Below, piece by piece: positions 1 through 64,000 of a stretch of 64,000 bases of DNA. Position numbers and translations under genes: made by a program. Source of the stretch: Thiohalorhabdus sp. Cl-TMA (lineage in GTDB: Bacteria; Pseudomonadota; Gammaproteobacteria; Thiohalorhabdales; Thiohalorhabdaceae); assembly GCF_041821045.1 (NCBI RefSeq), contig NZ_JBGUAW010000001.1, positions 62,001-126,000 of the forward strand. The letters run 5' to 3'. The number at the start of each line of letters is the position of its first letter. Position 1 is the stretch's first letter. A model generated the notes under the pieces. It did no database searches and had not been told where the DNA came from. It saw nothing but the letters and a program-made list of their open reading frames with translations.

Positions 1-55
1 CCGGCTGCGCAAGAAGATGGAGAAGGACAAGCGTCTCCAGGCGGCTCCGGCCTGA
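1..55 (+). CDS. def: Peptide deformylase, C-terminal end (partial)
   Basis: Only the last 17 codons are present (the frame runs from base 2 to a TGA at 53-55). They read as a highly charged tail, RLRKKMEKDKRLQAAPA, which resembles the basic C-terminal helix end of peptide deformylases. The strongest support is position: a def gene directly upstream of fmt is one of the commonest pairings in bacteria, because the two enzymes remove and add the formyl group on initiator methionine. The catalytic motifs lie outside the window, so the identity is inferred. Confidence 0.6.
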   Translation, partial: RLRKKMEKDKRLQAAPA

Positions 56-95
56 ACGGCGTGCGCACGCCGATTTGCGGACCGTCGAGCGTCCC

Positions 96-1031
96 ATGCG
101 CATAGCCTTCGCCGGCACCCCCGAATTCGCGGTTCCAAGTCTCCGGGCCCTCCTTGAGGGCCCGGATTCCGTTGTGGGCGTGCTTACCCAGCCGGACCGG
201 CCGGCGGGCCGGGGCCGCAAGCTCCGCCCCTCCCCGGTGAAGGAGGCGGCCCAGGCCGCGGGGCTCCCCGTGGCGCAGCCGGAGCACCTCAAGGGGGAGG
301 AGGAACGTGCACCGCTGCGGGAGTGGGCGCCGGATCTTCTGGTAGTGACCGCCTACGGACTTCTCCTGCCCCGGACGGTCCTGGAGCTTCCCAGACTGGG
401 CTGCATCAATGTCCACGCCAGCCTGTTGCCCGCCTATCGCGGGGCCGCGCCCATCCAGCGCGCCATCCTGGACGGGGTGGCGGAAACGGGGGTCACCATC
501 ATGCAGATGGAGGCGGGCCTGGACAGCGGGCCCATGCTGCTGCGGCGCGCCCGCTCCATGGGCTCGCGGGAGACCGCCGGAGAGCTGCACGATGCCCTCG
601 CGGCCCTCGGTGCCGAGGCCCTGTCCGAGGCCCTGGACGGCCTGCGCGCCGGCACGCTGGAGCCACGGCCCCAGGACCCCGAGCACGCCACCTACGCGCC
701 CAAGATCACCAAGGCCGAGGCGGAGCTGGACTGGAGCCGCTCCGCCGCGGAGCTTGACCGCCGGGTGCGGGCCTTCAATCCGTGGCCGGTGGCCTTTACG
801 CTCCACGAGGGAGCTTCCCTGCGGATCTGGCGTGCCAGGCCAGTGGCCGAGGGGCCGGCGGGGTCTCCGGGCACGGTGGGCACCGACGCCGGGGGCCGCC
901 CACTGGTGGCCTGCGGCGAGGGCGGTCTGCGGCTGGAGGAGGTGCAGCCGCCCGGCCGCAAGCGCATGGAAGCGGCGGCGGCCCTGCGGGGCGGTCACCT
1001 GCGCGCCGGCGATCGGCTCGGTGGGGACTGA
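96..1031 (+). CDS. fmt: Methionyl-tRNA formyltransferase
   Basis: Transfers a formyl group from 10-formyl-tetrahydrofolate to methionyl-tRNA(fMet) in the cytoplasm for translation initiation. At 311 aa it has normal family length. The N-terminus MRIAFAGTPEFAVPSL is the classic Fmt start. The catalytic triad of the formyltransferase fold is visible as N105 and H107 (INVHASLLPAYRGAAPI) and D143 (MEAGLDSGPML). The C-terminal anticodon-arm-binding domain begins near residue 205. The ATG at 96 is chosen over an in-frame TTG at 75 because the conserved N-terminus begins there. It lies 40 bp downstream of the def end and is probably co-transcribed with it. Confidence 0.97.
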   Translation: MRIAFAGTPEFAVPSLRALLEGPDSVVGVLTQPDRPAGRGRKLRPSPVKEAAQAAGLPVAQPEHLKGEEERAPLREWAPDLLVVTAYGLLLPRTVLELPRLGCINVHASLLPAYRGAAPIQRAILDGVAETGVTIMQMEAGLDSGPMLLRRARSMGSRETAGELHDALAALGAEALSEALDGLRAGTLEPRPQDPEHATYAPKITKAEAELDWSRSAAELDRRVRAFNPWPVAFTLHEGASLRIWRARPVAEGPAGSPGTVGTDAGGRPLVACGEGGLRLEEVQPPGRKRMEAAAALRGGHLRAGDRLGGD

Positions 1032-1088
1032 GCTATGCAGGGGGCCGGCCCGCCCGATCCGGGTCGGCGGCCAATGGAAACCCATTCC

Positions 1089-1095
1089 AAGGAGG
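1089..1095 (+). promoter_or_regulatory. Strong Shine-Dalgarno of htpX (decides its start)
   Basis: AAGGAGG lies 8 bp before the ATG at 1104. It selects that start over the in-frame ATG at 1035, which has no such site and would add 23 unconserved residues. Confidence 0.8.
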
Positions 1096-1103
1096 GGACG
1101 AGG

Positions 1104-1964
1104 ATGCAAAGCGGTTTGAAGACCGCTGTTCTGATGGCGGGCCTGACCGCCCTGTTCGTGGTGGTTGGCGGCGTGATCGGCGGCACCACCGGCATGGTCA
1201 TCGCCCTGATCTTTGCCCTGGTGATGAACGCCGGTGCCTACTGGTTCTCGGACAAGATGGTCCTGCGCATGTACAAGGCGCAGCCCGTGGACGCCAACAG
1301 TGCGCCCAAGCTGGTGGGTACCGTGGAGGAGCTCGCCGGGCGGGCCGGACTGCCCATGCCGGCGGTGTACATCATCAACGAGTCCTCCCCCAACGCGTTC
1401 GCAACGGGGCGCAATCCGCAGCACGCGGCGGTGGCGGTGACCAGCGGGCTCCTGGACCTGCTCAGCGAGCGGGAAGTGCGCGGCGTGCTTGCCCACGAAC
1501 TGGCCCACGTGAAGAATCGGGACATCCTCATCTCCACCATCGCGGCCACGGTGGCGGGTGCCATCTCCGCCCTCGCCAACATGGCCCAGTTCATGCTGCT
1601 TTTCGGCGGCCAGCCCGGGGACGACGAGGAGGGCGGCAATCCGCTGGGAATCGTCGGCGTCATCCTGGTGATGATCCTCGCCCCCATCGCGGCGAGCCTC
1701 ATCCAGATGGCCATCTCCCGGGCCCGGGAGTACGGGGCCGACAAGGGCGGCGCCGAGATCAGCGGTGACCCCGAGGCCCTCGCCAGCGCCCTGGAGAAGC
1801 TGGCCTACGGCGCCAGCCGCCGGCCCATGTCCAGCGCCGAGAGCCACCCAACCACCGCCCAGATGATGATCGTCAATCCCCTCTCCGGGAAGGATCTGAT
1901 GCAGCTGTTCTCCACCCATCCGCCCATGGATGACCGGATTCAGCGCCTTCGGGCGCTGGTCTGA
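1104..1964 (+). CDS. htpX: Membrane zinc metalloprotease HtpX
   Basis: Inner-membrane M48-family protease involved in quality control of misfolded membrane proteins. It is 286 aa, the usual length. Two N-terminal membrane segments (about residues 5-50) precede the catalytic HEXXH motif (H131-E132-L-A-H135, in [11 protein letters not shown]). Two further hydrophobic segments follow, with the downstream [10 protein letters not shown] stretch supplying the third zinc ligand. The C-terminus carries the [10 protein letters not shown] motif typical of HtpX. The gene sits between fmt and rsmB, which are adjacent in many proteobacteria, so it looks inserted into that pair. Confidence 0.97.
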
Positions 1965-1982
1965 GCCCGCCCGGTGGCTGCC

Positions 1983-3326
1983 ATGCCCGCCCAGGCCCGG
2001 AAGCCCAGCTCGAGGGAGCCCGCCGCCCCGGGCGGCAAGGTCCGGCGGCGGGCCGCGGCGGCCGTGGCGGGGGTCCTCCGCGAGGGCCGGCGGCTGGAGG
2101 CGGAGCTGGACTATGAAGGCCTCGATCAGGCGGACCGCGCGCTGCTCCGGGAGCTGGCCACCGGAACCGTGCGCTGGGCGATCCGCCTGCGCGCCGCGCT
2201 AGACGGCCTGCTGGACCGGCCCCTGCCCCGCAAGGAGAAGCGACTCGAGGCCCTATTGCTGGTGGGCCTCTACCAGCTCGCCCATTCCGGTATCCCGCCC
2301 TACGCCGCCGTGTCGGCCACGGTGAGTGCGCTCACCGGACGCCAGGCCTGGGCACGCGGCTTGGTCAATGGCGTCCTGCGCCGCTTCGGGCGCGAGCGCG
2401 AGGCGCGGCTGGCGGTGGTGGACGAGCAATCTCCGGCGATGCGTACCGCCTACCCAGAATGGCTGGTGGAAGCGGTGCGGACGGCCTATCCGGCGGAGTG
2501 GATGGCGGTGCTGGAGGCGGGCAATGCCGCGCCGCCCCTCACTCTCCGGGTACGGGGCGATCGGACCGCCTACCTGGCGGAGCTGGCGGCGGCGGGTATT
2601 CCGGCCCGGGCCCTGGACCCGGCGGACGGCGCGGTTCAGCTCGAAGAGCACCGGCCGGTAACGGAGATACCCGGTTTCACCGAGGGCCGGGTAAGCATCC
2701 AGGACGGTGCCGCCCAGTTGGCCGCGGACCTGCTGGCGCCCCGCGCTGGGGACCGGATCCTGGACGCCTGCAGCGCCCCGGGCGGCAAGCTCGCGCATCT
2801 GCTGGATCGCGCGCCGCAGGCGGAGGCCCTGGCCGTGGAGGCGGACGAAGGGCGGCTGGAGCGCATCCGCGACACGCTGCAACGGCTCGGCCTGGAGGCC
2901 ACTGCCCTGATCCCCGGGGACGCCACCGATCCCGATGCCTGGTGGGACGGCCGTGCCTTCGACCGGATCCTGGTTGACGCGCCCTGCTCGGGAACGGGTG
3001 TCACCCGCCGCCATCCCGACATCAAGCACCACCGGCGTCCCGAGGATATCCCCGCCCTGGCCGAGCGCCAGGGCGCGCTGCTCCGCGCCTTGTGGCCCCT
3101 GCTGCGACCTGGCGGCACCCTGGTTTACGCCACCTGCTCCATACTGCCCACGGAGAATCGGGAGGTGGTGGCCGCCTTCCTGGAGGAATGCCCGGAAGCG
3201 CGGTGCGTCACACCCGAGGCGGCCTGGGGGCGCCCGGTTGGTCCCGGCCGCCAGATCCTGCCCGGGGAAGCCGGCATGGACGGCTTCTTCTATGCTTGCC
3301 TGGAGCGGGCGGGAGGGCAGCCGTGA
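1983..3326 (+). CDS. rsmB: 16S rRNA (cytosine-967-C5)-methyltransferase RsmB
   Basis: Uses S-adenosylmethionine to methylate C967 of 16S rRNA. It is 447 aa from the ATG at 1983 (a GTG at 1974 is also in frame). The N-terminal third is the NusB-like RNA-binding domain (KVRRRAAAAVAGVLREG onward). The C-terminal domain has the SAM site (LDACSAPGGKLAHLL), the DAPCSGTGVTRRHPDIK motif with one catalytic cysteine, and YATCSILPTEN with the second, as in the two-cysteine m5C methyltransferases. Its TGA overlaps the GTG of the next gene. Confidence 0.97.
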   Translation: MPAQARKPSSREPAAPGGKVRRRAAAAVAGVLREGRRLEAELDYEGLDQADRALLRELATGTVRWAIRLRAALDGLLDRPLPRKEKRLEALLLVGLYQLAHSGIPPYAAVSATVSALTGRQAWARGLVNGVLRRFGREREARLAVVDEQSPAMRTAYPEWLVEAVRTAYPAEWMAVLEAGNAAPPLTLRVRGDRTAYLAELAAAGIPARALDPADGAVQLEEHRPVTEIPGFTEGRVSIQDGAAQLAADLLAPRAGDRILDACSAPGGKLAHLLDRAPQAEALAVEADEGRLERIRDTLQRLGLEATALIPGDATDPDAWWDGRAFDRILVDAPCSGTGVTRRHPDIKHHRRPEDIPALAERQGALLRALWPLLRPGGTLVYATCSILPTENREVVAAFLEECPEARCVTPEAAWGRPVGPGRQILPGEAGMDGFFYACLERAGGQP

Positions 3327-3904
3327 GCACCGGGCACCCCTTCGTGCCCGGGCTGGTGGCGCTCCTGCCGGCCTCGGCCGCCGGCGGGGTCACGGAATGG
3401 GCGCACGCCATGTTCGACGCCGGCGTGGACGGCCTGGCGGTACGGGGCGATGCCCGCGACCCTGCGACCCGTCACCTGCTGGCGGCCCTACGGGACGCCG
3501 TCCTCCTGCCCCTGGAGCTGCACATTCCCGAGGCGCTCGTTGCCGCGGATGCTGCCTGGACGGAGGGACTGGCGGAGAGCGGGCTGGATTGGGTGGTTCC
3601 CGGCCGTCCCCTGCCGGAGCCGACGGTCCAGCGTCTGGAAGCCCTTGGAACGGGAGTGGCGTGGCCTCTGGCGGGGGCTCCGGAAAGCGCGATCCGGGTG
3701 CACGCATGGATGCCCTCCCCGGGGCGGCCCCCCGATTTCTCCCGGGCCCCGGGCGGGGCGGAGCGCTCCGTGACCGTGGAGCGGCCGTGGGAAGGCGACG
3801 TGCCCCCTGCGGTTGGCGCCGATACACTGGTGATCCCCGGCGACCACCTGGCGCCGCCCGATCCCGGCGCAACGGTGGCGCGGTGGCGGGGCGCGCCCGG
3901 GTGA
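3323..3904 (+). CDS. Unrecognised 193-aa protein in the rsmB-ntrY operon
   Basis: I do not recognise this family. The GTG at 3323 overlaps the rsmB stop (GTGA), and the stop overlaps the next GTG at 3901, so it is translationally embedded in the operon. The protein is soluble, with no signal peptide or membrane segment. It starts GHPFVPGLVALLPASAAGG, then has a stretch, AMFDAGVDGLAVRGDA, whose hydrophobic strand and glycine pattern recalls the first turns of a TIM barrel (phosphate-epimerase or HisA style). The length is short for a full barrel and no catalytic residues can be assigned. The C-terminal third is proline and glycine rich. Confidence 0.65.
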   Translation: MSTGHPFVPGLVALLPASAAGGVTEWAHAMFDAGVDGLAVRGDARDPATRHLLAALRDAVLLPLELHIPEALVAADAAWTEGLAESGLDWVVPGRPLPEPTVQRLEALGTGVAWPLAGAPESAIRVHAWMPSPGRPPDFSRAPGGAERSVTVERPWEGDVPPAVGADTLVIPGDHLAPPDPGATVARWRGAPG

Positions 3905-4452
3905 GGGCCTCCGCGGTTGCCCTGGCGGTTCTCCTCGGGGGGGCCGCGGTCGGGGCTTCCGCCGGTCCACCGCTGGTGCACGACGTGGAGGTGGACCGCC
4001 GCAGCTCCGGCTGGGTCGCCCGGGTCACCTGGGAAACCCCGTGGAAGCAGCCGCCTTTCAAGGAGCTTCGCTCCGGCGTCCCCATAGATTTCACCGTTAC
4101 CTTGCGGGTCTACCGGCACCGCCCTTGGTGGTACGATGCGGTGGTTCGCCGGGTGCGAGTACAGCGAGAGCTCTACTACAATCGGCTAACCCGCCAGTAC
4201 CGGATCATCGACCGGCGCACGGACCGCCGTTATTTCACCCGGGACTGGGGACAGGCCCGGAGACTGGCGCAGCGCAGCGGCCCTGTTCCCCTGCGGGCGG
4301 GGAAGCGCATGGAAAGGGACGCCTCCTACTATCTGGCGGTTCGCGTGGAGGCGGTTCGGAACAGCCTGAGCCTTCCGGCCCGCTTCGTCGCCACGCTGGC
4401 CCGCCTGTGGGGAGGGCGAAGCGATTGGCAATATCGGCCCCTGAAACCGTGA
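3901..4452 (+). CDS. DUF4390 family exported protein
   Basis: A 183-aa protein starting at a GTG that overlaps the upstream stop. It has an N-terminal hydrophobic signal (ASAVALAVLLGGAAVGASAG), then a beta-rich body with conserved-looking aromatic and basic clusters (RVYRHRPWWYDAVVRRVRV, LYYNRLTRQYRI, ASYYLAVRVEAVRNSL). This matches the DUF4390 family, typically encoded directly before the NtrY kinase in beta- and gammaproteobacteria, as here. The function is unknown; an envelope location and a link to NtrY sensing are inferences from position. Confidence 0.85.
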   Translation: MRASAVALAVLLGGAAVGASAGPPLVHDVEVDRRSSGWVARVTWETPWKQPPFKELRSGVPIDFTVTLRVYRHRPWWYDAVVRRVRVQRELYYNRLTRQYRIIDRRTDRRYFTRDWGQARRLAQRSGPVPLRAGKRMERDASYYLAVRVEAVRNSLSLPARFVATLARLWGGRSDWQYRPLKP

Positions 4453-6656
4453 GCCGCCGCCTGCTTACCCCGGGACGGCTGGTTACCACGCTCCTGCTCG
4501 TCGGTCTGCTCACCTCCCTGTACCTGACCGCCCGCTCCTTGGAGCAGGGCTCGGTACTGGGCGGCGATTTCCTGGTCCTGCTGCTCGTGGACCTGCTCGC
4601 GCTGGTGGTGCTGGGCGCCGCCATCCTCTCCAACCTCGCCCAGCTCATCGGCGCCCGCCGGCGGGAGGCCCTGGGCGCGCGCCTCACCACCCGCCTGCTC
4701 CTCATGTTCGTGGTCCTGGCCCTGGTACCCGCGGGCATCCTGTTCTTCTTCTCCCTGCAGTTCATCAACCGGGGTGTGGACAGTTGGTTCCACGTGGAAG
4801 TGGAGCGGGCCCTGGACGAGGCCCTGGACATTGCCCACTTCTACCTGGATCGCCGGGAGGAGGCGCTTCTGGCGAAGAGCCGGGAGGTGGCGGAGCATCT
4901 GGGGGAGCTCGGCAGCCTGCCGCCCCAGGTGCTCCTTCCGGGACTGCGTCGGGACGCGGACGTGGACCAGGTGGCCCTGTTCGCGGCCAATGGCAACCTG
5001 CTCGCCTCCAGCTCCGCGGAGCCCGATGCCCGCCTTCCGCGTGCTCCGAGCCGCCAGCAGCTCCTGCAGGCCCTCAACGGACGGGCATTCACCCTGGTGC
5101 TTCCCGAGGAGGAATCGGGCCCCTGGCGGGTGGCCGCCTTCGTCCCGGTGTTCCGGGTGGCGGCGGAGAACCGGGTGCTGCGGGTGGTGGACGGCGTGGC
5201 GAGCGAGGTCGCCGGGCATTCCCGGGCGATCCAGACCGCCGCGGAAACCTATGAGCGGCTGGCGCTTGAGCGGGGGCCGCTCAAGACGAGCTTCATCCTT
5301 ACCCTCACCCTGGTATTGCTGCTGACTATCTTCGTGGCCACCTGGCTCTCCTTTCGCCTGGCGGACCGCTTCACGGCGCCGATCCGGGCGCTGGCTCGCG
5401 GAACCCGGGCTGTGGCCCGGGGGGAATACGGCCGCCAGCTCCCGGTGCCCAGCCACGACGAGGTGGGCGTCCTGGTCCGCTCCTTCAACGCCATGACGCG
5501 GCGGCTGGCCGATGCCCACGAGAAGGTCCGGATCTCGCAGGCGGAGCTGCAGAGCCGCCAGGCGTACCTGCAGACCATCCTGGACAGCCTCTCGGCGGGC
5601 GTGATCACCCTCAATTCCCTCGGCGAGGTGGAGACCGCCAATCCCGCGGCCCGGGAGATCCTCGGCCTGGCGCCGGACGGGGAGACCGGCGGCAGCTTCG
5701 AGTCCCTGGTCCGCGCCCACCCCCATACACGGCCCCTGCACGACGCGTTCATCCGCCTCAAGGCCCGGAGCCCCGGGGGGATTACCGAGGAGGTGGCGCT
5801 TACGGAGCCTCAGCGGGGACCGGTCACGCTCCTGCTGCGGGGCACGCCCCTCGCCCCCGTGACGGACGGCGGGAAACCGGGCTTCGTGCTGGTTTTCGAC
5901 GACATCACCGAGCTCTCGCGCGCTCAGCGGGCCTCAGCCTGGGGGGAGGTGGCCCGGCGGATCGCCCACGAGATCAAAAACCCCCTGACCCCCATCCAGC
6001 TCTCGGCGGAGCGTCTGCGGCGCCGGTACCTGCCCAGGCTGGGGGAGGAAGGCGCTGCCCTGGATCGGGCCACCACCACCATCATCCAGCAGGTGGAAAG
6101 CCTTCGCGATATGGTGGATGCCTTTTCCGCCTACGCCCGCCAGCCCGGGACCCGGGCGGTGCCCGGTGATCTGAATGCCCTGGTCCGTCAGGCGGTGACG
6201 CTCTACCAGGGGGAAGACCGGGGAATCCGGGTGGTCACCGAGCTCGATCCCGATCTCCCCAGGGTCCTGGTGGACGGGCCGCGCATGAGCCAGGTCCTGG
6301 GGAACGTGCTCCAGAATGCCTGGAGCGCGCTGGAGGAAGCACGGGAAGGAGGCCGTATCGTGGTGCGAAGCGGTATCCTGCCCGACCCGGAGCGGGCCGT
6401 GTTCCTGGAGGTGGAGGACGACGGCCCGGGCTTCCCCGCGGAGCTGCTGGAGCGGGTCTTCGACCCCTATGTGACCAGCAAGGACCACGGCACCGGGCTC
6501 GGTCTGGCCATCGTCCGCAAGATCGTGGAAGAGCACGAGGGTCGGATCCACGCGGAGAATCCCCCCGGATCAGGGGCCCGCGTGCGGATAGTACTGGCCC
6601 TGGCCGGGGAGTCGGAGGAGCCATCCATGGAAAGCGAGGGCCAGACCCATGAATGA
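4449..6656 (+). CDS. ntrY: Nitrogen-regulation sensor histidine kinase NtrY
   Basis: A 735-aa membrane sensor kinase starting at a GTG that overlaps the DUF4390 stop. Order: transmembrane segments in residues 10-105 and near 285-305, a periplasmic sensing region between them, HAMP (RLADRFTAPIRALARGTRAV), PAS (about 365-480, LDSLSAGVITLNSLGEV), a HisKA domain with phosphoacceptor H507 (RRIAHEIKNPLTPIQLSAERL), and the ATPase domain with DDGPGFP and GTGLGLAIVRKI. NtrY partners NtrX in nitrogen, redox and envelope responses. The gene overlaps ntrX by 8 bp, implying stoichiometric co-translation. Confidence 0.96.
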   Translation: MSRRLLTPGRLVTTLLLVGLLTSLYLTARSLEQGSVLGGDFLVLLLVDLLALVVLGAAILSNLAQLIGARRREALGARLTTRLLLMFVVLALVPAGILFFFSLQFINRGVDSWFHVEVERALDEALDIAHFYLDRREEALLAKSREVAEHLGELGSLPPQVLLPGLRRDADVDQVALFAANGNLLASSSAEPDARLPRAPSRQQLLQALNGRAFTLVLPEEESGPWRVAAFVPVFRVAAENRVLRVVDGVASEVAGHSRAIQTAAETYERLALERGPLKTSFILTLTLVLLLTIFVATWLSFRLADRFTAPIRALARGTRAVARGEYGRQLPVPSHDEVGVLVRSFNAMTRRLADAHEKVRISQAELQSRQAYLQTILDSLSAGVITLNSLGEVETANPAAREILGLAPDGETGGSFESLVRAHPHTRPLHDAFIRLKARSPGGITEEVALTEPQRGPVTLLLRGTPLAPVTDGGKPGFVLVFDDITELSRAQRASAWGEVARRIAHEIKNPLTPIQLSAERLRRRYLPRLGEEGAALDRATTTIIQQVESLRDMVDAFSAYARQPGTRAVPGDLNALVRQAVTLYQGEDRGIRVVTELDPDLPRVLVDGPRMSQVLGNVLQNAWSALEEAREGGRIVVRSGILPDPERAVFLEVEDDGPGFPAELLERVFDPYVTSKDHGTGLGLAIVRKIVEEHEGRIHAENPPGSGARVRIVLALAGESEEPSMESEGQTHE

Positions 6657-8082
6657 CGCCCTGGAGCCTACCGCCGCACCGCAACCAGCGCCGAGCGTCC
6701 TGGTGGTGGATGACGAGGAGGAGATCCGCGGTGTCCTCGCCGAGAGCCTGGAGGAAGAAGGGTTCGCGGTGGAGGTGGCGGACGGCGCGGAGGCGGCGGA
6801 TACCCGGATGCGCCGCTCCCCGCCTCCGGACCTGGTGCTGCTGGATATTTGGATGCCGGGCACCGACGGCATGGCGCTACTGCGGGGTTGGGTCCGGCGG
6901 GCACCGCTGCCCTGCCCGGTGATCATCATGTCCGGACACAGCTCCATCGAGAGCGCCGTGGAGGCCACGCGGCTCGGGGCCTACGATTATCTGGAAAAAC
7001 CGCTCTCCCTGGAAAAGCTGCTCCTGACCGTGGAGCATGCCGTGGAGGCCACCCGGCTGCGCCGGGAGAACCGGGCCCTCCGCGAGCAACGGGGATCGGG
7101 GCCGGTTCTGGAGGGCGAAAGCGGCAACATGCGCCAGCTGCGGGAGCGCATCGAGCGGCTCGCCGGCAGCCCGGGCGCGGTGCTGGTGGCCGGCGAGCCC
7201 GGCTCGGGCAAGGAGGCGGCGGCGCGCCTCCTCCATGAACGGTCGGCGCGCAGCGGTCCCTTGGTGGCCATCAATTCCGCCGCCATCGCCGCGGACAGCA
7301 TGGAGGAGCAGCTCTTCGGCGTGGAGGCCCCCGAGGGTCCGGTGCGCGCCGGGCGCTTCGAGGAGGCGGACGGCGGGGTCCTGTTCCTCGACGAGGTGGC
7401 CGATATGCACATGGACGTGCAGGCGCGCCTGATCCGGGTCCTCCAGGAGCAGCAGTTCATCCGTGTGGGCGGTGCGCAGCCGGTGCGCGTTGACGTGCGC
7501 GTGGTGGCCGCCACCAACCGGGACCTGGACGCCTGCGTGCGGGCCGGGACCTTCCGCAGTGACCTCTACTATCGGCTCAATGTCCTACCGCTCCGGATTC
7601 CGCCGCTGCGGGAGCACCCCGATGACATCCCGCATCTGGTGGCCCATTTCATGAACGAGCGGGGAGCCCGGGAGGGTCTGCGGCCGCGCTCCCTGACGGG
7701 CGAGGCCCTGGAGGCCCTGCAGGAGTATCCCTGGCCGGGCAACGTGCGCGAGCTCCAGAATGTGGTGGAGCGCATCCTCATCCTCTCCGAGGCGGACCCG
7801 GTGGGCATCCGGGAGGTGCGCACCGCCCTCGGCGGGGGCGCCGCACAGCCGCTGCCGGAGGGACTTTTCGACGCCCCCCTGCGGGAAGCCCGGGAAAACT
7901 TCGAGCGCCACTATTTCAGGCACCACCTGCGCGCGAATTCCGGCAATATAAGCCGAACCTCCGCGGAAGCCGGTCTGGAGCGCACCCACCTCTACCGCAA
8001 GCTCAAGCAGCTGGGAATCGACGCGAGCGCCTTCAAACCGGGGAGCAAGGGGGGGCCGCCGGATCCGGCCGGTGGTCGCTAG
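6649..8082 (+). CDS. ntrX: NtrX-type response regulator, AAA+ enhancer-binding family
   Basis: 477 aa. The receiver domain has the acidic pair DD at 21-22, phosphoacceptor D66 (VLLDIWMPG) and K118. The AAA+ domain has Walker A GEPGSGKE (183-190) and Walker B GGVLFLDEV (242-250), and a C-terminal Fis-type helix-turn-helix ends the protein (NISRTSAEAGLERTHLYRKL). The GAFTGA loop that contacts sigma-54 is not present at its usual place (LFGVEAPEGPVRAGRFEEA). This is typical of NtrX, which often acts on sigma-70 promoters. It overlaps ntrY and is its cognate partner. Confidence 0.95.
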   Translation: MNDALEPTAAPQPAPSVLVVDDEEEIRGVLAESLEEEGFAVEVADGAEAADTRMRRSPPPDLVLLDIWMPGTDGMALLRGWVRRAPLPCPVIIMSGHSSIESAVEATRLGAYDYLEKPLSLEKLLLTVEHAVEATRLRRENRALREQRGSGPVLEGESGNMRQLRERIERLAGSPGAVLVAGEPGSGKEAAARLLHERSARSGPLVAINSAAIAADSMEEQLFGVEAPEGPVRAGRFEEADGGVLFLDEVADMHMDVQARLIRVLQEQQFIRVGGAQPVRVDVRVVAATNRDLDACVRAGTFRSDLYYRLNVLPLRIPPLREHPDDIPHLVAHFMNERGAREGLRPRSLTGEALEALQEYPWPGNVRELQNVVERILILSEADPVGIREVRTALGGGAAQPLPEGLFDAPLREARENFERHYFRHHLRANSGNISRTSAEAGLERTHLYRKLKQLGIDASAFKPGSKGGPPDPAGGR

Positions 8083-8152
8083 GGTCGTCTATGAACCGTA
8101 ATTCCGGTTGCGGTACAGTAGACTGGCCAATAACTCGATGCAGGGGGCGGGT

Positions 8153-9217
8153 ATGGAACAAGGCGGACGCAGCCTACGGTACTTGGTGCGGGCGGCCATC
8201 TTCGTCGCGATGCTGGCGCTGGCCGGGGCCGTATTCGCTCCCAGCCTGATCCCCCTGTTCCGTGCCAATCCGCCGCTCAACGGCATCATCCTGGTGCTGC
8301 TGGTGGTGGGCTTGGTGGACGTGTTCCGGCACTTTTACGCCCTGGTCCAGGAGGACCGCTACCTGGACAAGGTGGAGAACTACCTCAGCTACACCGAGCA
8401 GGGCATGGAGCCCCCGGAGCGGGCCAACGAGGCCATCCTCTACGGGGACAACCGCGGCATTACCGAATTTATGCGGACCCTCCACCAGGTGGTTACCCGC
8501 GGCTACCACCATGCCACCCTGCCCTACCTGCTGGACTCCCTGGGCGAGCGCGGCGAGACTCGGCGCTCGCTGCCCCGCTACCTGTCCGGGACCCTGATCG
8601 TGCTGGGTCTGCTCGGCACCTTCTGGGGCCTCCTCCAGACCGTGCAGGGCGTACAGGGGATCATCGGCACCCTGTCGGCGGAGGAGTACGACAACGTGGC
8701 CGGCTTCGTGAGCGCCCTGCGCGAGCGCATGGCCGAGCCCATCGCCGGCATGGCCCTGGCCTTCTCCACCAGCCTCTTCGGTTTGGGATCCTCCCTCATA
8801 CTGGGCTTCACGGAGACCCAGCTCGCCCGGGCAGTGGCCCACGGCCAGACCCGGGTGGAGGAGATCATCGTCACGGAGCTGCTGCCCTTCTGGCGCGAGC
8901 AGCAGCGTCCCGGCGACCTGGACCTGGAGGCGGAGGACCGGCCCGCCTACCAGGCCGCCCTTCTGGAGGGGATCAGCCATCGCCTCGACGGCGTGGTGGA
9001 GCAGATGGACCGGCTGGTCAGCAGGCAGCCCGATCCGGAGGGAATCAACCGGTCGCTGGACCGCGCCGGGGAATCCCTGCGCCAGGAGCTCCACGGCATG
9101 GGCACGCGGCTCGATCAGCTGGAGGACCAGCGCAACCGGGCCCTGCGCGAGACCATCGACCGGCTCGCCCGGGTAATGGCCCGCGGCCGCGAGGGCGGCG
9201 GCAATGCGTCGGGCTAG
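8153..9217 (+). CDS. MotA/TolQ/ExbB-like proton-channel protein
   Basis: About 354 aa. Two N-terminal membrane segments (AAIFVAMLALAGAVFAPS and GIILVLLVVGLVDVF), a cytoplasmic stretch, then two more (SGTLIVLGLLGTFWGLLQTV and MALAFSTSLFGLGSSLILG) with the LGTFWGLL and AFSTSLFGLG signatures of MotA/TolQ/ExbB channels. A long C-terminal tail is predicted helical. The next gene starts inside it (14-bp overlap) and encodes a MotB-like partner, so the two should form a stator-like complex that uses proton flow. The ATG at 8138 is an alternative start. A weak TTGCGG/TAACTC promoter-like pair lies at 8108-8136. Confidence 0.85.
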   Translation: MEQGGRSLRYLVRAAIFVAMLALAGAVFAPSLIPLFRANPPLNGIILVLLVVGLVDVFRHFYALVQEDRYLDKVENYLSYTEQGMEPPERANEAILYGDNRGITEFMRTLHQVVTRGYHHATLPYLLDSLGERGETRRSLPRYLSGTLIVLGLLGTFWGLLQTVQGVQGIIGTLSAEEYDNVAGFVSALRERMAEPIAGMALAFSTSLFGLGSSLILGFTETQLARAVAHGQTRVEEIIVTELLPFWREQQRPGDLDLEAEDRPAYQAALLEGISHRLDGVVEQMDRLVSRQPDPEGINRSLDRAGESLRQELHGMGTRLDQLEDQRNRALRETIDRLARVMARGREGGGNASG

Positions 9218-10355
9218 ACGCGGGGTCGATGCCACCCCGAACATCTGGCCGGGCTTTACCGATGCCCTGGCGGGATTGGTGGTGGTGCTGGTCTTCCTGC
9301 TCGTCCTGTTCTTCCTGTTCGAGGTGGTGCTCTCCCGGCAGGTGACCGGGCAGGAGCAGGTCATCGGTACCCTGCGCAGCCAGGTGGACCGGCTCGCCGG
9401 GCTCCTGGGGGAGAGCCAGGAGAAGCGTCGCCAGCTGGCTTCGCGCCTGGAGGAGAGCCGCCAGCGCGGAGAGACGCTCAGCCGGCAGCTGGCGGAGACC
9501 CGCGAGGAGCTGGCGGCGGCCAAGGAGCGGCGCGAGGCGTTGGAGGAGGACCTGGCCGCGATGCGCAAGGAGCGGAAGGCCACGAAGGAGGAGCTGGCCG
9601 CCGCGCGCAAGGAACAGGAGGCCACGGAGCGGGAGCTGGCCGCGACGCGGGAGCGGGTACAGGGCGCCCGGGCCAACATGGAAGTCCTCTCCGAGCGGGT
9701 TGCGGCGCTCAACGCCCGGTTGGCGCGCCTGGAGCGGGCCCTGGCCATCGAGGAGCAGGCCAAGCAGGCGGCGGAGCAGCGCGTCAGCGAGCTGAAGGAG
9801 CGCGTGGCCAGCCAGGAGGAGCGGGTCAGCCGGCAGCAGGGCCGCATCCAGGCCATGGCCGCCCAGATCCGGACACAGCTCTTGGAGCGGGTGGAGGAGC
9901 TGGAGAAGTACCGCTCGGAGTTCTTCGGCCGCCTTCGGGAGGTGTTCACCGACGAGCCCAACATCAAGATCCGGGGCGACCGCTTCGTCTTCCAGTCGGA
10001 GATCCTGTTCCCCTCCGGAAAGGCCGATCTGTCCGCGGCGGGCAAGGACCAGCTCAAGCGCTTCGTGGAGGTGTACGAGCAGGCCAAGGGCGAGATTCCG
10101 GAGGGCCTGGACATGACCATCCTGGTGGAGGGCTATACGGACCGGGTGCCCATCAAGACCGCCCAGTTCAGCTCCAACTGGGAGCTGTCGGCGGCCCGGG
10201 CCCTGTCCGTGGTGCACTTCCTCATCGACCAGGGAATCGCCCCGAAGCGGCTGGCGGCGGCGGGGTACGGCGAGTACCACCCCCTTACCCCGGGAAGCAC
10301 GCCGCAGCAGCGCAGGCAGAACCGCCGCATCGAGATCAAGATCACCCAGCGCTAG
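9204..10355 (+). CDS. MotB/OmpA-like peptidoglycan-binding partner with long coiled coil
   Basis: 383 aa. One N-terminal membrane helix (about residues 20-42) is preceded by D20 in PGFTDALAGL, the position of the proton-binding aspartate in MotB/ExbD-like proteins. A continuous heptad-rich coiled coil of about 190 residues follows (many EEL, LAAAR and KE repeats). The C-terminal OmpA domain has VEGYTDRVPI and the NWELSAARA plus QNRRIEI peptidoglycan-binding motifs. Predicted role: anchor of a proton-driven complex to the cell wall. There are no flagellar genes nearby. The gene overlaps the channel gene upstream. Confidence 0.88.
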   Translation: MRRARRGVDATPNIWPGFTDALAGLVVVLVFLLVLFFLFEVVLSRQVTGQEQVIGTLRSQVDRLAGLLGESQEKRRQLASRLEESRQRGETLSRQLAETREELAAAKERREALEEDLAAMRKERKATKEELAAARKEQEATERELAATRERVQGARANMEVLSERVAALNARLARLERALAIEEQAKQAAEQRVSELKERVASQEERVSRQQGRIQAMAAQIRTQLLERVEELEKYRSEFFGRLREVFTDEPNIKIRGDRFVFQSEILFPSGKADLSAAGKDQLKRFVEVYEQAKGEIPEGLDMTILVEGYTDRVPIKTAQFSSNWELSAARALSVVHFLIDQGIAPKRLAAAGYGEYHPLTPGSTPQQRRQNRRIEIKITQR

Positions 10356-10411
10356 CGGCTGCCGCTATTACGGGTCCACTGGCCCGACGGGCCGACCGCG
10401 GAAAGGAGTCC

Positions 10412-11245
10412 ATGAGCCGACCGCTCGCCGTAGCCGTTACCGGCTGCTCCTCCGGAATCGGGGAATGCGTGGCCGCTGACCTCCAGAACCGGGGGTACCG
10501 GGTGCTGGCCACTGCCCGCCGACGGGAGGACCGGAGCCGGCTGGAGGAGCAGGGCTTGGAGGCCCTGCCCCTGGAGCTGGGCGACCCGCAATCGGTGGCC
10601 GAGTGCGCGGCGGCCATCCGCGAGCGGGCCGGCGGCAAGCTCCTGGGGCTGGTGAACAATGCCGCCTACGGGCAGCCGGGGGCGGTGGAGGACCTGTCCC
10701 GGGAGGTGCTGGACGCCCAGTTCCAGGCCAATCTCCTGGGCACCCACGACCTCACCGTGCGCCTGCTCCCCGGGATGCGCGAGCAGGGCTTCGGCCGCAT
10801 CGTCAACGTCAGCTCCCTGCTGGGCCTGGTGGCCCTCCGCTACCGCGGTGCTTATAACGCCACTAAATTCGCCCTGGAAGGGCTCACCGACACCCTGCGC
10901 CTGGAGCTGTCCGGCAGCGGCATCCATGCCGTGCTGGTGGAGCCGGGACCCATCACCAGCCGCTTCCGGGAGAACGCCTTCCGGGCCTTCGAGGCCAACA
11001 TCGATGCGGAAAGCAGCCCCCACAAGCGGGTCTATGAGCAGGAAGTGAGCGCCCGCTTAGCGGGCAGCGAGGAGGCGCCCTTCACGCTCGGTCCGGAGGC
11101 CGTGCAGGCGAAGATCCTCAAGGCCCTGGAGGCCCCCAGGCCGCGCGCCCGCTACTATGTCACCTTCCCCACCTATCTGCTCGCCGGCCTCAAGTGGGGT
11201 CTCCCGGTCCGCTGGCTTGATCCGCTGCTGCGGCGGATCAGCTGA
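10412..11245 (+). CDS. Short-chain dehydrogenase/reductase (SDR)
   Basis: 277 aa with a good ribosome-binding site (GGAAAGGAG). Classical SDR features: cofactor motif TGCSSGIG starting at T10, an NNAA motif at 82-85, and the catalytic S135, Y148 and K152 (AYNATK). The pattern after the first strand (ATARRREDRSRL) favours NADP(H). The substrate cannot be told from sequence; the long C-terminal part with a hydrophobic end (TFPTYLLAGLKWGLPVRWL) is seen in SDRs acting on hydrophobic substrates near membranes. It stands between the channel pair and trkA and may be its own unit. Confidence 0.88.
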   Translation: MSRPLAVAVTGCSSGIGECVAADLQNRGYRVLATARRREDRSRLEEQGLEALPLELGDPQSVAECAAAIRERAGGKLLGLVNNAAYGQPGAVEDLSREVLDAQFQANLLGTHDLTVRLLPGMREQGFGRIVNVSSLLGLVALRYRGAYNATKFALEGLTDTLRLELSGSGIHAVLVEPGPITSRFRENAFRAFEANIDAESSPHKRVYEQEVSARLAGSEEAPFTLGPEAVQAKILKALEAPRPRARYYVTFPTYLLAGLKWGLPVRWLDPLLRRIS

Positions 11246-11267
11246 CAGGAGGGCGGCACCGCCATAG

Positions 11268-11299
11268 ACGCCAAGACCGCCAAGGCGTGCTTGGCGGTT
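11268..11299. repeat. CGCCAAG inverted repeat in the SDR-trkA gap
   Basis: ACGCCAAG (11268-11275) is followed by a perfect 9-bp hairpin, ACCGCCAAG (11276-11284) and CTTGGCGGT (11290-11298), around a 5-base loop. The same core occurs near 44691-44886 and 45747-45775, so it is a dispersed intergenic repeat. No T-run follows, so it is not a canonical terminator. Confidence 0.8.
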
Positions 11300-11389
11300 C
11301 CATCCCTTCGCCTGTTATCCCCATGCGCAGTTTGCGTTATCCTTTCGCCCTTCGCAGCCCGACCCAGCCATCCAACGGGAACGTCCACA

Positions 11390-12766
11390 GTGAAAATCGT
11401 CATCCTCGGTGCCGGGCAGGTGGGCTCGCCGGTGGCCGAGCAGCTCGCCCTGGAAGGACACGATGTCACGGTGGTGGACCAGGACGGGGAACGGCTCTCC
11501 GCGCTGGGGGAGCGCCTGGACATCCAGACCGTGGCGGGCCAGGCCGCCTATCCCCACATCCTGGAAGAGGCGGGCATGGGCGCCGCGGACATGGTGCTGG
11601 CGGTGACCGCCACCGACGAGGTGAACATGGTGGCCTGCCAGATGGCCGAGACCCTGTTCCATACCCCCACCAAGCTGGCCCGTCTGCGCGCCCCCGAATA
11701 CCTCTCCCACCCCGAGCTGTTCAACCGGGAGGCCTTCCCGGTGGACTTCATAATCAGTCCCGAGCAGGTGGTAACCGACTCCATTCACCGCCTCATCGAG
11801 CACCCCGGCTCACTGCAGGTGGTGGATTTCGCCGGCGGGCGGGTCCGTCTGGTGGGCGTGCGGGCCGACGCCGACGGCCCCCTGGTGGGCCACCAGCTCC
11901 AGGAGCTGCGTCACCGCATGCCGGGCGTGGACACCCGGGTGGCCGCCATCTATCGCCGCGGTCAGGCCCTGATCCCGGAGGGGCAGACGGTCATCGAGGA
12001 AGGCGATGAAGTCTTCTTCATCGCCGCCCGGGAATACATCCAGTCCGTGCTGCGCACCCTGCGGGCCGTGGAAGGCACGGTGCGCGGCGTGGTCATCGTC
12101 GGCGGCGGCAAGATCGGCAGCTCCCTGGCCAAGGCCCTGGAGCGCACCCCCGTGCAGGTCAAGCTCATCGACCACAATGCGAGCCACGCGGCCAAGGTGG
12201 CGGCGGGGCTCAAGAACACCCTGGTCCTCCACGGGGACGGCGCCGACGAGGAGCTCCTGCGGGAGGAGAACATCGGTGACATGAACGTCTTCGTCGCCGT
12301 CACCAACGACGACGAGGCGAACATCCTCTCCTCCATGCTCGCCAAGCGCATGGGCGTGCAGCGGGCGGTGACCCTGATCAACCGCGGGGCCTATGTGGAT
12401 CTGGTGCAGCAGACCGGCATCGACGTGGCGGTCTCGCCCCACCAGGCGACCATCGGCCGCATCCTGGCCCACGTGCGCCGCGGCGACGTGGCCATGGTGC
12501 ACAGCCTCCGCCGGGGGGCCGCCGAGGCCCTGGAGGTTCTGGCCCACGGCGACGCCTCCACCTCCCGGGTGATCGGCAAGCGCCTCGACGAGATCCGGCT
12601 CCCCAAGGGCGTCACCATCGGGGCCATCGTGCGTGGCGATCAGGTGCTCATCGCCCACCGCCACGTGGTCATCGAGCCCGAGGACCACGTGATCCTGTTC
12701 CTGGTGGACAAGCGCAAGATTGTCCAGGTGGAGAAGCTCTTCCAGGTCGGACTGGGGTTCTTCTAG
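11390..12766 (+). CDS. trkA: Trk potassium uptake regulatory subunit TrkA
   Basis: 458 aa, the standard TrkA length, from a GTG at 11390 (VKIVILGAGQVG); longer in-frame starts upstream would add unconserved sequence. It contains two RCK units, each with a Rossmann NAD-binding domain (GAGQVGSPVAEQLA near residue 6 and GGGKIGSSLAKALE near 240) and a TrkA_C domain. It sits on the cytoplasmic face of the TrkH channel and gates K+ uptake with NAD(H)/ATP. Its stop shares one base with the start of trkH. Confidence 0.97.
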   Translation: MKIVILGAGQVGSPVAEQLALEGHDVTVVDQDGERLSALGERLDIQTVAGQAAYPHILEEAGMGAADMVLAVTATDEVNMVACQMAETLFHTPTKLARLRAPEYLSHPELFNREAFPVDFIISPEQVVTDSIHRLIEHPGSLQVVDFAGGRVRLVGVRADADGPLVGHQLQELRHRMPGVDTRVAAIYRRGQALIPEGQTVIEEGDEVFFIAAREYIQSVLRTLRAVEGTVRGVVIVGGGKIGSSLAKALERTPVQVKLIDHNASHAAKVAAGLKNTLVLHGDGADEELLREENIGDMNVFVAVTNDDEANILSSMLAKRMGVQRAVTLINRGAYVDLVQQTGIDVAVSPHQATIGRILAHVRRGDVAMVHSLRRGAAEALEVLAHGDASTSRVIGKRLDEIRLPKGVTIGAIVRGDQVLIAHRHVVIEPEDHVILFLVDKRKIVQVEKLFQVGLGFF

Positions 12767-14223
12767 TGCACTGGCGGGCGATCGGCTACCTCTCGGGCCT
12801 CCTGCTCATGGTGTTCAGCACCGCCATGCTGCCGCCGCTGGCCATCGCCTGGTTCTACGCGGACGGCGCCCTGGTCGCCTTCGTGGACTCCTACCTGCTT
12901 ACCCTGGGCACCGGGTTCGTGCTCTGGATCCTGCTGCGCGGGGCCCCGCGCGATCTCAACCACCGGGACGGCTTCCTGCTGGTGACCCTGTTCTGGGTGG
13001 TGCTGGCCCTGTTCGGAGCGCTTCCCCTGCTGCTCTCGGGGACGGCGCCCTCCTTCACTGCCGCCTTTTTCGAGTCCATGTCCGGGCTGACCACCACCGG
13101 CTCCACCGTGCTCTCCGGACTGTCGGATCTGCCGCACGGCATCCGCTTCTGGCGCCAGGAGATGCAGTGGCTGGGCGGCATGGGCATCATCATTCTGGCC
13201 CTGGCTATCCTGCCCATCCTCCAGGTGGGCGGCATGCAGCTGTACAAGGCCGAGGTCCCCGGCCCCGTAAAGGACCAGAAGCTCACCCCCCGGGTGAACG
13301 AGACGGCCAAGGCCCTGTGGCTGATCTACATCGGTCTGACCGGGGTCGCGATCGTGGCCCTGTGGCTGGCGGGCATGGGGCCCTTTGATGCCGTAAGCCA
13401 TGCGTTCACTTCAGTGGCCACCGGCGGATTCTCCCCCTACGACGCCAGCGTGGGCCATTTCTCCAGCCCGCTGATCCACTATCTGCTCATCGGCTTCATG
13501 TTCCTCGGCGGGGCCAACTTCGCGCTGCACTTCGCCTTCCTGCACGGGGGCGGCCTGCGGGGCTACCTGGGGGACCCGGAGTTCCGGGTCTATCTGGTTC
13601 TGCACGTGGTGGCCGCGCTGCTGGTCACGGCCTTCCTCATGGCCTACCAGACCTACCCCGGCCTGGAGGAGAGCTTCCGCAAGGCGCTGTTCCAGACAGT
13701 GTCCATCGGTACCACCACCGGCTTCGCCACCGCCGACTACGAGGCCTGGCCGTCTCTGCTGCCCTTTTTCATCCTGCTCCTAGGCTTCTTCATGGGCAGC
13801 GCGGGGAGCACCACCGGCGGCATCAAGGTGATGCGCTTCGTGCTCCTCTGGAAGCAGGGCCTGCGGCAGGCCTACCTCCTCATCCACCCGCGCGCTATCG
13901 CGCCCCTGAAGCTGCGCGACCGGCCCGTCCCGGAGGGTGTCATCCAGGCGGTGTGGGGCTTCTTCGCCGTCTACGTGACCACCTTCATTCTGCTCACCCT
14001 GGTGATGATGGCCCTGGAAGGCGGCGATTTCGAGACGGCGGTGGGGGCGGTGGGCGCCACCCTCACCTGCGTCGGTCCGGGCCTGGGCGACGTGGGGCCG
14101 GCGGACAGCTTCGCCAGCATCTCCATCGCCGGCAAGTGGGTACTGTCCCTGGCCATGCTCATGGGCCGTCTGGAGCTGTTCACCTTTTTCGTTCTTCTGA
14201 TGCCCGCTTTTTGGCGGAAGTAG
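12766..14223 (+). CDS. trkH: Trk potassium channel subunit TrkH
   Basis: 485-aa inner-membrane K+ translocating subunit starting at a GTG that shares one base with the trkA stop. The four selectivity-filter loops of the MPM repeats are recognisable: SMSGLTTTGSTV, TSVATGGFSPYD, VSIGTTTGFATADY and LTCVGPGLGDVG. A total of about ten hydrophobic segments fits TrkH. Its last 44 bases overlap the 3' end of the convergent BCCT gene. Potassium uptake fits the osmotic theme of the next genes. Confidence 0.97.
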   Translation: MHWRAIGYLSGLLLMVFSTAMLPPLAIAWFYADGALVAFVDSYLLTLGTGFVLWILLRGAPRDLNHRDGFLLVTLFWVVLALFGALPLLLSGTAPSFTAAFFESMSGLTTTGSTVLSGLSDLPHGIRFWRQEMQWLGGMGIIILALAILPILQVGGMQLYKAEVPGPVKDQKLTPRVNETAKALWLIYIGLTGVAIVALWLAGMGPFDAVSHAFTSVATGGFSPYDASVGHFSSPLIHYLLIGFMFLGGANFALHFAFLHGGGLRGYLGDPEFRVYLVLHVVAALLVTAFLMAYQTYPGLEESFRKALFQTVSIGTTTGFATADYEAWPSLLPFFILLLGFFMGSAGSTTGGIKVMRFVLLWKQGLRQAYLLIHPRAIAPLKLRDRPVPEGVIQAVWGFFAVYVTTFILLTLVMMALEGGDFETAVGAVGATLTCVGPGLGDVGPADSFASISIAGKWVLSLAMLMGRLELFTFFVLLMPAFWRK

Positions 14224-15818
14224 CCCTCCCTTCCCCTCGATGGTTCAGGCTGAGACCGGGCATCCTTGCCTCGCCGGCGCGCAGCTCCTCCGCCGATGGG
14301 ATTCCCTCGCTCGCATAGTCCACCCGCAGCGCACGCACCAGGCCGAAGCAGGCCACCAGCAGAAACACCGCCATGGGGAGGCCGGTGGTGAGCGAGGCCG
14401 TGCGCAGGGCGCTCAATCCGCCGGTATACAGCAAGGTGCCGGCCACCGTGCCTTCGGCGAGGGCCCAAAACAGACGTTGGGCCCGGGGCGGATCGGGGTG
14501 GCCGCCCGAGGTGACCATGTCATCCACCAGGGGTCCCGAATCGGAGGAGGTGACGAAAAAGACGATTACCAGCAAGGTGGCCAGCCCCCAGGTGATGGTT
14601 TGCAGGGGCAGGTTCTCGAGTACGGCGAAAAGGGCCAGGGCCTCGTTGCGCACCGCCTGCTGGGCAATTCCCCCGGGGCCCTCCATCTCCAAATAGATGC
14701 CGGTACCACCCAGGATGGAGAACCACAGGAAGCCCCCCAGGCTGGGAACCAGCAACGTGGTGGTGGTGAATTCCCGGATGGTGCGGCCCTTGGAGATCCG
14801 AGCCACGAACACCCCGACGAAGGGCGACCAGGAGATCCACCAGCTCCAGTAGAACAGCGTCCAGTGGGACTGCCAGCCCCCGTCGCTGCCGGGCTCGATA
14901 TGCAGACTGGTGAAGGGGAACTTTTGCAGGTAGTACCCGAGCCCGTCCAGGAAGACCTCCAGCAGGAAAACCGTGGGACCGGTGAGGAGGATGAAGAGGA
15001 AAAGCAGCGCGGTGAGGCCGATGTTGAACTGGCTCAGGTAGCGGATGCCGCGGTGCAGGCCCGAGACCACGGAGATGGTGGCCACCGCGGTGATGGCGCC
15101 GATCAGGAGGAGCTGGGAGCCGATGTCCTGGGGCATGCCGAACAGCTTGGCGAAGCCGGCGTTCACCTGGGCCTCGCCCAGCCCCAGGGAGGTGGCCACG
15201 CCGAACAGGGTCCCCACCGTACACAGGATGTCCACGGCGTGGCCCGGTGCGCCGCGGATGCGCTCGCCGAGCAGGGGGTAGAGCAGGGAGCGCGGAGCCC
15301 GGGGCAGGCGGTGGCGGAAATGGAAGTAGGCCAGCGGCAAGGCCAGGGCCGAGTGGATGGCCAAGTGCCCCGCCTCCGGGATGCACCGGCCTTCTGCGAG
15401 CCAGGATGGCGTCCACCTCGCGGCCCGCCGCTTCCGGGGGCGGGTTGACGAAGTGATGGAGGGGCTCGGCGGCTCCGAAGAACACCAAGCCTATGCCCAT
15501 GCCGGCGCTCAGCAGCATGCTGAACCAGGACAGGTAACCAAACTCGGGCCGCGAATCGGGGCCGCCGAGGCGGATGCGGCCGAAGCGGCTGAACAGCAGC
15601 CAGACCACGAAGCCGAGCAGGATGCTGGCGGTAAGGATGTAGAACCAGCCGAATGTTTCGACAATGCCGCTTTGCAGGGTCTTGAACAGGGACTGGGCGT
15701 TGGCGGTGAACATGCCGCCGTAGGCAACAAAGGCCACCACCAGAGCGGCAGCGGGCAGGAATGCCCAGGGCTCCATGGCGTGGGTCAGGCCCTGTAGGAT
15801 CCGCGGCGGTCGAGCCAA
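14180..15818 (-). pseudogene. BCCT-family betaine/choline transporter, frameshifted
   Basis: Two reading frames together cover a roughly 545-codon BCCT transporter. The N-terminal part (15818 to about 15400) encodes the first helices and AEPLHHFVNPPPEAAG, a typical BCCT landmark. The C-terminal part (about 15400 to 14180) encodes the rest, including the signature WTLFYWSWWISWSPFVGVF and SSDSGPLVDD. Between them (about 15365-15430) the expected FHWGLHPWAI segment is unreadable in all three frames and the length is off by about one base, so this is a frameshift with local damage or poor sequence. The start is uncertain (15818 or the ATG at 15776). When intact, such proteins import betaine using Na+ or H+. 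It overlaps the trkH 3' end. Confidence 0.82.
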
Positions 15819-15974
15819 GGCTGATACCTGCGTAGCCGGGCCGGGCGGCTCTCTTTTACCACGGAGTCCACGGAGAAGCCTAACTTGCCCCTTCTTCCGG
15901 CCGCTTTCCCGTGTCTCCAGTAATGGCTAAACGGCGTGGAGCTCCGCCCCGTTCCTGGGGGGGGGGAGCTTGCT
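15819..15974. other. Spacer between BCCT gene and proX, with CCACGGAG direct repeat
   Basis: No gene is visible. It contains two copies of CCACGGAG separated by one base (15859-15866 and 15868-15875), a G-run (15957-15966) and an imperfect dyad around GGAGCTCC (near 15937-15947) that could help end proVWX transcription. The T-tract is only three bases, so I do not call a terminator. Confidence 0.5.
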
Positions 15975-17018
15975 TTACCCCGTGCTTTCCGATCTTTCCG
16001 CGTCCTTCGCCGTGGGCGAGTCGGCCGCCTCTTCGATATCCCCGGTGAGCCAGTAGCGGATCCGGTTCGGGTGCTTGCGGATATATCGGTCCACCGCCGC
16101 CTCGGGGGAGGATTCCTGGGCGTTCAGCAGCATGCGGGCGAGCTCCTCCTCGGGGAGGTAGAACCGGCTGAAGAATCCGGCCACTTGCGGCGGGAAGGCG
16201 GTCTGGAAGCCCCGTCGGGCGATGGCGTGCACCCGTTCCTCGCCGCCCAGCACGTTCTCGGGGTCCTCCAGGAAGCGGAGGTCGTACTGGGCGAATATCC
16301 AGTGCGGCCGCCAGGCGGTCACCACCACCCAGTCGCGGTTGCGGATGGCCCGGTCCAGGACGGCGGTCATGGCGGCGCCGCTGGCGGAGACCAGCTGGAG
16401 ATCCGCCAGGCCGTAGGCCTCCATGGCTCGCTCGGAGGCCTGCATGAGGCCCGAGCCGGGATCGATGCCCTGGATGCGGCCGCCCAGCCGCCGGGCCATT
16501 TCCGGGTCGGCGAGGTCCGGAATGGCGGCGAGCCGCTCCCTGGGGACGTAGTCCGGAACCACCCAGCCCAGGCGGCCCGTGTACAGCACTCCCAGGTTGA
16601 CCACCCGGTCGCGGACCTTCTCCCAGTAGCTGCGATGGGTGACGGGCAGCCAGGCCATGAGCATGATGTCCAGGTCGCCATTGGCCACGCTCTGGTACTG
16701 GATGCCGATATCGGTCATGACCCGCTCCACATCGAGCCTCGTGTGGCGCTCCAGGAGGCGCTGGGCCAGCAGGGAGACCACCTCCGCGTCCGACCAGGCG
16801 GTCCAGCCGATCCGCAGGGTGGTGCCTCTCCCGTTTGCGCCGTTCCGGGCCGCCGGGGGAAGACCACCGGGCGCCTCCGTGGGGGCGCCCTGCATGGTGG
16901 CGGTCGGTCCGTCCGACGGGCCGGTGAGACCCGGACCGCAGTTGAACAGGTACAACAGCAGCGCCACGGCGAGACCCCCGGCGGTGCCCATGATCAGCCA
17001 ATGCATCCAGCCGCGCAC
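15975..17018 (-). CDS. proX: Glycine betaine/proline-betaine ABC transporter, substrate-binding protein
   Basis: 347 aa starting at a GTG preceded by a strong TAGGAGGG site. The N-terminus has a membrane anchor or signal (LIMGTAGGLAVALLLYLF), then a low-complexity linker to about residue 65. The OpuAC-type binding domain follows (TLRIGWTAWSDAEVVSLLAQ, DIMLMAWLPVTHRSYWEKV, GRLGWVVPDYVP, VVTAWRPHWIFAQYDLRFL). Tryptophans at WLP, RPHW and GWVVP are in positions that typically form the aromatic cage for quaternary amines. Third gene of proV-proW-proX. Confidence 0.93.
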   Translation of the reverse strand: MRGWMHWLIMGTAGGLAVALLLYLFNCGPGLTGPSDGPTATMQGAPTEAPGGLPPAARNGANGRGTTLRIGWTAWSDAEVVSLLAQRLLERHTRLDVERVMTDIGIQYQSVANGDLDIMLMAWLPVTHRSYWEKVRDRVVNLGVLYTGRLGWVVPDYVPRERLAAIPDLADPEMARRLGGRIQGIDPGSGLMQASERAMEAYGLADLQLVSASGAAMTAVLDRAIRNRDWVVVTAWRPHWIFAQYDLRFLEDPENVLGGEERVHAIARRGFQTAFPPQVAGFFSRFYLPEEELARMLLNAQESSPEAAVDRYIRKHPNRIRYWLTGDIEEAADSPTAKDAERSESTG

Positions 17019-17027
17019 CCTACCCTC

Positions 17028-17984
17028 CTAATCTTCCGTTCCATGTCCGGGATGCCGCCCGGACAGGAACAGCTCCCGCAGGCGCTGGCGCACCGTGGCG
17101 CGGCGCTGCCGGCCGAAGCTCTGGGTGATGCGGTCGAGGATGATGGCCAGGATCACCACCCCGATGCCGCCCTCGAAGCCGAGCCCCACCTGGAGCTGCT
17201 GGATGCCCTTGAGGACCACGTCCCCCAGGCCGCCGGCGCCGATCATGGAGGCGATCACCACCATGGAAAGCGCCAGCATGATGTTCTGGTTCACACCGGC
17301 CATTATGGAGGGCAGGGCCGAGGGGATCTGGACCTTGAGCAGCAGCTGGCGGGGCGTGCAGCCGAAGGCCAGGCCCGCCTCCACCCGCTCGCGGGGCACC
17401 TGGCGAATCCCCAGGTTGGTGAGGCGCACGGCGGGGGGCATGGAGAAGATGATGGTGGCGATGACCCCCGGGACCTTGCCCGTGCTGAAGAACATCACCG
17501 CGGGGATCAGGTAGACGAAGGCCGGCATGGTCTGCATGAAGTCCAGTACTGGCCGGATTATCTTCTCCACCGTGTCCCGACGGGAGGCCCAGATCCCCAG
17601 GGGCAGGCCGATGACCAGGCTCACCACGGTGGCGGACAGGACCAGCGCCAGGGTGGCCACCGTGTCCGGCCAGAGCCCCATGCCCACCACCAGAGCGAGC
17701 GCCGCCAGGGCGAACAGGGCGAAGCGCCATCCCACCCGCCAGGCTCCGAGCAGGGCGATCCCGCCGGTGAGCAGCCAGGCGGGCGGTGCCAGGAGGAGCC
17801 ACTCCAAGGCGTCGGTGAGTCCGCCCACCACGGCCACCACGGCGTCGAACAGCCACTGGAGGTTGCCCAGCAGCCAAGTAACCACCCGCTCGATGAATTC
17901 GGCCACGGGCACCTCGCAGGGACTGGCCGCCCGGCTCGCGCCGGGCGGAAGCACCGCCGCCAAGGCCCAGTAGCGCCCTTTCAT
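17028..17984 (-). CDS. proW: Glycine betaine ABC transporter permease
   Basis: 318 aa, about six to seven membrane helices. The permease core shows TVATLALVLSATVVSLVIGLP, FMQTMPAFVYLIPAVMFF and the EAA loop near VEAGLAFGCTPRQLLLKVQIP that contacts the ATPase, typical of ProW/OpuAB. The start codon overlaps the proV stop (ATGA), and proX follows after 9 bp, so the three genes form one operon read leftward. Confidence 0.95.
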   Translation of the reverse strand: MKGRYWALAAVLPPGASRAASPCEVPVAEFIERVVTWLLGNLQWLFDAVVAVVGGLTDALEWLLLAPPAWLLTGGIALLGAWRVGWRFALFALAALALVVGMGLWPDTVATLALVLSATVVSLVIGLPLGIWASRRDTVEKIIRPVLDFMQTMPAFVYLIPAVMFFSTGKVPGVIATIIFSMPPAVRLTNLGIRQVPRERVEAGLAFGCTPRQLLLKVQIPSALPSIMAGVNQNIMLALSMVVIASMIGAGGLGDVVLKGIQQLQVGLGFEGGIGVVILAIILDRITQSFGRQRRATVRQRLRELFLSGRHPGHGTED

Positions 17985-19183
17985 CGGGCCCGCACCATGG
18001 TGGACAGCAGGGTGGGACTGGCGATGGCGCCGAGAAAGCGGCGATCGCCCTCCACCACAGGCAGGGGGAGGTCGGTGTAGGAGAGCTGACGCAGGACCTC
18101 CGCCAGGGAGGTGTCGCTCTTGGCGGCGCCGAGCCCCAGGAAGGCCTCCTCCAGGAGTCCCCCTGCCCGGCCGGCCACCCGCTCCAGGGAATAGAGGGAG
18201 ACGGCGTCCACGTACCGCCCCTCGGGATCGAGAATGAAGGCGTGGGTACGCCCGTACTCGCGGAGGTGGCGGATCAAGGTGGCCTTGTCCATGGTCCCGT
18301 CCCGGGGCTGGCGGAAGGTGACCTGGTCCTTGCGGGCCAGATCGCCGGCCCGGAATATGTGGCCCACGTCCACCCCCCTGAAGAAGGATCGGACGTAGTC
18401 ATCCGCCGGGTCGTTCAGGATCTCCCCCGGCGTGCCCACCTGCAGGATACGGCCTCCCTCCATGATGGCGATGCGGTGGCCGATGCGCAGCGCCTCATCC
18501 AGATCGTGGGAGATGAACACCACGGTGCGCGTGCTCTCCCGCTGCAGACGGAGCAGCTCGTCCTGCATCTCGCGTCGGATCAGGGGGTCGAGGGCGGAGA
18601 AGGCCTCGTCCATGAGCATGAGGGAGGGATCCACGGCCAGGGCCCGGGCCAGACCCACCCGCTGCTGCATGCCGCCGGAAAGCTCGTCGGGATAAATGTC
18701 CGCGTAGGGGGCCAGCCCCACCTGCTCCAGGGCGGCCTGTGCCCGCTCATGGCGCGCCGCCTTGGCCTCCCCGGCGATATCCAGGCCGAATTCGGCGTTC
18801 TCCCGGACGCTTAGATGGGGCAGCAGGGCGAAGGACTGAAAGACCATGCTCATCTCCCGGCGACGCAGGGCGATGAGCGCGGCGGCGTCCATGGCGGTCA
18901 CGTCCGTGCCGTGGATGCGGACGGTGCCGCTGGTAGGCTCGATGAGCCGGTTCAGGAGGCGCAGGAGGGTGGACTTCCCGGAGCCGGATAGCCCCATGAT
19001 GACGAAGACCTCGCCCGCGTAGATGGTGAAGGAGGCGTCGCGCACGCCGACGGTCAGGCCGGTGCGCTCAAAAATGGCGGATTTGTCGTACCCCTGGTCG
19101 AGGAGCTCAAGGGCGAGCTCGGGGTGGTCTCCGAAGACCTTGTAGAGGTGCTCTACTTCGACTAGGGGCTGGACACTAGGCAT
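17981..19183 (-). CDS. proV: Glycine betaine ABC transporter ATP-binding protein
   Basis: 400 aa. Walker A GLSGSGKST (64-72), signature LSGGMQQR (168-175), Walker B LMLMDE (188-193), and the H-loop in VVFISHDLDEALRIG. The N-terminal 50 residues carry the ProV/OpuAA-specific extension (YKVFGDHPELALELLDQG and SAIFERTGLTVGVRDASF). The C-terminal 130 residues fit a tandem CBS module, which in OpuA senses ionic strength or c-di-AMP. First gene of the operon. Import of compatible solutes under osmotic stress is the established role. Confidence 0.96.
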   Translation of the reverse strand: MPSVQPLVEVEHLYKVFGDHPELALELLDQGYDKSAIFERTGLTVGVRDASFTIYAGEVFVIMGLSGSGKSTLLRLLNRLIEPTSGTVRIHGTDVTAMDAAALIALRRREMSMVFQSFALLPHLSVRENAEFGLDIAGEAKAARHERAQAALEQVGLAPYADIYPDELSGGMQQRVGLARALAVDPSLMLMDEAFSALDPLIRREMQDELLRLQRESTRTVVFISHDLDEALRIGHRIAIMEGGRILQVGTPGEILNDPADDYVRSFFRGVDVGHIFRAGDLARKDQVTFRQPRDGTMDKATLIRHLREYGRTHAFILDPEGRYVDAVSLYSLERVAGRAGGLLEEAFLGLGAAKSDTSLAEVLRQLSYTDLPLPVVEGDRRFLGAIASPTLLSTMVRAR

Positions 19184-19846
19184 TGGCGAAGGGACACCTC
19201 ATGGCGTGGGGTCCCGGGACTGCCGTACGGGGCGCGAAGGTTTGGGAACACCGTAGAGCGGCGGCAAGCGGACCGTCAATTTGGGGTTTGCCAGAGGGAG
19301 GGTTCGTCAGAGGGTTTAGTTTTCAAAGGGGATATTCTAATTTTCGGTATATATGGGCGTTTACGGGGAAATGCAGGCCCGGATAATCAGGATGCATTTG
19401 ATAACCGCTATTGCTCCCCTTTTTAATACGAAAAGGCTTATGGAGCTTGTTGAGAAAGAATAGCCGGTGATCGTCAGTTACTGTCGGGTAGAGCGGCGAA
19501 TAGGCAGACAGAGTCCGGATGGTACTTGCAGGGATATTATCACTAACCGTCATTTTTTCGGGTTAGGACTTCCCTGTCGTAAAAAGTTCTTTCTGTTTAA
19601 GGAAACCTCCGATAAACTAAGGTCCACTGCAGATCTCCCCGTTGGGAGGGGGCTTCCCCTGCGGGTCGACCTGCCTTTTTTGGCCCCGAATTTTTTTGCC
19701 CCAAGAGGATTCCTGACATTTCCTGTGGATTTTCAGCAAACCGGCATGCATTCCCGGGACAAGACAGCTCACCGCGGCAATCCTCCCCCCCAAGATATCG
19801 TACGGCAGACGGCCCCGGACGGGCATGGAGCCGGCGCAGACACGGA
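19184..19846. other. 663-bp AT-richer divergent spacer, no convincing gene
   Basis: The base composition is clearly lower in GC than the flanks between about 19310 and 19700 (runs such as ATTCTAATTTTCGGTATATATG and TTTTTTTGCC). Open frames here have no recognisable protein character. One 127-codon frame (19467-19850) ends in an ATGA overlap with the next gene but its translation looks non-coding. The stretch must hold the promoters for proV (leftward) and for the polysaccharide operon (rightward). I see no tRNA and could not fit a known riboswitch. Confidence 0.6.
19398..19427 (+). promoter_or_regulatory. Candidate promoter of the polysaccharide operon
   Basis: TTGATA (19398-19403), 18 bp, TTTAAT (19422-19427): each hexamer matches the sigma-70 consensus at 5 of 6 positions. 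If used, it would give a 5' leader of about 410 bases before the first gene at 19847. The AT-rich background raises the odds of a chance match. Confidence 0.35.
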
Positions 19847-21112
19847 ATGAATGTCGGCCCTTTGCCGGGTCTAAAGGGAGCGCTCTTTTTCGGGCTGCTC
19901 AGCTTTTCCTGGGCAGCACAAGCGGCCACGCAGGGCGGAAATACGCAGGCCCTTGCCGAGCCGCTGGCCTGGAAAGAGGATGCCTCCCGCGATACCGCCT
20001 TTTTCTCCATTGCAAGTCTCGGCCATGAAAAAGGATTCCGCTTTGACGGGGCCTCCACCGTCCATGCGCATACCTTCATGTTCCCGGCGCCCCGGGATAC
20101 GGAAGTAGGTAGCGTCCGGTTCCGGCTTGTTTACCGGTCCTCGGTACTGCTCAACCATTTGGCCAATCTCCGGGTTGAGGTGGAAGGCCAACCGGTGGAG
20201 AGCCGGTCCCTGGAGCGGGATGGGGGACTGCATTCTCTTGTGGTGCCCGTGGACCGGAGGGCCTTGGACGATGGCCGAGTGGAGGTAACCGTCCAGGCGG
20301 CCATTCCGGTAAGCGAGGATCGCTGCCTGGATGAGCGTCTGGCCGCCAGCTTTTTCCACATGCTTCCGGAAAGCGGGCTGGCGCTGCGCCATATCCGCCG
20401 CCCGGGCTCTCTGCGTGATGCCTGGAAGCTATTACCTTCCCGAGTAACCGTTAGTCTCCCCCCGAAGGAGGCGATGTCGCCGGAAATTTTCACCGCCGCG
20501 TGGGCGACCCTGGACCTGCTCCATCGGCGGGGGCGCAAAGTGCGCATCGCCCGACTTCCGGCACTGGGAGATATAGTCCTCGGCGACCGGAGCTTCCTGG
20601 CAAAAGCGCTGGCAAAGCGTTATCCCGAAACGGTGGAAAATCCTCGGGAGCGTGCCGAGCAAGCACTGCCTTCCCGGGAAAGGAACCTGTTCCTGGTCCA
20701 GGATGCGCAGGCGAAGGCTGGTTTCATCGCCGTCAGCGCGCCCTACGAGACCCGGCCTCTCTATCTCTTGGCGAAAAAGTGGCAGCCACTGGCCGCCGGC
20801 GACCGGTACAACCTCCGGCCTTTGGACTACCCGGCGAGCCATGCCGCCAGGCCGGTGGGTGATGCCAGGGGCGGGTCCTACTCCCTGCCGCTGGAGGAAC
20901 TGGGATTTGACACCAGCTCCCGGTTCATTGGCTCCCGGGCCGGGTGGGAAGCCGTCGTCACTCCTGGCGACCTTCCGCCCCGAACCCGGCCTGATCGGCT
21001 CAGCTTCAAGGTCATCGTCCCGGTTGGTGTGGGCGAGCAGGGCTATGAGGCGTACGTCTACCTCAACGACGTCCTCCTTCGGGCCAAGCGGCTTCGGGAT
21101 TCCGGGCGATAG
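19847..21112 (+). CDS. BcsB-like periplasmic polysaccharide synthase subunit, N-terminal part (ends at in-frame amber)
   Basis: 421 aa with a signal peptide (ALFFGLLSFSWAAQA). The body is beta-rich with BcsB-like features: FRFDGASTVHAHTFMFPAP, an early jelly-roll strand series (VRFRLVYRSSVLLNHLANLRV) and a cysteine-bearing segment, SEDRCLDERLAASFFHML, followed by a flavodoxin-like part. BcsB holds the nascent glucan in the periplasm and docks on BcsA; here the partner is the GT2 encoded 0.85 kb downstream. Translation stops at a TAG (21110-21112), but the same frame continues with clearly related sequence, so this is about 60 percent of a 708-codon gene. Confidence 0.78.
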   Translation: MNVGPLPGLKGALFFGLLSFSWAAQAATQGGNTQALAEPLAWKEDASRDTAFFSIASLGHEKGFRFDGASTVHAHTFMFPAPRDTEVGSVRFRLVYRSSVLLNHLANLRVEVEGQPVESRSLERDGGLHSLVVPVDRRALDDGRVEVTVQAAIPVSEDRCLDERLAASFFHMLPESGLALRHIRRPGSLRDAWKLLPSRVTVSLPPKEAMSPEIFTAAWATLDLLHRRGRKVRIARLPALGDIVLGDRSFLAKALAKRYPETVENPRERAEQALPSRERNLFLVQDAQAKAGFIAVSAPYETRPLYLLAKKWQPLAAGDRYNLRPLDYPASHAARPVGDARGGSYSLPLEELGFDTSSRFIGSRAGWEAVVTPGDLPPRTRPDRLSFKVIVPVGVGEQGYEAYVYLNDVLLRAKRLRDSGR

Positions 21113-21124
21113 CAGGAAATCACG

Positions 21125-21973
21125 GTGTCCCTTCCGCCGGAGTATCAGGCTCAGGTCAACGAATTGCGGGTAGTGATCCAGCGGGAGGGTACGGAGGGGG
21201 CATGCCTCGGGGCCGCGAAGGCCTTTCCCATCCAGGTTGCGCCGGACAGTCACCTAGTCGTGCGGAAGGACGATTCCCTTCCCGTGCAGTTCGGCGACCT
21301 GCCCCGCTATCTTTCCGGCGGTTTCGAAGTGCTCCTCGCTGAAGAGCTCCTGGATTCGGAGGACGGCTTGCTCCTGTTGGCCCGGTTATCCGCCGATTTG
21401 TCCCTGCCAGTGGATTTCCGGCGGGTGCGCTTCCTCGAGGAAAGCCAGCCCTTGCGGCCACGGGGACCCTTCCTGGCGCTCGGCCGGTTCGAGGCCGGTG
21501 GGCTCCAAGTCCCGGTGCGATTCGACAAGGGCTCTATACGGGTGGTGGACGACCACGGCAGTACCTTGCTGGACGCGAAGACCCTTCCTCGGTTGACGGT
21601 GGCCCAGCTGGCTCGAACGCAGCAAGGCGCGCGTGGCCTCTGGGTGCGCACGGCCAGCGGGGAGCGGCTGCCGCCTCCGGATGACTTCAAGCTGTCGGAA
21701 GACGATGTGGCCTTCGCGGACCGCTCCGGAGTCCTGCTGACCCTGGATAGCGGGGCTCCTTCCCAAGCCCGGGTCCATTACCCTGGGGTGACCAGCTGGC
21801 TGGGCCACCTCGGGGCCAACCGTTTCTGGATTCTTGCGCTGGGGTGGCTCGGGCTTACGCTCCTGGTTCTCTATCTTTACCGCAAGATCCGGCAGCACGA
21901 TCCGGATAGGAAGCGAGGGGACGGGACTGGCTTCACGAGTGACCCGGGAGCCCCGGGAAATGGCCATGGATGA
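21125..21973 (+). CDS. BcsB-like subunit, C-terminal part downstream of the amber codon
   Basis: This is in the same frame as 19847-21112 and separated only by TAG plus four codons; a GTG at 21125 could serve as restart. It continues the beta-sandwich region (SLPPEYQAQVNELRVVIQREG) and ends with a membrane anchor (FWILALGWLGLTLLVLYLY) and basic tail, exactly where BcsB has its C-terminal helix that packs on BcsA. Without readthrough or a restart the periplasmic part would lose its anchor. Whether it is a pseudogene, a split gene or a sequencing error cannot be decided here. Its end overlaps the GT2 start. Confidence 0.7.
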   Translation: MSLPPEYQAQVNELRVVIQREGTEGACLGAAKAFPIQVAPDSHLVVRKDDSLPVQFGDLPRYLSGGFEVLLAEELLDSEDGLLLLARLSADLSLPVDFRRVRFLEESQPLRPRGPFLALGRFEAGGLQVPVRFDKGSIRVVDDHGSTLLDAKTLPRLTVAQLARTQQGARGLWVRTASGERLPPPDDFKLSEDDVAFADRSGVLLTLDSGAPSQARVHYPGVTSWLGHLGANRFWILALGWLGLTLLVLYLYRKIRQHDPDRKRGDGTGFTSDPGAPGNGHG

Positions 21974-24020
21974 AGCCTTCGAGGCCAAGGCCGGCGCCCC
22001 GGCCGTTCCCTCTGGCCCCGAACCGGACGGGCCCATCGGTACGCACCTTGTCCGGGAAGGGTGGATTAGCCCGGAACAGCTAGAGAAAGCCGTTGCCATC
22101 CAACAGCGGCGCGGGGGTCGCCTCGGGGATATCCTGGTCGCGGAGGGATGGATCGATCGTTTCGTGGGCAGTGGGCAGATGGGAGATCGCCTGATTGAGC
22201 GTGGTCTCCTGACCCCCCAGCAGCTTGAGGCGGCCTTGGCCCTCCAGCGGCGCTGGGGAACGCGCCTGGGAGATGTTCTGCTTGCCCAAGGCTGGGTGCG
22301 TCCCTACGCCTTTTATTCGGTGCTGGCCGAACATTTCGGCCGTCCGTTCGTGGACTTCGACCAGTCCCCTCCGGACCCCTCCCTATGGCGCGAGGAGGAC
22401 CTTACGACTTACACGGAGCTCCTAGTGCTCCCGTGGGGGCGCTCCAAGGGCGGCATCCTGACCTTTGCCGTGGCGGACCCGGATCCCGAAGCCCTGCAAT
22501 GGGTGCGGGAGCGCGCCGGGGAGCCGGTGGATTTCGTGATCACCTCTAAATTCGACATTATCTGGCAGGTGCAGCGTCATTCCGAGGACTACCTCAGCGA
22601 CTACGCGGTCAATGAGCTCTTCAACCGGGATCCGGTGCATTCGGCCCGCCGAGTTTTCACTAAGGCCCAGATCGCGGGGATCTATACCACGGCTTCCCTG
22701 GCGTTGGTTTCGTTAGCGGTTTGGCCCATAACCACGCTACTGGTCTTCAATGCCGGTTTGGCTTTCTTCCTACTCATCAACTTCGGCTTGCGGGTGCTCT
22801 TTACGTGGGTGGGTAGCGAAGCCGAGATCGACATCAAGGTCACCGGCGAGGAGGTGGCGGCTCTCGCCAATGCCGATCTTCCCACCTACACCGTGCTCGT
22901 CCCCATGTACAACGAACCGGAGGTGCTGCCGCTCATCGTCGATGCATTGCGCAAGATGGATTACCCCCTCTCCAAGCTGGACGTAAAGCTGGTCCTGGAG
23001 GAGGGCGATGAGGTGACCATCAGCGCGGCCAAGGAAATGGGGCTGGAAGGGATTTTTGAGATCATCCGGGTGCCGCCATCCCTTCCCAAGACCAAGCCCA
23101 AGGCCTGCAACTACGCCCTGGCCTTTGCGCGGGGAGACCTGGTGACCATTTACGATGCCGAGGACCAGCCCGAGCCGGATCAGATGAAACGGGCCGTACT
23201 GGCCTTCCGAAAATCCCGGCCAGGGACGGCGGTGATCCAGGCGCGCCTGAACTATTTCAACAGGGAGCAGAACTGGCTGACCCGGCTATTCACCCTCGAA
23301 TACTCCCTATGGTTTGATTTTTACCTGCCGGCCTTGGAAGCTCTGCACATTCCCATACCCCTGGGGGGTACCTCGAACCATTTCGATATGCATATCCTGC
23401 GCAGTGTGCAGGCGTGGGACCCCTACAACGTCACCGAGGACGCCGACCTCGGAGTGCGCTTTACCCAGCTGGACTACCATGTGGGCGTGGTGAACTCCAC
23501 CACCTACGAGGAAGCCAACAGCCGCCTCGGCAACTGGATCCGCCAGCGCTCGCGCTGGATCAAGGGCTATATGCAGACCTACCTGGTACACATGCGGCGT
23601 CCGCTGCACCTGTATCGGACTCTGGGCCACACGGGCTTCTGGGGGTTCCAATTCTTCATAGGCGGCTCGGTCCTCAATGCCCTACTCGCGCCCGTGCTCT
23701 ACCTGATGTTCGCTTGGTGGCTGATCACGCATGGCAGGGCACTGGATCCCCTGTTCCCGGCGCATATCCTTAATATTAGTTTGTTCAATCTGCTCATCGG
23801 TAACGGGTTCCTGATCTACCTGTCCATGGTCAGCGTGTTCAAGCGCCACCTCTATCGGCTCATTCCCTACGCCCTGACCGCCCCCGCCTATTGGCTGCTC
23901 CAGTCGGTGGCTGCTTATAAGGCCCTCTGGCAGCTTATTCACAAGCCATTCTTCTGGGAGAAGACCGCCCACGGACTTACCGGTGCATCGGGGGAGATGG
24001 GCAAGGAAGGGAAGGCATGA
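21960..24020 (+). CDS. Cellulose-synthase-like GT2 glycosyltransferase with N-terminal MshEN repeats
   Basis: 686 aa from the ATG at 21960 (ATG 21966 is also possible). Residues 20-120 hold two tandem MshEN-type units (IGTHLVREGWISPEQLEKAV with RLGDILVAEG; MGDRLIERGLLTPQQLEAAL with RLGDVLLAQG), the family that binds c-di-GMP. Membrane helices near 240-285 precede the GT2 domain with VLVPMYNEP (about 315), DAED (about 398), TED (about 491) and QRSRW (about 530), i.e. the D, DxD, TED and QxxRW set of processive synthases. C-terminal helices (560-665) would form the translocation channel. This resembles NfrB-type enzymes, but with the MshEN part at the other end. The sugar is unknown. Confidence 0.9.
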   Translation: MAMDEAFEAKAGAPAVPSGPEPDGPIGTHLVREGWISPEQLEKAVAIQQRRGGRLGDILVAEGWIDRFVGSGQMGDRLIERGLLTPQQLEAALALQRRWGTRLGDVLLAQGWVRPYAFYSVLAEHFGRPFVDFDQSPPDPSLWREEDLTTYTELLVLPWGRSKGGILTFAVADPDPEALQWVRERAGEPVDFVITSKFDIIWQVQRHSEDYLSDYAVNELFNRDPVHSARRVFTKAQIAGIYTTASLALVSLAVWPITTLLVFNAGLAFFLLINFGLRVLFTWVGSEAEIDIKVTGEEVAALANADLPTYTVLVPMYNEPEVLPLIVDALRKMDYPLSKLDVKLVLEEGDEVTISAAKEMGLEGIFEIIRVPPSLPKTKPKACNYALAFARGDLVTIYDAEDQPEPDQMKRAVLAFRKSRPGTAVIQARLNYFNREQNWLTRLFTLEYSLWFDFYLPALEALHIPIPLGGTSNHFDMHILRSVQAWDPYNVTEDADLGVRFTQLDYHVGVVNSTTYEEANSRLGNWIRQRSRWIKGYMQTYLVHMRRPLHLYRTLGHTGFWGFQFFIGGSVLNALLAPVLYLMFAWWLITHGRALDPLFPAHILNISLFNLLIGNGFLIYLSMVSVFKRHLYRLIPYALTAPAYWLLQSVAAYKALWQLIHKPFFWEKTAHGLTGASGEMGKEGKA

Positions 24021-25501
24021 CCCAGCCCACGCGGCTGGGCTTCAACCTTTTGTTTTTCGGAATCGCCGCGGTGGCGCTGGGTGGTCTGGCCTGGTTTCTC
24101 CAGCAGAATCATTTCGTCAACGACATGGCCTTGCGCCGGTGGGCGACGCTGCTCGAGGTGCTCGACAGCCCGCGTATCCGCCCTGAGTACCTGGGGCTCC
24201 TCTATCCCCACGGGACTTTTTTGGCCTTGGCGCCCTTCCACTACCTGGGGCCTCTGGATTCCGCAATGGCACCCACCCTGGTTTCGGTCCTGTTCGGTGC
24301 GGGGCTTTTGGCCTTGTGGAGTCATCACCTGCAGAGAGCGGGACAGCCGCCCGTCTTCCGCATACTCCTGGTGGGGCTGGTGGTTCTGCACCCCGCCTTC
24401 CTGTGGGGAGCCACCAGCGGTTCCATGGGAGCCATCAGCCTGGGCTGCTTCTACCTGCTCTATACAGCGGCCTTGCGCTTGATAATTCGGGATGACATCC
24501 ATTCATTCATCGTTTTCGGGGTGCTCCTGGCGGCCTTCTTCTTCGTAGAGGGGGCGTCCCTCTACCTTTCTTTGGCCCTGGTACCCCTTTTGCCTCTGTT
24601 GGCACCCCGCCACATATTGATGAGCGCCCCGTTGAGCACCTTCGTCATCCTCGCCACGCCCCTACTGGTGGTGGCGTTCGGCTGGTTCTACTACAACTGG
24701 CTGTTCTTCGGTACGCCCTTGGCCTTTCTTCAGGAGGCCCACACCCAGCTCCAGGGGAGTGCCGTGGAGGCGCTGCCGTGGCTACGGATTTATGGGGACC
24801 AATGTCTGTTGCCGGGACTGTGGACATTGGGCCTTACCTTGGCGGCCTTTCCCGCTATGGTCCTGTTGCTGGGCGGTCTTCGGCAGGATTCACAGCGGCT
24901 GGTTACCGCTCTGGTGCTGCTTTTCCATCCCGTGGTGGCCGTTTGTCTGGCCACCGAGGACCGGTTCCTGCGCCACCCCTTGGAGCTGGTGGCCTTGGTG
25001 CTTGCCGGCATCATGGCGGAGCTGGCCTACCTGGGGCCGCGTCCGGCCAGGGCGCGCCAAGGGGTCGTCGCCCTGCTGGCCCTGGGCCTGTTCGGGGGTT
25101 GGGCCGGATTTCTCCTCTACCCCACTCCGACCATGGAGGCGTGGCGGGGGGCTTTCCTGAAACCGGTTACAGCCCCGGACCATGCCGGGGAGATCGCCCT
25201 GGGCCGTTGGCTGGGCCGGCATCGAGGCCCGACCCTGCTGGACGATGCGAGCGGGTACCGGGCCATCGCCGCGCGGGGGGACGCTCGGGGTCTTATCGTC
25301 CCTTTCGAAGACCGCTTCCAGATTGAGCTCCGGCTGCGGCAGCCCACGGTCGAGCAGGTGGCGCTTCCTGATCCGGATTCCATGGTCGGACTCGGGGACG
25401 CCCTCAACCGCCGTTGGCCGGATTTCTACCAAAATGGGAAACCGGGGTATCGCTTAGTTTACGATTACGGCGGCTGGCGCGTCTGGAAGCGGGATGCGTA
25501 A
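24017..25501 (+). CDS. Polytopic membrane protein of the polysaccharide operon
   Basis: 494 aa with about ten to eleven hydrophobic helices (NLLFFGIAAVALGGLAWFL, LLVGLVVLHPAFLWG, FIVFGVLLAAFFFVEGASLYL, LATPLLVVAFGWFYYNWLFFG and more) and a soluble C-terminal domain from about residue 370. An early acidic/aromatic loop (LDSPRIRPEYLGLLYPHG) and the helix pattern recall lipid-linked-sugar glycosyltransferases of the GT-C fold, but I see no diagnostic motif. It overlaps the GT2 gene (ATGA) and the hydrolase gene by 8 bp, so it is part of the same unit. The function is unassigned. Confidence 0.8.
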   Translation: MTQPTRLGFNLLFFGIAAVALGGLAWFLQQNHFVNDMALRRWATLLEVLDSPRIRPEYLGLLYPHGTFLALAPFHYLGPLDSAMAPTLVSVLFGAGLLALWSHHLQRAGQPPVFRILLVGLVVLHPAFLWGATSGSMGAISLGCFYLLYTAALRLIIRDDIHSFIVFGVLLAAFFFVEGASLYLSLALVPLLPLLAPRHILMSAPLSTFVILATPLLVVAFGWFYYNWLFFGTPLAFLQEAHTQLQGSAVEALPWLRIYGDQCLLPGLWTLGLTLAAFPAMVLLLGGLRQDSQRLVTALVLLFHPVVAVCLATEDRFLRHPLELVALVLAGIMAELAYLGPRPARARQGVVALLALGLFGGWAGFLLYPTPTMEAWRGAFLKPVTAPDHAGEIALGRWLGRHRGPTLLDDASGYRAIAARGDARGLIVPFEDRFQIELRLRQPTVEQVALPDPDSMVGLGDALNRRWPDFYQNGKPGYRLVYDYGGWRVWKRDA

Positions 25502-26564
25502 AACCCCGATCCTGATCGGTGGGCTTGTGGTCGCGGGAATGGCCGCATTGACGGGCCTCTGGCTGAGCGGATTCAGCGGCCAGCGGTTCGAGGCCAATGA
25601 GCCCGCTTGGGGGTTCAACCTGCTTCAAAGCCGGGAATCCTCTTTTGCGGAGGAGCCGGCGAGGGCTGCATTGCGGCGGCTCGCGGAGCTCGGTGCCGAC
25701 CATGTGGCAGTGGTCACCTTCCTGGAGCAGGCCGCTCCGGACGCAGCGGAACCAAGCCGTGGCGGACAGGTCACCGACGAGCAGCTCGTCGCCGCCTTGC
25801 GGGCCGCCCATGCGGCCGGCCTGGAAACCCTGGTCAAGCCGCAGCTTCTGGTGCCTGGGTCCTGGGCCGGTGAGATCGATCCGCCATCCCGGAAAAGGTG
25901 GTTCGGGGCCTATGGGGACCATCTCCTGCGCTATGCCCGCATCGCGGAACGGGAGGGCGCGGAGGCCCTGGTCATCGGCACCGAGCTGACCAAGCTGGGC
26001 GGGGCGGAAGAATGGAAAGGGGTGATCGCGGCAGTTCGCCGGGAGTACAGCGGCAAGCTGACGTATGCGGCCCACAACGCCGAAGGCGTGGAAGCCTTCG
26101 CCCATTGGGAGTGGCTAGATGCCGTTGGCATGACCCTCTATCCATCCCTGGGCCAAACCGCCCGGCCACCGGCAGTGCGCGCACACATGACGAAAGCCCT
26201 CGACCGGGTGGAGGCGGCGGTGACCGGCCTGGACCTTCCCGTCTGGGTCCTGGAGATCGGCCATCCCTCGGCAACCGGCTCCCTGCCCCGGCCCTGGGAT
26301 TGGCGTCGACTCGCTGGCCCAGGCGTGGAGCCCAACCCCGGTCTCCAGGCCATGGTGCTTCAGGAGTGGATCGGGGTCTTACGCGAGCGGCCCACCCTGG
26401 CAGATAACCGGGTTGCCCGGGCAACCTTCTGGAGCTGGTATGGGACCCTAGAGGCCGGTGGTTACGGGGATACAGGTTTCACAGTGCAGAACAAGCCCGC
26501 CCAGGTGGTCCTGCAATGCCATTGGCGCGGTTGCTGCCGGGAAGGCACGGGCGCCGAACAATGA
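25494..26564 (+). CDS. Membrane-anchored GH113-like TIM-barrel glycoside hydrolase
   Basis: 356 aa with an N-terminal signal anchor (ILIGGLVVAGMAALTGLWL). The barrel starts AWGFNLLQSRESSF, and E164 in IGTELTKLGG and E254 in WVLEIGHPSA sit at the ends of strands 4 and 7, as in GH113 (beta-mannanase type, clan GH-A) where they act as acid/base and nucleophile. TLYPSL and TFWSWYGT are further barrel-rim motifs. Many polysaccharide synthase operons include a periplasmic hydrolase that trims polymer; that role is inferred here. It overlaps the neighbouring genes at both ends. Confidence 0.8.
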   Translation: MRKTPILIGGLVVAGMAALTGLWLSGFSGQRFEANEPAWGFNLLQSRESSFAEEPARAALRRLAELGADHVAVVTFLEQAAPDAAEPSRGGQVTDEQLVAALRAAHAAGLETLVKPQLLVPGSWAGEIDPPSRKRWFGAYGDHLLRYARIAEREGAEALVIGTELTKLGGAEEWKGVIAAVRREYSGKLTYAAHNAEGVEAFAHWEWLDAVGMTLYPSLGQTARPPAVRAHMTKALDRVEAAVTGLDLPVWVLEIGHPSATGSLPRPWDWRRLAGPGVEPNPGLQAMVLQEWIGVLRERPTLADNRVARATFWSWYGTLEAGGYGDTGFTVQNKPAQVVLQCHWRGCCREGTGAEQ

Positions 26565-27382
26565 GTCCCTACCGGTCGGGTCCCGGGTTGGCTGCGGTCC
26601 TCTTCCTGGTCGTCTCGCCGGCTTCCTTGGCCGGTGCCTGGATGCGTTCGGGCGGGGAATACAGCTATACAACGGGAATGGGGTATGTCACCCATTCCCG
26701 TTACTTCGACTCGAATAGCCGGCCCCGCCCCGCCCCCTGCACCACGCGGGATGCCTATTTCGACCAGTATTTGGAATACGGGTATTCCTACTACCACACC
26801 ATTTTCGCCGGCCTCCACACGACTCGGCGCTCCTGTGGTGGCGACCGCCGTCTGGACGGCGGTGACCTGGAGTTGGGGATACGAGGGCGCCTGAATCTCT
26901 TCCGTAATGGCCGCACATGGGAGGCTGCCCTCTTGCTGCCATCCGGCGAGGGCGCCAGCGGCCCTTCGCGACCCGGTGTCGAGCATTACGGCCTGGAGCT
27001 GGGGCTCCATGGGCGGTTCGCGGCGGGCGGCCCCTTCCATGCGCACCGGTATTTCTCCACCGGCGCGGAGGTCCGCCTCTGGGAGGGGGTGCCCTCGGAG
27101 CACTTCCTCACCTATATGGAATATTCCTGGCCCGCGGGCAGCTTGGACCTCCAGGCCGGGCTGCACGGGAATTTTTCCCTGCGCAACGGGGCGGACGGGA
27201 TCGGCTGGGGTAGTGAGTCCCCCGTGGATGATTACGATCGGATCCGGGTGCGGGCCTCCCTGGGGCAGCCGCTTGGCGGTGAATGGTCCGTGGATTACAA
27301 GGTCGTCCGGGTGGTCTGGGGGCGAAATATGGATGCAAGCACCGAGGTGGGCATAAGCTTCGGCCGGACATGGATGGAGTGA
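26561..27382 (+). CDS. Predicted outer-membrane beta-barrel protein
   Basis: 273 aa from an ATG that overlaps the hydrolase stop (ATGA). A signal peptide (GLAAVLFLVVSPASLAGA) is followed by alternating hydrophobic/polar strands rich in Tyr, Gly and Arg (GGEYSYTTGMGYVTHSRYF, YLEYGYSYYHTIFAGLHT, LELGLHGRF, FLTYMEYSWPAGSLDLQAGL) and a C-terminal strand ending GISFGRTWME. Two cysteines (in PAPCTTR and RRSCGGD) could form a disulfide. I read it as a 10-12 strand porin-like exit or structural component for the polymer. No named family is recognised. Confidence 0.72.
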   Translation: MSPYRSGPGLAAVLFLVVSPASLAGAWMRSGGEYSYTTGMGYVTHSRYFDSNSRPRPAPCTTRDAYFDQYLEYGYSYYHTIFAGLHTTRRSCGGDRRLDGGDLELGIRGRLNLFRNGRTWEAALLLPSGEGASGPSRPGVEHYGLELGLHGRFAAGGPFHAHRYFSTGAEVRLWEGVPSEHFLTYMEYSWPAGSLDLQAGLHGNFSLRNGADGIGWGSESPVDDYDRIRVRASLGQPLGGEWSVDYKVVRVVWGRNMDASTEVGISFGRTWME

Positions 27383-27390
27383 CAGAGGCA

Positions 27391-29256
27391 ATGGGCGGGA
27401 AGGCGTGGGCAGTGCTTCAGAGGATGGTCCTGGTGGGCTCCTTGATTGCCCTGGCTGCGGGGTGCGCACAGGGGCCGCAACCGGAACGGGAGGCGCTTTC
27501 CAAGGCCGATTTGCCCCGAGGGCATGAGCTGGTGCGTAACAATCCAGTACTGGAGCCCGGCGACCTGAAGGTGCTTGATCTGGAAATGGATCCTCTCGAT
27601 GCGCGCGTTTTATTCCGCAAGGAGCCATTCGACCGGTCCTCCTTTCCGGTCACTCTGCTGGTGGATGGTGCGCGTCACGAGGGCCGGGTGGAGGTGCTGG
27701 GCAGCTCTTCCCGACGCTTTGCCAAAAAGTCCATCCTGATCAAGCTCCGCGAGGGGGAGGCATGGCGGGGTCAGCGCCGCATTGCCCTGGACGCCATGGC
27801 AAACGATGGCTCCATGATGCGAGAGCGCCTGGCCTGGGACACCATCGAAGCCCTGGGCATGGCGGCACCCCGGGTGCGCTACCGCCGTTTGCACATTAAC
27901 GGTGAGCTGATCGGGGTTTTCCTCCAGACCGAATGGATCCGGCCTGCCCTTTTCGCCCGCTTTGGCCTCGGTACCGAGGGGGTGCTGTTCAGCCCGGATT
28001 CCAGCGCGTTCTGCGGAGACCTCACCCCGATGGATGCCGGGAGGGCGGCGGAGTGCTGGAACGTGCTTTCCTCCGGTGGCGACGGGATCCGCCCCATCGT
28101 GAAGCTGGGTCGCCGCATAGATGCCACGCCCGTAGAGGAATTTGATACCTTCCTGGCCGAGCACTTCCATGTGGATTCGGTTATAGATTGGTTCCTGATC
28201 AATACCCTGACCAATAACGGTGATACCTACAACAAGAACTATTTCCTGTACCGCGCACCTGCCGATAGCCGCTGGACGGTGGTTCCCTTCGACTATGATC
28301 TCACCTTCGGCCACAACTTCGATCCCTATCTGGCCTACCCGCGCAATATCTTCAATGAGCACTTCGTCTACTACTATCCGCCCCAGTTGGGCGCCTACAG
28401 CCCGCTTAAGGAAAAGGTCCTACGCAACGATGCGCTGCGCGGCCGTTTCCTTACGCGGCTGCGCCATTTGATGGGGCTGAAGCCGGCCGGGTACGGGAAG
28501 GAAAGCTTCGGGCTGTGGCACCCGGAGGTGATGGGAGAGCGCATCGCGGCACTGCGCGAGGCGCTAAAGAGCTATGCCCGTCTTGATCGGTATCAGCCGC
28601 AGAGCCGGGTAGGCTTCCGGCGCGAAGTGGAAACGGTGGCCTACTATACCCGGGCGCGATGGCATTATCTGCGAGCCAAGATGTTCGGGCGCTTCCCCTG
28701 GAATGCCGACTCTGCCCATTGGGATCCCCAAGAGGCTCCCCCGCCGCCGCCCCTCCCGGAAACCCTTTACGCTGCCGATACCACCTGGCAAGCCGGGGAC
28801 GGGGATTCGCTGGCCATGGTGGCCCCAGGGTACGGTTACATCCTGGCTATGCTGGATGATATCCGACCAGGCGATACGGCCCGGCTGCGCTTTTCCGTCG
28901 AAGTGGACATGAACCAGCCTCCCGCGGTAGCGCCGCCGCTGATGGACCCGAGGCAGTGCGTCCAGCGCACCTGGTTCCTCATCCTCAAGACTCCCGCCGA
29001 CCATGTCCGGGCGGATCTGACTCTGGAATACCTGCAGGAGAATAGCAAGCGGAATGAGCTCGGGGAGTGGCTTGATGAGGGCTTCCTGGAGCTTTGGCTC
29101 TACGGCGGGCGGGGGTGGTGGCCCTTGAATGCTCGTACCAATCCGGAAGCCAATACGCTGCAAGCCTCCCGAGTGGTTCTGCCCAGCGGCAGGCTGTTGC
29201 GGTTCGTCGCCTGTAGCCCGGGAGTCGTGGAACGGGCGCAGAGGGACCCGGGTTGA
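27391..29256 (+). CDS. CotH-family kinase, predicted lipoprotein
   Basis: 621 aa from the ATG at 27391 (ATG 27370 is possible). A signal peptide ends in a lipobox LAAGC (C25), so the protein should be exported and lipidated. The body matches the CotH kinase fold: RVEVLGSSSRRFAKKSILIKL with the nucleotide-contacting basic residues, ALDAMANDGSMMRERLAWD, then NNGDTYNKNYFLYR (276-289) and PFDYDLTFG (299-307) containing the metal-binding and catalytic acids (D301, D303). Spore-coat CotH proteins phosphorylate proteins using ATP. A C-terminal beta-rich domain of about 140 residues is extra. The substrate is unknown; envelope proteins or the barrel next door are candidates. Confidence 0.85.
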   Translation: MGGKAWAVLQRMVLVGSLIALAAGCAQGPQPEREALSKADLPRGHELVRNNPVLEPGDLKVLDLEMDPLDARVLFRKEPFDRSSFPVTLLVDGARHEGRVEVLGSSSRRFAKKSILIKLREGEAWRGQRRIALDAMANDGSMMRERLAWDTIEALGMAAPRVRYRRLHINGELIGVFLQTEWIRPALFARFGLGTEGVLFSPDSSAFCGDLTPMDAGRAAECWNVLSSGGDGIRPIVKLGRRIDATPVEEFDTFLAEHFHVDSVIDWFLINTLTNNGDTYNKNYFLYRAPADSRWTVVPFDYDLTFGHNFDPYLAYPRNIFNEHFVYYYPPQLGAYSPLKEKVLRNDALRGRFLTRLRHLMGLKPAGYGKESFGLWHPEVMGERIAALREALKSYARLDRYQPQSRVGFRREVETVAYYTRARWHYLRAKMFGRFPWNADSAHWDPQEAPPPPPLPETLYAADTTWQAGDGDSLAMVAPGYGYILAMLDDIRPGDTARLRFSVEVDMNQPPAVAPPLMDPRQCVQRTWFLILKTPADHVRADLTLEYLQENSKRNELGEWLDEGFLELWLYGGRGWWPLNARTNPEANTLQASRVVLPSGRLLRFVACSPGVVERAQRDPG

Positions 29257-30605
29257 GCCGCAACTGGGTCACCTTAGCCTTTCAACGTCTCTTGGGCCTG
29301 GTCACCGAAATCCGCCCTGACGAGCTGCAGACTACCCTGCGGCTCGCGGCCCGGATTTTCCTGGTTATGGTGGCGTACTATCTACTCAAGCCGACACGGG
29401 AAGCGCTGATACTGGCCGACGGAAGCGCCGAGCTGCGCAGCTACGCGGTGGCTTTCCAGGCCGGGCTTATGTTCTTGGTGCTGCCACTATACAGCCACTT
29501 CTCTCGTCGCTACGCGGGCGAGGGAATCTTCGTGGGTGTGACCCTCTTTTTCATCTCCAATCTCGGGCTGTTCTATTTCCTGGGTACCGGGGGTGCGCGC
29601 CTGGGGCTGGTTTTCTTTATATGGCTGGGGATTTTCAACGTCACCCAGATCGCCCAGTTCTGGGCCCTGGCGGCGCATGTCCATACCGTTCAATCCGGGC
29701 AGCGGCTATTTGCCTTCATTGCCCTGGGGGGCTCGTTGGGGGCGGTGGTGGGCTCCCAGCTGGCGGAGTGGCTCTTCGAGGTCCTAGGACCGTTCCAGCT
29801 CATGCTGGTGGCCATGGGGGTGCTGTTCTCGGCCATTTTCGCCGGAGGAAAGCTTCCGGGCCGTGCAGAGGGAGACCGTGAGGGGCGCCCGACGGGTATC
29901 GGGGCGCTACTCGGCGGACTCGTCCCCGTACTGAGGAGCCCCTATCTGCGAAAAATCGCCCTGTTCGTGGTGCTTCTCAACTGCATCAACACCATCGGCG
30001 AGTTCATCCTAGCGGAAATGGTGGTGGGCCACGTGGAAGCGACCCTTTCCCCGGGGGAGTCCAAGGAGGCCCGGATCGGCGCTTTCTATGCGGATTTCTT
30101 CGCCTGGGTGAATCTCCTAACCCTGCTGTTTCAGCTTTTCCTGGTCTCGCGTCTGTACCGCACGATCGGGGTGCAGGGTGCGTTGTTGGTGCTTCCCCTC
30201 ATCGCCCTATCCGGGTACATGTTGATGGCCTTCTTCCCGGTTTTCGCCGTAGTACGAGTGATCAAGGTCCTTGAGAACAGTACCGACTATTCTATTCAAA
30301 CCACGACCCGCCATGTTCTTTTCCTCCCGGAGACCACGGACGGGAAATATGCTGGTAAGACCACCATTGAGACCCTGTTCTGGCGAATGGGGGACCTTTT
30401 GCAGGCGGGAGTAGTGTTCCTAGGAGTCTCCTACCTGGGATTCAAAACCTCGGACTTCGCCTTGTTCAACCTGGGGCTGGCCGTCCTTTGGCTGCTAGTG
30501 GCCTTTCGAATCGCCCGTTCCTACCAGGTGCTCGCCGGTCCGCTGAATGCTGATGGGCCGTATGCCGGGGTACGAAAGACGCCGGCAACCGCCGCCCGGA
30601 AATGA
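29253..30605 (+). CDS. NTP/NDP exchange transporter-family (ADP/ATP translocase-like) membrane protein
   Basis: 450 aa, about twelve membrane helices, starting at a TTG that overlaps the CotH stop. The segment LVMVAYYLLKPTREALILADG near residue 40 is the N-terminal hallmark of the TLC nucleotide carrier and related MFS proteins. Later helices (FNVTQIAQFWALAAHVHTV, LFAFIALGGSLGAVVGSQLA, VLENSTDYSIQTTTRHVLFL) also fit that family. The basic TTTRHVLFLPETTDGKYAGK loop may contact substrate phosphates. Its substrate is not proven: some family members carry other solutes. Last gene of the island operon. Confidence 0.8.
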   Translation: MSRNWVTLAFQRLLGLVTEIRPDELQTTLRLAARIFLVMVAYYLLKPTREALILADGSAELRSYAVAFQAGLMFLVLPLYSHFSRRYAGEGIFVGVTLFFISNLGLFYFLGTGGARLGLVFFIWLGIFNVTQIAQFWALAAHVHTVQSGQRLFAFIALGGSLGAVVGSQLAEWLFEVLGPFQLMLVAMGVLFSAIFAGGKLPGRAEGDREGRPTGIGALLGGLVPVLRSPYLRKIALFVVLLNCINTIGEFILAEMVVGHVEATLSPGESKEARIGAFYADFFAWVNLLTLLFQLFLVSRLYRTIGVQGALLVLPLIALSGYMLMAFFPVFAVVRVIKVLENSTDYSIQTTTRHVLFLPETTDGKYAGKTTIETLFWRMGDLLQAGVVFLGVSYLGFKTSDFALFNLGLAVLWLLVAFRIARSYQVLAGPLNADGPYAGVRKTPATAARK

Positions 30606-30608
30606 CCC

Positions 30609-30647
30609 CCACTAGCGATCCCGCTGTTAGCGAGGATTCGCTGGTGG
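30609..30647. terminator. Nested hairpin between convergent genes
   Basis: CCACTAGCGA (30609-30618) pairs with TCGCTGGTGG (30638-30647) at 9 of 10 positions plus a G-U pair. A second small stem, CGCT-GTT-AGCG, lies inside. It sits in the 58-bp gap between two convergent genes, a usual place for a bidirectional terminator, but there is no T-run on either side. Confidence 0.45.
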
Positions 30648-30663
30648 CCGCGAACTTACGGGG

Positions 30664-31950
30664 TTATCCGTAGGATTCCCAGTCCAAAATGTCGGCGATC
30701 CGGTTAACAGCGCCGCGGTGGGGTTCGAGGGTATCCCGACCGCTACGGCCCGCCGCCTGGGCCTCCCCAGGGTGCTGCAGGTACCGGCGCAGCGCGGCCA
30801 GGAGGTTGTTGACATTGGGGGCCTGCCGGGCGGCACCGGCCTGCTCCAGGATGCGGAGGACCTCCCGGTGGCGGTGGGCATAGGGCCCGTAGATCACCGG
30901 TCGCCCCGCCGCGGCCGCCGGCAGGGGGTCGGCGCCGGCGAAGCCCTGTATCCAGGTTCCGCCCAGAACCACCGTGTCGGCGGCGGCCAGGAACAGGCTT
31001 TCCTGATCTACGGCATCCAGCAGGTAAACCCGGGTGCCCTTGTGAATGGTGTCCCCGCGGGAGGCGAGTGCGGTATCCAGCTCGAAGCGGCCGAACCGTT
31101 CGGCGAGCTCCGGGGCGCGCCGGGGATCGGCGGGCACCAGCACCATGAGCCAGTGGGTGAAGGGCGAGGGAAGCTGCTGGCAGATGCCGGCCAGCAGCTC
31201 CTCCTCGCCGGGCTCGGTGCCCTGGAAAACCAGCAGGGGCCGCCCCCGAAGGGCGGAGCGAAGCTGCCGCGCCTCCCGGGAGGGGGTGGGCGAAGGGGCA
31301 TCAAGGAGGGGGTTGCCCACGGTTCGGATGCGCTCGCCGGGCACGCCGCGCTCCACCAGCGCCTGCCGCTCCTCCGCCTGCCCCAGCAGGACGGCGTCGG
31401 CACGCAGGATGCTCCCCCGGAACAGGCATGGCAGGCGCCGGGCCCAGCGCCAGGGGGCCGGGTACACCCCGCCGAGGAGCCACAGCCAGGGGATGCCCCG
31501 GCGGGCCAGGGCCCGGGACAGATTGGGCCACAGGCCCGGCCCGAGGCAGAGCGCCAGATCGGGGGAGACCGCTTCCAGGAAACGGCCCGCGGCGCCGGGG
31601 GCGTCCTCGGGCAGGAAGGCGGCCTGGATGCGGCCCGCTGCGCGCTCCTCCGCCTCCGCGCGGGCCGCTTCGGACACCACGGTGAGCACCACCACGCCTC
31701 CCGGGTGACGGTCCTGCCAGGCAGCCAGCAAGGGCCAGGCGGCATCCAGGCCCGCCCGGGTCCCCGCGTGGAGCCACAAACGCGGGCGGCCTTCGGCTAC
31801 TGCGAGGCGCCCGCGGGGGTCGCGCCGGGAATCCTTGCGGCCCCGCTCCGGGGCGGGCAGCCGCGGGACCAGGCGGCGCAGGAGCCGATAGGCGCCCTCG
31901 CAAAGGCGGGCGGAAAGCGGCGGAGAGTTGCGCGGGGACTCGGAAGTCAT
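30664..31950 (-). CDS. WaaA-like 3-deoxy-D-manno-octulosonic-acid (Kdo) transferase
   Basis: 428 aa from the ATG at 31950. It has a GT-B layout: the N-terminal half RLWLHAGTRAGLDAAWPLLAA and LTVVSEAARAEAEERA fits the acceptor domain, with YPAPWRWARRLPCLFRGSILRAD matching the WaaA central region. The C-terminal half has LLVFQGTEPGEEELL, FTHWLMVLVPADPRRA and ADTVVLGGTWIQGFAGADPL-PAAAAGRPVIYGP. In standard WaaA the last motif reads GGxxxxxGGHNPLEPAA; here it is diverged. It may be a second, variant Kdo (or related) transferase acting on lipid A. It is divergent from the LpxL-like gene. Confidence 0.8.
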   Translation of the reverse strand: MTSESPRNSPPLSARLCEGAYRLLRRLVPRLPAPERGRKDSRRDPRGRLAVAEGRPRLWLHAGTRAGLDAAWPLLAAWQDRHPGGVVVLTVVSEAARAEAEERAAGRIQAAFLPEDAPGAAGRFLEAVSPDLALCLGPGLWPNLSRALARRGIPWLWLLGGVYPAPWRWARRLPCLFRGSILRADAVLLGQAEERQALVERGVPGERIRTVGNPLLDAPSPTPSREARQLRSALRGRPLLVFQGTEPGEEELLAGICQQLPSPFTHWLMVLVPADPRRAPELAERFGRFELDTALASRGDTIHKGTRVYLLDAVDQESLFLAAADTVVLGGTWIQGFAGADPLPAAAAGRPVIYGPYAHRHREVLRILEQAGAARQAPNVNNLLAALRRYLQHPGEAQAAGRSGRDTLEPHRGAVNRIADILDWESYG

Positions 31951-31980
31951 GGCGGTCCTACGGAAGCGGTGCAGGTACGG

Positions 31981-31986
31981 TACAAT
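31981..31986 (+). promoter_or_regulatory. Candidate -10 element for the LpxL-like gene
   Basis: TACAAT lies 29 bp upstream of the ATG at 32016, within the divergent gap. No clear -35 hexamer is present 16-18 bp upstream, so confidence is low. Confidence 0.3.
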
Positions 31987-32015
31987 ACGGCCTTTTGCCA
32001 ACCATCGAGAGGGTG

Positions 32016-32972
32016 ATGCCCGCCGAGGAATCCCAGCCCATCCGCCTGCGCCACCGATTGGAAGCGGCTGCCCTAGGGGGGCTGTTGCGCCTGCTGCGGG
32101 CCTTGCCGGCGCGTACCCGCTACGCCCTGGCCGGGCGCGTCGGGGAATGGGCCCGCCACATGGACCGGCGACACGCCCGGGTCGCCCGGGAATCCCTGGC
32201 CCTGCGCTACGGCGAGGAAACAGCCGACCAAAAGGTGCGGGAGGTGTTCCGGGAGCTCGGCCACCTGGCGGGGGAGATGGCCCTGCTGGAGCGCCTAAGT
32301 CCCCAGGAGCTCCAGTCCATGGTGACTGCGGTGGAAGGCCGGGAGCATCTGGAGGCGACAACCGCCGATCCGCGCGGGGTGCTGATCTTGAGCGTGCACG
32401 GCGGTAACTGGGAGCTGCTGGCCCAGAATCTTCCCCACTATGGCCTGAATCCGCTCCATGTGGTCTATCGGCCGCTGGATAACCCCCTGCTTGAGGACCG
32501 GCTGCGCGCCTGCCGGGAGCGCCACGGCGTCCACGCCATCGACCGGAGACGGTCGAGCAGGGAGGTGCTAGAGGCGCTTCGTCGCGGGGAGACGGTTGCC
32601 ATGCTCATGGACCAGCACCTGCGCGACAGCACCCGGATCTGGCTGCCCTTCCTCGGCGAGCCGGTCAGGGTTCCCACCACCTTCGCCCGCTTTGCCAAGA
32701 AATCCGGCTGCCTGGTTCTGCCCGCCTTCATGGTTCGGGAGGGGGCCGAGCGCTTCCGGTTGGTCTTCTTACCGACCATCGAGCCGGATCGTTTCGGGGA
32801 CGACGAGGACGGCATCCGGGACCTCACCGCCGAGACCGTGGCGGCCATGGAGGCGGGCATCGCCCTGGCTCCGGCCCAGTGGTTCTGGGTGCATCGGCGC
32901 TGGCGGAGCGAGCCCAGAGCCTTGCTTCCGGACCAGCGCCAACCCCCCTGGTCGGGGTCCGTGCGGCCGTAG
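32016..32972 (+). CDS. Lipid A biosynthesis acyltransferase (LpxL/LpxM family)
   Basis: 318 aa. The acyltransferase HX4E motif is H128 to E133 (SVHGGNWELLAQNL). Further family blocks are VYRPLDNPLLEDRLRACRERHG, AMLMDQHLRDSTRIWLPFLG (substrate-binding block) and WFWVHRRWRSEP at the C-terminus. These inner-membrane enzymes add the secondary acyl chains to Kdo2-lipid IVA, which fits the adjacent Kdo-transferase-like gene. The start at ATG 32016 (preceded by GAGAGGG) is preferred over TTG 31995. Which acyl position it serves cannot be said. Confidence 0.9.
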   Translation: MPAEESQPIRLRHRLEAAALGGLLRLLRALPARTRYALAGRVGEWARHMDRRHARVARESLALRYGEETADQKVREVFRELGHLAGEMALLERLSPQELQSMVTAVEGREHLEATTADPRGVLILSVHGGNWELLAQNLPHYGLNPLHVVYRPLDNPLLEDRLRACRERHGVHAIDRRRSSREVLEALRRGETVAMLMDQHLRDSTRIWLPFLGEPVRVPTTFARFAKKSGCLVLPAFMVREGAERFRLVFLPTIEPDRFGDDEDGIRDLTAETVAAMEAGIALAPAQWFWVHRRWRSEPRALLPDQRQPPWSGSVRP

Positions 32973-33134
32973 CCGGGGAAGAACCGCCCAGGAGGCTTGC
33001 TGCCCGCCGTTGGTATCGGCCTCGGTTCCGCGATTTCCGCTCCCCGCCCGGGAAGACGGAAAACCCGGCCGCGTCGGTGGCGGCAAGGCTGTCGCGGCCG
33101 GAGGCCGCTACCACGGTGGCCCGGGAGGGCCGGC

Positions 33135-33332
33135 TCAGCCCGCCTTGGAGTCTTCCCGCTTGAGGCGGTAGAGGATCCCGCAGTACGGACAGCGGTACTC
33201 CCCGCTCTCCGCCTCGTCGATGGGTAGGAAGACCCGCGGATGGGAATCCCAGGTGGTCATGTCCGGGGTGGGACAGTGCAGCGGCAGGTCGTCTTCGGTG
33301 ATGTCGATGGCGCGGTATTGGTTGGCCGTCAC
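33135..33332 (-). CDS. Small zinc-finger protein (zf-CHCC family)
   Basis: 65 aa from a GTG. Four metal ligands in the CHCC arrangement: C20 (PLHCPTP), H31 (WDSHPRVFLP), C48 and C51 (YRCPYCGILYRL). This is the zf-CHCC domain also found in the mitochondrial complex I subunit NDUFS6. It lies 11 bp after ilvE on the same strand, an arrangement common in proteobacteria. The function in bacteria is not established. Confidence 0.9.
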   Translation of the reverse strand: MTANQYRAIDITEDDLPLHCPTPDMTTWDSHPRVFLPIDEAESGEYRCPYCGILYRLKREDSKAG

Positions 33333-33343
33333 GGTGTGTTCCT

Positions 33344-34273
33344 TCAGTCCTGGTAGACGAAATCGAGCCAGTCCGCATGCCGGGCGTCCCGGCCGGCGAC
33401 CACGTCGAAGTAGCGGGTCTGCAGCCGCTGGGTCACCGGCCCGGCGCTACCCCCGCCGATGGTCCGGTTGTCCATCTCGCGGATGGGTACCACCTCCGCG
33501 GCGGTGCCGCTGAAGAAGGCCTCGTCGGCGATGTAGAAGGCGTCCCGCGTCAGGGGCTCCTCGCGGATCTCGATGCCCTCTTCCCGGGCCAGCTCCAGCA
33601 CCGTCTTGCGCGTGATGCCGTCCAGGGCGGTGGATAGCGGCGGGGTGTAGAGGATGCCGTCGCGGACCATGAAGATGTTCTCGCCGGGGCCCTCCGAGAC
33701 ATAGCCGTAGGGGTCGAGCAGCACCGCCTCGTCGAACCCCGCCTCCTTGGCCTCGCGATGGGCGAGCATGGAGTTGAAGTAGCCGCCGCTGAGCTTGGCC
33801 TTGGTCATGGTGATATTGGGATGGTGGCGCGTATAGCTGCTGGTCACCGCCCGGATGCCGTGCTTGAGGCCTTCGTCGCCGAGATAGGCACCCCACGGCC
33901 AGGCGGCCACCACCACGTGCACCTCCAGTCCGTGGGCATTGAGGCCCATGGCCTCGGAGCCGTAGAACACCAGGGGCCGGATGTAGCAGGCATCCAGCCC
34001 GTTGGCCCGGATTACCTGCCGCTGGGCCTCGTTGATGGTCTCCCGGGAATACGGCATGGGCATCTGCATGATGTGCGCGGAGTTGAACAGCCGCTGCGTA
34101 TGCTCTTCGAGCCGGAAGATGGCCGCGCCGCGCTCGGTGCTGTAGGCCCGTACGCCCTCGAACACCCCCATGCCGTAGTGGAGGGTGTGCGTGAGGACGT
34201 GGGTGGTGGCGTCCCGCCACTCGACGAGCTCCCCGTCCATCCAGATCTTGCCGTCGCGGTCGGCCATAGACAT
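33344..34273 (-). CDS. ilvE: Branched-chain amino acid aminotransferase
   Basis: 309 aa, a fold-type IV PLP enzyme making Leu, Ile and Val from their keto acids and glutamate. Start block KIWMDGELVEWRDATTHVLT and HYGMGVFEGVRAY. The PLP lysine is K160 in MTKAKLSGGYFNSML. GYVSEGPGENIFMV and FFSGTAAEVVPIREMD are the remaining signature blocks. A second ATG two codons in (34267) is possible. The small zinc-finger gene follows immediately. Confidence 0.96.
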   Translation of the reverse strand: MSMADRDGKIWMDGELVEWRDATTHVLTHTLHYGMGVFEGVRAYSTERGAAIFRLEEHTQRLFNSAHIMQMPMPYSRETINEAQRQVIRANGLDACYIRPLVFYGSEAMGLNAHGLEVHVVVAAWPWGAYLGDEGLKHGIRAVTSSYTRHHPNITMTKAKLSGGYFNSMLAHREAKEAGFDEAVLLDPYGYVSEGPGENIFMVRDGILYTPPLSTALDGITRKTVLELAREEGIEIREEPLTRDAFYIADEAFFSGTAAEVVPIREMDNRTIGGGSAGPVTQRLQTRYFDVVAGRDARHADWLDFVYQD

Positions 34274-34335
34274 GTTATTCGAGCTCCTGGTTCGCTAGCT
34301 AAGCGGAGATTCGCTTCGGGATTGGTGGGGCCGCC

Positions 34336-37305
34336 TCAGCCGGTGCGCGTCGGGACGCCCAGAAAAGCCTCGAAGGCCTCGCTCACCCGCTCCCGGGTGG
34401 CCTCCAGGCGCGGCACAACCGGCTGCCATGCGGGCTCCGCCATGCGGTCGAGCTGCTCCCGCCAGGTGGGATCCGCGGTCACTTCCACCTGCGCCCGGTC
34501 CTCGAAGAGCTTGACCCGGTTCTCCAGGGTCCGGAACAGCACGTAGGCCTCGTCCAGCATCCGGGCGGTCTGCTGATCGACGAGCCCGTGCTCGGTGAGG
34601 GCGCTCAGGGCTGCGCGGTTGCTGGTGGCCAGGATGGCGGGTGTGCGGTGGGCGTGGCGCAGGCAGAGGTACTGGATCAGGAACTCGATGTCGATGAGCC
34701 CGCCCCGGTCCCGCTTGATATTGAATACGCCCGCGGGGGAGGCGTGCTCCTCCAGCATGCGCCCGCGCATATCCCGGACTGCCTCCGCCAGCGCTTCCTC
34801 GTCCCGGGGGCGGGCCAGGATCTCCCCGCGCAGACGTTCGAAGGTGGCGCCCAGATGGGCGGCCCCGGCCACCGGCCGCCCGCGCAGGAACGCCTGGTGC
34901 TCCCACACCCAGGCGTGCTCGAGCTGGTATTCCCGGAAATGGTCCAGGGACGCAACCAGCGCCCCGGATTTTCCGCCGGGGCGCAGCCGCATGTCGATGC
35001 TATACAGGGCCCCCTCGGCTGTCAATGTGGTGACGAAGTGGATCAGCCGCTGACCCAGGCGGGCGAAGAAGCGGCCGTTGTCCATGGCCTCTCCCTTGCG
35101 CCCGCCTTCGGTGTGCTGCTCCTCGCCCCGGCTATCGTGCAGGAACAGCAGGTCCAGGTCGGAGCCGTAGCCCAGCTCGGCCCCGCCGAGCTTGCCGAGC
35201 CCCGCCACCAGGAAGCCCGCCTCCCGGCGCTCGCCCCCGTCGGTGCACATGGGCCGGCCGTAGCGTTCGGTGAGCTCGGCCCAGGCCATATCCAGGGCCC
35301 GGTCCAGGGTCAGCTCGGCCACTTCGGTGAGGCCCCGGCTCACCTCGGTGAGCTCGGCGTGGCCCTGGAGATCGCGGGCGGCCAGGTGAAGCACCTCGAT
35401 ACTCTTGAAGCGCCGTAGGGTGTTGAGCCGGTCCTCGAGGTCGGATGCGTCCTCCAGCTCCCGGCCCAGGGCGGCCTCCCGGGAGGCCCGGATGCGACAG
35501 GCGTAGAGGTCCTCGGGATTCAGTACCTCGTCCAGCAGCATGGGGTGCTTGCCGAGGAAGCGCGCCAGGAAGGGGCTGCCCCCGCACAGCCGCACTACCT
35601 GGGCCAGGGCCACCGGGTTCTCGGCGAGCAGGGCGAAATAGGTGGACCTCCCGCCGATGGCCTCCAGGACCTCGGCCATGCGGGAAAGCGCCACCGCGGG
35701 CGCCGGCGTGTTTCCCGCGGCCCCGATCAGCAGCGGCATGAGCCGGTTCAGCCGGTCCAGACCGGTGGCGGTGAGCCGATGCAGGAAGGGGGCGGCGCGG
35801 AGCTGCTCCAGGGTGGCCAGGGCGTCCTCGGGGTGGAGGTAGCCGTGGTCGCTCAGGATCTTCCGCCCCTCGGCCGCGTCGGTCTGGTTACGCCAGACAC
35901 GCTCCAGCGGCGGCTCTTCCTCCTCGTCGGCGGTCTGCGGGGCAGCGAAGGTTTGGTCGAAGGCTTCCTGGACCCGGTCCCGGTGGGCATCCAGGGCGTC
36001 GAGGAAGGTCTCGGTGTCGGGGAAATCCAGGGTGTGCGCGAGGGCGGCCAGGCTTTCCGGGCTCTCCGGTAGGTGGTGGGTCTGCTCGTCCCCCGCCATC
36101 TGGACGTGGTTCTCCAGGCGGCGCAGGAATAGGTAGGCCACCTCCAGGTGGTCCAGGTCCCGGTCGGGCAGCAGCTCCAGCTCGCGCAGGGCGTCGAGCA
36201 TGCGCATGGTGGCCCGGCCCCGCAGCTCCTTGTGGCGGCCGCCGTGCAACAGCTGGAAGGCCTGGACGATGAACTCGATCTCGCGGATACCGCCACGGCC
36301 CAGCTTGAGGTTGTCCCGGAAGCGCCGGTTCTCCACCTGGCGCTGGATCTGGGTCTTGAGGTCGCGCACTGCTTCCACCGCGCCGAAATCCAGATACCGG
36401 CGATAGATGAAGGGCTGCAGCTCCGCCAGCAGTCGCTCTCCCTGCGCCAGGTCGCCGGCGATGGGGCGGGCTTTCACGAGCGCATAGCGTTCCCACTCCC
36501 GGCCGTGAACTTGATAGTATTCCTCCATGCCATCAAGCGGCTGGGCCAGGGCCCCGCCGTCACCGTGCGGGCGCAGCCGCATGTCGACCCGGAAGGCGAA
36601 GCCATCGGCGGTAAGCTCGGACAGCAGCTGGATGACCGAACGACCAAGGCGCGTGAAATAGGTGCCGTTATCGACGGCCTTGGGGCCGTCGGTCTCGCCC
36701 TCGTCGGTGTAGGCGAAGATCAGATCGATGTCCGAGGAGAAGTTCAGCTCGCCGCCCCCCAGCTTGCCCATCCCGAGCACCGTGAAGGTGGCCCCGCTTC
36801 CGTCGGCAAGCCGGGGCGTGCCGAATCGCTCGCGCAGCTCGCGTCCCGCAAAGTCCAGGGCTGCCTCCACGGCGGCCTCGGCAAGGGCGGTGCTCTCACC
36901 CGCCGTCTCCGGGAAATCCGCCCAGCCCGCCAGGTCCCGGAAGGCGATGCGCGCCATGAGCCAGTTACGGACCCGCCGCAAGGCCGCCATGTGCTCTGCC
37001 CGCTCGGTGCAGGGGGCCACGGCCTCCTCGACGCGGGCCGCGATGTCCTCGGCGGTCCAGCGCTGTCCGAGCCATTGGGGATCCGTCACCAGGTCGCGGA
37101 CCAGCTCCGGATACCGGCGCAGCTCCCTGTGGATGAAGGGGCTGCTGGCCAGCACCCGCAGCCAGGCATCCCGCAGTCCGGTATCGGCCAGCAGGGCCTC
37201 CGCCAGGAGCGTGCCCGATGAGCCTCCGATAATGTCGCTGAGGCGTATGCAGGCCGCCGACTCCTCCGGAGCGCGGTATGGCGATGATTGGGCCGAAGTG
37301 GTCAT
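34336..37305 (-). CDS. glnE: Bifunctional glutamine synthetase adenylyltransferase/deadenylyltransferase
   Basis: 989 aa from the ATG at 37305. Two nucleotidyltransferase domains are each marked by a GKLGG block and a GSDxDL-type catalytic motif: VLGMGKLGGGELNFSSDIDLIF in the N-terminal half and AGLGKLGGAELGYGSDLDLLF in the C-terminal half. Each is followed by a helical regulatory segment (for example LGRGGIREIEFIVQAFQLLHG and IKRDRGGLIDIEFLIQYLC). It adds and removes AMP on glutamine synthetase under PII control. With ntrYX in the same window it points to ordinary proteobacterial nitrogen control. Confidence 0.97.
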   Translation of the reverse strand: MTTSAQSSPYRAPEESAACIRLSDIIGGSSGTLLAEALLADTGLRDAWLRVLASSPFIHRELRRYPELVRDLVTDPQWLGQRWTAEDIAARVEEAVAPCTERAEHMAALRRVRNWLMARIAFRDLAGWADFPETAGESTALAEAAVEAALDFAGRELRERFGTPRLADGSGATFTVLGMGKLGGGELNFSSDIDLIFAYTDEGETDGPKAVDNGTYFTRLGRSVIQLLSELTADGFAFRVDMRLRPHGDGGALAQPLDGMEEYYQVHGREWERYALVKARPIAGDLAQGERLLAELQPFIYRRYLDFGAVEAVRDLKTQIQRQVENRRFRDNLKLGRGGIREIEFIVQAFQLLHGGRHKELRGRATMRMLDALRELELLPDRDLDHLEVAYLFLRRLENHVQMAGDEQTHHLPESPESLAALAHTLDFPDTETFLDALDAHRDRVQEAFDQTFAAPQTADEEEEPPLERVWRNQTDAAEGRKILSDHGYLHPEDALATLEQLRAAPFLHRLTATGLDRLNRLMPLLIGAAGNTPAPAVALSRMAEVLEAIGGRSTYFALLAENPVALAQVVRLCGGSPFLARFLGKHPMLLDEVLNPEDLYACRIRASREAALGRELEDASDLEDRLNTLRRFKSIEVLHLAARDLQGHAELTEVSRGLTEVAELTLDRALDMAWAELTERYGRPMCTDGGERREAGFLVAGLGKLGGAELGYGSDLDLLFLHDSRGEEQHTEGGRKGEAMDNGRFFARLGQRLIHFVTTLTAEGALYSIDMRLRPGGKSGALVASLDHFREYQLEHAWVWEHQAFLRGRPVAGAAHLGATFERLRGEILARPRDEEALAEAVRDMRGRMLEEHASPAGVFNIKRDRGGLIDIEFLIQYLCLRHAHRTPAILATSNRAALSALTEHGLVDQQTARMLDEAYVLFRTLENRVKLFEDRAQVEVTADPTWREQLDRMAEPAWQPVVPRLEATRERVSEAFEAFLGVPTRTG

Positions 37306-37368
37306 GGCGTCTATGTTGCCCCCCCGCTTTGCTGGCGTAAAGACAGCGGTCCCGGGCGAGCGCCGAGC

Positions 37369-40300
37369 GTGAGCGAGTCCCCACCGACCCCCCCGCTCCC
37401 TTGGTACCTGCGCCGCTCCTTCTGGCGCTGGGTGGTGCGGGGACTGGTGGCCCTGCTGCTGCTCCTGGCGGCCCTGGTCACCTGGGTGCTCCTCTATCCC
37501 CCCTCGCTGGCCCCGATCCGGGCGGATCTGGAAGACCTGCTGAGCCGCAAGCTCGACCGACGCATCGCTTTCCAGGATTTGGACTGGACCTGGTCCGGGG
37601 GCCTGAAGGTGCGCGTTTCCGGGGTGGAGGTGGGCAGCCGGAACCTGGGGGTGGATCAGGTGCGTCTGGGGGTGGAGCTGCTGTCGTTGCTCCGGGGTGA
37701 GGCGCGCCTGCAGGAGCTCGAGCTGGTGGGCCTGGACCTGCGCGTCGAGCGCCGCGCGGACGGCCGCCTGGTCGCCGGCGGCTTCCGCATGAAGCCCGGT
37801 CGCAACCTCGTCTATCCCCTGCTGGCCCGCTTCGACCATTTCCGCATTGCGGACAGCACCCTGCACTGGACGGATCATACCCCTGCGGAAACCGTGCGGG
37901 TCGCCCTTCGCGAATGGCGGGTGGACATCCGCCGGGACGGGGATGCCCATCGCGTGGACCTGCACGGTGCCCTGGGGGCCGGGGAGGTGGGGGTCCGTGG
38001 ACGCATTCGCCATTTCGACGGCGGGCCGCCGGAATGGGAGCTGGATGTGCAGCTGCTCGGCTCTACCCTGTCGCTGGATGCGCTCCGTCCCTACCTGGAG
38101 GAGGGAGCCCCGCGGCGGATCCGGGGGAAGCTGGCCTTCTGGGCGGAGGCCCGGGGTGGGATGACCCGGGGAATAACCCTGGAGGGCCGCATACACCTCG
38201 CCGAGGCGGGGGTCCACTGGCCGGCGCGCCTGCGGAAGCCACTCACCGACATGGAGCTGGGCGCCTCCTTTCGCTACCGCTGGGATCGCCCTGGCCAGGA
38301 GCTGGCCCTGGAAAGCCTGGAGCTGCGCAGCGGCGCGCTGCACCTCAAGGGCCGGACCACGCTCCGGCTCCCGCCCGGATCCGGTCCCCGCCTGGACCTG
38401 GCGCTGCGGGCCGAACCGGTAACCTTCGCCGAGCTCCAGCCTCTGCACCGGTTCCGCGCCTTCCCCGAGCGGGCATCGGCCTGGCTGGGCCACGCCCTCG
38501 CCGGGCGCATCACCGAAACGGAAATCAGTCTGCGAGGACCCCTGCGGCGCTTTCCTTTCCCGGAAGATGCCGGGCGGTTCCGGGTGCGGGCGGAGATGGA
38601 GGGTGTGCGCCTGGCCTACGAGCCGGGCTGGCCGCCCGTGGAGGATCTGGCCGGTACCCTGACCCTGGACGGCACGCGCCTGGGGCTCTCGGCGCGTAGC
38701 GGACGTATTCTGCAGGCCGAGGTCCGGGGTCTGGAGGCCTCCATCCATGACTGGACGGCTCGTCCACCCCGCTTGCGGCTGCAGGGCAACCTGGACCTTA
38801 AGCTGGTGGACGGCATCCGCTTCCTGGAGCGGTCGGGCCTGGCGGAGAAGGGTTTCCTCGATCCCGCGATCCTGGTGGGCGGCGGGAAACTGGATCTGGG
38901 CCTGGAGCTTCCCCTGGGAAAGCAAGCGCCGCCGGAGGTTTACGGTCGCCTGAGGATGGAAGGAGCCGCTTACCGGCCCGCCCCCGGCATGCCGGCCCTG
39001 GTGGGCCTGAACGGCGCGGTGGATTTTCAGGGCCCGCACATTACCGCCACGGGCCTTCGTGCCCGGCTGTTCGGCGAGCCGGTGCGCTTGGCGCTGGAAC
39101 GGGAGCCCGAGGCGCCCTTGCGGCTCCAGCTGGAGGGGGACTTTCCCGCCAATGTCCTGCGCCGGGCCGCGGCGCGTTTGGAACAAGAGCACCCACTGCT
39201 GCGGCGGGTCACGGGCACGCTGCAGACCCGGGTGAGCCTGGTGGCGGGCGAGGACACCCGGCGGTTCCGCGCCCGGATGGACCTGGGGCAAGCGGCGCTG
39301 GCGCTTCCCGAACCGCTGTTCAACGCCATCGGCCAGCCGGGCATGCTGGCGGTGGAAGGGCGGCTGCTCGGGAGACCGGAGTACCGGGCCCGGCTCGTGA
39401 CGGGGGGCGACGAGTGGCGGGGCCGCCTGGAGGAGACGCCGGCGGGGGTTCTGGAGGCGGGGCTCGGGGTGGGCTTCGGCCAGCCGGCGCCCACCCCGGA
39501 GCTCGGCCTCTGCCGGATGACGGGCGAGCTGGACGCGCTGGCGCTCGGCCGCTGGACCGAACTGGTGCGGAGCTTGCGGGGCGGGCCGGAAAGCCGGACC
39601 CAGAGCCGCATGCCGCGTCTGGAGATGGATCTCCTGGTGGGCCAGGTGCGCTGGGGGCGCAAGAACCTGTATGCGGGCCGCGTCGCCCTCGATGGCCGGC
39701 CGGTGCCGGGCGGTTACCGGTGGCGTGGCGGCTTGGAGGGGAACCGGGCCGCGGGCCGATTCCGCTGGATGCAGCGGACGGGGAGGGACAGGGTGGAGGT
39801 CCGGATCGGACGGCTGCGCCTTCCCGGCCCCGGAGACTGGGGGAGCACGGGCAGCGGCTCCGGAAGCGGGAGCCACGACCTGCCGCCGCTCGATCTGATG
39901 GTCACCGCGGATCGGATCCGGCTGGGAGAGCAGATGCTGGAGGACAGCCACCTGGAGGCCCGCCTCTTCGAGGACCACTGGGTGATTCCGGTGCTGGAGT
40001 CCAGCATCGGCGCCACTACAGTGCGGGTGGAAGGGGGCTGGTCTGCCGAGAAAGGCCGGACCCATGCCCGCATGGAGCTCCGGAGCCGGGATTTCGGGCG
40101 CCTGTTGCGGGATGCGGGCGTCTATCCGAGCATGAAGGGAGGGAAAGGCACCGCCCGCGGCCGCGTGTCCTGGCCCGGCCGCCCCGCCAATTTCGCGGGG
40201 GGACGCCTGGACGGGTCCGTCCGGCTGGACATGCGGGAAGGCGAGATCGAGGAGTTCCATTTCCTCAGCAAGGCGCTGTCCACCCTCAACATCCTGGATT

Positions 40301-40722
40301 GGCCGAAGCAGGCGATCCGCGGGTTCTCGGATCTGGGCAGCAACGGCTTGGTGTATCGGCGGATGCAGGGCAAGGGGACCATAGAGGACGGCACCCTGAC
40401 GCTGAAGCGCATGGCACTGGAAAGCGCGGCCCTGCGGTTGACGGCGGATGGCGGCCTGGATCTGGGCGCCCGCACCTACGACCTGACCATGCACCTGCAT
40501 CCGCTGCAGACCCTGGATAAACTGGTTTCCGCGGTTCCCCTGCTGGGCTACCTCCTGACCGGAAAGGACAAGGCCTTCGCCAGCCTGGATTACCGGGTAC
40601 GGGGTCCCTGGGAGGAGCCCCGCGTGACGGCGGTCAACCCGTCCGACCAGCCGGATTTCATGGAGGTCCTCGTGGAGCGCTTGAAGAAGATGCAATGGAA
40701 GGACCTGGCCCCATGGCGGTGA
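37369..40722 (+). CDS. yhdP: YhdP-family AsmA-like envelope lipid-transport protein
   Basis: 1117 aa from a GTG at 37369, with one N-terminal membrane anchor (VVRGLVALLLLLAALVTWVLLY) and a very long periplasmic beta-strand repeat region, as in TamB/AsmA/YhdP bridge proteins that carry phospholipids between the membranes. The C-terminal DUF3971/AsmA2 part is recognisable (EGEIEEFHFLSKALSTLNIL, QGKGTIEDGTLTLKRM, SAVPLLGYLLTGKDKAFASL). A glycine/serine repeat (STGSGSGSGSH, around 39845-39880) forms a short linker. Gene order yhdP then tldD is also found in E. coli. It is divergent from glnE. Confidence 0.92.
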   Translation: MSESPPTPPLPWYLRRSFWRWVVRGLVALLLLLAALVTWVLLYPPSLAPIRADLEDLLSRKLDRRIAFQDLDWTWSGGLKVRVSGVEVGSRNLGVDQVRLGVELLSLLRGEARLQELELVGLDLRVERRADGRLVAGGFRMKPGRNLVYPLLARFDHFRIADSTLHWTDHTPAETVRVALREWRVDIRRDGDAHRVDLHGALGAGEVGVRGRIRHFDGGPPEWELDVQLLGSTLSLDALRPYLEEGAPRRIRGKLAFWAEARGGMTRGITLEGRIHLAEAGVHWPARLRKPLTDMELGASFRYRWDRPGQELALESLELRSGALHLKGRTTLRLPPGSGPRLDLALRAEPVTFAELQPLHRFRAFPERASAWLGHALAGRITETEISLRGPLRRFPFPEDAGRFRVRAEMEGVRLAYEPGWPPVEDLAGTLTLDGTRLGLSARSGRILQAEVRGLEASIHDWTARPPRLRLQGNLDLKLVDGIRFLERSGLAEKGFLDPAILVGGGKLDLGLELPLGKQAPPEVYGRLRMEGAAYRPAPGMPALVGLNGAVDFQGPHITATGLRARLFGEPVRLALEREPEAPLRLQLEGDFPANVLRRAAARLEQEHPLLRRVTGTLQTRVSLVAGEDTRRFRARMDLGQAALALPEPLFNAIGQPGMLAVEGRLLGRPEYRARLVTGGDEWRGRLEETPAGVLEAGLGVGFGQPAPTPELGLCRMTGELDALALGRWTELVRSLRGGPESRTQSRMPRLEMDLLVGQVRWGRKNLYAGRVALDGRPVPGGYRWRGGLEGNRAAGRFRWMQRTGRDRVEVRIGRLRLPGPGDWGSTGSGSGSGSHDLPPLDLMVTADRIRLGEQMLEDSHLEARLFEDHWVIPVLESSIGATTVRVEGGWSAEKGRTHARMELRSRDFGRLLRDAGVYPSMKGGKGTARGRVSWPGRPANFAGGRLDGSVRLDMREGEIEEFHFLSKALSTLNILDWPKQAIRGFSDLGSNGLVYRRMQGKGTIEDGTLTLKRMALESAALRLTADGGLDLGARTYDLTMHLHPLQTLDKLVSAVPLLGYLLTGKDKAFASLDYRVRGPWEEPRVTAVNPSDQPDFMEVLVERLKKMQWKDLAPWR

Positions 40723-41060
40723 AGGGAGCACTGGCCGTCGCGGTCCTGGTCTGTGCCGTGGCCATGCCGGCGCAGGCGGCGGAAACCCTGAAGCGGGACC
40801 GCTGGACGGGTCCCGAGACCGTCGAGCAGGCGGCCGGGCATCCTGCTCTGAACACCCTGTTGAGCGCGTACACGGGCGCGACCGGGGCTCGGGTAGAAGT
40901 GGCCCACGGCGGGGGCGCCAGGGGAAGCGCATGGGCCCACGAAGTGCGCGGTTGGCTGGTGGCGCTGGGCATCCCGAGTGCCCGGATCCGCCTGGAGCCG
41001 GGCATCACGGAGCCGGGCACCCTGCGGCTGGCAGTGCGCGAAGCCGGAGGCGAGCCGTGA
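40713..41060 (+). CDS. Small exported protein between yhdP and the nitrilase
   Basis: 115 aa. The ATG at 40713 lies inside the yhdP end, and the stop overlaps the nitrilase GTG. It has a clear signal peptide (VKGALAVAVLVCAVAMPAQAAE). The mature part includes LNTLLSAYTGATGARVEVAHGGG and HEVRGWLVALGIPSARIRLEPG, an alpha/beta pattern resembling the OmpA-like or CpaD-like small periplasmic folds. No family is confidently recognised. Its tight coupling to both neighbours supports it being a real gene. Confidence 0.68.
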   Translation: MAVKGALAVAVLVCAVAMPAQAAETLKRDRWTGPETVEQAAGHPALNTLLSAYTGATGARVEVAHGGGARGSAWAHEVRGWLVALGIPSARIRLEPGITEPGTLRLAVREAGGEP

Positions 41061-41866
41061 GCCCTCCGCTGGCCGCCGCGGTGCAGATGGTCTCCACGGA
41101 CGACGTGGCGGCCAACCTCGGCCGGGTCCGTACTCTGCTGGAGCAGGCCCGCCAGGCGGGCGCGACGGTGGCCGTGCTTCCCGAGAACTTCCCGCTCATG
41201 GCGGCGGACGAACGGGCGAAGCTCGTCCACGCGGAGCCCGAGGGCGGCGGCCCGATTACCGCCTTTCTGCGTGAGGAGGCGGCGCGCCTCGGTCTCTGGC
41301 TGGTGGGCGGCACCGTGCCCTATGCCGCGGAGGAGGAGCGGGTGCGGGCGGCCTGCCTGGTGGTGGACGCGAACGGCGAAATTCGTGCCCGCTACGACAA
41401 AATCCACATGTTTGATGTCCAACTGGGGGACGACGAGGGCTACCGGGAATCGGCCACCATCGCCCCTGGGAGCACGGCAGTGGTGACGGAAACCCCCTGC
41501 GGGCCCGTGGGGCTGGCCGTGTGCTACGATCTACGCTTCCCCGAGCTGTTCCGGGCCCTGGTGGACCGGGGCGCGGAATGGCTCGCCGTTCCGGCCGCCT
41601 TCACCCGCACCACCGGCGCGGCGCACTGGGAGGTTCTGGTGCGGGCGCGCGCCATCGAGGAGCAGGTGACGGTGGTGGCCGCCGACCAGGGCGGAACGCA
41701 TCCCGGCGAAAGGGAGACCTTCGGCCACAGCATGGTGGTGGATCCCTGGGGCACGGTCCTCGACCGGGTGGAAACCGGGGAAGGCGTCGCGCTGGGCGCC
41801 ATCGACCGGCAGCACATCGCCCGGACCCGGCACCGCCTGCCCGCCCTCACCCATCGTCGGCTTTGA
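41057..41866 (+). CDS. Nitrilase-superfamily amidohydrolase (Nit1/Nit2-like)
   Basis: 269 aa from a GTG overlapping the upstream stop. The catalytic triad is complete: E43 (LPENFPLM), K115 (RYDKIHMFDVQLGD) and C156 (GLAVCYDLRFPELFRAL). HMFDV and CYDLRFPE are the marks of the Nit branch, whose characterised members hydrolyse deaminated glutathione or omega-amides. In many gammaproteobacteria this gene lies between yhdP and tldD, as here. A cytoplasmic repair role is inferred from family. Confidence 0.93.
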   Translation: MSPPLAAAVQMVSTDDVAANLGRVRTLLEQARQAGATVAVLPENFPLMAADERAKLVHAEPEGGGPITAFLREEAARLGLWLVGGTVPYAAEEERVRAACLVVDANGEIRARYDKIHMFDVQLGDDEGYRESATIAPGSTAVVTETPCGPVGLAVCYDLRFPELFRALVDRGAEWLAVPAAFTRTTGAAHWEVLVRARAIEEQVTVVAADQGGTHPGERETFGHSMVVDPWGTVLDRVETGEGVALGAIDRQHIARTRHRLPALTHRRL

Positions 41867-41923
41867 CCGGCAACGCCTGAACGCGCTTGAAAATTCTACC
41901 CTCCCCGCGAGAGGTGAACGGAT

Positions 41924-43363
41924 ATGACCGACCAGTGGCAGGTGGCCGAGGAGCTGCTCCTGCGGCCCACCGACATGGACATGAGCCAGATCCAGTCCGC
42001 GCTGGGCCAGATGATGGCCCGGCAGGTGGATTATGCCGACCTGTATTTCGAGTACACCCGCCGCGAGGGCTTCACCCTGGAGGAAAGCCGCATCCAGGGC
42101 GGCTCCTACGGCATTGACCAGGGCGTGGGGGTGCGCGCGGTGAGCGGCGAGCGCACCGGCTTCGCCTATTCGGACGAGATCATGCCCGCCGCACTGCTGG
42201 AGTCTGCCAAGGCTGCCCGCGCCATCGCCACCTCCAGCGGCAGCGGCGACGCGCCGGTCCTGGCCCGCGGTCCGGCGCCGAAGCCGCTCTACTCCGCCGC
42301 CGACCCGCTGGCCTCCCTCTCCGACGAGGCCAAGGTGAAGATGCTGGAGACGGTGGACGCGGAGGCGCGCGCCGCGGATCCCCGGGTGCGCGAGGTGATG
42401 GCTAACCTGAGCGGGGCGTTCAAGACGGTGCTCGTGGCCCGCGCCGACGGCCGGCTGGTTACCGACGTGCGCCCGCTGGTGCGGCTCAACGTGCAGGTGA
42501 TCGTCGAGGAGGACGGCCGCCGCGAGCAGGGCATGGCCGGCGGCGGCGCACGCACTGGCTACGACTGGTTTGACGACGCAACCGTGCGGGGTTATGCCCG
42601 CGAGGCGGTGCGCCAGGCCCTCGTGAACCTGGAGGCGGAGGATGCCCCCGCCGGCGCCATGGATGTGGTACTGGGGTCGGGCTGGCCGGGCATCCTGCTG
42701 CATGAGGCCATCGGTCACGGTCTCGAGGGGGATTTCAACCGCAAGGGCACGTCGGCCTTCAGCGGGCGCATCGGCGAGCAGGTGGCCTCCGAGCAGTGCA
42801 CGGTGGTGGACGACGGCACCCTGCCCGACCGGCGGGGGTCGCTCACCGTGGACGACGAGGGCACGGAGAGCCAGCACACCGTGCTGATCGAGAACGGCAT
42901 CCTCAAGAACTATATGCAGGACGCCACCAACGCCCGGCTCATGGGCGTGGAGCCCACCGGCAATGGCCGGCGCGAGTCCTACGCCCACCGGCCCATGCCG
43001 CGCATGACCAATACCTATATGGAGAACGGCGGCTACGACCCCGACGAGATCATCGCTTCCGTGAAGAAAGGGGTCTACGCCACCCAGTTCTCCGGCGGAC
43101 AGGTGGACATCACCTCCGGAAAGTTCGTCTTCTCCGCTTCCGAGGCCTATCTCATCGAGGATGGCAAGGTCACCCGCCCGGTAAAGGGTGCCACCCTCAT
43201 CGGCAACGGCCCCGACGTGCTCACCCGGGTGGCCATGGTGGGCAACGACAAGGAGCTCGATACCGGCATCGGCACCTGCGGCAAGGAGGGCCAGTCGGTT
43301 CCCGTAGGCGTGGGCCAGCCCACCCTGAAGATCCATGACCTGACCGTGGGAGGCACCCAATGA
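41924..43363 (+). CDS. tldD: Metalloprotease subunit TldD
   Basis: 479 aa from an ATG with a GAGAGGTGA site. The zinc-binding HEXXXH motif is H260 to H265 ([14 protein letters not shown]). Other TldD blocks are [18 protein letters not shown] at the N-terminus and [21 protein letters not shown]. With PmbA (TldE) it forms the heterodimeric protease that degrades unfolded peptides and, in E. coli, matures microcin B17 and breaks down CcdA. The next gene is its partner, overlapping by 4 bp. Confidence 0.97.
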
Positions 43364-44682
43364 CCGCCGGCGTCGATCACGAAGCCATCGCCCAGCGGGT
43401 CCTCGAGCGGGCCCGGAGCCACGGCGCCGATCAGGCGGAGGTGGGCGTGCAGACCGCTTCGGGCCTCTCCGCTGAGGTGCGTCTGGGCGAGGTGGATACC
43501 CTGGAGTATCACCGCGACAAGGGCTGCTCGCTGACCGTCTACATGAACGGAGCCAAGGGCAGCGCCTCCACCTCGGACTTCTCCGACGATGCCGTGGAGA
43601 GCACCGTGGCCAAGGCCTGCGACCTGGCGCGGCGGACCTCGGCCGATCCCGCCAACGGCCTGGCGGATCCGGAGCAGCTGGCCACGGAGATCCCGGGCCT
43701 CGACCTGGACCACCCGGTGGAGATGGAGCCCGAGGAGGCCATCGAGCGGGCACGCGCCTGCGAGGCGGCCGCCCGCGCCGTGGACGACCGGATCACCAAC
43801 TCCGAGGGTGGCGAGTTCTCCTGGAGCCGCGGCACCATGGTCTATGCCAACAGCCACGGTTTCCTCGGCGGTTACAGCGGCACCCGCTACGGGGTATCCT
43901 CTGCCGTGGTGGCCGAGGAAGGCGGTTCCATGCAGCGGGACTTCTGGTACGCCACCGCTCGGGATCTCGCCCAGCTGGAGGACGGCGAGGCGGTGGGCCG
44001 CCGCGCCGGGGAGCGCACCGCCCGACGCCTGGGCGCGCGGCGGATCAGCACCGCCCGGGTGCCGGTGCTGTTCGAGGCGCCCGTGGCGGCGAGCCTCCTC
44101 GGTCACCTGGTGTCCGCCGTGCGGGGCTCCAGCCTGTACCGCCGCAGCTCTTTCCTGCTGGACAAGGCCGGGGAGCGGATCTTCACCTCCGGCGTCACCA
44201 TCCACGAGGAGCCCCACCGGCCCAAGGGGCTGGGCAGCGTGCCCTTCGACGGGGAAGGCGTGGCCACCCGGGAGCGGGACCTGATCCGCGACGGCGTGCT
44301 GACCGGCTACTGCCTGGACAGCTATTCGGCCCGCAAGCTCGGCATGGAGACCACCGGCCATGCCGGCGGGGTGCATAACCTCTACATGCTGCCGGGAGAG
44401 CGCGACCCGCAGGCACTGCTGCGGGATATGGGCACCGGCCTGCTGGTCACCGAGCTCATCGGCATGGGCGTCAACGGCGTGACCGGCGATTATTCGCGCG
44501 GTGCGGCGGGCTTCTGGGTGGAGAACGGCGAGGTGGCCTACCCGGTGGAGGAGATCACCATTGCCGGCAACCTGAAGGACATGTACATGGACATCGTGGC
44601 CGTGGGCAGCGATCTGGACCTGCGGGGCAATGTCAGCGCCCCCTCGGTGCTCATCGGCGAGATGACCGTGGCTGGGCAGTAA
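43360..44682 (+). CDS. pmbA: Metalloprotease subunit PmbA/TldE
   Basis: 440 aa; its ATG overlaps the tldD stop. This is the non-catalytic partner of TldD: same fold, no HEXXXH. Blocks include [64 protein letters not shown] and [22 protein letters not shown]. Length and motifs match the family. A long inverted repeat follows 8 bp after the stop. Confidence 0.96.
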
Positions 44683-44690
44683 GGCGTCTA

Positions 44691-44886
44691 ACCGCCAAGG
44701 ACGCCAAGAGCAGGCCGAAATGAAAAAGGGCCACGCACCTCACGGGTCGGAGTCCCCAGCTCAGGGCCTCCGGCGGGTGGCCTTTGGCGGCTTGGGTTGT
44801 TCACCACTTCTCTTGACGTGCTTGGCGTACTTGGCGGTTTATAATTCTTTTTGTTGGTTTTCTTGGCGCCTGGCTTCTTGGCGTTT
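44691..44886. repeat. Long CGCCAAG inverted repeat after pmbA
   Basis: The left arm at 44691-44708 (ACCGCCAAGGACGCCAAG) is matched at 17 of 18 positions by the reverse complement of 44821-44838, with 112 bases between. Two more CTTGGCG copies lie at 44861-44886. The inner region holds no gene. A TATAAT-like box (44840-44845) touches the right arm. The same core is found at 11268-11299 and 45747-45775. Confidence 0.8.
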
Positions 44887-44900
44887 TCTTAAGCTTTTCC

Positions 44901-44910
44901 GAGGAGAGGA
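44901..44910 (+). promoter_or_regulatory. Shine-Dalgarno that supports a TTG start
   Basis: GAGGAGAGGA ends 2 bp before the TTG at 44913, its GGAG core about 6 bp upstream. It favours that rare start codon over any later in-frame ATG (the next is at codon 25). Confidence 0.65.
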
Positions 44911-44912
44911 TT

Positions 44913-45725
44913 TTGGACGAAGCACAGCTGCCGGAGCTTCTGGAGGATGTGAAGGAAGCGGTCCGCGCCGCGGGGCGCGAGGTTATGCAGTATCAGGGCG
45001 GGGCCAACGAGCAGTGGGAAAAGGGGGTGGATGACCCGGTCACCAAGGCGGACCTGGCTTCCGACAAGCTTCTCCGGGAGCGGCTGCTGGGGCTCAGGCC
45101 CGAGTGCGGCTGGCAGTCCGAGGAGACCGTGGACGACCAGTCGCGGCTGGAGAAGGAGTGGGTCTGGGTGGTGGACCCCCTGGACGGCACCAAGGAATTC
45201 CTCGAGCAGGTCCCGGAGTTCTCCATCGCCGTGGCCCTGGTCCATAACGGCAAGCCGAAGCTGGGCGTGGTCTTCAATCCCGCCACCATGGAGATGATCG
45301 CCGGTGCCGAGGGCGCGGGCGTGAGCTACATGGGTGGCCCCGCCCGGGTGAGCGAGGAGCGCTTCCGCGCCGCCGCCTCCGTGGCGGTGAGTCGCAGCGA
45401 GTACAAGCGCGGCGAGTTCGACGAGGTGGCCGCCACCATGCACCTGCGGCCCATCGGCTCGGTGGCCTACAAGCTGGCCCTGGTGGCGGCCGGGCAGGTG
45501 GACGTCTTCTACACCCTGACCCCCCGCTGCGAGTGGGACATCTGCGCCGGCGTGTATCTGGTGAAGGCGGCGGGCGGCATGGCCACCGAGAAGGACGGGG
45601 CCGAGGTGGTGTTCAACAAGCCCGAGGGCAAGACCCGCAGCCTGGTGGCCGCCAACCCCGATCTTCACGCCGACCTGCTGGAGGCTCTCAAGGATACCCC
45701 CCTGGCGCCCGACCTGCGCGCCTGA
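44913..45725 (+). CDS. Inositol-phosphatase-family protein, CysQ-like
   Basis: 270 aa from a TTG with a strong ribosome-binding site. Metal-binding signature: E70-E71, then DPLDGT at 88-93 with KEF following, and the second motif CEWDICAG. DPLDGTKEF is characteristic of the CysQ branch (3'(2'),5'-bisphosphate nucleotidase, which removes the PAP by-product of sulfate activation). Other inositol monophosphatase-fold enzymes remain possible, so I leave the symbol blank. It is flanked on both sides by the same CGCCAAG repeats, and probably transcribed alone. Confidence 0.88.
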   Translation: MDEAQLPELLEDVKEAVRAAGREVMQYQGGANEQWEKGVDDPVTKADLASDKLLRERLLGLRPECGWQSEETVDDQSRLEKEWVWVVDPLDGTKEFLEQVPEFSIAVALVHNGKPKLGVVFNPATMEMIAGAEGAGVSYMGGPARVSEERFRAAASVAVSRSEYKRGEFDEVAATMHLRPIGSVAYKLALVAAGQVDVFYTLTPRCEWDICAGVYLVKAAGGMATEKDGAEVVFNKPEGKTRSLVAANPDLHADLLEALKDTPLAPDLRA

Positions 45726-45746
45726 GCAGAGGGTGAGCCGTCAAGT

Positions 45747-45775
45747 ACGCCAAGCGCGCCTGGGCTTCTTGGCGT
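45747..45775. repeat. CGCCAAG inverted repeat after the CysQ-like gene
   Basis: ACGCCAAG (45747-45754) and CTTGGCGT (45768-45775) form a perfect 8-bp dyad with a 13-base loop. Third intergenic copy of the same core in this window. Confidence 0.75.
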
Positions 45776-45817
45776 TTCCTGATCCGTTATCGCTTCCACA
45801 CCCAGGGGAGGAAGCCC

Positions 45818-47407
45818 ATGGAGCCCCATTGGCCGCCCCTGATTCGCGCCCTGCTGGATCCTAGCCGCTATCCCCACCCCGTTACCAGCGTGGAGGTGGT
45901 GGAGACCCATATCTCCTACGTCCTGCTCACCGGCGATTACGCCTACAAGATCAAGAAGCCCCTGGACTTGGGCTTCCTCGATTTCTCCACCCTCGATAAG
46001 CGCCTCCAGGCCTGCCGGGAGGAGCTGCGCCTCAACCGGCGCACCGCGCCGGAGCTGTACCTGGACGTGGTGCCCATATCGGGAATCCCCGAGAGTCCGG
46101 TCCTGGACGGTACCGGGACGCCCTTCGAGTACGCAGTGCGCATGGTGGAGTTCGACCCGGCCTTGCAGGCGGACCGCTGCCTGGAGCGCGGCGAGCTGGA
46201 TGCCGGAGTGATGGCGGACCTGGGTGCCCGGGTGGCGGCCCTCCATGCCGGAGCGGAGGAGCCCGCCGCGGATGAGGAGTACGGGACCTGGGCCAGCGTC
46301 CGTTCCGACCAGCTCGAGAACCTGGAGCAGCTGCGTGCGGAACGGGAAAGCCTGGGGCTGGACGAGGCCCGTTTCGAGGCCCTGGCCGGGTGGGTGACGG
46401 GCTTCCTGGAGGAGCACCGGGCGCGCTTCGAGCAGCGCCGGGCCGAGGGGCGCATCCGGGAAGGACACGGCGATCTCCACCTGGGCAATCTGGCCTACAT
46501 CCACGGGCGGCTGGTGCCCTTCGACGCCATCGAATTCGATCCGGGCCTGCGCCGGATCGACGTCATGGCCGACGTGGCCTTTACCTGGATGGACCTGCGC
46601 TATCGGCAGCGCCGCGACCTCGGCACCGCGTTCCTGAACGCATATCTGGAAGCGAGCGGCGATTATTCCGGGGTACGCCTGCTGCCCTTCTACACCGTCT
46701 ATCGGGCGCTGGTGCGTACCAAGGTGGCGGCCCTCCAGGCCGGCGAGAGCGATGATCCGGAGCGTGCGCGCGCTTTGCGGGATCAGGCCGCCCGGTATTT
46801 CGCCCTGGCCGAATCCGTGTCCGGGGACGACGAGTCCCTGCTCATCATGGCGCGCGGGGTTACGGGCGTGGGGAAGAGCCTGGCCTCGGCGCCCGTACTG
46901 GCCCGGCTGGGCGGGGTGCGTATCCGCTCGGATGTGGAGCGCAAGCGGCTGGCGGGCCTGGGCCCGGACGAGCGCAGCGGCTCGTCGGTGGGCGGCGGGA
47001 TCTATACGGAGGACCTGTCGGCGCGCACCTATCAACGGCTTCTGGATCTGGCGCGCCCGGCCCTCGCCGCCGGGTTCCCGGTTTTCCTGGATGCCACCTA
47101 TCTGGCTGCCCGGCGCCGGGCGGAGGTGCGGAAACTGGCGGCGGAGCTGGGCGTTCCCTGCGTGATCCTGGCCCTGGAGGCCCCCGAGGCGGTGATCCGC
47201 CAGTGGCTGCGGGAGCGGGCCGAGGAGGACGGCTCGGTCTCCGAGGGCGACGAGGCAGTCCTCTCCGATCAGCTGGCCCGCCAGGACCCTCTGGAACCGG
47301 AGGAGGAAGGCGCAGCGGTCCGCGTGGACACCAGCACGGAGCTGGACTTCGACGCCATCGCCCGGGCCCTGCGCGGCAAGGCCCGGATTCCTGCCCGGGA
47401 GCCCTGA
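45818..47407 (+). CDS. APH-fold phosphotransferase fused to a P-loop kinase domain
   Basis: 529 aa. The N-terminal 330 residues are an aminoglycoside-phosphotransferase-like kinase fold: SYVLLTGDYAYKIKKPLDLGFLDF (nucleotide-binding lysines), H217-G-D-L-H-L-G-N-L (catalytic loop) and PFDAIEFDPGLRRIDV (metal site). The C-terminal 190 residues are a P-loop domain with Walker A GVTGVGKS (347-354), and SDVERKRLAG and FLDATYL as in small-molecule kinases. This two-domain protein is widespread in proteobacteria and has no proven substrate; resistance activity should not be assumed. Confidence 0.88.
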   Translation: MEPHWPPLIRALLDPSRYPHPVTSVEVVETHISYVLLTGDYAYKIKKPLDLGFLDFSTLDKRLQACREELRLNRRTAPELYLDVVPISGIPESPVLDGTGTPFEYAVRMVEFDPALQADRCLERGELDAGVMADLGARVAALHAGAEEPAADEEYGTWASVRSDQLENLEQLRAERESLGLDEARFEALAGWVTGFLEEHRARFEQRRAEGRIREGHGDLHLGNLAYIHGRLVPFDAIEFDPGLRRIDVMADVAFTWMDLRYRQRRDLGTAFLNAYLEASGDYSGVRLLPFYTVYRALVRTKVAALQAGESDDPERARALRDQAARYFALAESVSGDDESLLIMARGVTGVGKSLASAPVLARLGGVRIRSDVERKRLAGLGPDERSGSSVGGGIYTEDLSARTYQRLLDLARPALAAGFPVFLDATYLAARRRAEVRKLAAELGVPCVILALEAPEAVIRQWLRERAEEDGSVSEGDEAVLSDQLARQDPLEPEEEGAAVRVDTSTELDFDAIARALRGKARIPAREP

Positions 47408-47453
47408 AGGCCGCTTCTGCTTTTATCCGGCGGACCGCCCGCCCCGCCGCCTC

Positions 47454-50087
47454 CTAGAACAGGTCCTCCATCATCTGCGAGGAGCCGGAGCTCGATTGCG
47501 GCTTCCGGTCCCCGCCCGACTCGCCGGAATCCTGCCCGCCGCCGGAGGAATCGGAGCCGGAGGAGATGGAGGCCGGCCGCGGCGTCACCTGCGTGGGCGC
47601 ATTCCCCTTGCGGAAATACTCGAACAGGGTCTCGTCGCTCCACGGCGCGGCCAGCTTGCCGGTCTCCGCATCGATGCGCACGTTTACCACCCCCTCGGGC
47701 TGCTCGAATTTATGGACGTCGCGGCCCTTCAGGGTCTCCCGCATGAAATCAACCCAGATCGGAGCCGCTGCCCGCGAGCCGGTCTCGTTGCTGCCCAGAG
47801 TCTTGGGCTTGTCGAAGCCGACGAAGGCACCGCCCACCAGGTCATTGGAGAAGCCCAGGAACCAAGCGTCCCGCTGGTCGTTACTGGTCCCCGTCTTCCC
47901 CGCCAGCGGCAGCCCGAGCCGCTTGGCGCGCCAGCCGGTACCCCGCTCCACTACGCCGCGCAACAGGCTTACCATCTGGTAGTTCACCTGGGGCGACAAA
48001 ACCCGGACGGGGCGAATGGATTCGTGGAAGCGCATCTCCGGGTGCGCCACCAGCTCCTCGGGGTCCAGCTCCTCGGGGTTGGAAGCCCGGTGACACTGGA
48101 TGCACCGGGACCGGGCGATGTTCCGCATCACCGGGCGGCCGTGGCGGTCCTCCACCCGCTCGATAAGGATGGGGTCCACCCGCAGACCGCCGTTGGCGAA
48201 GACGGCGTAGCCCCGCACCACCTGCATGGGGGACAACGAGGCGGAGCCCAGGGAAAGAGAGAGGTTCTGGGGCAGATCCTTGGGCTCGAAGCCGAACTTG
48301 GAGACGAAGTCCACGGCGTAGTCGATGCCCATGCGGCGCACCAGCCGGATGGTCACCAGGTTCCGCGAGTGCTCCAGACCCTTGCGCAGGCGGGTGGGTC
48401 CGTAGAACTTCTCCGAGTAGTTCTCGGGCGTCCAGCGGGTCTCCAGGGCCTCGTCCTCGAAGACGATGGGGGCGTCGTTGATGAGCGTGGCCGGCGTCAT
48501 GTTCTTGGAAAGGCCGGCGGCGTACAGGAACGGCTTGAAGGAGGAGCCCGGCTGGCGGCGCGCCTGGGTGGCGCGGTTGAACTGCGAGAGCTGGGGATCG
48601 AAGCCGCCGATCATGGCGCGAATCCGCCCGGAGTCGGGGTCCATGGCCACGAAGGCGCCCTGGACCTCGGGAACCTGGCTGAGGAACCAGGGGCCCTTGG
48701 GACGCTTCTCCAGCCGGATGACGTCGCCCGGCGCCAGGACCGCATCCGCGGACTCGGGGCGCGGGGCGCGCTGGGTGGCCGACTTGTAGGGCCGTGCCCA
48801 GCGGATACCTTTCCACTGGAGGGTGATCTCCCGCCCGTCGGACAGCAGCACCCGGGCCGTGCGGGGGGGATCCTCCTCTGCTCCCTTGCCGTCGGTCTTT
48901 TCCGCCTCGGGCTTTTTCTCGCCGAGGTGGAGAACCACTCCGGTATGCAGGGGGCCGGCCTCCCGGATCCCTTCCAGCCGCTTTAGCAGGATCTCCTTGA
49001 AGGGAAGCGGCTCCTTCTCCGCTCGCGTTTCCCCGGAAGGTGCCTCCACCGCGGGCAGGGGCGTACCCTCCGGCCCCGCCTCGCCTGCCGCCTTTTGGCG
49101 GAGCTTTTCCAGGTCCCAGTGCTGCTCCGGGCCCCGGTAGCCGTGCCGGTATCCGTAATCCAGCAAGCCCTGTTGGACGGCGGTACGGGCCTGGGCCTGC
49201 ATGGCCGGGTCCACGGTGGTGAATACCCGGAGCCCGGCCGTGTAGGCGCGCTCCTGGCCGAACTGCTCCACAATTCGCCGGCGCACTTCCTCGGCGACCT
49301 GGGGCATGGGCGTGGTTTCGGGGTCGTGATCGCCCGCGTGGATGGGGGTGCTCAGCGCCTTGTCAACGGCCTCGGGGCTGGCCATGCCGGTGGCCCGCAT
49401 GCGGCGCAGGACGTAATCCCGGCGGTGCCGGGCCCGCTCGGGATGCTCCGCGGGGTTATACGCGGAGGGGGCCTTGGGCAGGCCGCCGAGCATGGCCGTC
49501 TCGGCCAGGGTCAGCTCGTGGACCGACTTGCCCCAGTAGTTCTGGGCGGCGGCCTCCACCCCGTAGGCGCCGTTGCCCAGGTAGATCTGGTTCAGATACA
49601 GATGCAGGATCTCCGGCTTGGTGAGCCGTCGTTCGATGCGGAAGGCGAGCAGCATTTCCCGGAGCTTGCGCATGATGGTGCGCTCCCGGGTCAGCAGGAA
49701 GGTGCGCGCCACCTGCTGGGTGATGGTGGAGGCTCCCTGGACCGGGGCGCCCGCCTTGATGTCGGCGATCAGGGCGCGGACGATCCCGGGAATGTCGATG
49801 CCGGGGTGGTCGAAGAAGCTGGAGTCCTCCGCCGCCAGGAAAGCGTCCTTCAGCTCCTCCGGAATCGCCTCCGGCGGCAGGGGCAGGCGCCGCTGGCTGC
49901 CGAATTCACCGATGAGCTGGCCGTCCCGGGCGAAGATCCGCATGGGGGTCTTGGGCTGATAGTTGGTCAGCGCGGTGATCGGGGGGAGCTTCGAGCTGAG
50001 CCAGAGATAGCCGCCGAGACCGCTTACCGCCCCGATGAGGACCAAAACCCCCGAAGCTATCAGGATTCTTCTGACGAAAGTGGGCAT
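47454..50087 (-). CDS. mrcA: Penicillin-binding protein 1A (bifunctional transglycosylase/transpeptidase)
   Basis: 877 aa, N-terminal anchor at residues 7-31. GT51 transglycosylase blocks: E87 in LAAEDSSFFDHPGID, GASTITQQVARTFLLTRERT and LYLNQIYLGNGAYGVEAAA. Transpeptidase motifs: S515-S-F-K518, SRN (LEHSRNLVTIRLV) and KTGTSND. An OB-like insert separates the domains. Near 48090-48104 it has CIQCH, in the place where other PBP1A proteins have a CxxC pair. The C-terminus is a Ser/Gly-rich tail. It is divergent from pilM, a standard gammaproteobacterial arrangement. Confidence 0.97.
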   Translation of the reverse strand: MPTFVRRILIASGVLVLIGAVSGLGGYLWLSSKLPPITALTNYQPKTPMRIFARDGQLIGEFGSQRRLPLPPEAIPEELKDAFLAAEDSSFFDHPGIDIPGIVRALIADIKAGAPVQGASTITQQVARTFLLTRERTIMRKLREMLLAFRIERRLTKPEILHLYLNQIYLGNGAYGVEAAAQNYWGKSVHELTLAETAMLGGLPKAPSAYNPAEHPERARHRRDYVLRRMRATGMASPEAVDKALSTPIHAGDHDPETTPMPQVAEEVRRRIVEQFGQERAYTAGLRVFTTVDPAMQAQARTAVQQGLLDYGYRHGYRGPEQHWDLEKLRQKAAGEAGPEGTPLPAVEAPSGETRAEKEPLPFKEILLKRLEGIREAGPLHTGVVLHLGEKKPEAEKTDGKGAEEDPPRTARVLLSDGREITLQWKGIRWARPYKSATQRAPRPESADAVLAPGDVIRLEKRPKGPWFLSQVPEVQGAFVAMDPDSGRIRAMIGGFDPQLSQFNRATQARRQPGSSFKPFLYAAGLSKNMTPATLINDAPIVFEDEALETRWTPENYSEKFYGPTRLRKGLEHSRNLVTIRLVRRMGIDYAVDFVSKFGFEPKDLPQNLSLSLGSASLSPMQVVRGYAVFANGGLRVDPILIERVEDRHGRPVMRNIARSRCIQCHRASNPEELDPEELVAHPEMRFHESIRPVRVLSPQVNYQMVSLLRGVVERGTGWRAKRLGLPLAGKTGTSNDQRDAWFLGFSNDLVGGAFVGFDKPKTLGSNETGSRAAAPIWVDFMRETLKGRDVHKFEQPEGVVNVRIDAETGKLAAPWSDETLFEYFRKGNAPTQVTPRPASISSGSDSSGGGQDSGESGGDRKPQSSSGSSQMMEDLF

Positions 50088-50104
50088 TGTGCGCCTGCGG
50101 GTTG

Positions 50105-50110
50105 ATTATA
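50105..50110 (-). promoter_or_regulatory. Candidate -10 element for mrcA
   Basis: Perfect TATAAT on the minus strand, 17 bp before the mrcA ATG, which would give a very short leader. The -35 region is poor (TCGAAT at about the right distance). The rest of the mrcA-pilM gap also contains GATATAAAGG at 50192-50201, a possible -10 for pilM. Confidence 0.35.
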
Positions 50111-50249
50111 AATGCGAATTAAGAATCGATTCGACGGCTATTGGGCGCCGGAGTTCCGGATGTCTGGTTGTTTCCCTTAGGGGCTTTCCCTGATATAAAG
50201 GGCGACACCGAATAATACCAAAACGATTGCTCTGGCGAAGCGGCTGCCC

Positions 50250-51302
50250 ATGCCCAAGCTGTATAACAAACCCCTTTTCGGGCTCGATCTGTCCACTACC
50301 TCGGTGAAGGCCGTGGAGATGGACCGGCGGGGCCGCACCTACCGCCTGCAGGGGTACGCCATCGAGCCGCTGCCCGCCGGGGCCGTGAACGACCACGCGG
50401 TGGTCGATTCCGAGGCGGTGGCCGCGGCCATCACCCGGGCCCGCAAGGGGGCCAAGGCACGCCAGAAATACGTGGCCGCCAGCGTAGCCGGTGCAGCGGT
50501 GATCACCAAGAAAATTTCCATCCCCGCCGGCCTCGACGAGGTGGGTCAGCAGTCCCAGGTGGAAATGGAGGCCGACCACCACCTGCCCGCCGGTATCGAG
50601 TCCATGTACCTGGATTACCAGGTCCTGGGGCCGGATCCCGCCGACGAGGCCAACCAGCTCGAGGTGCTGCTGGTGGCCTGCAAGCGGGATGTGGTGGACG
50701 GTCACGTGGCGGCCATCGAGGCCGCCGGGCTCAAGGCCTCGGTGATCGACGTGGACCCCTTCGCGGTGGAGTCGGCCTTCGAGCTCGGGGCCCCCGACGA
50801 GTACATGGGAAAGACGGTGGCCCTGCTCAACATCGGCGCCCAGGTCACCAATATCAATGTCCTCCACAAGGCCCAGTCCATCTTCACCCGCGACCACTAC
50901 TTCGGCGGGCAGCAGCTGGTGGAATCCCTGGCCGAATCCTACGGGTGGGAGGACAGTCAGGCCGAGCAGCGGCTGGCCCGCGGCGAGCTGCCCGAGGATT
51001 ACCCGCAGCGGGTCCAGGGGCCCTTCCTCCAGAACCTGGCCCTGGAGATCGGCCGCAGCATGGATTTCTACGCCTCCAACCAGCCCGATCACCCCGTGGA
51101 CTGGGTGGTGGTCTCCGGCGGCTGCGCCCTGCTTCCCGGCCTGACCGAGGCCCTGGAGGAGCAGCTCGACGTACAGGTTAGCATCGCCAACCCCTTCCCC
51201 AAGATGAAGGTGGGCGGCGGGGTCAAGCAGAACAGCCTCGATAAGGTGGCGCCCCGGTTGATGGTGGCCACGGGGCTCGCCCTCCGGAGCTTCGATCCGT
51301 GA
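50250..51302 (+). CDS. pilM: Type IV pilus inner-membrane platform protein PilM
   Basis: 350 aa, actin-like ATPase fold in the cytoplasm. FGLDLSTTSVKAVEMDRRG is the phosphate-1 loop, LLNIGAQVTNINVLHKAQ the phosphate-2 loop, and DWVVVSGGCALLPGLTEAL the adenosine motif. Binds the N-terminal tail of PilN, encoded by the next gene (4-bp overlap). First gene of pilMNOPQ. Confidence 0.97.
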   Translation: MPKLYNKPLFGLDLSTTSVKAVEMDRRGRTYRLQGYAIEPLPAGAVNDHAVVDSEAVAAAITRARKGAKARQKYVAASVAGAAVITKKISIPAGLDEVGQQSQVEMEADHHLPAGIESMYLDYQVLGPDPADEANQLEVLLVACKRDVVDGHVAAIEAAGLKASVIDVDPFAVESAFELGAPDEYMGKTVALLNIGAQVTNINVLHKAQSIFTRDHYFGGQQLVESLAESYGWEDSQAEQRLARGELPEDYPQRVQGPFLQNLALEIGRSMDFYASNQPDHPVDWVVVSGGCALLPGLTEALEEQLDVQVSIANPFPKMKVGGGVKQNSLDKVAPRLMVATGLALRSFDP

Positions 51303-51886
51303 TCCGTATCAACCTCCTTCCCTACCGGGAACAGCGGCGCAAGGCGCAGCTGCGTCGGGATGGGATTGGTGCCGGCATCTTCCTGGTGATCGTGGCGGGC
51401 CTGCTAGTGGCCACCTACCTGCACCTGCAGGGGGTGGAGAGCCGGCACAAGGCCCGCGTGGAGTACATGAAGACCGCCCTGTCCAAGATCCGCGACCAGC
51501 TCGACGAGGTGGACAAGCTCAAGGAGAAGCGCGCCGACCTGGTGAAGAAGCTGGGCGTGATCAAGGACCTGCAGGAAGGCCGGGACCGCTCGGTGCGCCT
51601 GTTCGAGACCCTCGGTCGGGCCGTACCCGAGGAGGTCTCCCTGCAATCGGTCCGCCAGCAGGATTCGGGCCTGCAGCTCGAGGGGGAGGCCCGCTCCAAC
51701 AGCGATATCTCCAGCTTCATGCGCCGCCTGGAGGCCTCGGACCTGTTCGCCGATCCGGATCTGGAGGTCATCACCAACAGCAACCGGAACGGCAACCCCG
51801 TAAAGACCTTCAAGATGGGCGTGCGGATGGCGGACGCCGCGCAGGGATCGGGCGAAAAGGACGGCGATTCGGGCAAGGGGGGCTGA
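51299..51886 (+). CDS. pilN: Type IV pilus assembly protein PilN
   Basis: 195 aa from a GTG overlapping pilM. The N-terminus IRINLLPYREQRR is the PilM-binding motif. One membrane helix (GIFLVIVAGLLVATYLHL, residues 22-40), then a coiled coil (residues 50-90) and a periplasmic ferredoxin-like domain. Forms the PilNO alignment complex. Confidence 0.96.
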   Translation: MIRINLLPYREQRRKAQLRRDGIGAGIFLVIVAGLLVATYLHLQGVESRHKARVEYMKTALSKIRDQLDEVDKLKEKRADLVKKLGVIKDLQEGRDRSVRLFETLGRAVPEEVSLQSVRQQDSGLQLEGEARSNSDISSFMRRLEASDLFADPDLEVITNSNRNGNPVKTFKMGVRMADAAQGSGEKDGDSGKGG

Positions 51887-52462
51887 ATGGACATCCAGGA
51901 TCTGGACCTTGAGGCGGCCCTGCGCGCACCCGACTGGGTGAAGGCCGTGGTGCTGCTGGTGGTGGTGGCGCTCATCGGCTCCGCCTTCTGGTGGTTCGTC
52001 TACGCGCCGCACCAGGAGGCGGTACAGCGGATGGAGGACCGGGTGGCGAGCCTGAAGGCCCGGTACCAGCGCAAGAAGCGGCAGGTGGCCAACCTCCCGG
52101 CGCTGCGCGAGCAGTACCAGCAGCTGGAGAAGCGGATGGGCCGCGCCCTCGAGCAGCTACCCGACCGCTCCGAGGTGGCGAGCCTGCTGGTGGAGGTAAC
52201 CCGCGCCGGTCGCTCGGAGGGCCTCAGCTTCGAGCTGTTCCGGCCGGCGGAGGAGAAGCCCCAGGATTTCTATGCCGTGCTCCCCGTGGAAGTGGAGGTG
52301 CGCGGCAGCTATAACGCCATGGGTCGGTTCCTGGCCGCCACCGCCTCCCTGCCCCGGATCGTGAATATCGGCGATATCCAGTTGAGCGGCGGCGAAGGGG
52401 GAGAGCTGACCATGAAAGGACAGGCGCGGACCTTCCGGTATCTGGGTGAGGAGGAGCAGTGA
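51887..52462 (+). CDS. pilO: Type IV pilus assembly protein PilO
   Basis: 191 aa, starting one base after the pilN stop. It has a membrane helix (VKAVVLLVVVALIGSAFWWFV, residues 18-38), a coiled coil (about 45-85) and a periplasmic domain with GLSFELFRPAEEKPQDFYA and EVRGSYNAMGRFLAATASL, the typical PilO blocks. Partner of PilN. Confidence 0.96.
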   Translation: MDIQDLDLEAALRAPDWVKAVVLLVVVALIGSAFWWFVYAPHQEAVQRMEDRVASLKARYQRKKRQVANLPALREQYQQLEKRMGRALEQLPDRSEVASLLVEVTRAGRSEGLSFELFRPAEEKPQDFYAVLPVEVEVRGSYNAMGRFLAATASLPRIVNIGDIQLSGGEGGELTMKGQARTFRYLGEEEQ

Positions 52463-53004
52463 GCGTGCCCCGCACCCATATGGCGGTGGCCGGTCTGGCT
52501 GTACTGTTGGCGGGCTGCGGCAACGGGCAGCAGGATCCGGTGGCGGATCTGCGGGCGCTCGTCGAGCGACCGGCGCCGCCACCCGACGAGGACGCCACGC
52601 AGCCCCTTCCCGAGCCGGTGAAGACCGGGGAGGTGACCTTCCGGGTCCTGGACCGCTCACCCTTCCAGCCCCTGCCCGCCCTGGAGGATACGAAGAACCA
52701 AAAGGCGTACCAGGGACCCCGGCCCGACAAGGACCGGCCGCGGGAGCCGCTGGAGCAGTTCGCCCTGGGCAGTCTGCGCATCGTCGGCACCATGCAGCGG
52801 GGCGAAAAGGGCTGGCGCGCCTACGTTCGGGCCCCGGACGGCATCGTCTACACCGTACAGACGGGCGATCACATGGGCCAGCAATACGGGCAGGTGCAGA
52901 AGATCGGCGCGAGCAGCGTGACCGTGCGGGAGCTTGTGCCGCGCGGCCAGGGGCGCTGGGAGCCGCGCGAACGCACCGTGGAGATCAAGTCTACAGGGGG
53001 ATGA
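52459..53004 (+). CDS. pilP: Type IV pilus lipoprotein PilP
   Basis: 181 aa from a GTG overlapping pilO. Signal peptide with lipobox LLAGC (MAVAGLAVLLAGCGNGQQDP). A disordered linker follows, then the beta-sandwich domain (FALGSLRIVGTMQRGEKGWRA, VYTVQTGDHMGQQYGQVQKI). Links the PilMNO platform to the PilQ secretin. Confidence 0.96.
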   Translation: MSVPRTHMAVAGLAVLLAGCGNGQQDPVADLRALVERPAPPPDEDATQPLPEPVKTGEVTFRVLDRSPFQPLPALEDTKNQKAYQGPRPDKDRPREPLEQFALGSLRIVGTMQRGEKGWRAYVRAPDGIVYTVQTGDHMGQQYGQVQKIGASSVTVRELVPRGQGRWEPRERTVEIKSTGG

Positions 53005-53008
53005 CATA

Positions 53009-55408
53009 GTGGCTTGGCGGAATCTTTGGCTACCCGCCGCAATTCTGACCGTTCTGTTTCAGGCCCTGGTCTCCACGGTTTCCGCGGCCGAGGTCCGGGT
53101 AAGCGGTGTGGAGCTCTTCGAGGAGGGGGAGAGCACGGGCGTGCTCCTGACCGGGAACGGGGCCCTCACCTACCGGCTGCTTTCCCAGGAGGAGCCACCG
53201 CGCGTCCTCGTCCAGCTACCGGGTGCGGAGGTTCGTCCTTCCGCCCTGCCGGAGGTTACCTCCAAGGGCTTGGTGCGCAACGTCAAGCTCCATACCCGGG
53301 AAGGCCAGCCCCCTAGGCTCGAGCTCCTCCTGGCGCGGGCGGCCGAGGCGCAGGCCACCCGGGAAGGCTCCGCCCTGACCGTGACCCTGTCGCCCAAGGA
53401 GGGCGCCGCGGCGGATGACGCGCAGGCGGAGAGCGGCGATGCGCAGGGGCCGCCGCAGCTCCGCGATTACGCCGTTTCCGCCACCCAGGACGGTGCTCGG
53501 CTCCTGTTCAAGACCAGCCACAAGGTCCGGCGCTTCCAATCCTTCCAGCTGGATGGTCCGCCCCGTCTCGTTCTGGACTTGTACGGTGCCGCCTCGGCCC
53601 TGCCCAGGAAAGCCTACGACCTGGACCATCCGCTGCTGAAGCGGGTCCGGTTCGGCGAGCGGGACGACCGGACCCGGGTGGTTCTGGAGCTGAAGGAGCG
53701 GGTCACCCACAGCGTGGAGCCCACCGGTCAGGGCCTGCGCTTGGCCCTTCGGCGCACCAGCGCCCGGGAAGGCTTCCGTCACGTGCGGGACGTGAATTTC
53801 ACCGTGGGGCCCAAGCCGGACGTGGGCCAGCTGGAAGTGAAGCTGGACCGCACGGGTGCCGAGGCCCGGGTGCAGCGGGAAGAGGGGCGCGTGGTTCTGG
53901 ATCTGCCCAAGACCCGGCTTCCGGAACGTCTGCAGAAGCGCCTAGTGGTGACGGACTTCGGCACCGCGGTAAAGACCGTGGATCTTTACCAGAAAGGGGA
54001 CCGTGTCCGCGCGGTCCTTTCCGGGTCGGGTCCGCTGGACCCCACCACCTACCAGCTGGACGGCAAGCTGGTTCTGAACGTCGGCAAGAAGGAGGCCGAA
54101 AAGGCCAAGCGGGGCCTTTCCGCCACCGGGAAGCCCTACGAAGGGGAAAAGCTGAGCCTCAACTTCCAGAATATCGACGTCCGGCAGGCGCTGAATATCC
54201 TCGCGGATTTCGCCGACCTGAACATCGTCGCCAGCGACAGCGTGGCGGGGCAGCTCACGCTACGACTGCAGGAGGTTCCCTGGGACCAGGCACTGGACCT
54301 TATACTGGATAGCCAGGGGCTCGGCATGGTCCGGGAGGGCAACGTCATCCGCGTGGCGCCCCAGGCGGAGCTGCAGAAGCAGCGCGAGCAGAAGATGCAG
54401 GCGGAGCTCAAGAAGCAGCAGCTGGTCCCGCTGAAGACCGAGATCATCCAGGTCAATTACGCCAAGGCCGGGGAGATCAAGAGCCTGCTGGAGAACCAGG
54501 CCGGTGGCGAGGGCAAGGGCGGCGGCATGCTCTCGCAGCGCGGCAACATCAGCGTGGATGCGCGCACCAACAGCCTGCTGGTCCGCGAGACGCCCGAGCA
54601 GATCCGGGCCATCCGCAAGCTGGTGGAGAAGCTCGACCGGCCCACCCGGCAGGTGATGATCGAGGCCCGTATCGTCAAGATCGATACCTCCTACGAGCGC
54701 AATCTGGGAGTGCGCTGGGGCGGCAGCTATACCAACAATTCAGGCACCAACACCGTCTCCGGTACCCTGGCCGGCGCGCAGGCCGGCACCCCCGCCCTCG
54801 CCCTGGACCTTCCGGCGGCGGGCGCCAGCGGGGGTGGTCCGGCCTCGCTGGGGATGCGGCTGGGCAGCATCTCCAACAACGCCACCCTGGACCTGGAGCT
54901 TCAGGCCATCGAAGCGGAGGGCAACGGCAAGGTGATCTCCAGCCCGCGGGTGGTGACCGCCAACCAGCAGGAAGCCACCATCGAGCAGGGAACCGAGATC
55001 CCCTATCAGCAGGCCACCTCCTCCGGGGCCACCTCGGTGTCCTTCAAGAAGGCGGTGCTGAGCCTGGCGGTGACGCCTCAGATTACCCCCGACGGGCGGC
55101 TCATCATGGACGTCAACGCCAGCAACGACACAGTCGGCCAAAGCACGGTGGCGGGCCCCGCCATCGACACCGAGGAAGTGGAGACCCAGGTCCTGGTGGA
55201 TGACGGGGAAACGGTGGTCATCGGCGGCATCTACGCCAAATCGGAGCGGGAGGATCGGACGGGGGTCCCCCTGCTCCGGAAGATCCCCCTGCTCGGCTGG
55301 CTGTTCCGCACCAAGAGCGTGACCTCGCAGAAGAACGAGCTGCTGATCTTCCTGACCCCGCGGATCGTGGACGAGCAGCCGCTGGCCATGCAGGGGAAGA
55401 CGGAATAG
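53009..55408 (+). CDS. pilQ: Type IV pilus outer-membrane secretin PilQ
   Basis: 799 aa from a GTG at 53009, 4 bp after pilP with AGGGGG upstream. A signal peptide (AAILTVLFQALVSTVSAAE) is followed by two AMIN domains (about residues 28-135 and 160-260) that bind peptidoglycan. A third repeat-like segment, an STN domain (LSLNFQNIDVRQALNILADFA, about 385) and N1 (LVPLKTEIIQVNYAKAGEIKSLL) follow. The secretin core has VMIEARIVKIDTSYERNLGVRW and the C-terminal LRKIPLLGWLFRTKS. Forms the pilus exit pore. Confidence 0.97.
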   Translation: MAWRNLWLPAAILTVLFQALVSTVSAAEVRVSGVELFEEGESTGVLLTGNGALTYRLLSQEEPPRVLVQLPGAEVRPSALPEVTSKGLVRNVKLHTREGQPPRLELLLARAAEAQATREGSALTVTLSPKEGAAADDAQAESGDAQGPPQLRDYAVSATQDGARLLFKTSHKVRRFQSFQLDGPPRLVLDLYGAASALPRKAYDLDHPLLKRVRFGERDDRTRVVLELKERVTHSVEPTGQGLRLALRRTSAREGFRHVRDVNFTVGPKPDVGQLEVKLDRTGAEARVQREEGRVVLDLPKTRLPERLQKRLVVTDFGTAVKTVDLYQKGDRVRAVLSGSGPLDPTTYQLDGKLVLNVGKKEAEKAKRGLSATGKPYEGEKLSLNFQNIDVRQALNILADFADLNIVASDSVAGQLTLRLQEVPWDQALDLILDSQGLGMVREGNVIRVAPQAELQKQREQKMQAELKKQQLVPLKTEIIQVNYAKAGEIKSLLENQAGGEGKGGGMLSQRGNISVDARTNSLLVRETPEQIRAIRKLVEKLDRPTRQVMIEARIVKIDTSYERNLGVRWGGSYTNNSGTNTVSGTLAGAQAGTPALALDLPAAGASGGGPASLGMRLGSISNNATLDLELQAIEAEGNGKVISSPRVVTANQQEATIEQGTEIPYQQATSSGATSVSFKKAVLSLAVTPQITPDGRLIMDVNASNDTVGQSTVAGPAIDTEEVETQVLVDDGETVVIGGIYAKSEREDRTGVPLLRKIPLLGWLFRTKSVTSQKNELLIFLTPRIVDEQPLAMQGKTE

Positions 55409-55454
55409 GAGCGGCCTCCGGTCTTTCCTCGAAGGGCGCGGGGAGGTAGCGGTT

Positions 55455-55988
55455 TTGCCGGGCGACAAGGTCTATCTGGTGGGCCCCATGGGCGCGGGCA
55501 AGTCGACGGTGGCCAGACTCCTGGCCCCCCGGCTGCAGGCCGGCGTGGTGGACCTGGACGCCGAGATCGAGGATGCCTTCGGCCGCTCCATCCCGGAGCT
55601 CTTCGCGGAGCACGGCGAGTCCGGCTTCCGGGACCGGGAGGAACGGGTCCTGGCCGAGGTGGCGCAGCGTCCGGGGCCCCTGGTGGTTGCCACGGGCGGC
55701 GGCGTGATCCTGCGCGACGCCAACCGGCGGGTCATGGCCGCAAGCGGCACCATGGTCTATCTCCATGCGGACGTGGATACCCTGCTCGCCCGTACCGCGG
55801 GTAGCGCCAACCGCCCACTGCTGCAGGTGGCGGATCCGCGCGCCAAGCTGGCGGCGCTCCAGGCGGAGCGCGACCCCCTCTACCGCGAGGCGGCCATCCT
55901 GGTGGAAGGCGCGGAGAGCAGTCCGGCAGAGGTGGCCGAGGAGATCCTCCATCGGCTGGCCGATGCGGGAGACACCCCGGTAGAATAG
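55455..55988 (+). CDS. aroK: Shikimate kinase
   Basis: 177 aa from a TTG at 55455. Walker A GPMGAGKS (10-17), the shikimate-binding [18 protein letters not shown] block, and [21 protein letters not shown] and the lid region [12 protein letters not shown] with its arginines. Phosphorylates shikimate in the aromatic amino acid pathway. Lies between pilQ and aroB, the common proteobacterial order. Confidence 0.95.
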
Positions 55989-56028
55989 TCCTGTCGCATC
56001 CCCGGCAGCCTCCAGCTCACGGAATCCC

Positions 56029-57114
56029 ATGAAAACGTTGACCGTAGCGCTCGGCGAGCGCAGCTACCCCATCCACATTGGCCCGGACCTTCTCAAGACC
56101 GGGTCCCTGGTCGCCGATACCCTGCCGGCCCCCAGGGCGGTTCTGGTGACGAACGAGACCGTCGGACCCCTGTATGCCCGGCAGCTCGCCGATGGCCTGG
56201 AGGCGGCGGGGGTGACCCTGCTGGACCGGATTGAGCTGGCCGACGGCGAGCAGCACAAGACCCCGGCCACCCTGGAGCAGGTCTACGATCGGCTCCTGGA
56301 GGCACGGGCGGACCGCAAGACCGCGGTGATCGCCTTGGGCGGCGGCGTGGTTGGCGACTTGGCGGGCTTCGCCGCGGCCACCTATCAGCGCGGCGTACCC
56401 TTCGTGCAGGTGCCCACGACCCTGCTGGCCCAGGTGGATGCGGCCGTGGGCGGCAAGACGGCGGTGAATCATCGCCTGGGCAAGAACATGATCGGGGCCT
56501 TTTACCAGCCCCGGGTGGTGCTCGCCGATACCGATTCCCTGGGCACCCTCCCGGACCGCGAGCTGCGGGCGGGATTCGCCGAGGTGGTGAAATACGGCCT
56601 GATCCGCGATCCGGCGTTCTTCGCCTACCTGGAAGAGCACGCCCAAGCGATCTTGGCGCGGGATCCCGAAGCGCTGAGCGAGGCCATCTACCGTTCCTGC
56701 CGCAACAAGGCCGAGGTGGTGGCAGCCGACGAGCGGGAAGCCGACCAGCGGGCCCTGCTCAACCTGGGCCATACCTTCGCCCACGCCATCGAGACGGGCA
56801 CCGGCTATACGGACTGGCTGCACGGCGAGGCGGTGGCGGCGGGCATGGTAATGGCCGCGGAGGTGTCCCGCCGGGCGGGGCTCCTGTCCGAGTCGGATAC
56901 GCAGCGGATCACCGCGCTTCTGAAGGCTTCCGGACTGCCCGTTAAGGGTCCCGCAGACCTGGCCACGGACCGCTATCTGGAGATCATGGGCGTGGACAAG
57001 AAGGCCTCGGGGGGTGCAGTGCGCTATATCCTCCTCGAAGGGATCGGGCGCGCATTCATGACCGCCGAGGTGCCGGAGGCGGTGGTCAGGGAGGCCATCG
57101 ACGCCTGCCGCTAG
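56029..57114 (+). CDS. aroB: 3-dehydroquinate synthase
   Basis: 361 aa. NAD-binding [20 protein letters not shown] (about residues 102-121), [21 protein letters not shown] (catalytic lysine/asparagine block) and zinc ligands in [22 protein letters not shown] and [14 protein letters not shown]. Converts DAHP to 3-dehydroquinate, two steps upstream of nothing else in this window but in the same pathway as aroK. Confidence 0.97.
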
Positions 57115-57222
57115 CCCCCGCGTGGCCGCGGTTCTCCGATGGTGCCGCCCCTCGGATGAAAACCGGGCGTCCCGTGCCGGGCTTTCGGTGGTACGCTGGA
57201 ACCGCGGGGCCCTTCCCGAGGA

Positions 57223-57252
57223 TTGACAGTCTCGACCCGCCGACCGTAGGTT
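57223..57252 (+). promoter_or_regulatory. Candidate promoter after aroB
   Basis: A perfect TTGACA (57223-57228) with TAGGTT 18 bp later (57247-57252). The following start codon at 57262 leaves a leader of only a few bases, so it may instead serve the genes further on. Confidence 0.35.
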
Positions 57253-57261
57253 TGTTTCCAA

Positions 57262-57471
57262 ATGATCCAGGATTTCTTCCAAGGCGTAGGCAATGGACTC
57301 CTGCTGCTGATCGGGGTGGCCCTGACCGCGCTGTTCGTACTCTGGCTCACCCTGCCCTTCCTGGTGCTGCAGCTGGTCCGGTCCAACCGTGCCTTAACCG
57401 AGGAGGTTCGCCGCCTGCGTCTCCTGCGCGAGGAAGAGGAGACGGAAGACGGCCCCCAGAGCCATCAATAA
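57262..57471 (+). CDS. Small single-pass membrane protein
   Basis: 69 aa. One hydrophobic helix (GLLLLIGVALTALFVLWLTLPFLVLQLV), then a charged, coiled-coil-prone tail (RALTEEVRRLRLLREEEETE). No family is recognised. It starts at an ATG after a short AT-richer stretch, and the next gene begins 10 bp after its stop with AAGGAGGG between, so the pair is probably co-transcribed. Confidence 0.6.
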   Translation: MIQDFFQGVGNGLLLLIGVALTALFVLWLTLPFLVLQLVRSNRALTEEVRRLRLLREEEETEDGPQSHQ

Positions 57472-57481
57472 GGAGGGTCTA

Positions 57482-57706
57482 ATGGCGACAGAGGTGGACC
57501 ACCTGGACGATGAGCTGGCCCGGAGCAACGGCCACTTCCACAATCTGCTGGAACGCCACCGCGGACTGGACGATCAGATCGACGAGCTCGAGGACGGACG
57601 CGGGCACGTGGACGATCTGGAGCTGAGCAGGCTCAAGCGGGAACGACTATACGTGAAGCAGCAGCTGGAGTTCATGCGAAGGAAGCTGCGGCCCAACGGA
57701 GAATAG
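57482..57706 (+). CDS. DUF465 (YdcH-like) small helical protein
   Basis: 74 aa, acidic, wholly helical: ELARSNGHFHNLLERHRGLDD, then LSRLKRERLYVKQQLEFM. The H-x-F/H-x-x-L-x-x-x-H-x-x-L-D pattern and the L-K-x-x-R/K-L-x-x-K motif are those of DUF465, a family of short proteins of unknown function. A strong terminator follows 20 bp downstream. Confidence 0.88.
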   Translation: MATEVDHLDDELARSNGHFHNLLERHRGLDDQIDELEDGRGHVDDLELSRLKRERLYVKQQLEFMRRKLRPNGE

Positions 57707-57726
57707 CCTGAAAACCGGTTCCGAGG

Positions 57727-57753
57727 AAAAGGGCGCGCTGAGCGCCCTTTTTT
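57727..57753 (+). terminator. Rho-independent terminator
   Basis: AAAA-GGGCGC (57727-57736), loop GCTGA, GCGCCC (57742-57747), then TTTTTT (57748-57753): a perfect GC stem with a T-run, ending the aroK-aroB-DUF465 unit before hemE. Confidence 0.92.
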
Positions 57754-57849
57754 GTATTCGGATCAAGCGGCCCCCGCCCGGCATCCGCCTCTGGTACCCT
57801 TATCCGTTCACCCCGGCAAGGCGTAGAGCCCTACCATCCAGGAACCGAA

Positions 57850-58908
57850 ATGACGCGCCCCGACAACGACACTTTCCTGCGCGCCTGCCGGCGCGAGCCC
57901 GTCCCCTACACGCCGGTCTGGCTCATGCGGCAGGCCGGCCGTTATCTGCCCGAGTACCGCCGGGTCCGGGAACGGGCCGGGGATTTCCTGAGCCTGTGCC
58001 GCAGCCCGGAAATGGCCACCGAGGTCACACTGCAGCCCGTGGACCGGCTGGGGGTGGACGCGGCCATCCTGTTCTCCGACATCCTCACCATCCCCGCGGC
58101 CATGAACCGAGGCCTACGCTTCGCCACCGGCGAGGGACCGGTCATCGACCATCCCGTGCGCACCGCCGCGGACGTGGATGCCCTGCCCGTTCCCGACCCC
58201 GGCGCGGAGCTGCGCTATGTACCGGACGCGGTGGCGGCCGTCCGCAAGGCCCTGAACAACCGCGTGCCGCTCATCGGCTTCGCGGGATCGCCCTGGACCC
58301 TGGCCACCTACATGGTGGAAGGCGGCTCCTCGAAGACCTACGGGATCATCAAGCGGCTCGCCTATGACGAGCCCTCCGTGCTCCATCGTCTTCTGGACAA
58401 GCTGGCCCTGGCGGTGACGGACTACCTGAACGCCCAGATCGAGGCCGGGGCCCAGGCTGTGCAGATCTTCGATACCTGGGGCGGCGTGCTCACACCGCCC
58501 GCCTACCGGGAGCTCAGCCTCGGCTACATGCAGCGAATCGTGAACGGCCTGCACACTACCGCCGATGGTGAGCGTGTACCGGTGATCCTGTTCACCAAGG
58601 GGGGCGGCGCCTGGCTGGAGGAGATGGCCGAAACCGGGGCCGATGTGCTGGGTCTGGATTGGCAGACGGACCCCGCAGAGGCCCGCCGGCGCGTCGGCAG
58701 CCGGGTGGCCCTCCAGGGCAACATGGACCCGGCGGTGCTCTACGCCGGTCCGGAGCGCATCCGTCGGGAGGTGGCCCGCACCCTGGACGCCTTCGGTCCG
58801 GCTCCGGGCCATGTCTTCAATCTCGGGCACGGGGTCAGTCCGGATGTCCCGCCCGAGCATGCCGAGGCCTTCGTGGCGGCGGTCCACGAGCTGAGCGCGG
58901 CGCGCTGA
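57850..58908 (+). CDS. hemE: Uroporphyrinogen decarboxylase
   Basis: 352 aa. Signature [19 protein letters not shown] near residue 22 (catalytic arginines), [15 protein letters not shown] (catalytic aspartate), [19 protein letters not shown] and [19 protein letters not shown]. Decarboxylates uroporphyrinogen III to coproporphyrinogen III for heme. It follows a strong terminator, so it should have its own promoter; an Mrp operon follows on the same strand. Confidence 0.97.
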
Positions 58909-58952
58909 CCGCAGCGGTTCCCGCGGCAATCCGTGGACTGGACCGGCCCGGA

Positions 58953-58976
58953 GCGGAATGCAATAATCGATTCCGC
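58953..58976 (+). terminator. Perfect 7-bp hairpin in the hemE-mrpE gap
   Basis: GCGGAAT (58953-58959) and ATTCCGC (58970-58976) around a 10-base loop, followed by only three T. It may attenuate or end hemE transcription; the loop also contains an AATAAT box. Confidence 0.35.
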
Positions 58977-59012
58977 TTTCGCGCCGGGGAAGGCTACCCA
59001 AAAGGAGCAGGA

Positions 59013-59489
59013 GTGGCACGAACCCTCATCCGGACGCTTGTCCTCTTTGTCCTCTGGATTCTGCTGTCGGGCCATTTCGATGGTCTGCTCCTCAGCCTGG
59101 GTATCGCTTCCTCGCTCCTCGTGGCCCTTCTGGCCGGCCGGATCGACGCCGCCGACCGCGAGCCCCAGAGGATGGCCGTGGGGCCCGCGCTGATTACCTA
59201 CTGGGCGTGGCTGGCCTGGCAGGTGATCCTGTCCAACATTGACGTTGCGCGCCGGGTCCTCAGTCCCAGCCTGCCCATTAGCCCCTGTATCGTGCGGGTC
59301 CGGGCCAGCCAGAAAACCGACCTGGGGCGGGTGATCTTCGCCAACTCCATTACCCTGACGCCGGGCACCGTCTCCATCGACCTCCAGGGGGACGAGGTGG
59401 AAGTGCACGCGCTGTCCCGGGAGGCGGCCGAGGATCTCCAGTCGGGCGCCATGGACCGCCGCGCCTCCGCTGCGGAGCCGACCCAATGA
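59013..59489 (+). CDS. Mrp/Mnh cation-proton antiporter subunit E
   Basis: 158 aa from a GTG with AAAGGAGCAGGA upstream. Two to three N-terminal helices (LIRTLVLFVLWILLSGHFDGLLL, TYWAWLAWQVILSNIDVARRVL) and a cytoplasmic alpha/beta domain (FANSITLTPGTVSIDLQGDEVEVHAL), exactly the MrpE pattern. First gene of the operon; subunit F overlaps by 4 bp. Confidence 0.94.
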   Translation: MARTLIRTLVLFVLWILLSGHFDGLLLSLGIASSLLVALLAGRIDAADREPQRMAVGPALITYWAWLAWQVILSNIDVARRVLSPSLPISPCIVRVRASQKTDLGRVIFANSITLTPGTVSIDLQGDEVEVHALSREAAEDLQSGAMDRRASAAEPTQ

Positions 59490-59770
59490 TGTTCATCGCG
59501 GGCATCGCCGCCGTGGTCACCACCATGGTCCTGGCCCTGCTGCGCGCCCTGCTCGGGCCGACCCTCTATGACCGCATCCTGGCGGTGAACCTGTTCGGCA
59601 CCAAGATCGTCATCCTGATCGCCCTCTTCAGCTTCCTGGCCGGCGAGGCCTATATCCTCGATATCGCCCTCGCCTACGCCCTGATCAACTTCATCGGCAC
59701 GGTGGCCGTGCTCAAGTTCTTCGAGTACGGGGACCTGGGGCGGGGCCGGTACGAAGAGGAGGAGCTGTGA
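59486..59770 (+). CDS. Mrp/Mnh antiporter subunit F
   Basis: 94 aa, three membrane helices; GPTLYDRILAVNLFGTKIV is the family signature. An acidic C-terminal tail (YEEEEL). Overlaps subunits E and G. Confidence 0.95.
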   Translation: MMFIAGIAAVVTTMVLALLRALLGPTLYDRILAVNLFGTKIVILIALFSFLAGEAYILDIALAYALINFIGTVAVLKFFEYGDLGRGRYEEEEL

Positions 59771-60087
59771 TGGCGCTCCTGACGGATGCGGCGAGCTGGC
59801 TCTGCATCGTTCTCGGCGGGCTGTTCGTCCTCATCGGCGGCATCGGCGTGCTGCGCCTCCCCGATTTCTTCACCCGGCTCCATGCCGCGGGGGTCACGGA
59901 CACCCTGGGCGCCGGCCTGGTGATCCTGGGCCTGGCCTTTCAGGCGGGGCTCACGCTGACCACGGTCAAGCTGGCCCTGATCTACGGATTCTTCATCCTC
60001 ACCAGCCCCACCGCCGCGCACGCGCTGGCCAAGGCCGCGCTCCACGGCGGCGTCAAGCCGAAGGTCGACGGGAGGCCCCCTTCGTGA
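59770..60087 (+). CDS. Mrp/Mnh antiporter subunit G
   Basis: 105 aa from the ATG at 59770 (GTG 59767 also in frame). Three helices with GVLRLPDFFTRLHAAGVTDTLG, the MrpG signature, and FFILTSPTAAHALAKAA. Overlaps the neighbouring genes. Confidence 0.95.
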   Translation: MALLTDAASWLCIVLGGLFVLIGGIGVLRLPDFFTRLHAAGVTDTLGAGLVILGLAFQAGLTLTTVKLALIYGFFILTSPTAAHALAKAALHGGVKPKVDGRPPS

Positions 60088-60629
60088 TCGATCAGTGGGT
60101 GGATATCGCGCTGCTGGGGCTCCTGGCGGTTACGGCGGTCGCCGTCCTCCGCCTGCGGAACCTGTTCGGCGTGGTCATGCTGTTCGGGATCTACAGCCTG
60201 CTCTCGGCGGGATTATTCGTGGTCCTGGATGCCGTGGACGTGGCCTTCACCGAGGCGGCGGTGGGCGCCGGCATCTCCACCGTGCTCATGCTCGGCACCC
60301 TGGCCCTGGTGGGCAGCTCCGACCGGGCGCCCTCCCATCGCCCCCTGCTGCCCCTGGTGGTGGTGACGCTCACCGGCGCGGCTTTGCTCTACGGCACGCT
60401 GGACATGCCCCGCTTCGGTCAGCCGGACGCGCCCATCCAGGAGCACGTGGCGCCCCGGTACCTGGAGCAGTCCGGCGAGGAGATCGCCGTTCCCAACGTG
60501 GTAACTGCGGTGCTGGCCAGCTATCGGGGCTACGACACCCTCGGCGAGGTGGCGGTCATCTTCACCGCCGGAACAGGGGTCCTGATCCTGTTAGGCAGGC
60601 GCAGGCGGCGTGAGGAGGAGGACGCATGA
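60084..60629 (+). CDS. MrpA C-terminal-like subunit (DUF4040/MbhD plus MbhE regions)
   Basis: 181 aa from a GTG. The N-terminal helices RNLFGVVMLFGIYSLLSAGLF and VDVAFTEAAVGAGISTVLML match DUF4040/MbhD. The C-terminal helix GYDTLGEVAVIFTAGTGVLILL matches the MbhE/MrpA tail. In Bacillus-type Mrp these lie at the C-terminus of the large MrpA; here they are a free-standing gene, as in Mbh-type and Dual-type complexes. Confidence 0.88.
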   Translation: MIDQWVDIALLGLLAVTAVAVLRLRNLFGVVMLFGIYSLLSAGLFVVLDAVDVAFTEAAVGAGISTVLMLGTLALVGSSDRAPSHRPLLPLVVVTLTGAALLYGTLDMPRFGQPDAPIQEHVAPRYLEQSGEEIAVPNVVTAVLASYRGYDTLGEVAVIFTAGTGVLILLGRRRRREEEDA

Positions 60630-61078
60630 TCCACCACGTGGTGCTCCACGTAATCGCCAAGCTGCTCATCCCGCCGATTCTCCTGTTCGCCCTGTACGTC
60701 CAGTTCCACGGCGATTACGGACCGGGCGGCGGCTTCCAGGCCGGGGTCCTGTTCGCCAGCGCCTTCATCCTCTACGCCCTGATTCACGGCGTGGAGGTGG
60801 CCCGCCGGGTGCTTCCCTCGGGGCTGATCCACACCCTCATGGCGGTGGGGCTTCTGCTCTATGCCGGCGTGGGGGTGGCCACCATGGCGCTGGGCGGGAA
60901 TTACCTGGACTACGATGTGCTCGGGCACGGTAACCACGGCCAGCATCTGGGCATTCTGCTGATTGAGCTGGGCGTGGGCATCACCGTGGCCTCGGTGATG
61001 ATCACGGTATTCTTCTGCTTCGCGGGCCGCAGCCGGCACACGCCGGACGAGGAATCAATCAGCCACCACCGGGACTGA
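60626..61078 (+). CDS. Mrp/Mnh antiporter subunit B
   Basis: 150 aa, four helices. PPILLFALYVQFHGDYGPGGGFQAG and LLIELGVGITVASVMITVFF are the MnhB family blocks. Overlaps the preceding gene by 4 bp. Confidence 0.94.
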   Translation: MIHHVVLHVIAKLLIPPILLFALYVQFHGDYGPGGGFQAGVLFASAFILYALIHGVEVARRVLPSGLIHTLMAVGLLLYAGVGVATMALGGNYLDYDVLGHGNHGQHLGILLIELGVGITVASVMITVFFCFAGRSRHTPDEESISHHRD

Positions 61079-61080
61079 CC

Positions 61081-61449
61081 ATGGAACTGCTCGGGCTGTA
61101 CAACTACTGGGTGGTGATCCTGCTCATGATGGTGGGATTCTACGTGGTGATCGCCCACGGCAACCTGATCAAGAAGCTGGTGGGCCTCAACCTCTTCCAG
61201 ACCTCGGTCTTCATCTTCTACATCACCATGAGCAAGAAGGAGGGCGGCTCGGCGCCCATCCTCGCGGAAGGCGTGGAGCGCTACTCGAATCCCCTCCCGC
61301 ATGTCCTGATCCTGACCGCCATCGTTGTGGGTGTTGCCACGACCGCACTCGGCCTGGCCCTGGTGGTGCGCATCAAGGAGCGTTACGGCTCCGTGGAAGA
61401 AGAGGATATCCACGATCTCGACAACCCCGAAGAGACCAATGGCGTATAG
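61081..61449 (+). CDS. Mrp/Mnh antiporter subunit C (NuoK-like)
   Basis: 122 aa, three helices, homologous to NuoK of complex I: VVILLMMVGFYVVIAHGNLIKKLVGLNLFQ and LPHVLILTAIVVGVATTALGLALVVRI. Charged C-terminal tail. Confidence 0.95.
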   Translation: MELLGLYNYWVVILLMMVGFYVVIAHGNLIKKLVGLNLFQTSVFIFYITMSKKEGGSAPILAEGVERYSNPLPHVLILTAIVVGVATTALGLALVVRIKERYGSVEEEDIHDLDNPEETNGV

Positions 61450-61485
61450 GGTGTTCCGAACGGCGGGGAGCTTGGCCGGGCCGGG

Positions 61486-62973
61486 GTGCCCCGCATGATC
61501 GCCCATCTGCCCATTCTCCAGGTGGTCGCCCCCCTGATCGCCGCGCCGGCCTGCATGCTGCTGCGTTGGGCGCGCCTAGCCTGGCTGCTAGCTACCGGGG
61601 TGACCTGGGCCTCCCTGGGAATCGCCGCCCTCCTGGCCCGGCGGGTCATGAGCGAGGGCCCGGTGTCCTACGCCATCGGCGGATGGCTGGCCCCGTGGGG
61701 GATCGAGTACCGCATCGACGCCCTCAATGTCCTGGTGCTGCTTATCGTTACGGGGATCGGGGCGGTAGTCATGCCCTTCGCCCGGGCCAGCGTGGAGCGG
61801 GAGATCCCGCGGGACCGCATCCCGCTGTTCTACGTTGCCTACCTCCTCTGCCTGGCCGGCCTGCTGGGGATCACGGTCACCGGGGACGCATTCAACCTGT
61901 TCGTCTTCCTCGAGATCTCCTCGCTGTCCTCCTACATCCTCATCGCCCAGGGATCGGACCGCCGGGCGCTCACGGCGGCCTACCGCTATCTGATCATGGG
62001 CACCATCGGCGCCACCTTCATCCTGATCGGGGTCGGCTTCCTCTACATGATGACCGGTACCCTGAACATGCAGGACCTGGCGGCTCGCCTTCAGGCGGTG
62101 GAGGACACCCGCACGGTGCGGGCGGGCTTCGCCTTCCTAACGGTGGGGATCAGCCTCAAGCTGGCGCTGTTTCCGCTGCACCTGTGGCTGCCGAACGCCT
62201 ACACCTACGCCCCATCGGCGGTGAGCGCCTTCCTGGCGGCCACGGCCACCAAGGTGGCGGTGTACATGTTCGTGCGCTTCCTGTTCACCGTCTTCGGCGT
62301 AGATTTCGCTTTCGGCGACCTGCCGCTGGAGTGGGTCCTCATGGGTCTGGCGCTGGCCGCCATCTTCAGCGCCTCGGCGGTGGCCATCTTCCAGGAGGAC
62401 GTGCGGCGCATGCTCGCCTATTCGAGCGTGGCCCAGATCGGCTACATGATCCTGGGGGTCAGCTTCGCCACGGTGGCCGGGCTCACGGCGGGCATGACCC
62501 ACCTCTTCAACCACGCCCTCATGAAGGGGGCCTTGTTCCTGGCCGTGGGCGCCGTGGCCTACCGGCTGGGGTCCACGCGGATCGATGATCTCGCCGGATT
62601 GGGCAGGCGCATGCCCTGGACATTCGGGGCCCTGGTGATCGGCGGCATCTCCCTGATCGGCCTGCCCCCCACGGCGGGATTCATCAGCAAGTGGTACCTG
62701 GTGGCGGCGGCCCTGGAGCTCGGCTGGTGGCCCGTGGCCGTGCTGATACTCCTGGGGTCGCTCCTGGCGCTCGTATATATGGGCCGGATCGTGGAGGCGG
62801 CCTACTTCCGGGAGCCGCCCGCGGGCTCGGACCAGCGGCATGAGGCGCCGCCGGGACTGTTGGTGCCCACCTGGACGCTGGTGGCCGCCAACCTGTACTT
62901 CGGCCTGGATACGCGGCTCAACGTCGGCCTGTCCCGGGAGGCGGCGCTCGCCCTGTTCGGAGGGGCGGGTTGA
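61486..62973 (+). CDS. Mrp/Mnh antiporter subunit D (NuoN/NuoM-like proton channel)
   Basis: 495 aa from a GTG at 61486 (ATG 61495 is an equal candidate). About 14 helices. Key ion-path residues of the family are visible: the TM5 glutamate in FVFLEISSLSSYIL and the TM7 lysine in AATATKVAVYMFVRF; the HLWLPNAYTYAPSAVSAFLAA block is the antiporter signature. Its stop overlaps the next gene by one base. Confidence 0.94.
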   Translation: MPRMIAHLPILQVVAPLIAAPACMLLRWARLAWLLATGVTWASLGIAALLARRVMSEGPVSYAIGGWLAPWGIEYRIDALNVLVLLIVTGIGAVVMPFARASVEREIPRDRIPLFYVAYLLCLAGLLGITVTGDAFNLFVFLEISSLSSYILIAQGSDRRALTAAYRYLIMGTIGATFILIGVGFLYMMTGTLNMQDLAARLQAVEDTRTVRAGFAFLTVGISLKLALFPLHLWLPNAYTYAPSAVSAFLAATATKVAVYMFVRFLFTVFGVDFAFGDLPLEWVLMGLALAAIFSASAVAIFQEDVRRMLAYSSVAQIGYMILGVSFATVAGLTAGMTHLFNHALMKGALFLAVGAVAYRLGSTRIDDLAGLGRRMPWTFGALVIGGISLIGLPPTAGFISKWYLVAAALELGWWPVAVLILLGSLLALVYMGRIVEAAYFREPPAGSDQRHEAPPGLLVPTWTLVAANLYFGLDTRLNVGLSREAALALFGGAG

Positions 62974-64000
62974 TGGAGGCGGATACCCTCATGGTCCTGG
63001 CGGGGGCGGTGCCCCTGGTCAGCGCGGTATTGATCCTCGCGGCAGACCGCCGGCCCGCACTGCGGGACGGGCTGGTCCTGCTGGGTGCGCTCGCCCTGCT
63101 GGGCGTGGTGGTGTCCCTGACCCTGGCCTTCTGGGCCGGGGAGCGGCCCTACCTGGAAATCGCCGAGCCGCTCCCGGGGGTGCCCCTGGCCCTGACTCTG
63201 GAGCCTCTGGGGGTCCTCTTCGCCCTGGTGGCGGGTGGGCTCTATGCCGTCACCGCCGTTTACGCGGTGGGCTATATGCGGGGCAACGAGGAGCACGCTC
63301 AGGGGCCCTTCCACGCCTGGTTCGCGCTGGCCCTGGCGGCAACCATGGGTGTGGCCTTCAGCGCCAACCTGTTCTCGCTGTTCATTTTCTACGAGGTCCT
63401 GACCCTGTCCACCTGGCCCCTGGTGACCCACCACGGGGATGCTAGCGCACGCCGGGGCGGGCGGATTTATCTGGGCGTCCTGTTGGCCACCTCGGTGGGC
63501 TTCTTCTTGCCGGCCTTGATCTGGACCTGGCTGGCGGCCGGGACCCTCGACTTCGTATCCGGGGGAATCCTGGCGGGGAACGTGGCGGGCTGGCAGGTGG
63601 GCCTGCTGCTGGCCCTGTACGTGCTCGGTATCGGCAAGGCGGCGGTAATGCCCGTACACTCCTGGCTGCCGGCGGCCATGGTGGCGCCTACCCCGGTAAG
63701 CGCCCTTCTGCATGCGGTGGCGGTGGTAAAAGCCGGGGTGTTCGCGGTCATAAAGGTTGTGGTCTATATCTTCGGCCTGGACTTGCTGCGCGCCGAGCCC
63801 AGTGCCGACCTGCTGATGTACGCGGCGGGCGTAACCGTGGTGCTCGCCTCCTTGGTGGCGCTGCGGCAGGACAACCTCAAGCGGCGACTGGCCTATTCGA
63901 CCATAAGCCAGCTTTCCTACGTGGTAATGGCGGCTTTGCTGTTCACACCGGTGGCCATCGTCGGCGCGGCAATGCACATCGTGGCGCACGCGGTCAGCAA
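62973..64000 (+). CDS. Second proton-antiporter subunit (MrpA/NuoL-like), 3' partial
   Basis: 342 codons, cut by the window end, frame open throughout. EPLGVLFALVAGGLYAVTAVYA and GYMRGNEEHAQGPFHAWFAL resemble the start of MrpA/NuoL. The TM5 glutamate is in LFIFYEVLTLSTWPLVTHH, the TM7 lysine in AVAVVKAGVFAVIKVVV, and the signature is HSWLPAAMVAPTPVSALLHA. A second large channel subunit so close to the first suggests that the MrpA and MrpD roles are taken by separate genes. Confidence 0.9.
   Translation, partial: MEADTLMVLAGAVPLVSAVLILAADRRPALRDGLVLLGALALLGVVVSLTLAFWAGERPYLEIAEPLPGVPLALTLEPLGVLFALVAGGLYAVTAVYAVGYMRGNEEHAQGPFHAWFALALAATMGVAFSANLFSLFIFYEVLTLSTWPLVTHHGDASARRGGRIYLGVLLATSVGFFLPALIWTWLAAGTLDFVSGGILAGNVAGWQVGLLLALYVLGIGKAAVMPVHSWLPAAMVAPTPVSALLHAVAVVKAGVFAVIKVVVYIFGLDLLRAEPSADLLMYAAGVTVVLASLVALRQDNLKRRLAYSTISQLSYVVMAALLFTPVAIVGAAMHIVAHAVS

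Follow-up and report, generated by a model that had tools for sequence, protein, structure and literature searches.

Two adjacent genes of Thiohalorhabdus sp. Cl-TMA raise the question of how a kinase that acts outside the cytoplasm obtains its phosphate donor, a question which, to our knowledge, is unanswered for bacterial extracytoplasmic kinases. The genes lie in the window analysed here (64,000 nucleotides of contig NZ_JBGUAW010000001.1, assembly GCF_041821045.1) and encode an exported CotH-family kinase and a membrane protein related to the NTT/TLC ATP/ADP carriers. The first-pass annotation of this DNA took the pair as an undescribed functional unit in which the transporter delivers ATP to the periplasm. 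Few NTT carriers of free-living bacteria have been characterised (PMC5381601), and where a kinase and a carrier are conserved side by side in one operon, both the source of the donor and the role of such carriers become directly testable.

Organization of the locus

The kinase and carrier genes come last in a set of genes on the + strand (19847-30605 of the window), most of which overlap or nearly abut:

19847..21973, + strand: BcsB-like periplasmic subunit (Sfz1-like), just below the cut-off of BcsB PF03170 (20.3 bits, cut-off 21)
21834..24020, + strand: family 2 glycosyltransferase (GT2) with an N-terminal MshEN c-di-GMP-binding domain (XagB/Sfz2-like; Glyco_trans_2_3, MshEN)
24017..25501, + strand: multi-spanning membrane protein, function not assigned (Sfz3 position, XagC-like; by position and identity)
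25494..26564, + strand: GH113-like (endo-beta-mannanase family) protein with an N-terminal signal or anchor (Sfz4/XagD-like; PF22612, 118.4 bits, cut-off 27)
26561..27382, + strand: signal-peptide-bearing, putative outer-membrane protein (Sfz5 position; by conserved position)
27391..29256, + strand: exported CotH-family kinase (PF08757; predicted fold; invariant K112, D278, N283 and D301)
29253..30605, + strand: NTT/TLC-related multi-helix membrane transporter (PF03219; predicted fold; profile match in the PDB)

The whole set is operon-like and represents the Xag/Sfz type of exopolysaccharide locus, with the CotH and NTT genes at its end. Its GT2 is of the XagB/Sfz2 type with an MshE-type c-di-GMP domain, and the BcsB-like, membrane and GH-like genes stand in the fixed order, the BcsB-like gene of the window having an in-frame TAG. 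The same eight segments were found in the same order in L033, L034 and L037, which represent three families (f76, f37 and f44) of the window's class; the GT2 is 64-67% identical to the counterparts in these loci, and the membrane protein 37-41% identical to the proteins at the same position. The c-di-GMP motif NF053729 was detected in the GT2 with 115 bits (cut-off 38), and the true start of this protein is probably downstream of the first TTG. The membrane protein gene overlaps the GT2 stop with its start, and the ATG of the gene at 26561 overlaps the preceding stop as ATGA. A Pfam search assigned the product of the latter gene (26561..27382) to no family; its position is kept in L033, L034, L037 and Mariprofundus, and its location in the outer membrane is putative. 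The pair, read at first as a free-standing unit, is instead a module at the end of an exopolysaccharide locus; the system represents a known type of locus in variant form and not a new kind.

In the present assembly, the TAG at 21110-21112 divides the BcsB-like gene into two ORFs (19847-21112 and 21125-21973). The ORF is uninterrupted in the related loci L171, L033 and L091, and the intact homologue of L171 scores 75.5 bits with BcsB PF03170. A nonsense change, a sequencing error and a two-piece subunit are all compatible with the TAG.

The exported kinase

The CotH gene (27391-29256), which is the only one in the genome, encodes a protein of 621 amino acid residues that matches PF08757 with 143.2 bits against a curated cut-off of 23.8. 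Translation from 27391 gives the N-terminus MGGKAWAVLQRMVLVGSLIALAAGC. The lipobox noticed previously (LAAGC, C25) has the cysteine at the expected place, but with A at position -3 it is not fully canonical. A signal-peptide-like N-terminus is present in all 18 homologues sampled, most of which lack a lipobox, so that export, as claimed from the sequence of the window, is conserved and lipidation is not. A lipobox as a family trait was rejected for the same reason, the motif being particular to the window protein. Since the N-terminus is hydrophobic and signal-peptide-like in every homologue sampled, the predicted extracytoplasmic location is a trait of the family.

The kinase domain (about residues 58-439) is followed by a C-terminal beta-sandwich (about residues 455-610). 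The closest solved fold to the AF2 model of the protein (mean pLDDT 79) is Bacillus cereus CotH (5jd9; Z 32.4, rmsd 3.1, 349 residues), in agreement with a kinase fold. Fifteen homologues all keep K112, D278, N283 and D301, and in the alignment to 5jd9 these residues include the catalytic Lys and Asp and the metal Asp. D278 is by alignment and spacing the equivalent of D228 in Bacillus subtilis CotH, the D228Q form of which is inactive (PMC7821199), and D301 lies 23 residues further on. The essential active-site residues, on which the first reading could have failed, are thus intact in the window protein, and catalytic residues were present in all CotH proteins checked.

A carbohydrate-binding role of the C-terminal beta-sandwich is conceivable, but Pfam gave no family and the fold matches are weak and ZU5-like (Z 7.6). 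The domain is conserved in the CotH proteins of the locus, including two invariant cysteines (C523 and C608). The CotH proteins sampled from Mariprofundus are far longer (about 1500-2270 amino acid residues) and their metal motif reads PWDYN, not PWDYD; the CotH protein of L101 (15482-20257) has several SH3 domains according to Pfam.

A relative of ATP/ADP carriers

As annotated at first, the transporter gene starts with a TTG (29253-29255) that overlaps the TGA of the CotH gene (29254-29256) as TTGA. The resemblance of its product to NTP/NDP exchangers holds for Pfam, where PF03219 (TLC) is matched with 40.7 bits against a cut-off of 21, and for the predicted fold, whereas the NCBIfam model of NTP/NDP exchangers (TIGR00769) was matched with 40.4 bits, far below its cut-off of 387.2. 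The AF2 model (pLDDT 83) superimposes on ATP-bound AtNTT1 (9j3l) with Z 36.4 and rmsd 2.5 over 405 residues, and also on two further NTT structures, the range for all three being Z 34.2-36.4 and rmsd 2.5-2.9; the best other MFS chain among the matches listed has Z 30.2 and rmsd 3.8. Because the three NTT structures stand apart in both measures, an ordinary MFS carrier was rejected as the closest class. A search of the PDB with the single sequence gave no match, and a profile of 15 transporter sequences matched two ADP,ATP carriers only, over the full length. Profile and predicted fold both relate the product of 29253-30605 to the NTT/TLC ATP/ADP carriers.

K155, E245, E385 and K527 of AtNTT1 correspond to V, G, E and D in the window transporter. 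Its clade keeps the equivalent (E250) of E385, a residue that we take to be important in the AtNTT1 family, lacks the equivalents of the other three and has invariant charges of its own (K46, R49, E50, E250, D345 and D381). Mutants of AtNTT1 at K155 and K527 no longer bind ATP, ADP or both, and the E245K mutant no longer exchanges them (PMC3306366). The proposed ATP cargo is therefore not supported as it was stated, because the clade of the window is without these residues; the other parts of the proposed periplasmic ATP supply, namely an exported kinase with an intact site, a transporter with the predicted NTT fold and the co-distribution of the two genes, stand.

The transporter that follows CotH in L093 (P0001) belongs to a different NTT lineage and has K, D, D and K at the four positions, and the NTT piece of L096, from a Thiobacillus MAG, keeps the last two (D and K). 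Since both sit on long branches of the tree, it is unsure whether they are each other's relatives. The L093-like gene of L096 (6425-7887) is located upstream of the BcsB-like gene and has a broken frame with two overlapping ORFs.

The genome of the window has a second, distant NTT/MFS-like gene (G000:C4:61777-63042; L051 8741-10090, - strand), which adjoins genes for RimK-like ATP-grasp, AstE/AspA-like and aldo-keto reductase proteins. Its tree neighbours are from other gammaproteobacteria, and its neighbourhood provided no clue to the substrate.

Co-distribution of the kinase and carrier genes

A GT2 profile scan of 84,980 species genomes found Xag-type loci in Xanthomonas, Mariprofundus, Ferriphaselus, Pseudomonas, alphaproteobacteria and others. 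We scored 80 named loci with CotH profiles and with profiles of each of the two NTT types. Both genes were present in 14 loci. Another 64 had neither, and for 53 of them 8 kb or more of sequence is available downstream; no locus had NTT without CotH, and two had CotH without NTT. In both of these two the sequence breaks off within the CotH gene. L110, one of the two, agrees with G296:C11 in its coordinates and in gene length, and in G296:C11 an NTT gene comes directly after CotH.

Of the 274 genomes sampled from the class, 16 have a CotH gene, as do 29 of the 398 sampled from the phylum (43 different genomes in total). Where CotH occurs together with an Xag/Sfz locus or a fragment of one, NTT is directly beside it in 22 of 23 genomes; the exception (G066, L171) has NTT only elsewhere in the genome. 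As 17 of the 23 genomes are from one family (f198), they are not independent. The conserved adjacency expected by the first-pass annotation thus holds inside Xag/Sfz loci but not elsewhere, NTT being beside CotH in none of the 20 CotH genomes without such a locus, and a general pairing of CotH with NTT was rejected. An XagB-type GT2 is present in five of the 274 genomes of the class sample, with CotH in the locus in all five and NTT adjoining in four; NTT homologues of any kind occur in 58 of the 274. Two second locus copies in Zetaproteobacteria (L172 and L174) have CotH without NTT, and the other copy of each genome has NTT. A phage replication gene A (GPA)-type protein is encoded downstream of the copy in L172 (12074-13696).

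The adjacency is not due to chance, because five or more families of the genome sample show it in the same gene order. In the GT2 tree, the CotH-bearing loci mostly form one supported group, with Thiobacillus outside and Ferriphaselus, which has neither gene, inside; L102 and L111 are marked 'none' only because their contigs end early. Since most CotH-bearing loci are in one GT2 clade, the co-distribution reflects partly shared ancestry. The retention or loss of both genes together in distant bacteria suggests a built-in supply of nucleotide.

Possible role of the kinase-carrier pair

The results establish the gene content and order, the co-inheritance of the two genes, an intact active site in the kinase, signals for export and, as a prediction, the NTT fold. 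We propose that CotH and NTT together form a terminal module for modification in an Xag/Sfz-type exopolysaccharide locus that responds to c-di-GMP. The GT2/BcsB-like pair would make and export the polymer, the exported kinase would phosphorylate the polymer or an accompanying protein in the periplasm or envelope, and the carrier in the inner membrane would bring out the nucleotide donor, in the simplest case ATP exchanged for ADP or AMP. The activity of the kinase, the cargo as a nucleotide, its direction and the phosphorylated substrate are what we infer in this scheme. A terminal module with phosphorylation by CotH and nucleotide supply by NTT is in our view the best explanation, for which belief and doubt are evenly balanced. 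Nucleotide supply is the best reading because the adjacency is conserved and because two loci have a different NTT that keeps the residue pattern of true ATP/ADP carriers; the strongest hint of a nucleotide need is that two NTT lineages accompany the same kind of kinase locus. The supply of ATP in particular is the most likely reading, with a roughly even chance of being right. A full pathway of glycan phosphorylation in the envelope, in which an NTT-type exchanger exports ATP and a secreted CotH/Fam20-like kinase phosphorylates the exported polysaccharide, can be put forward tentatively. In L178, a gene for a ManC-type GDP-mannose pyrophosphorylase/mannose-6-phosphate isomerase (11629-13053) comes after NTT; as a speculation, this gene and the GH113-like gene would fit a mannose-containing polymer.

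The transporter may belong to the locus and carry a cargo other than ATP, such as a nucleotide sugar, a phosphorylated metabolite of another kind or a product of nucleotide breakdown, with the donor of CotH arriving in another way or being a different one. The absence of three of the four charged residues of AtNTT1 from the window clade, in favour of invariant charges of its own, would be explained in this way, and many gammaproteobacteria have distant relatives of the transporter in unrelated neighbourhoods, such as the RimK/AstE-AspA/aldo-keto set described above; NAD is the cargo of one characterised member of the NTT family that falls outside the main clade (PMC5381601). We nevertheless consider such a cargo rather unlikely, as the same slot in L093 holds an NTT with the charge pattern of ATP/ADP carriers and the presence of the carrier tracks that of the kinase gene. 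Distinctly unlikely is that CotH is a structural protein or an enzyme of another nucleotide-dependent transfer (for example, AMPylation) and not a phosphotransferase. Kinase-fold families include enzymes with other chemistries, and the great length of the Mariprofundus protein, its SH3 domains and the Asn replacing the second Asp of its metal motif (PWDYN) would suit such a role, but the proteins of the window and of other gammaproteobacteria keep the catalytic set, including D278 and D301.

Common regulation or common ancestry within the exopolysaccharide locus could also account for the adjacency, with kinase and carrier serving the locus independently. Most pairs are indeed in one GT2 clade, further genes adjoin the sfz cluster (PMC8250860), and the ManC-type gene comes after NTT in L178. 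This explanation appears improbable, given that NTT is in none of the 64 Xag-type loci without CotH, that Ferriphaselus lacks both genes and that L093 and L096 have a different NTT lineage.

If the pair does serve such a pathway of glycan phosphorylation in the envelope, free-living bacteria would have a use for NTT proteins, in a counterpart of the arrangement of kinase and ATP carrier in the Golgi, and iron oxidisers would perhaps have an iron-binding phosphopolymer. From the proposal, a specific and testable function also follows for Sfz6 and the protein encoded beside it in the candidate locus of twisted stalks.

Comparison with known systems

The window CotH has the kinase fold and the catalytic residues in common with the spore-coat CotH of Bacillus (5jd9/5jda), which acts in the coat and not in the periplasm; in contrast, the window protein is exported, belongs to an exopolysaccharide locus and has an extra C-terminal beta-sandwich. 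The NTT/TLC ATP/ADP carriers (AtNTT1 and Chlamydia Npt1) are the closest solved fold and the full-length profile match of the transporter, which differs from them in missing the equivalents of K155, E245 and K527. Unlike the setting of these carriers, the genome of the window is of free-living size, and the locus shows no sign of ATP import from a host. Fam20-type kinases of the Golgi get their ATP through a carrier of the secretory pathway, and the kinase-carrier pair would, if the proposed reading is right, work alike, with a lumenal or extracytoplasmic kinase of related fold and a nucleotide carrier of its own; the Golgi carrier is of another family than the window NTT, and no common origin of the two systems is claimed. 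In the part of the literature covered by our search, we found no paper that links CotH and an ATP/ADP carrier as a unit, nor one on the source of ATP for extracytoplasmic kinases.

The locus is known from iron oxidisers as xag-like stalk genes (PMC4643136). The Xanthomonas exopolysaccharide operon xagABCD (PMC3609779) and the stalk genes of Ferriphaselus share with the window a GT2 about 60% identical to its own and downstream membrane and GH-like genes, but have neither CotH nor NTT. That the pair is essential for twisted stalks was not supported, as the stalk-forming Ferriphaselus (L104) is without both genes (also PMC8250860).

For Zetaproteobacteria, Koeksoy et al. (2021, PMC8250860) described the cluster sfz1-sfz6, in which Sfz6 contains a CotH domain and which is adjoined by a gene for an ATP-ADP antiporter. 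In that report, Sfz6 was given no function, and CotH and the antiporter were not connected; the pairing, taken at first as undescribed, had therefore been reported as a neighbourhood, and the functional link is what is absent there. The order in the stalk-forming Zetaproteobacteria is that of the window, namely a BcsB-like protein, a GT2 with an EpsE/MshE-type N-terminus, a membrane protein, a glycosyl hydrolase, a protein without an assigned function, a CotH-domain protein and an ATP-ADP antiporter. The two loci differ in that the organism of the window is a gammaproteobacterium and that its CotH, of 621 amino acid residues, is by Pfam without the SH3 domains of Sfz6.
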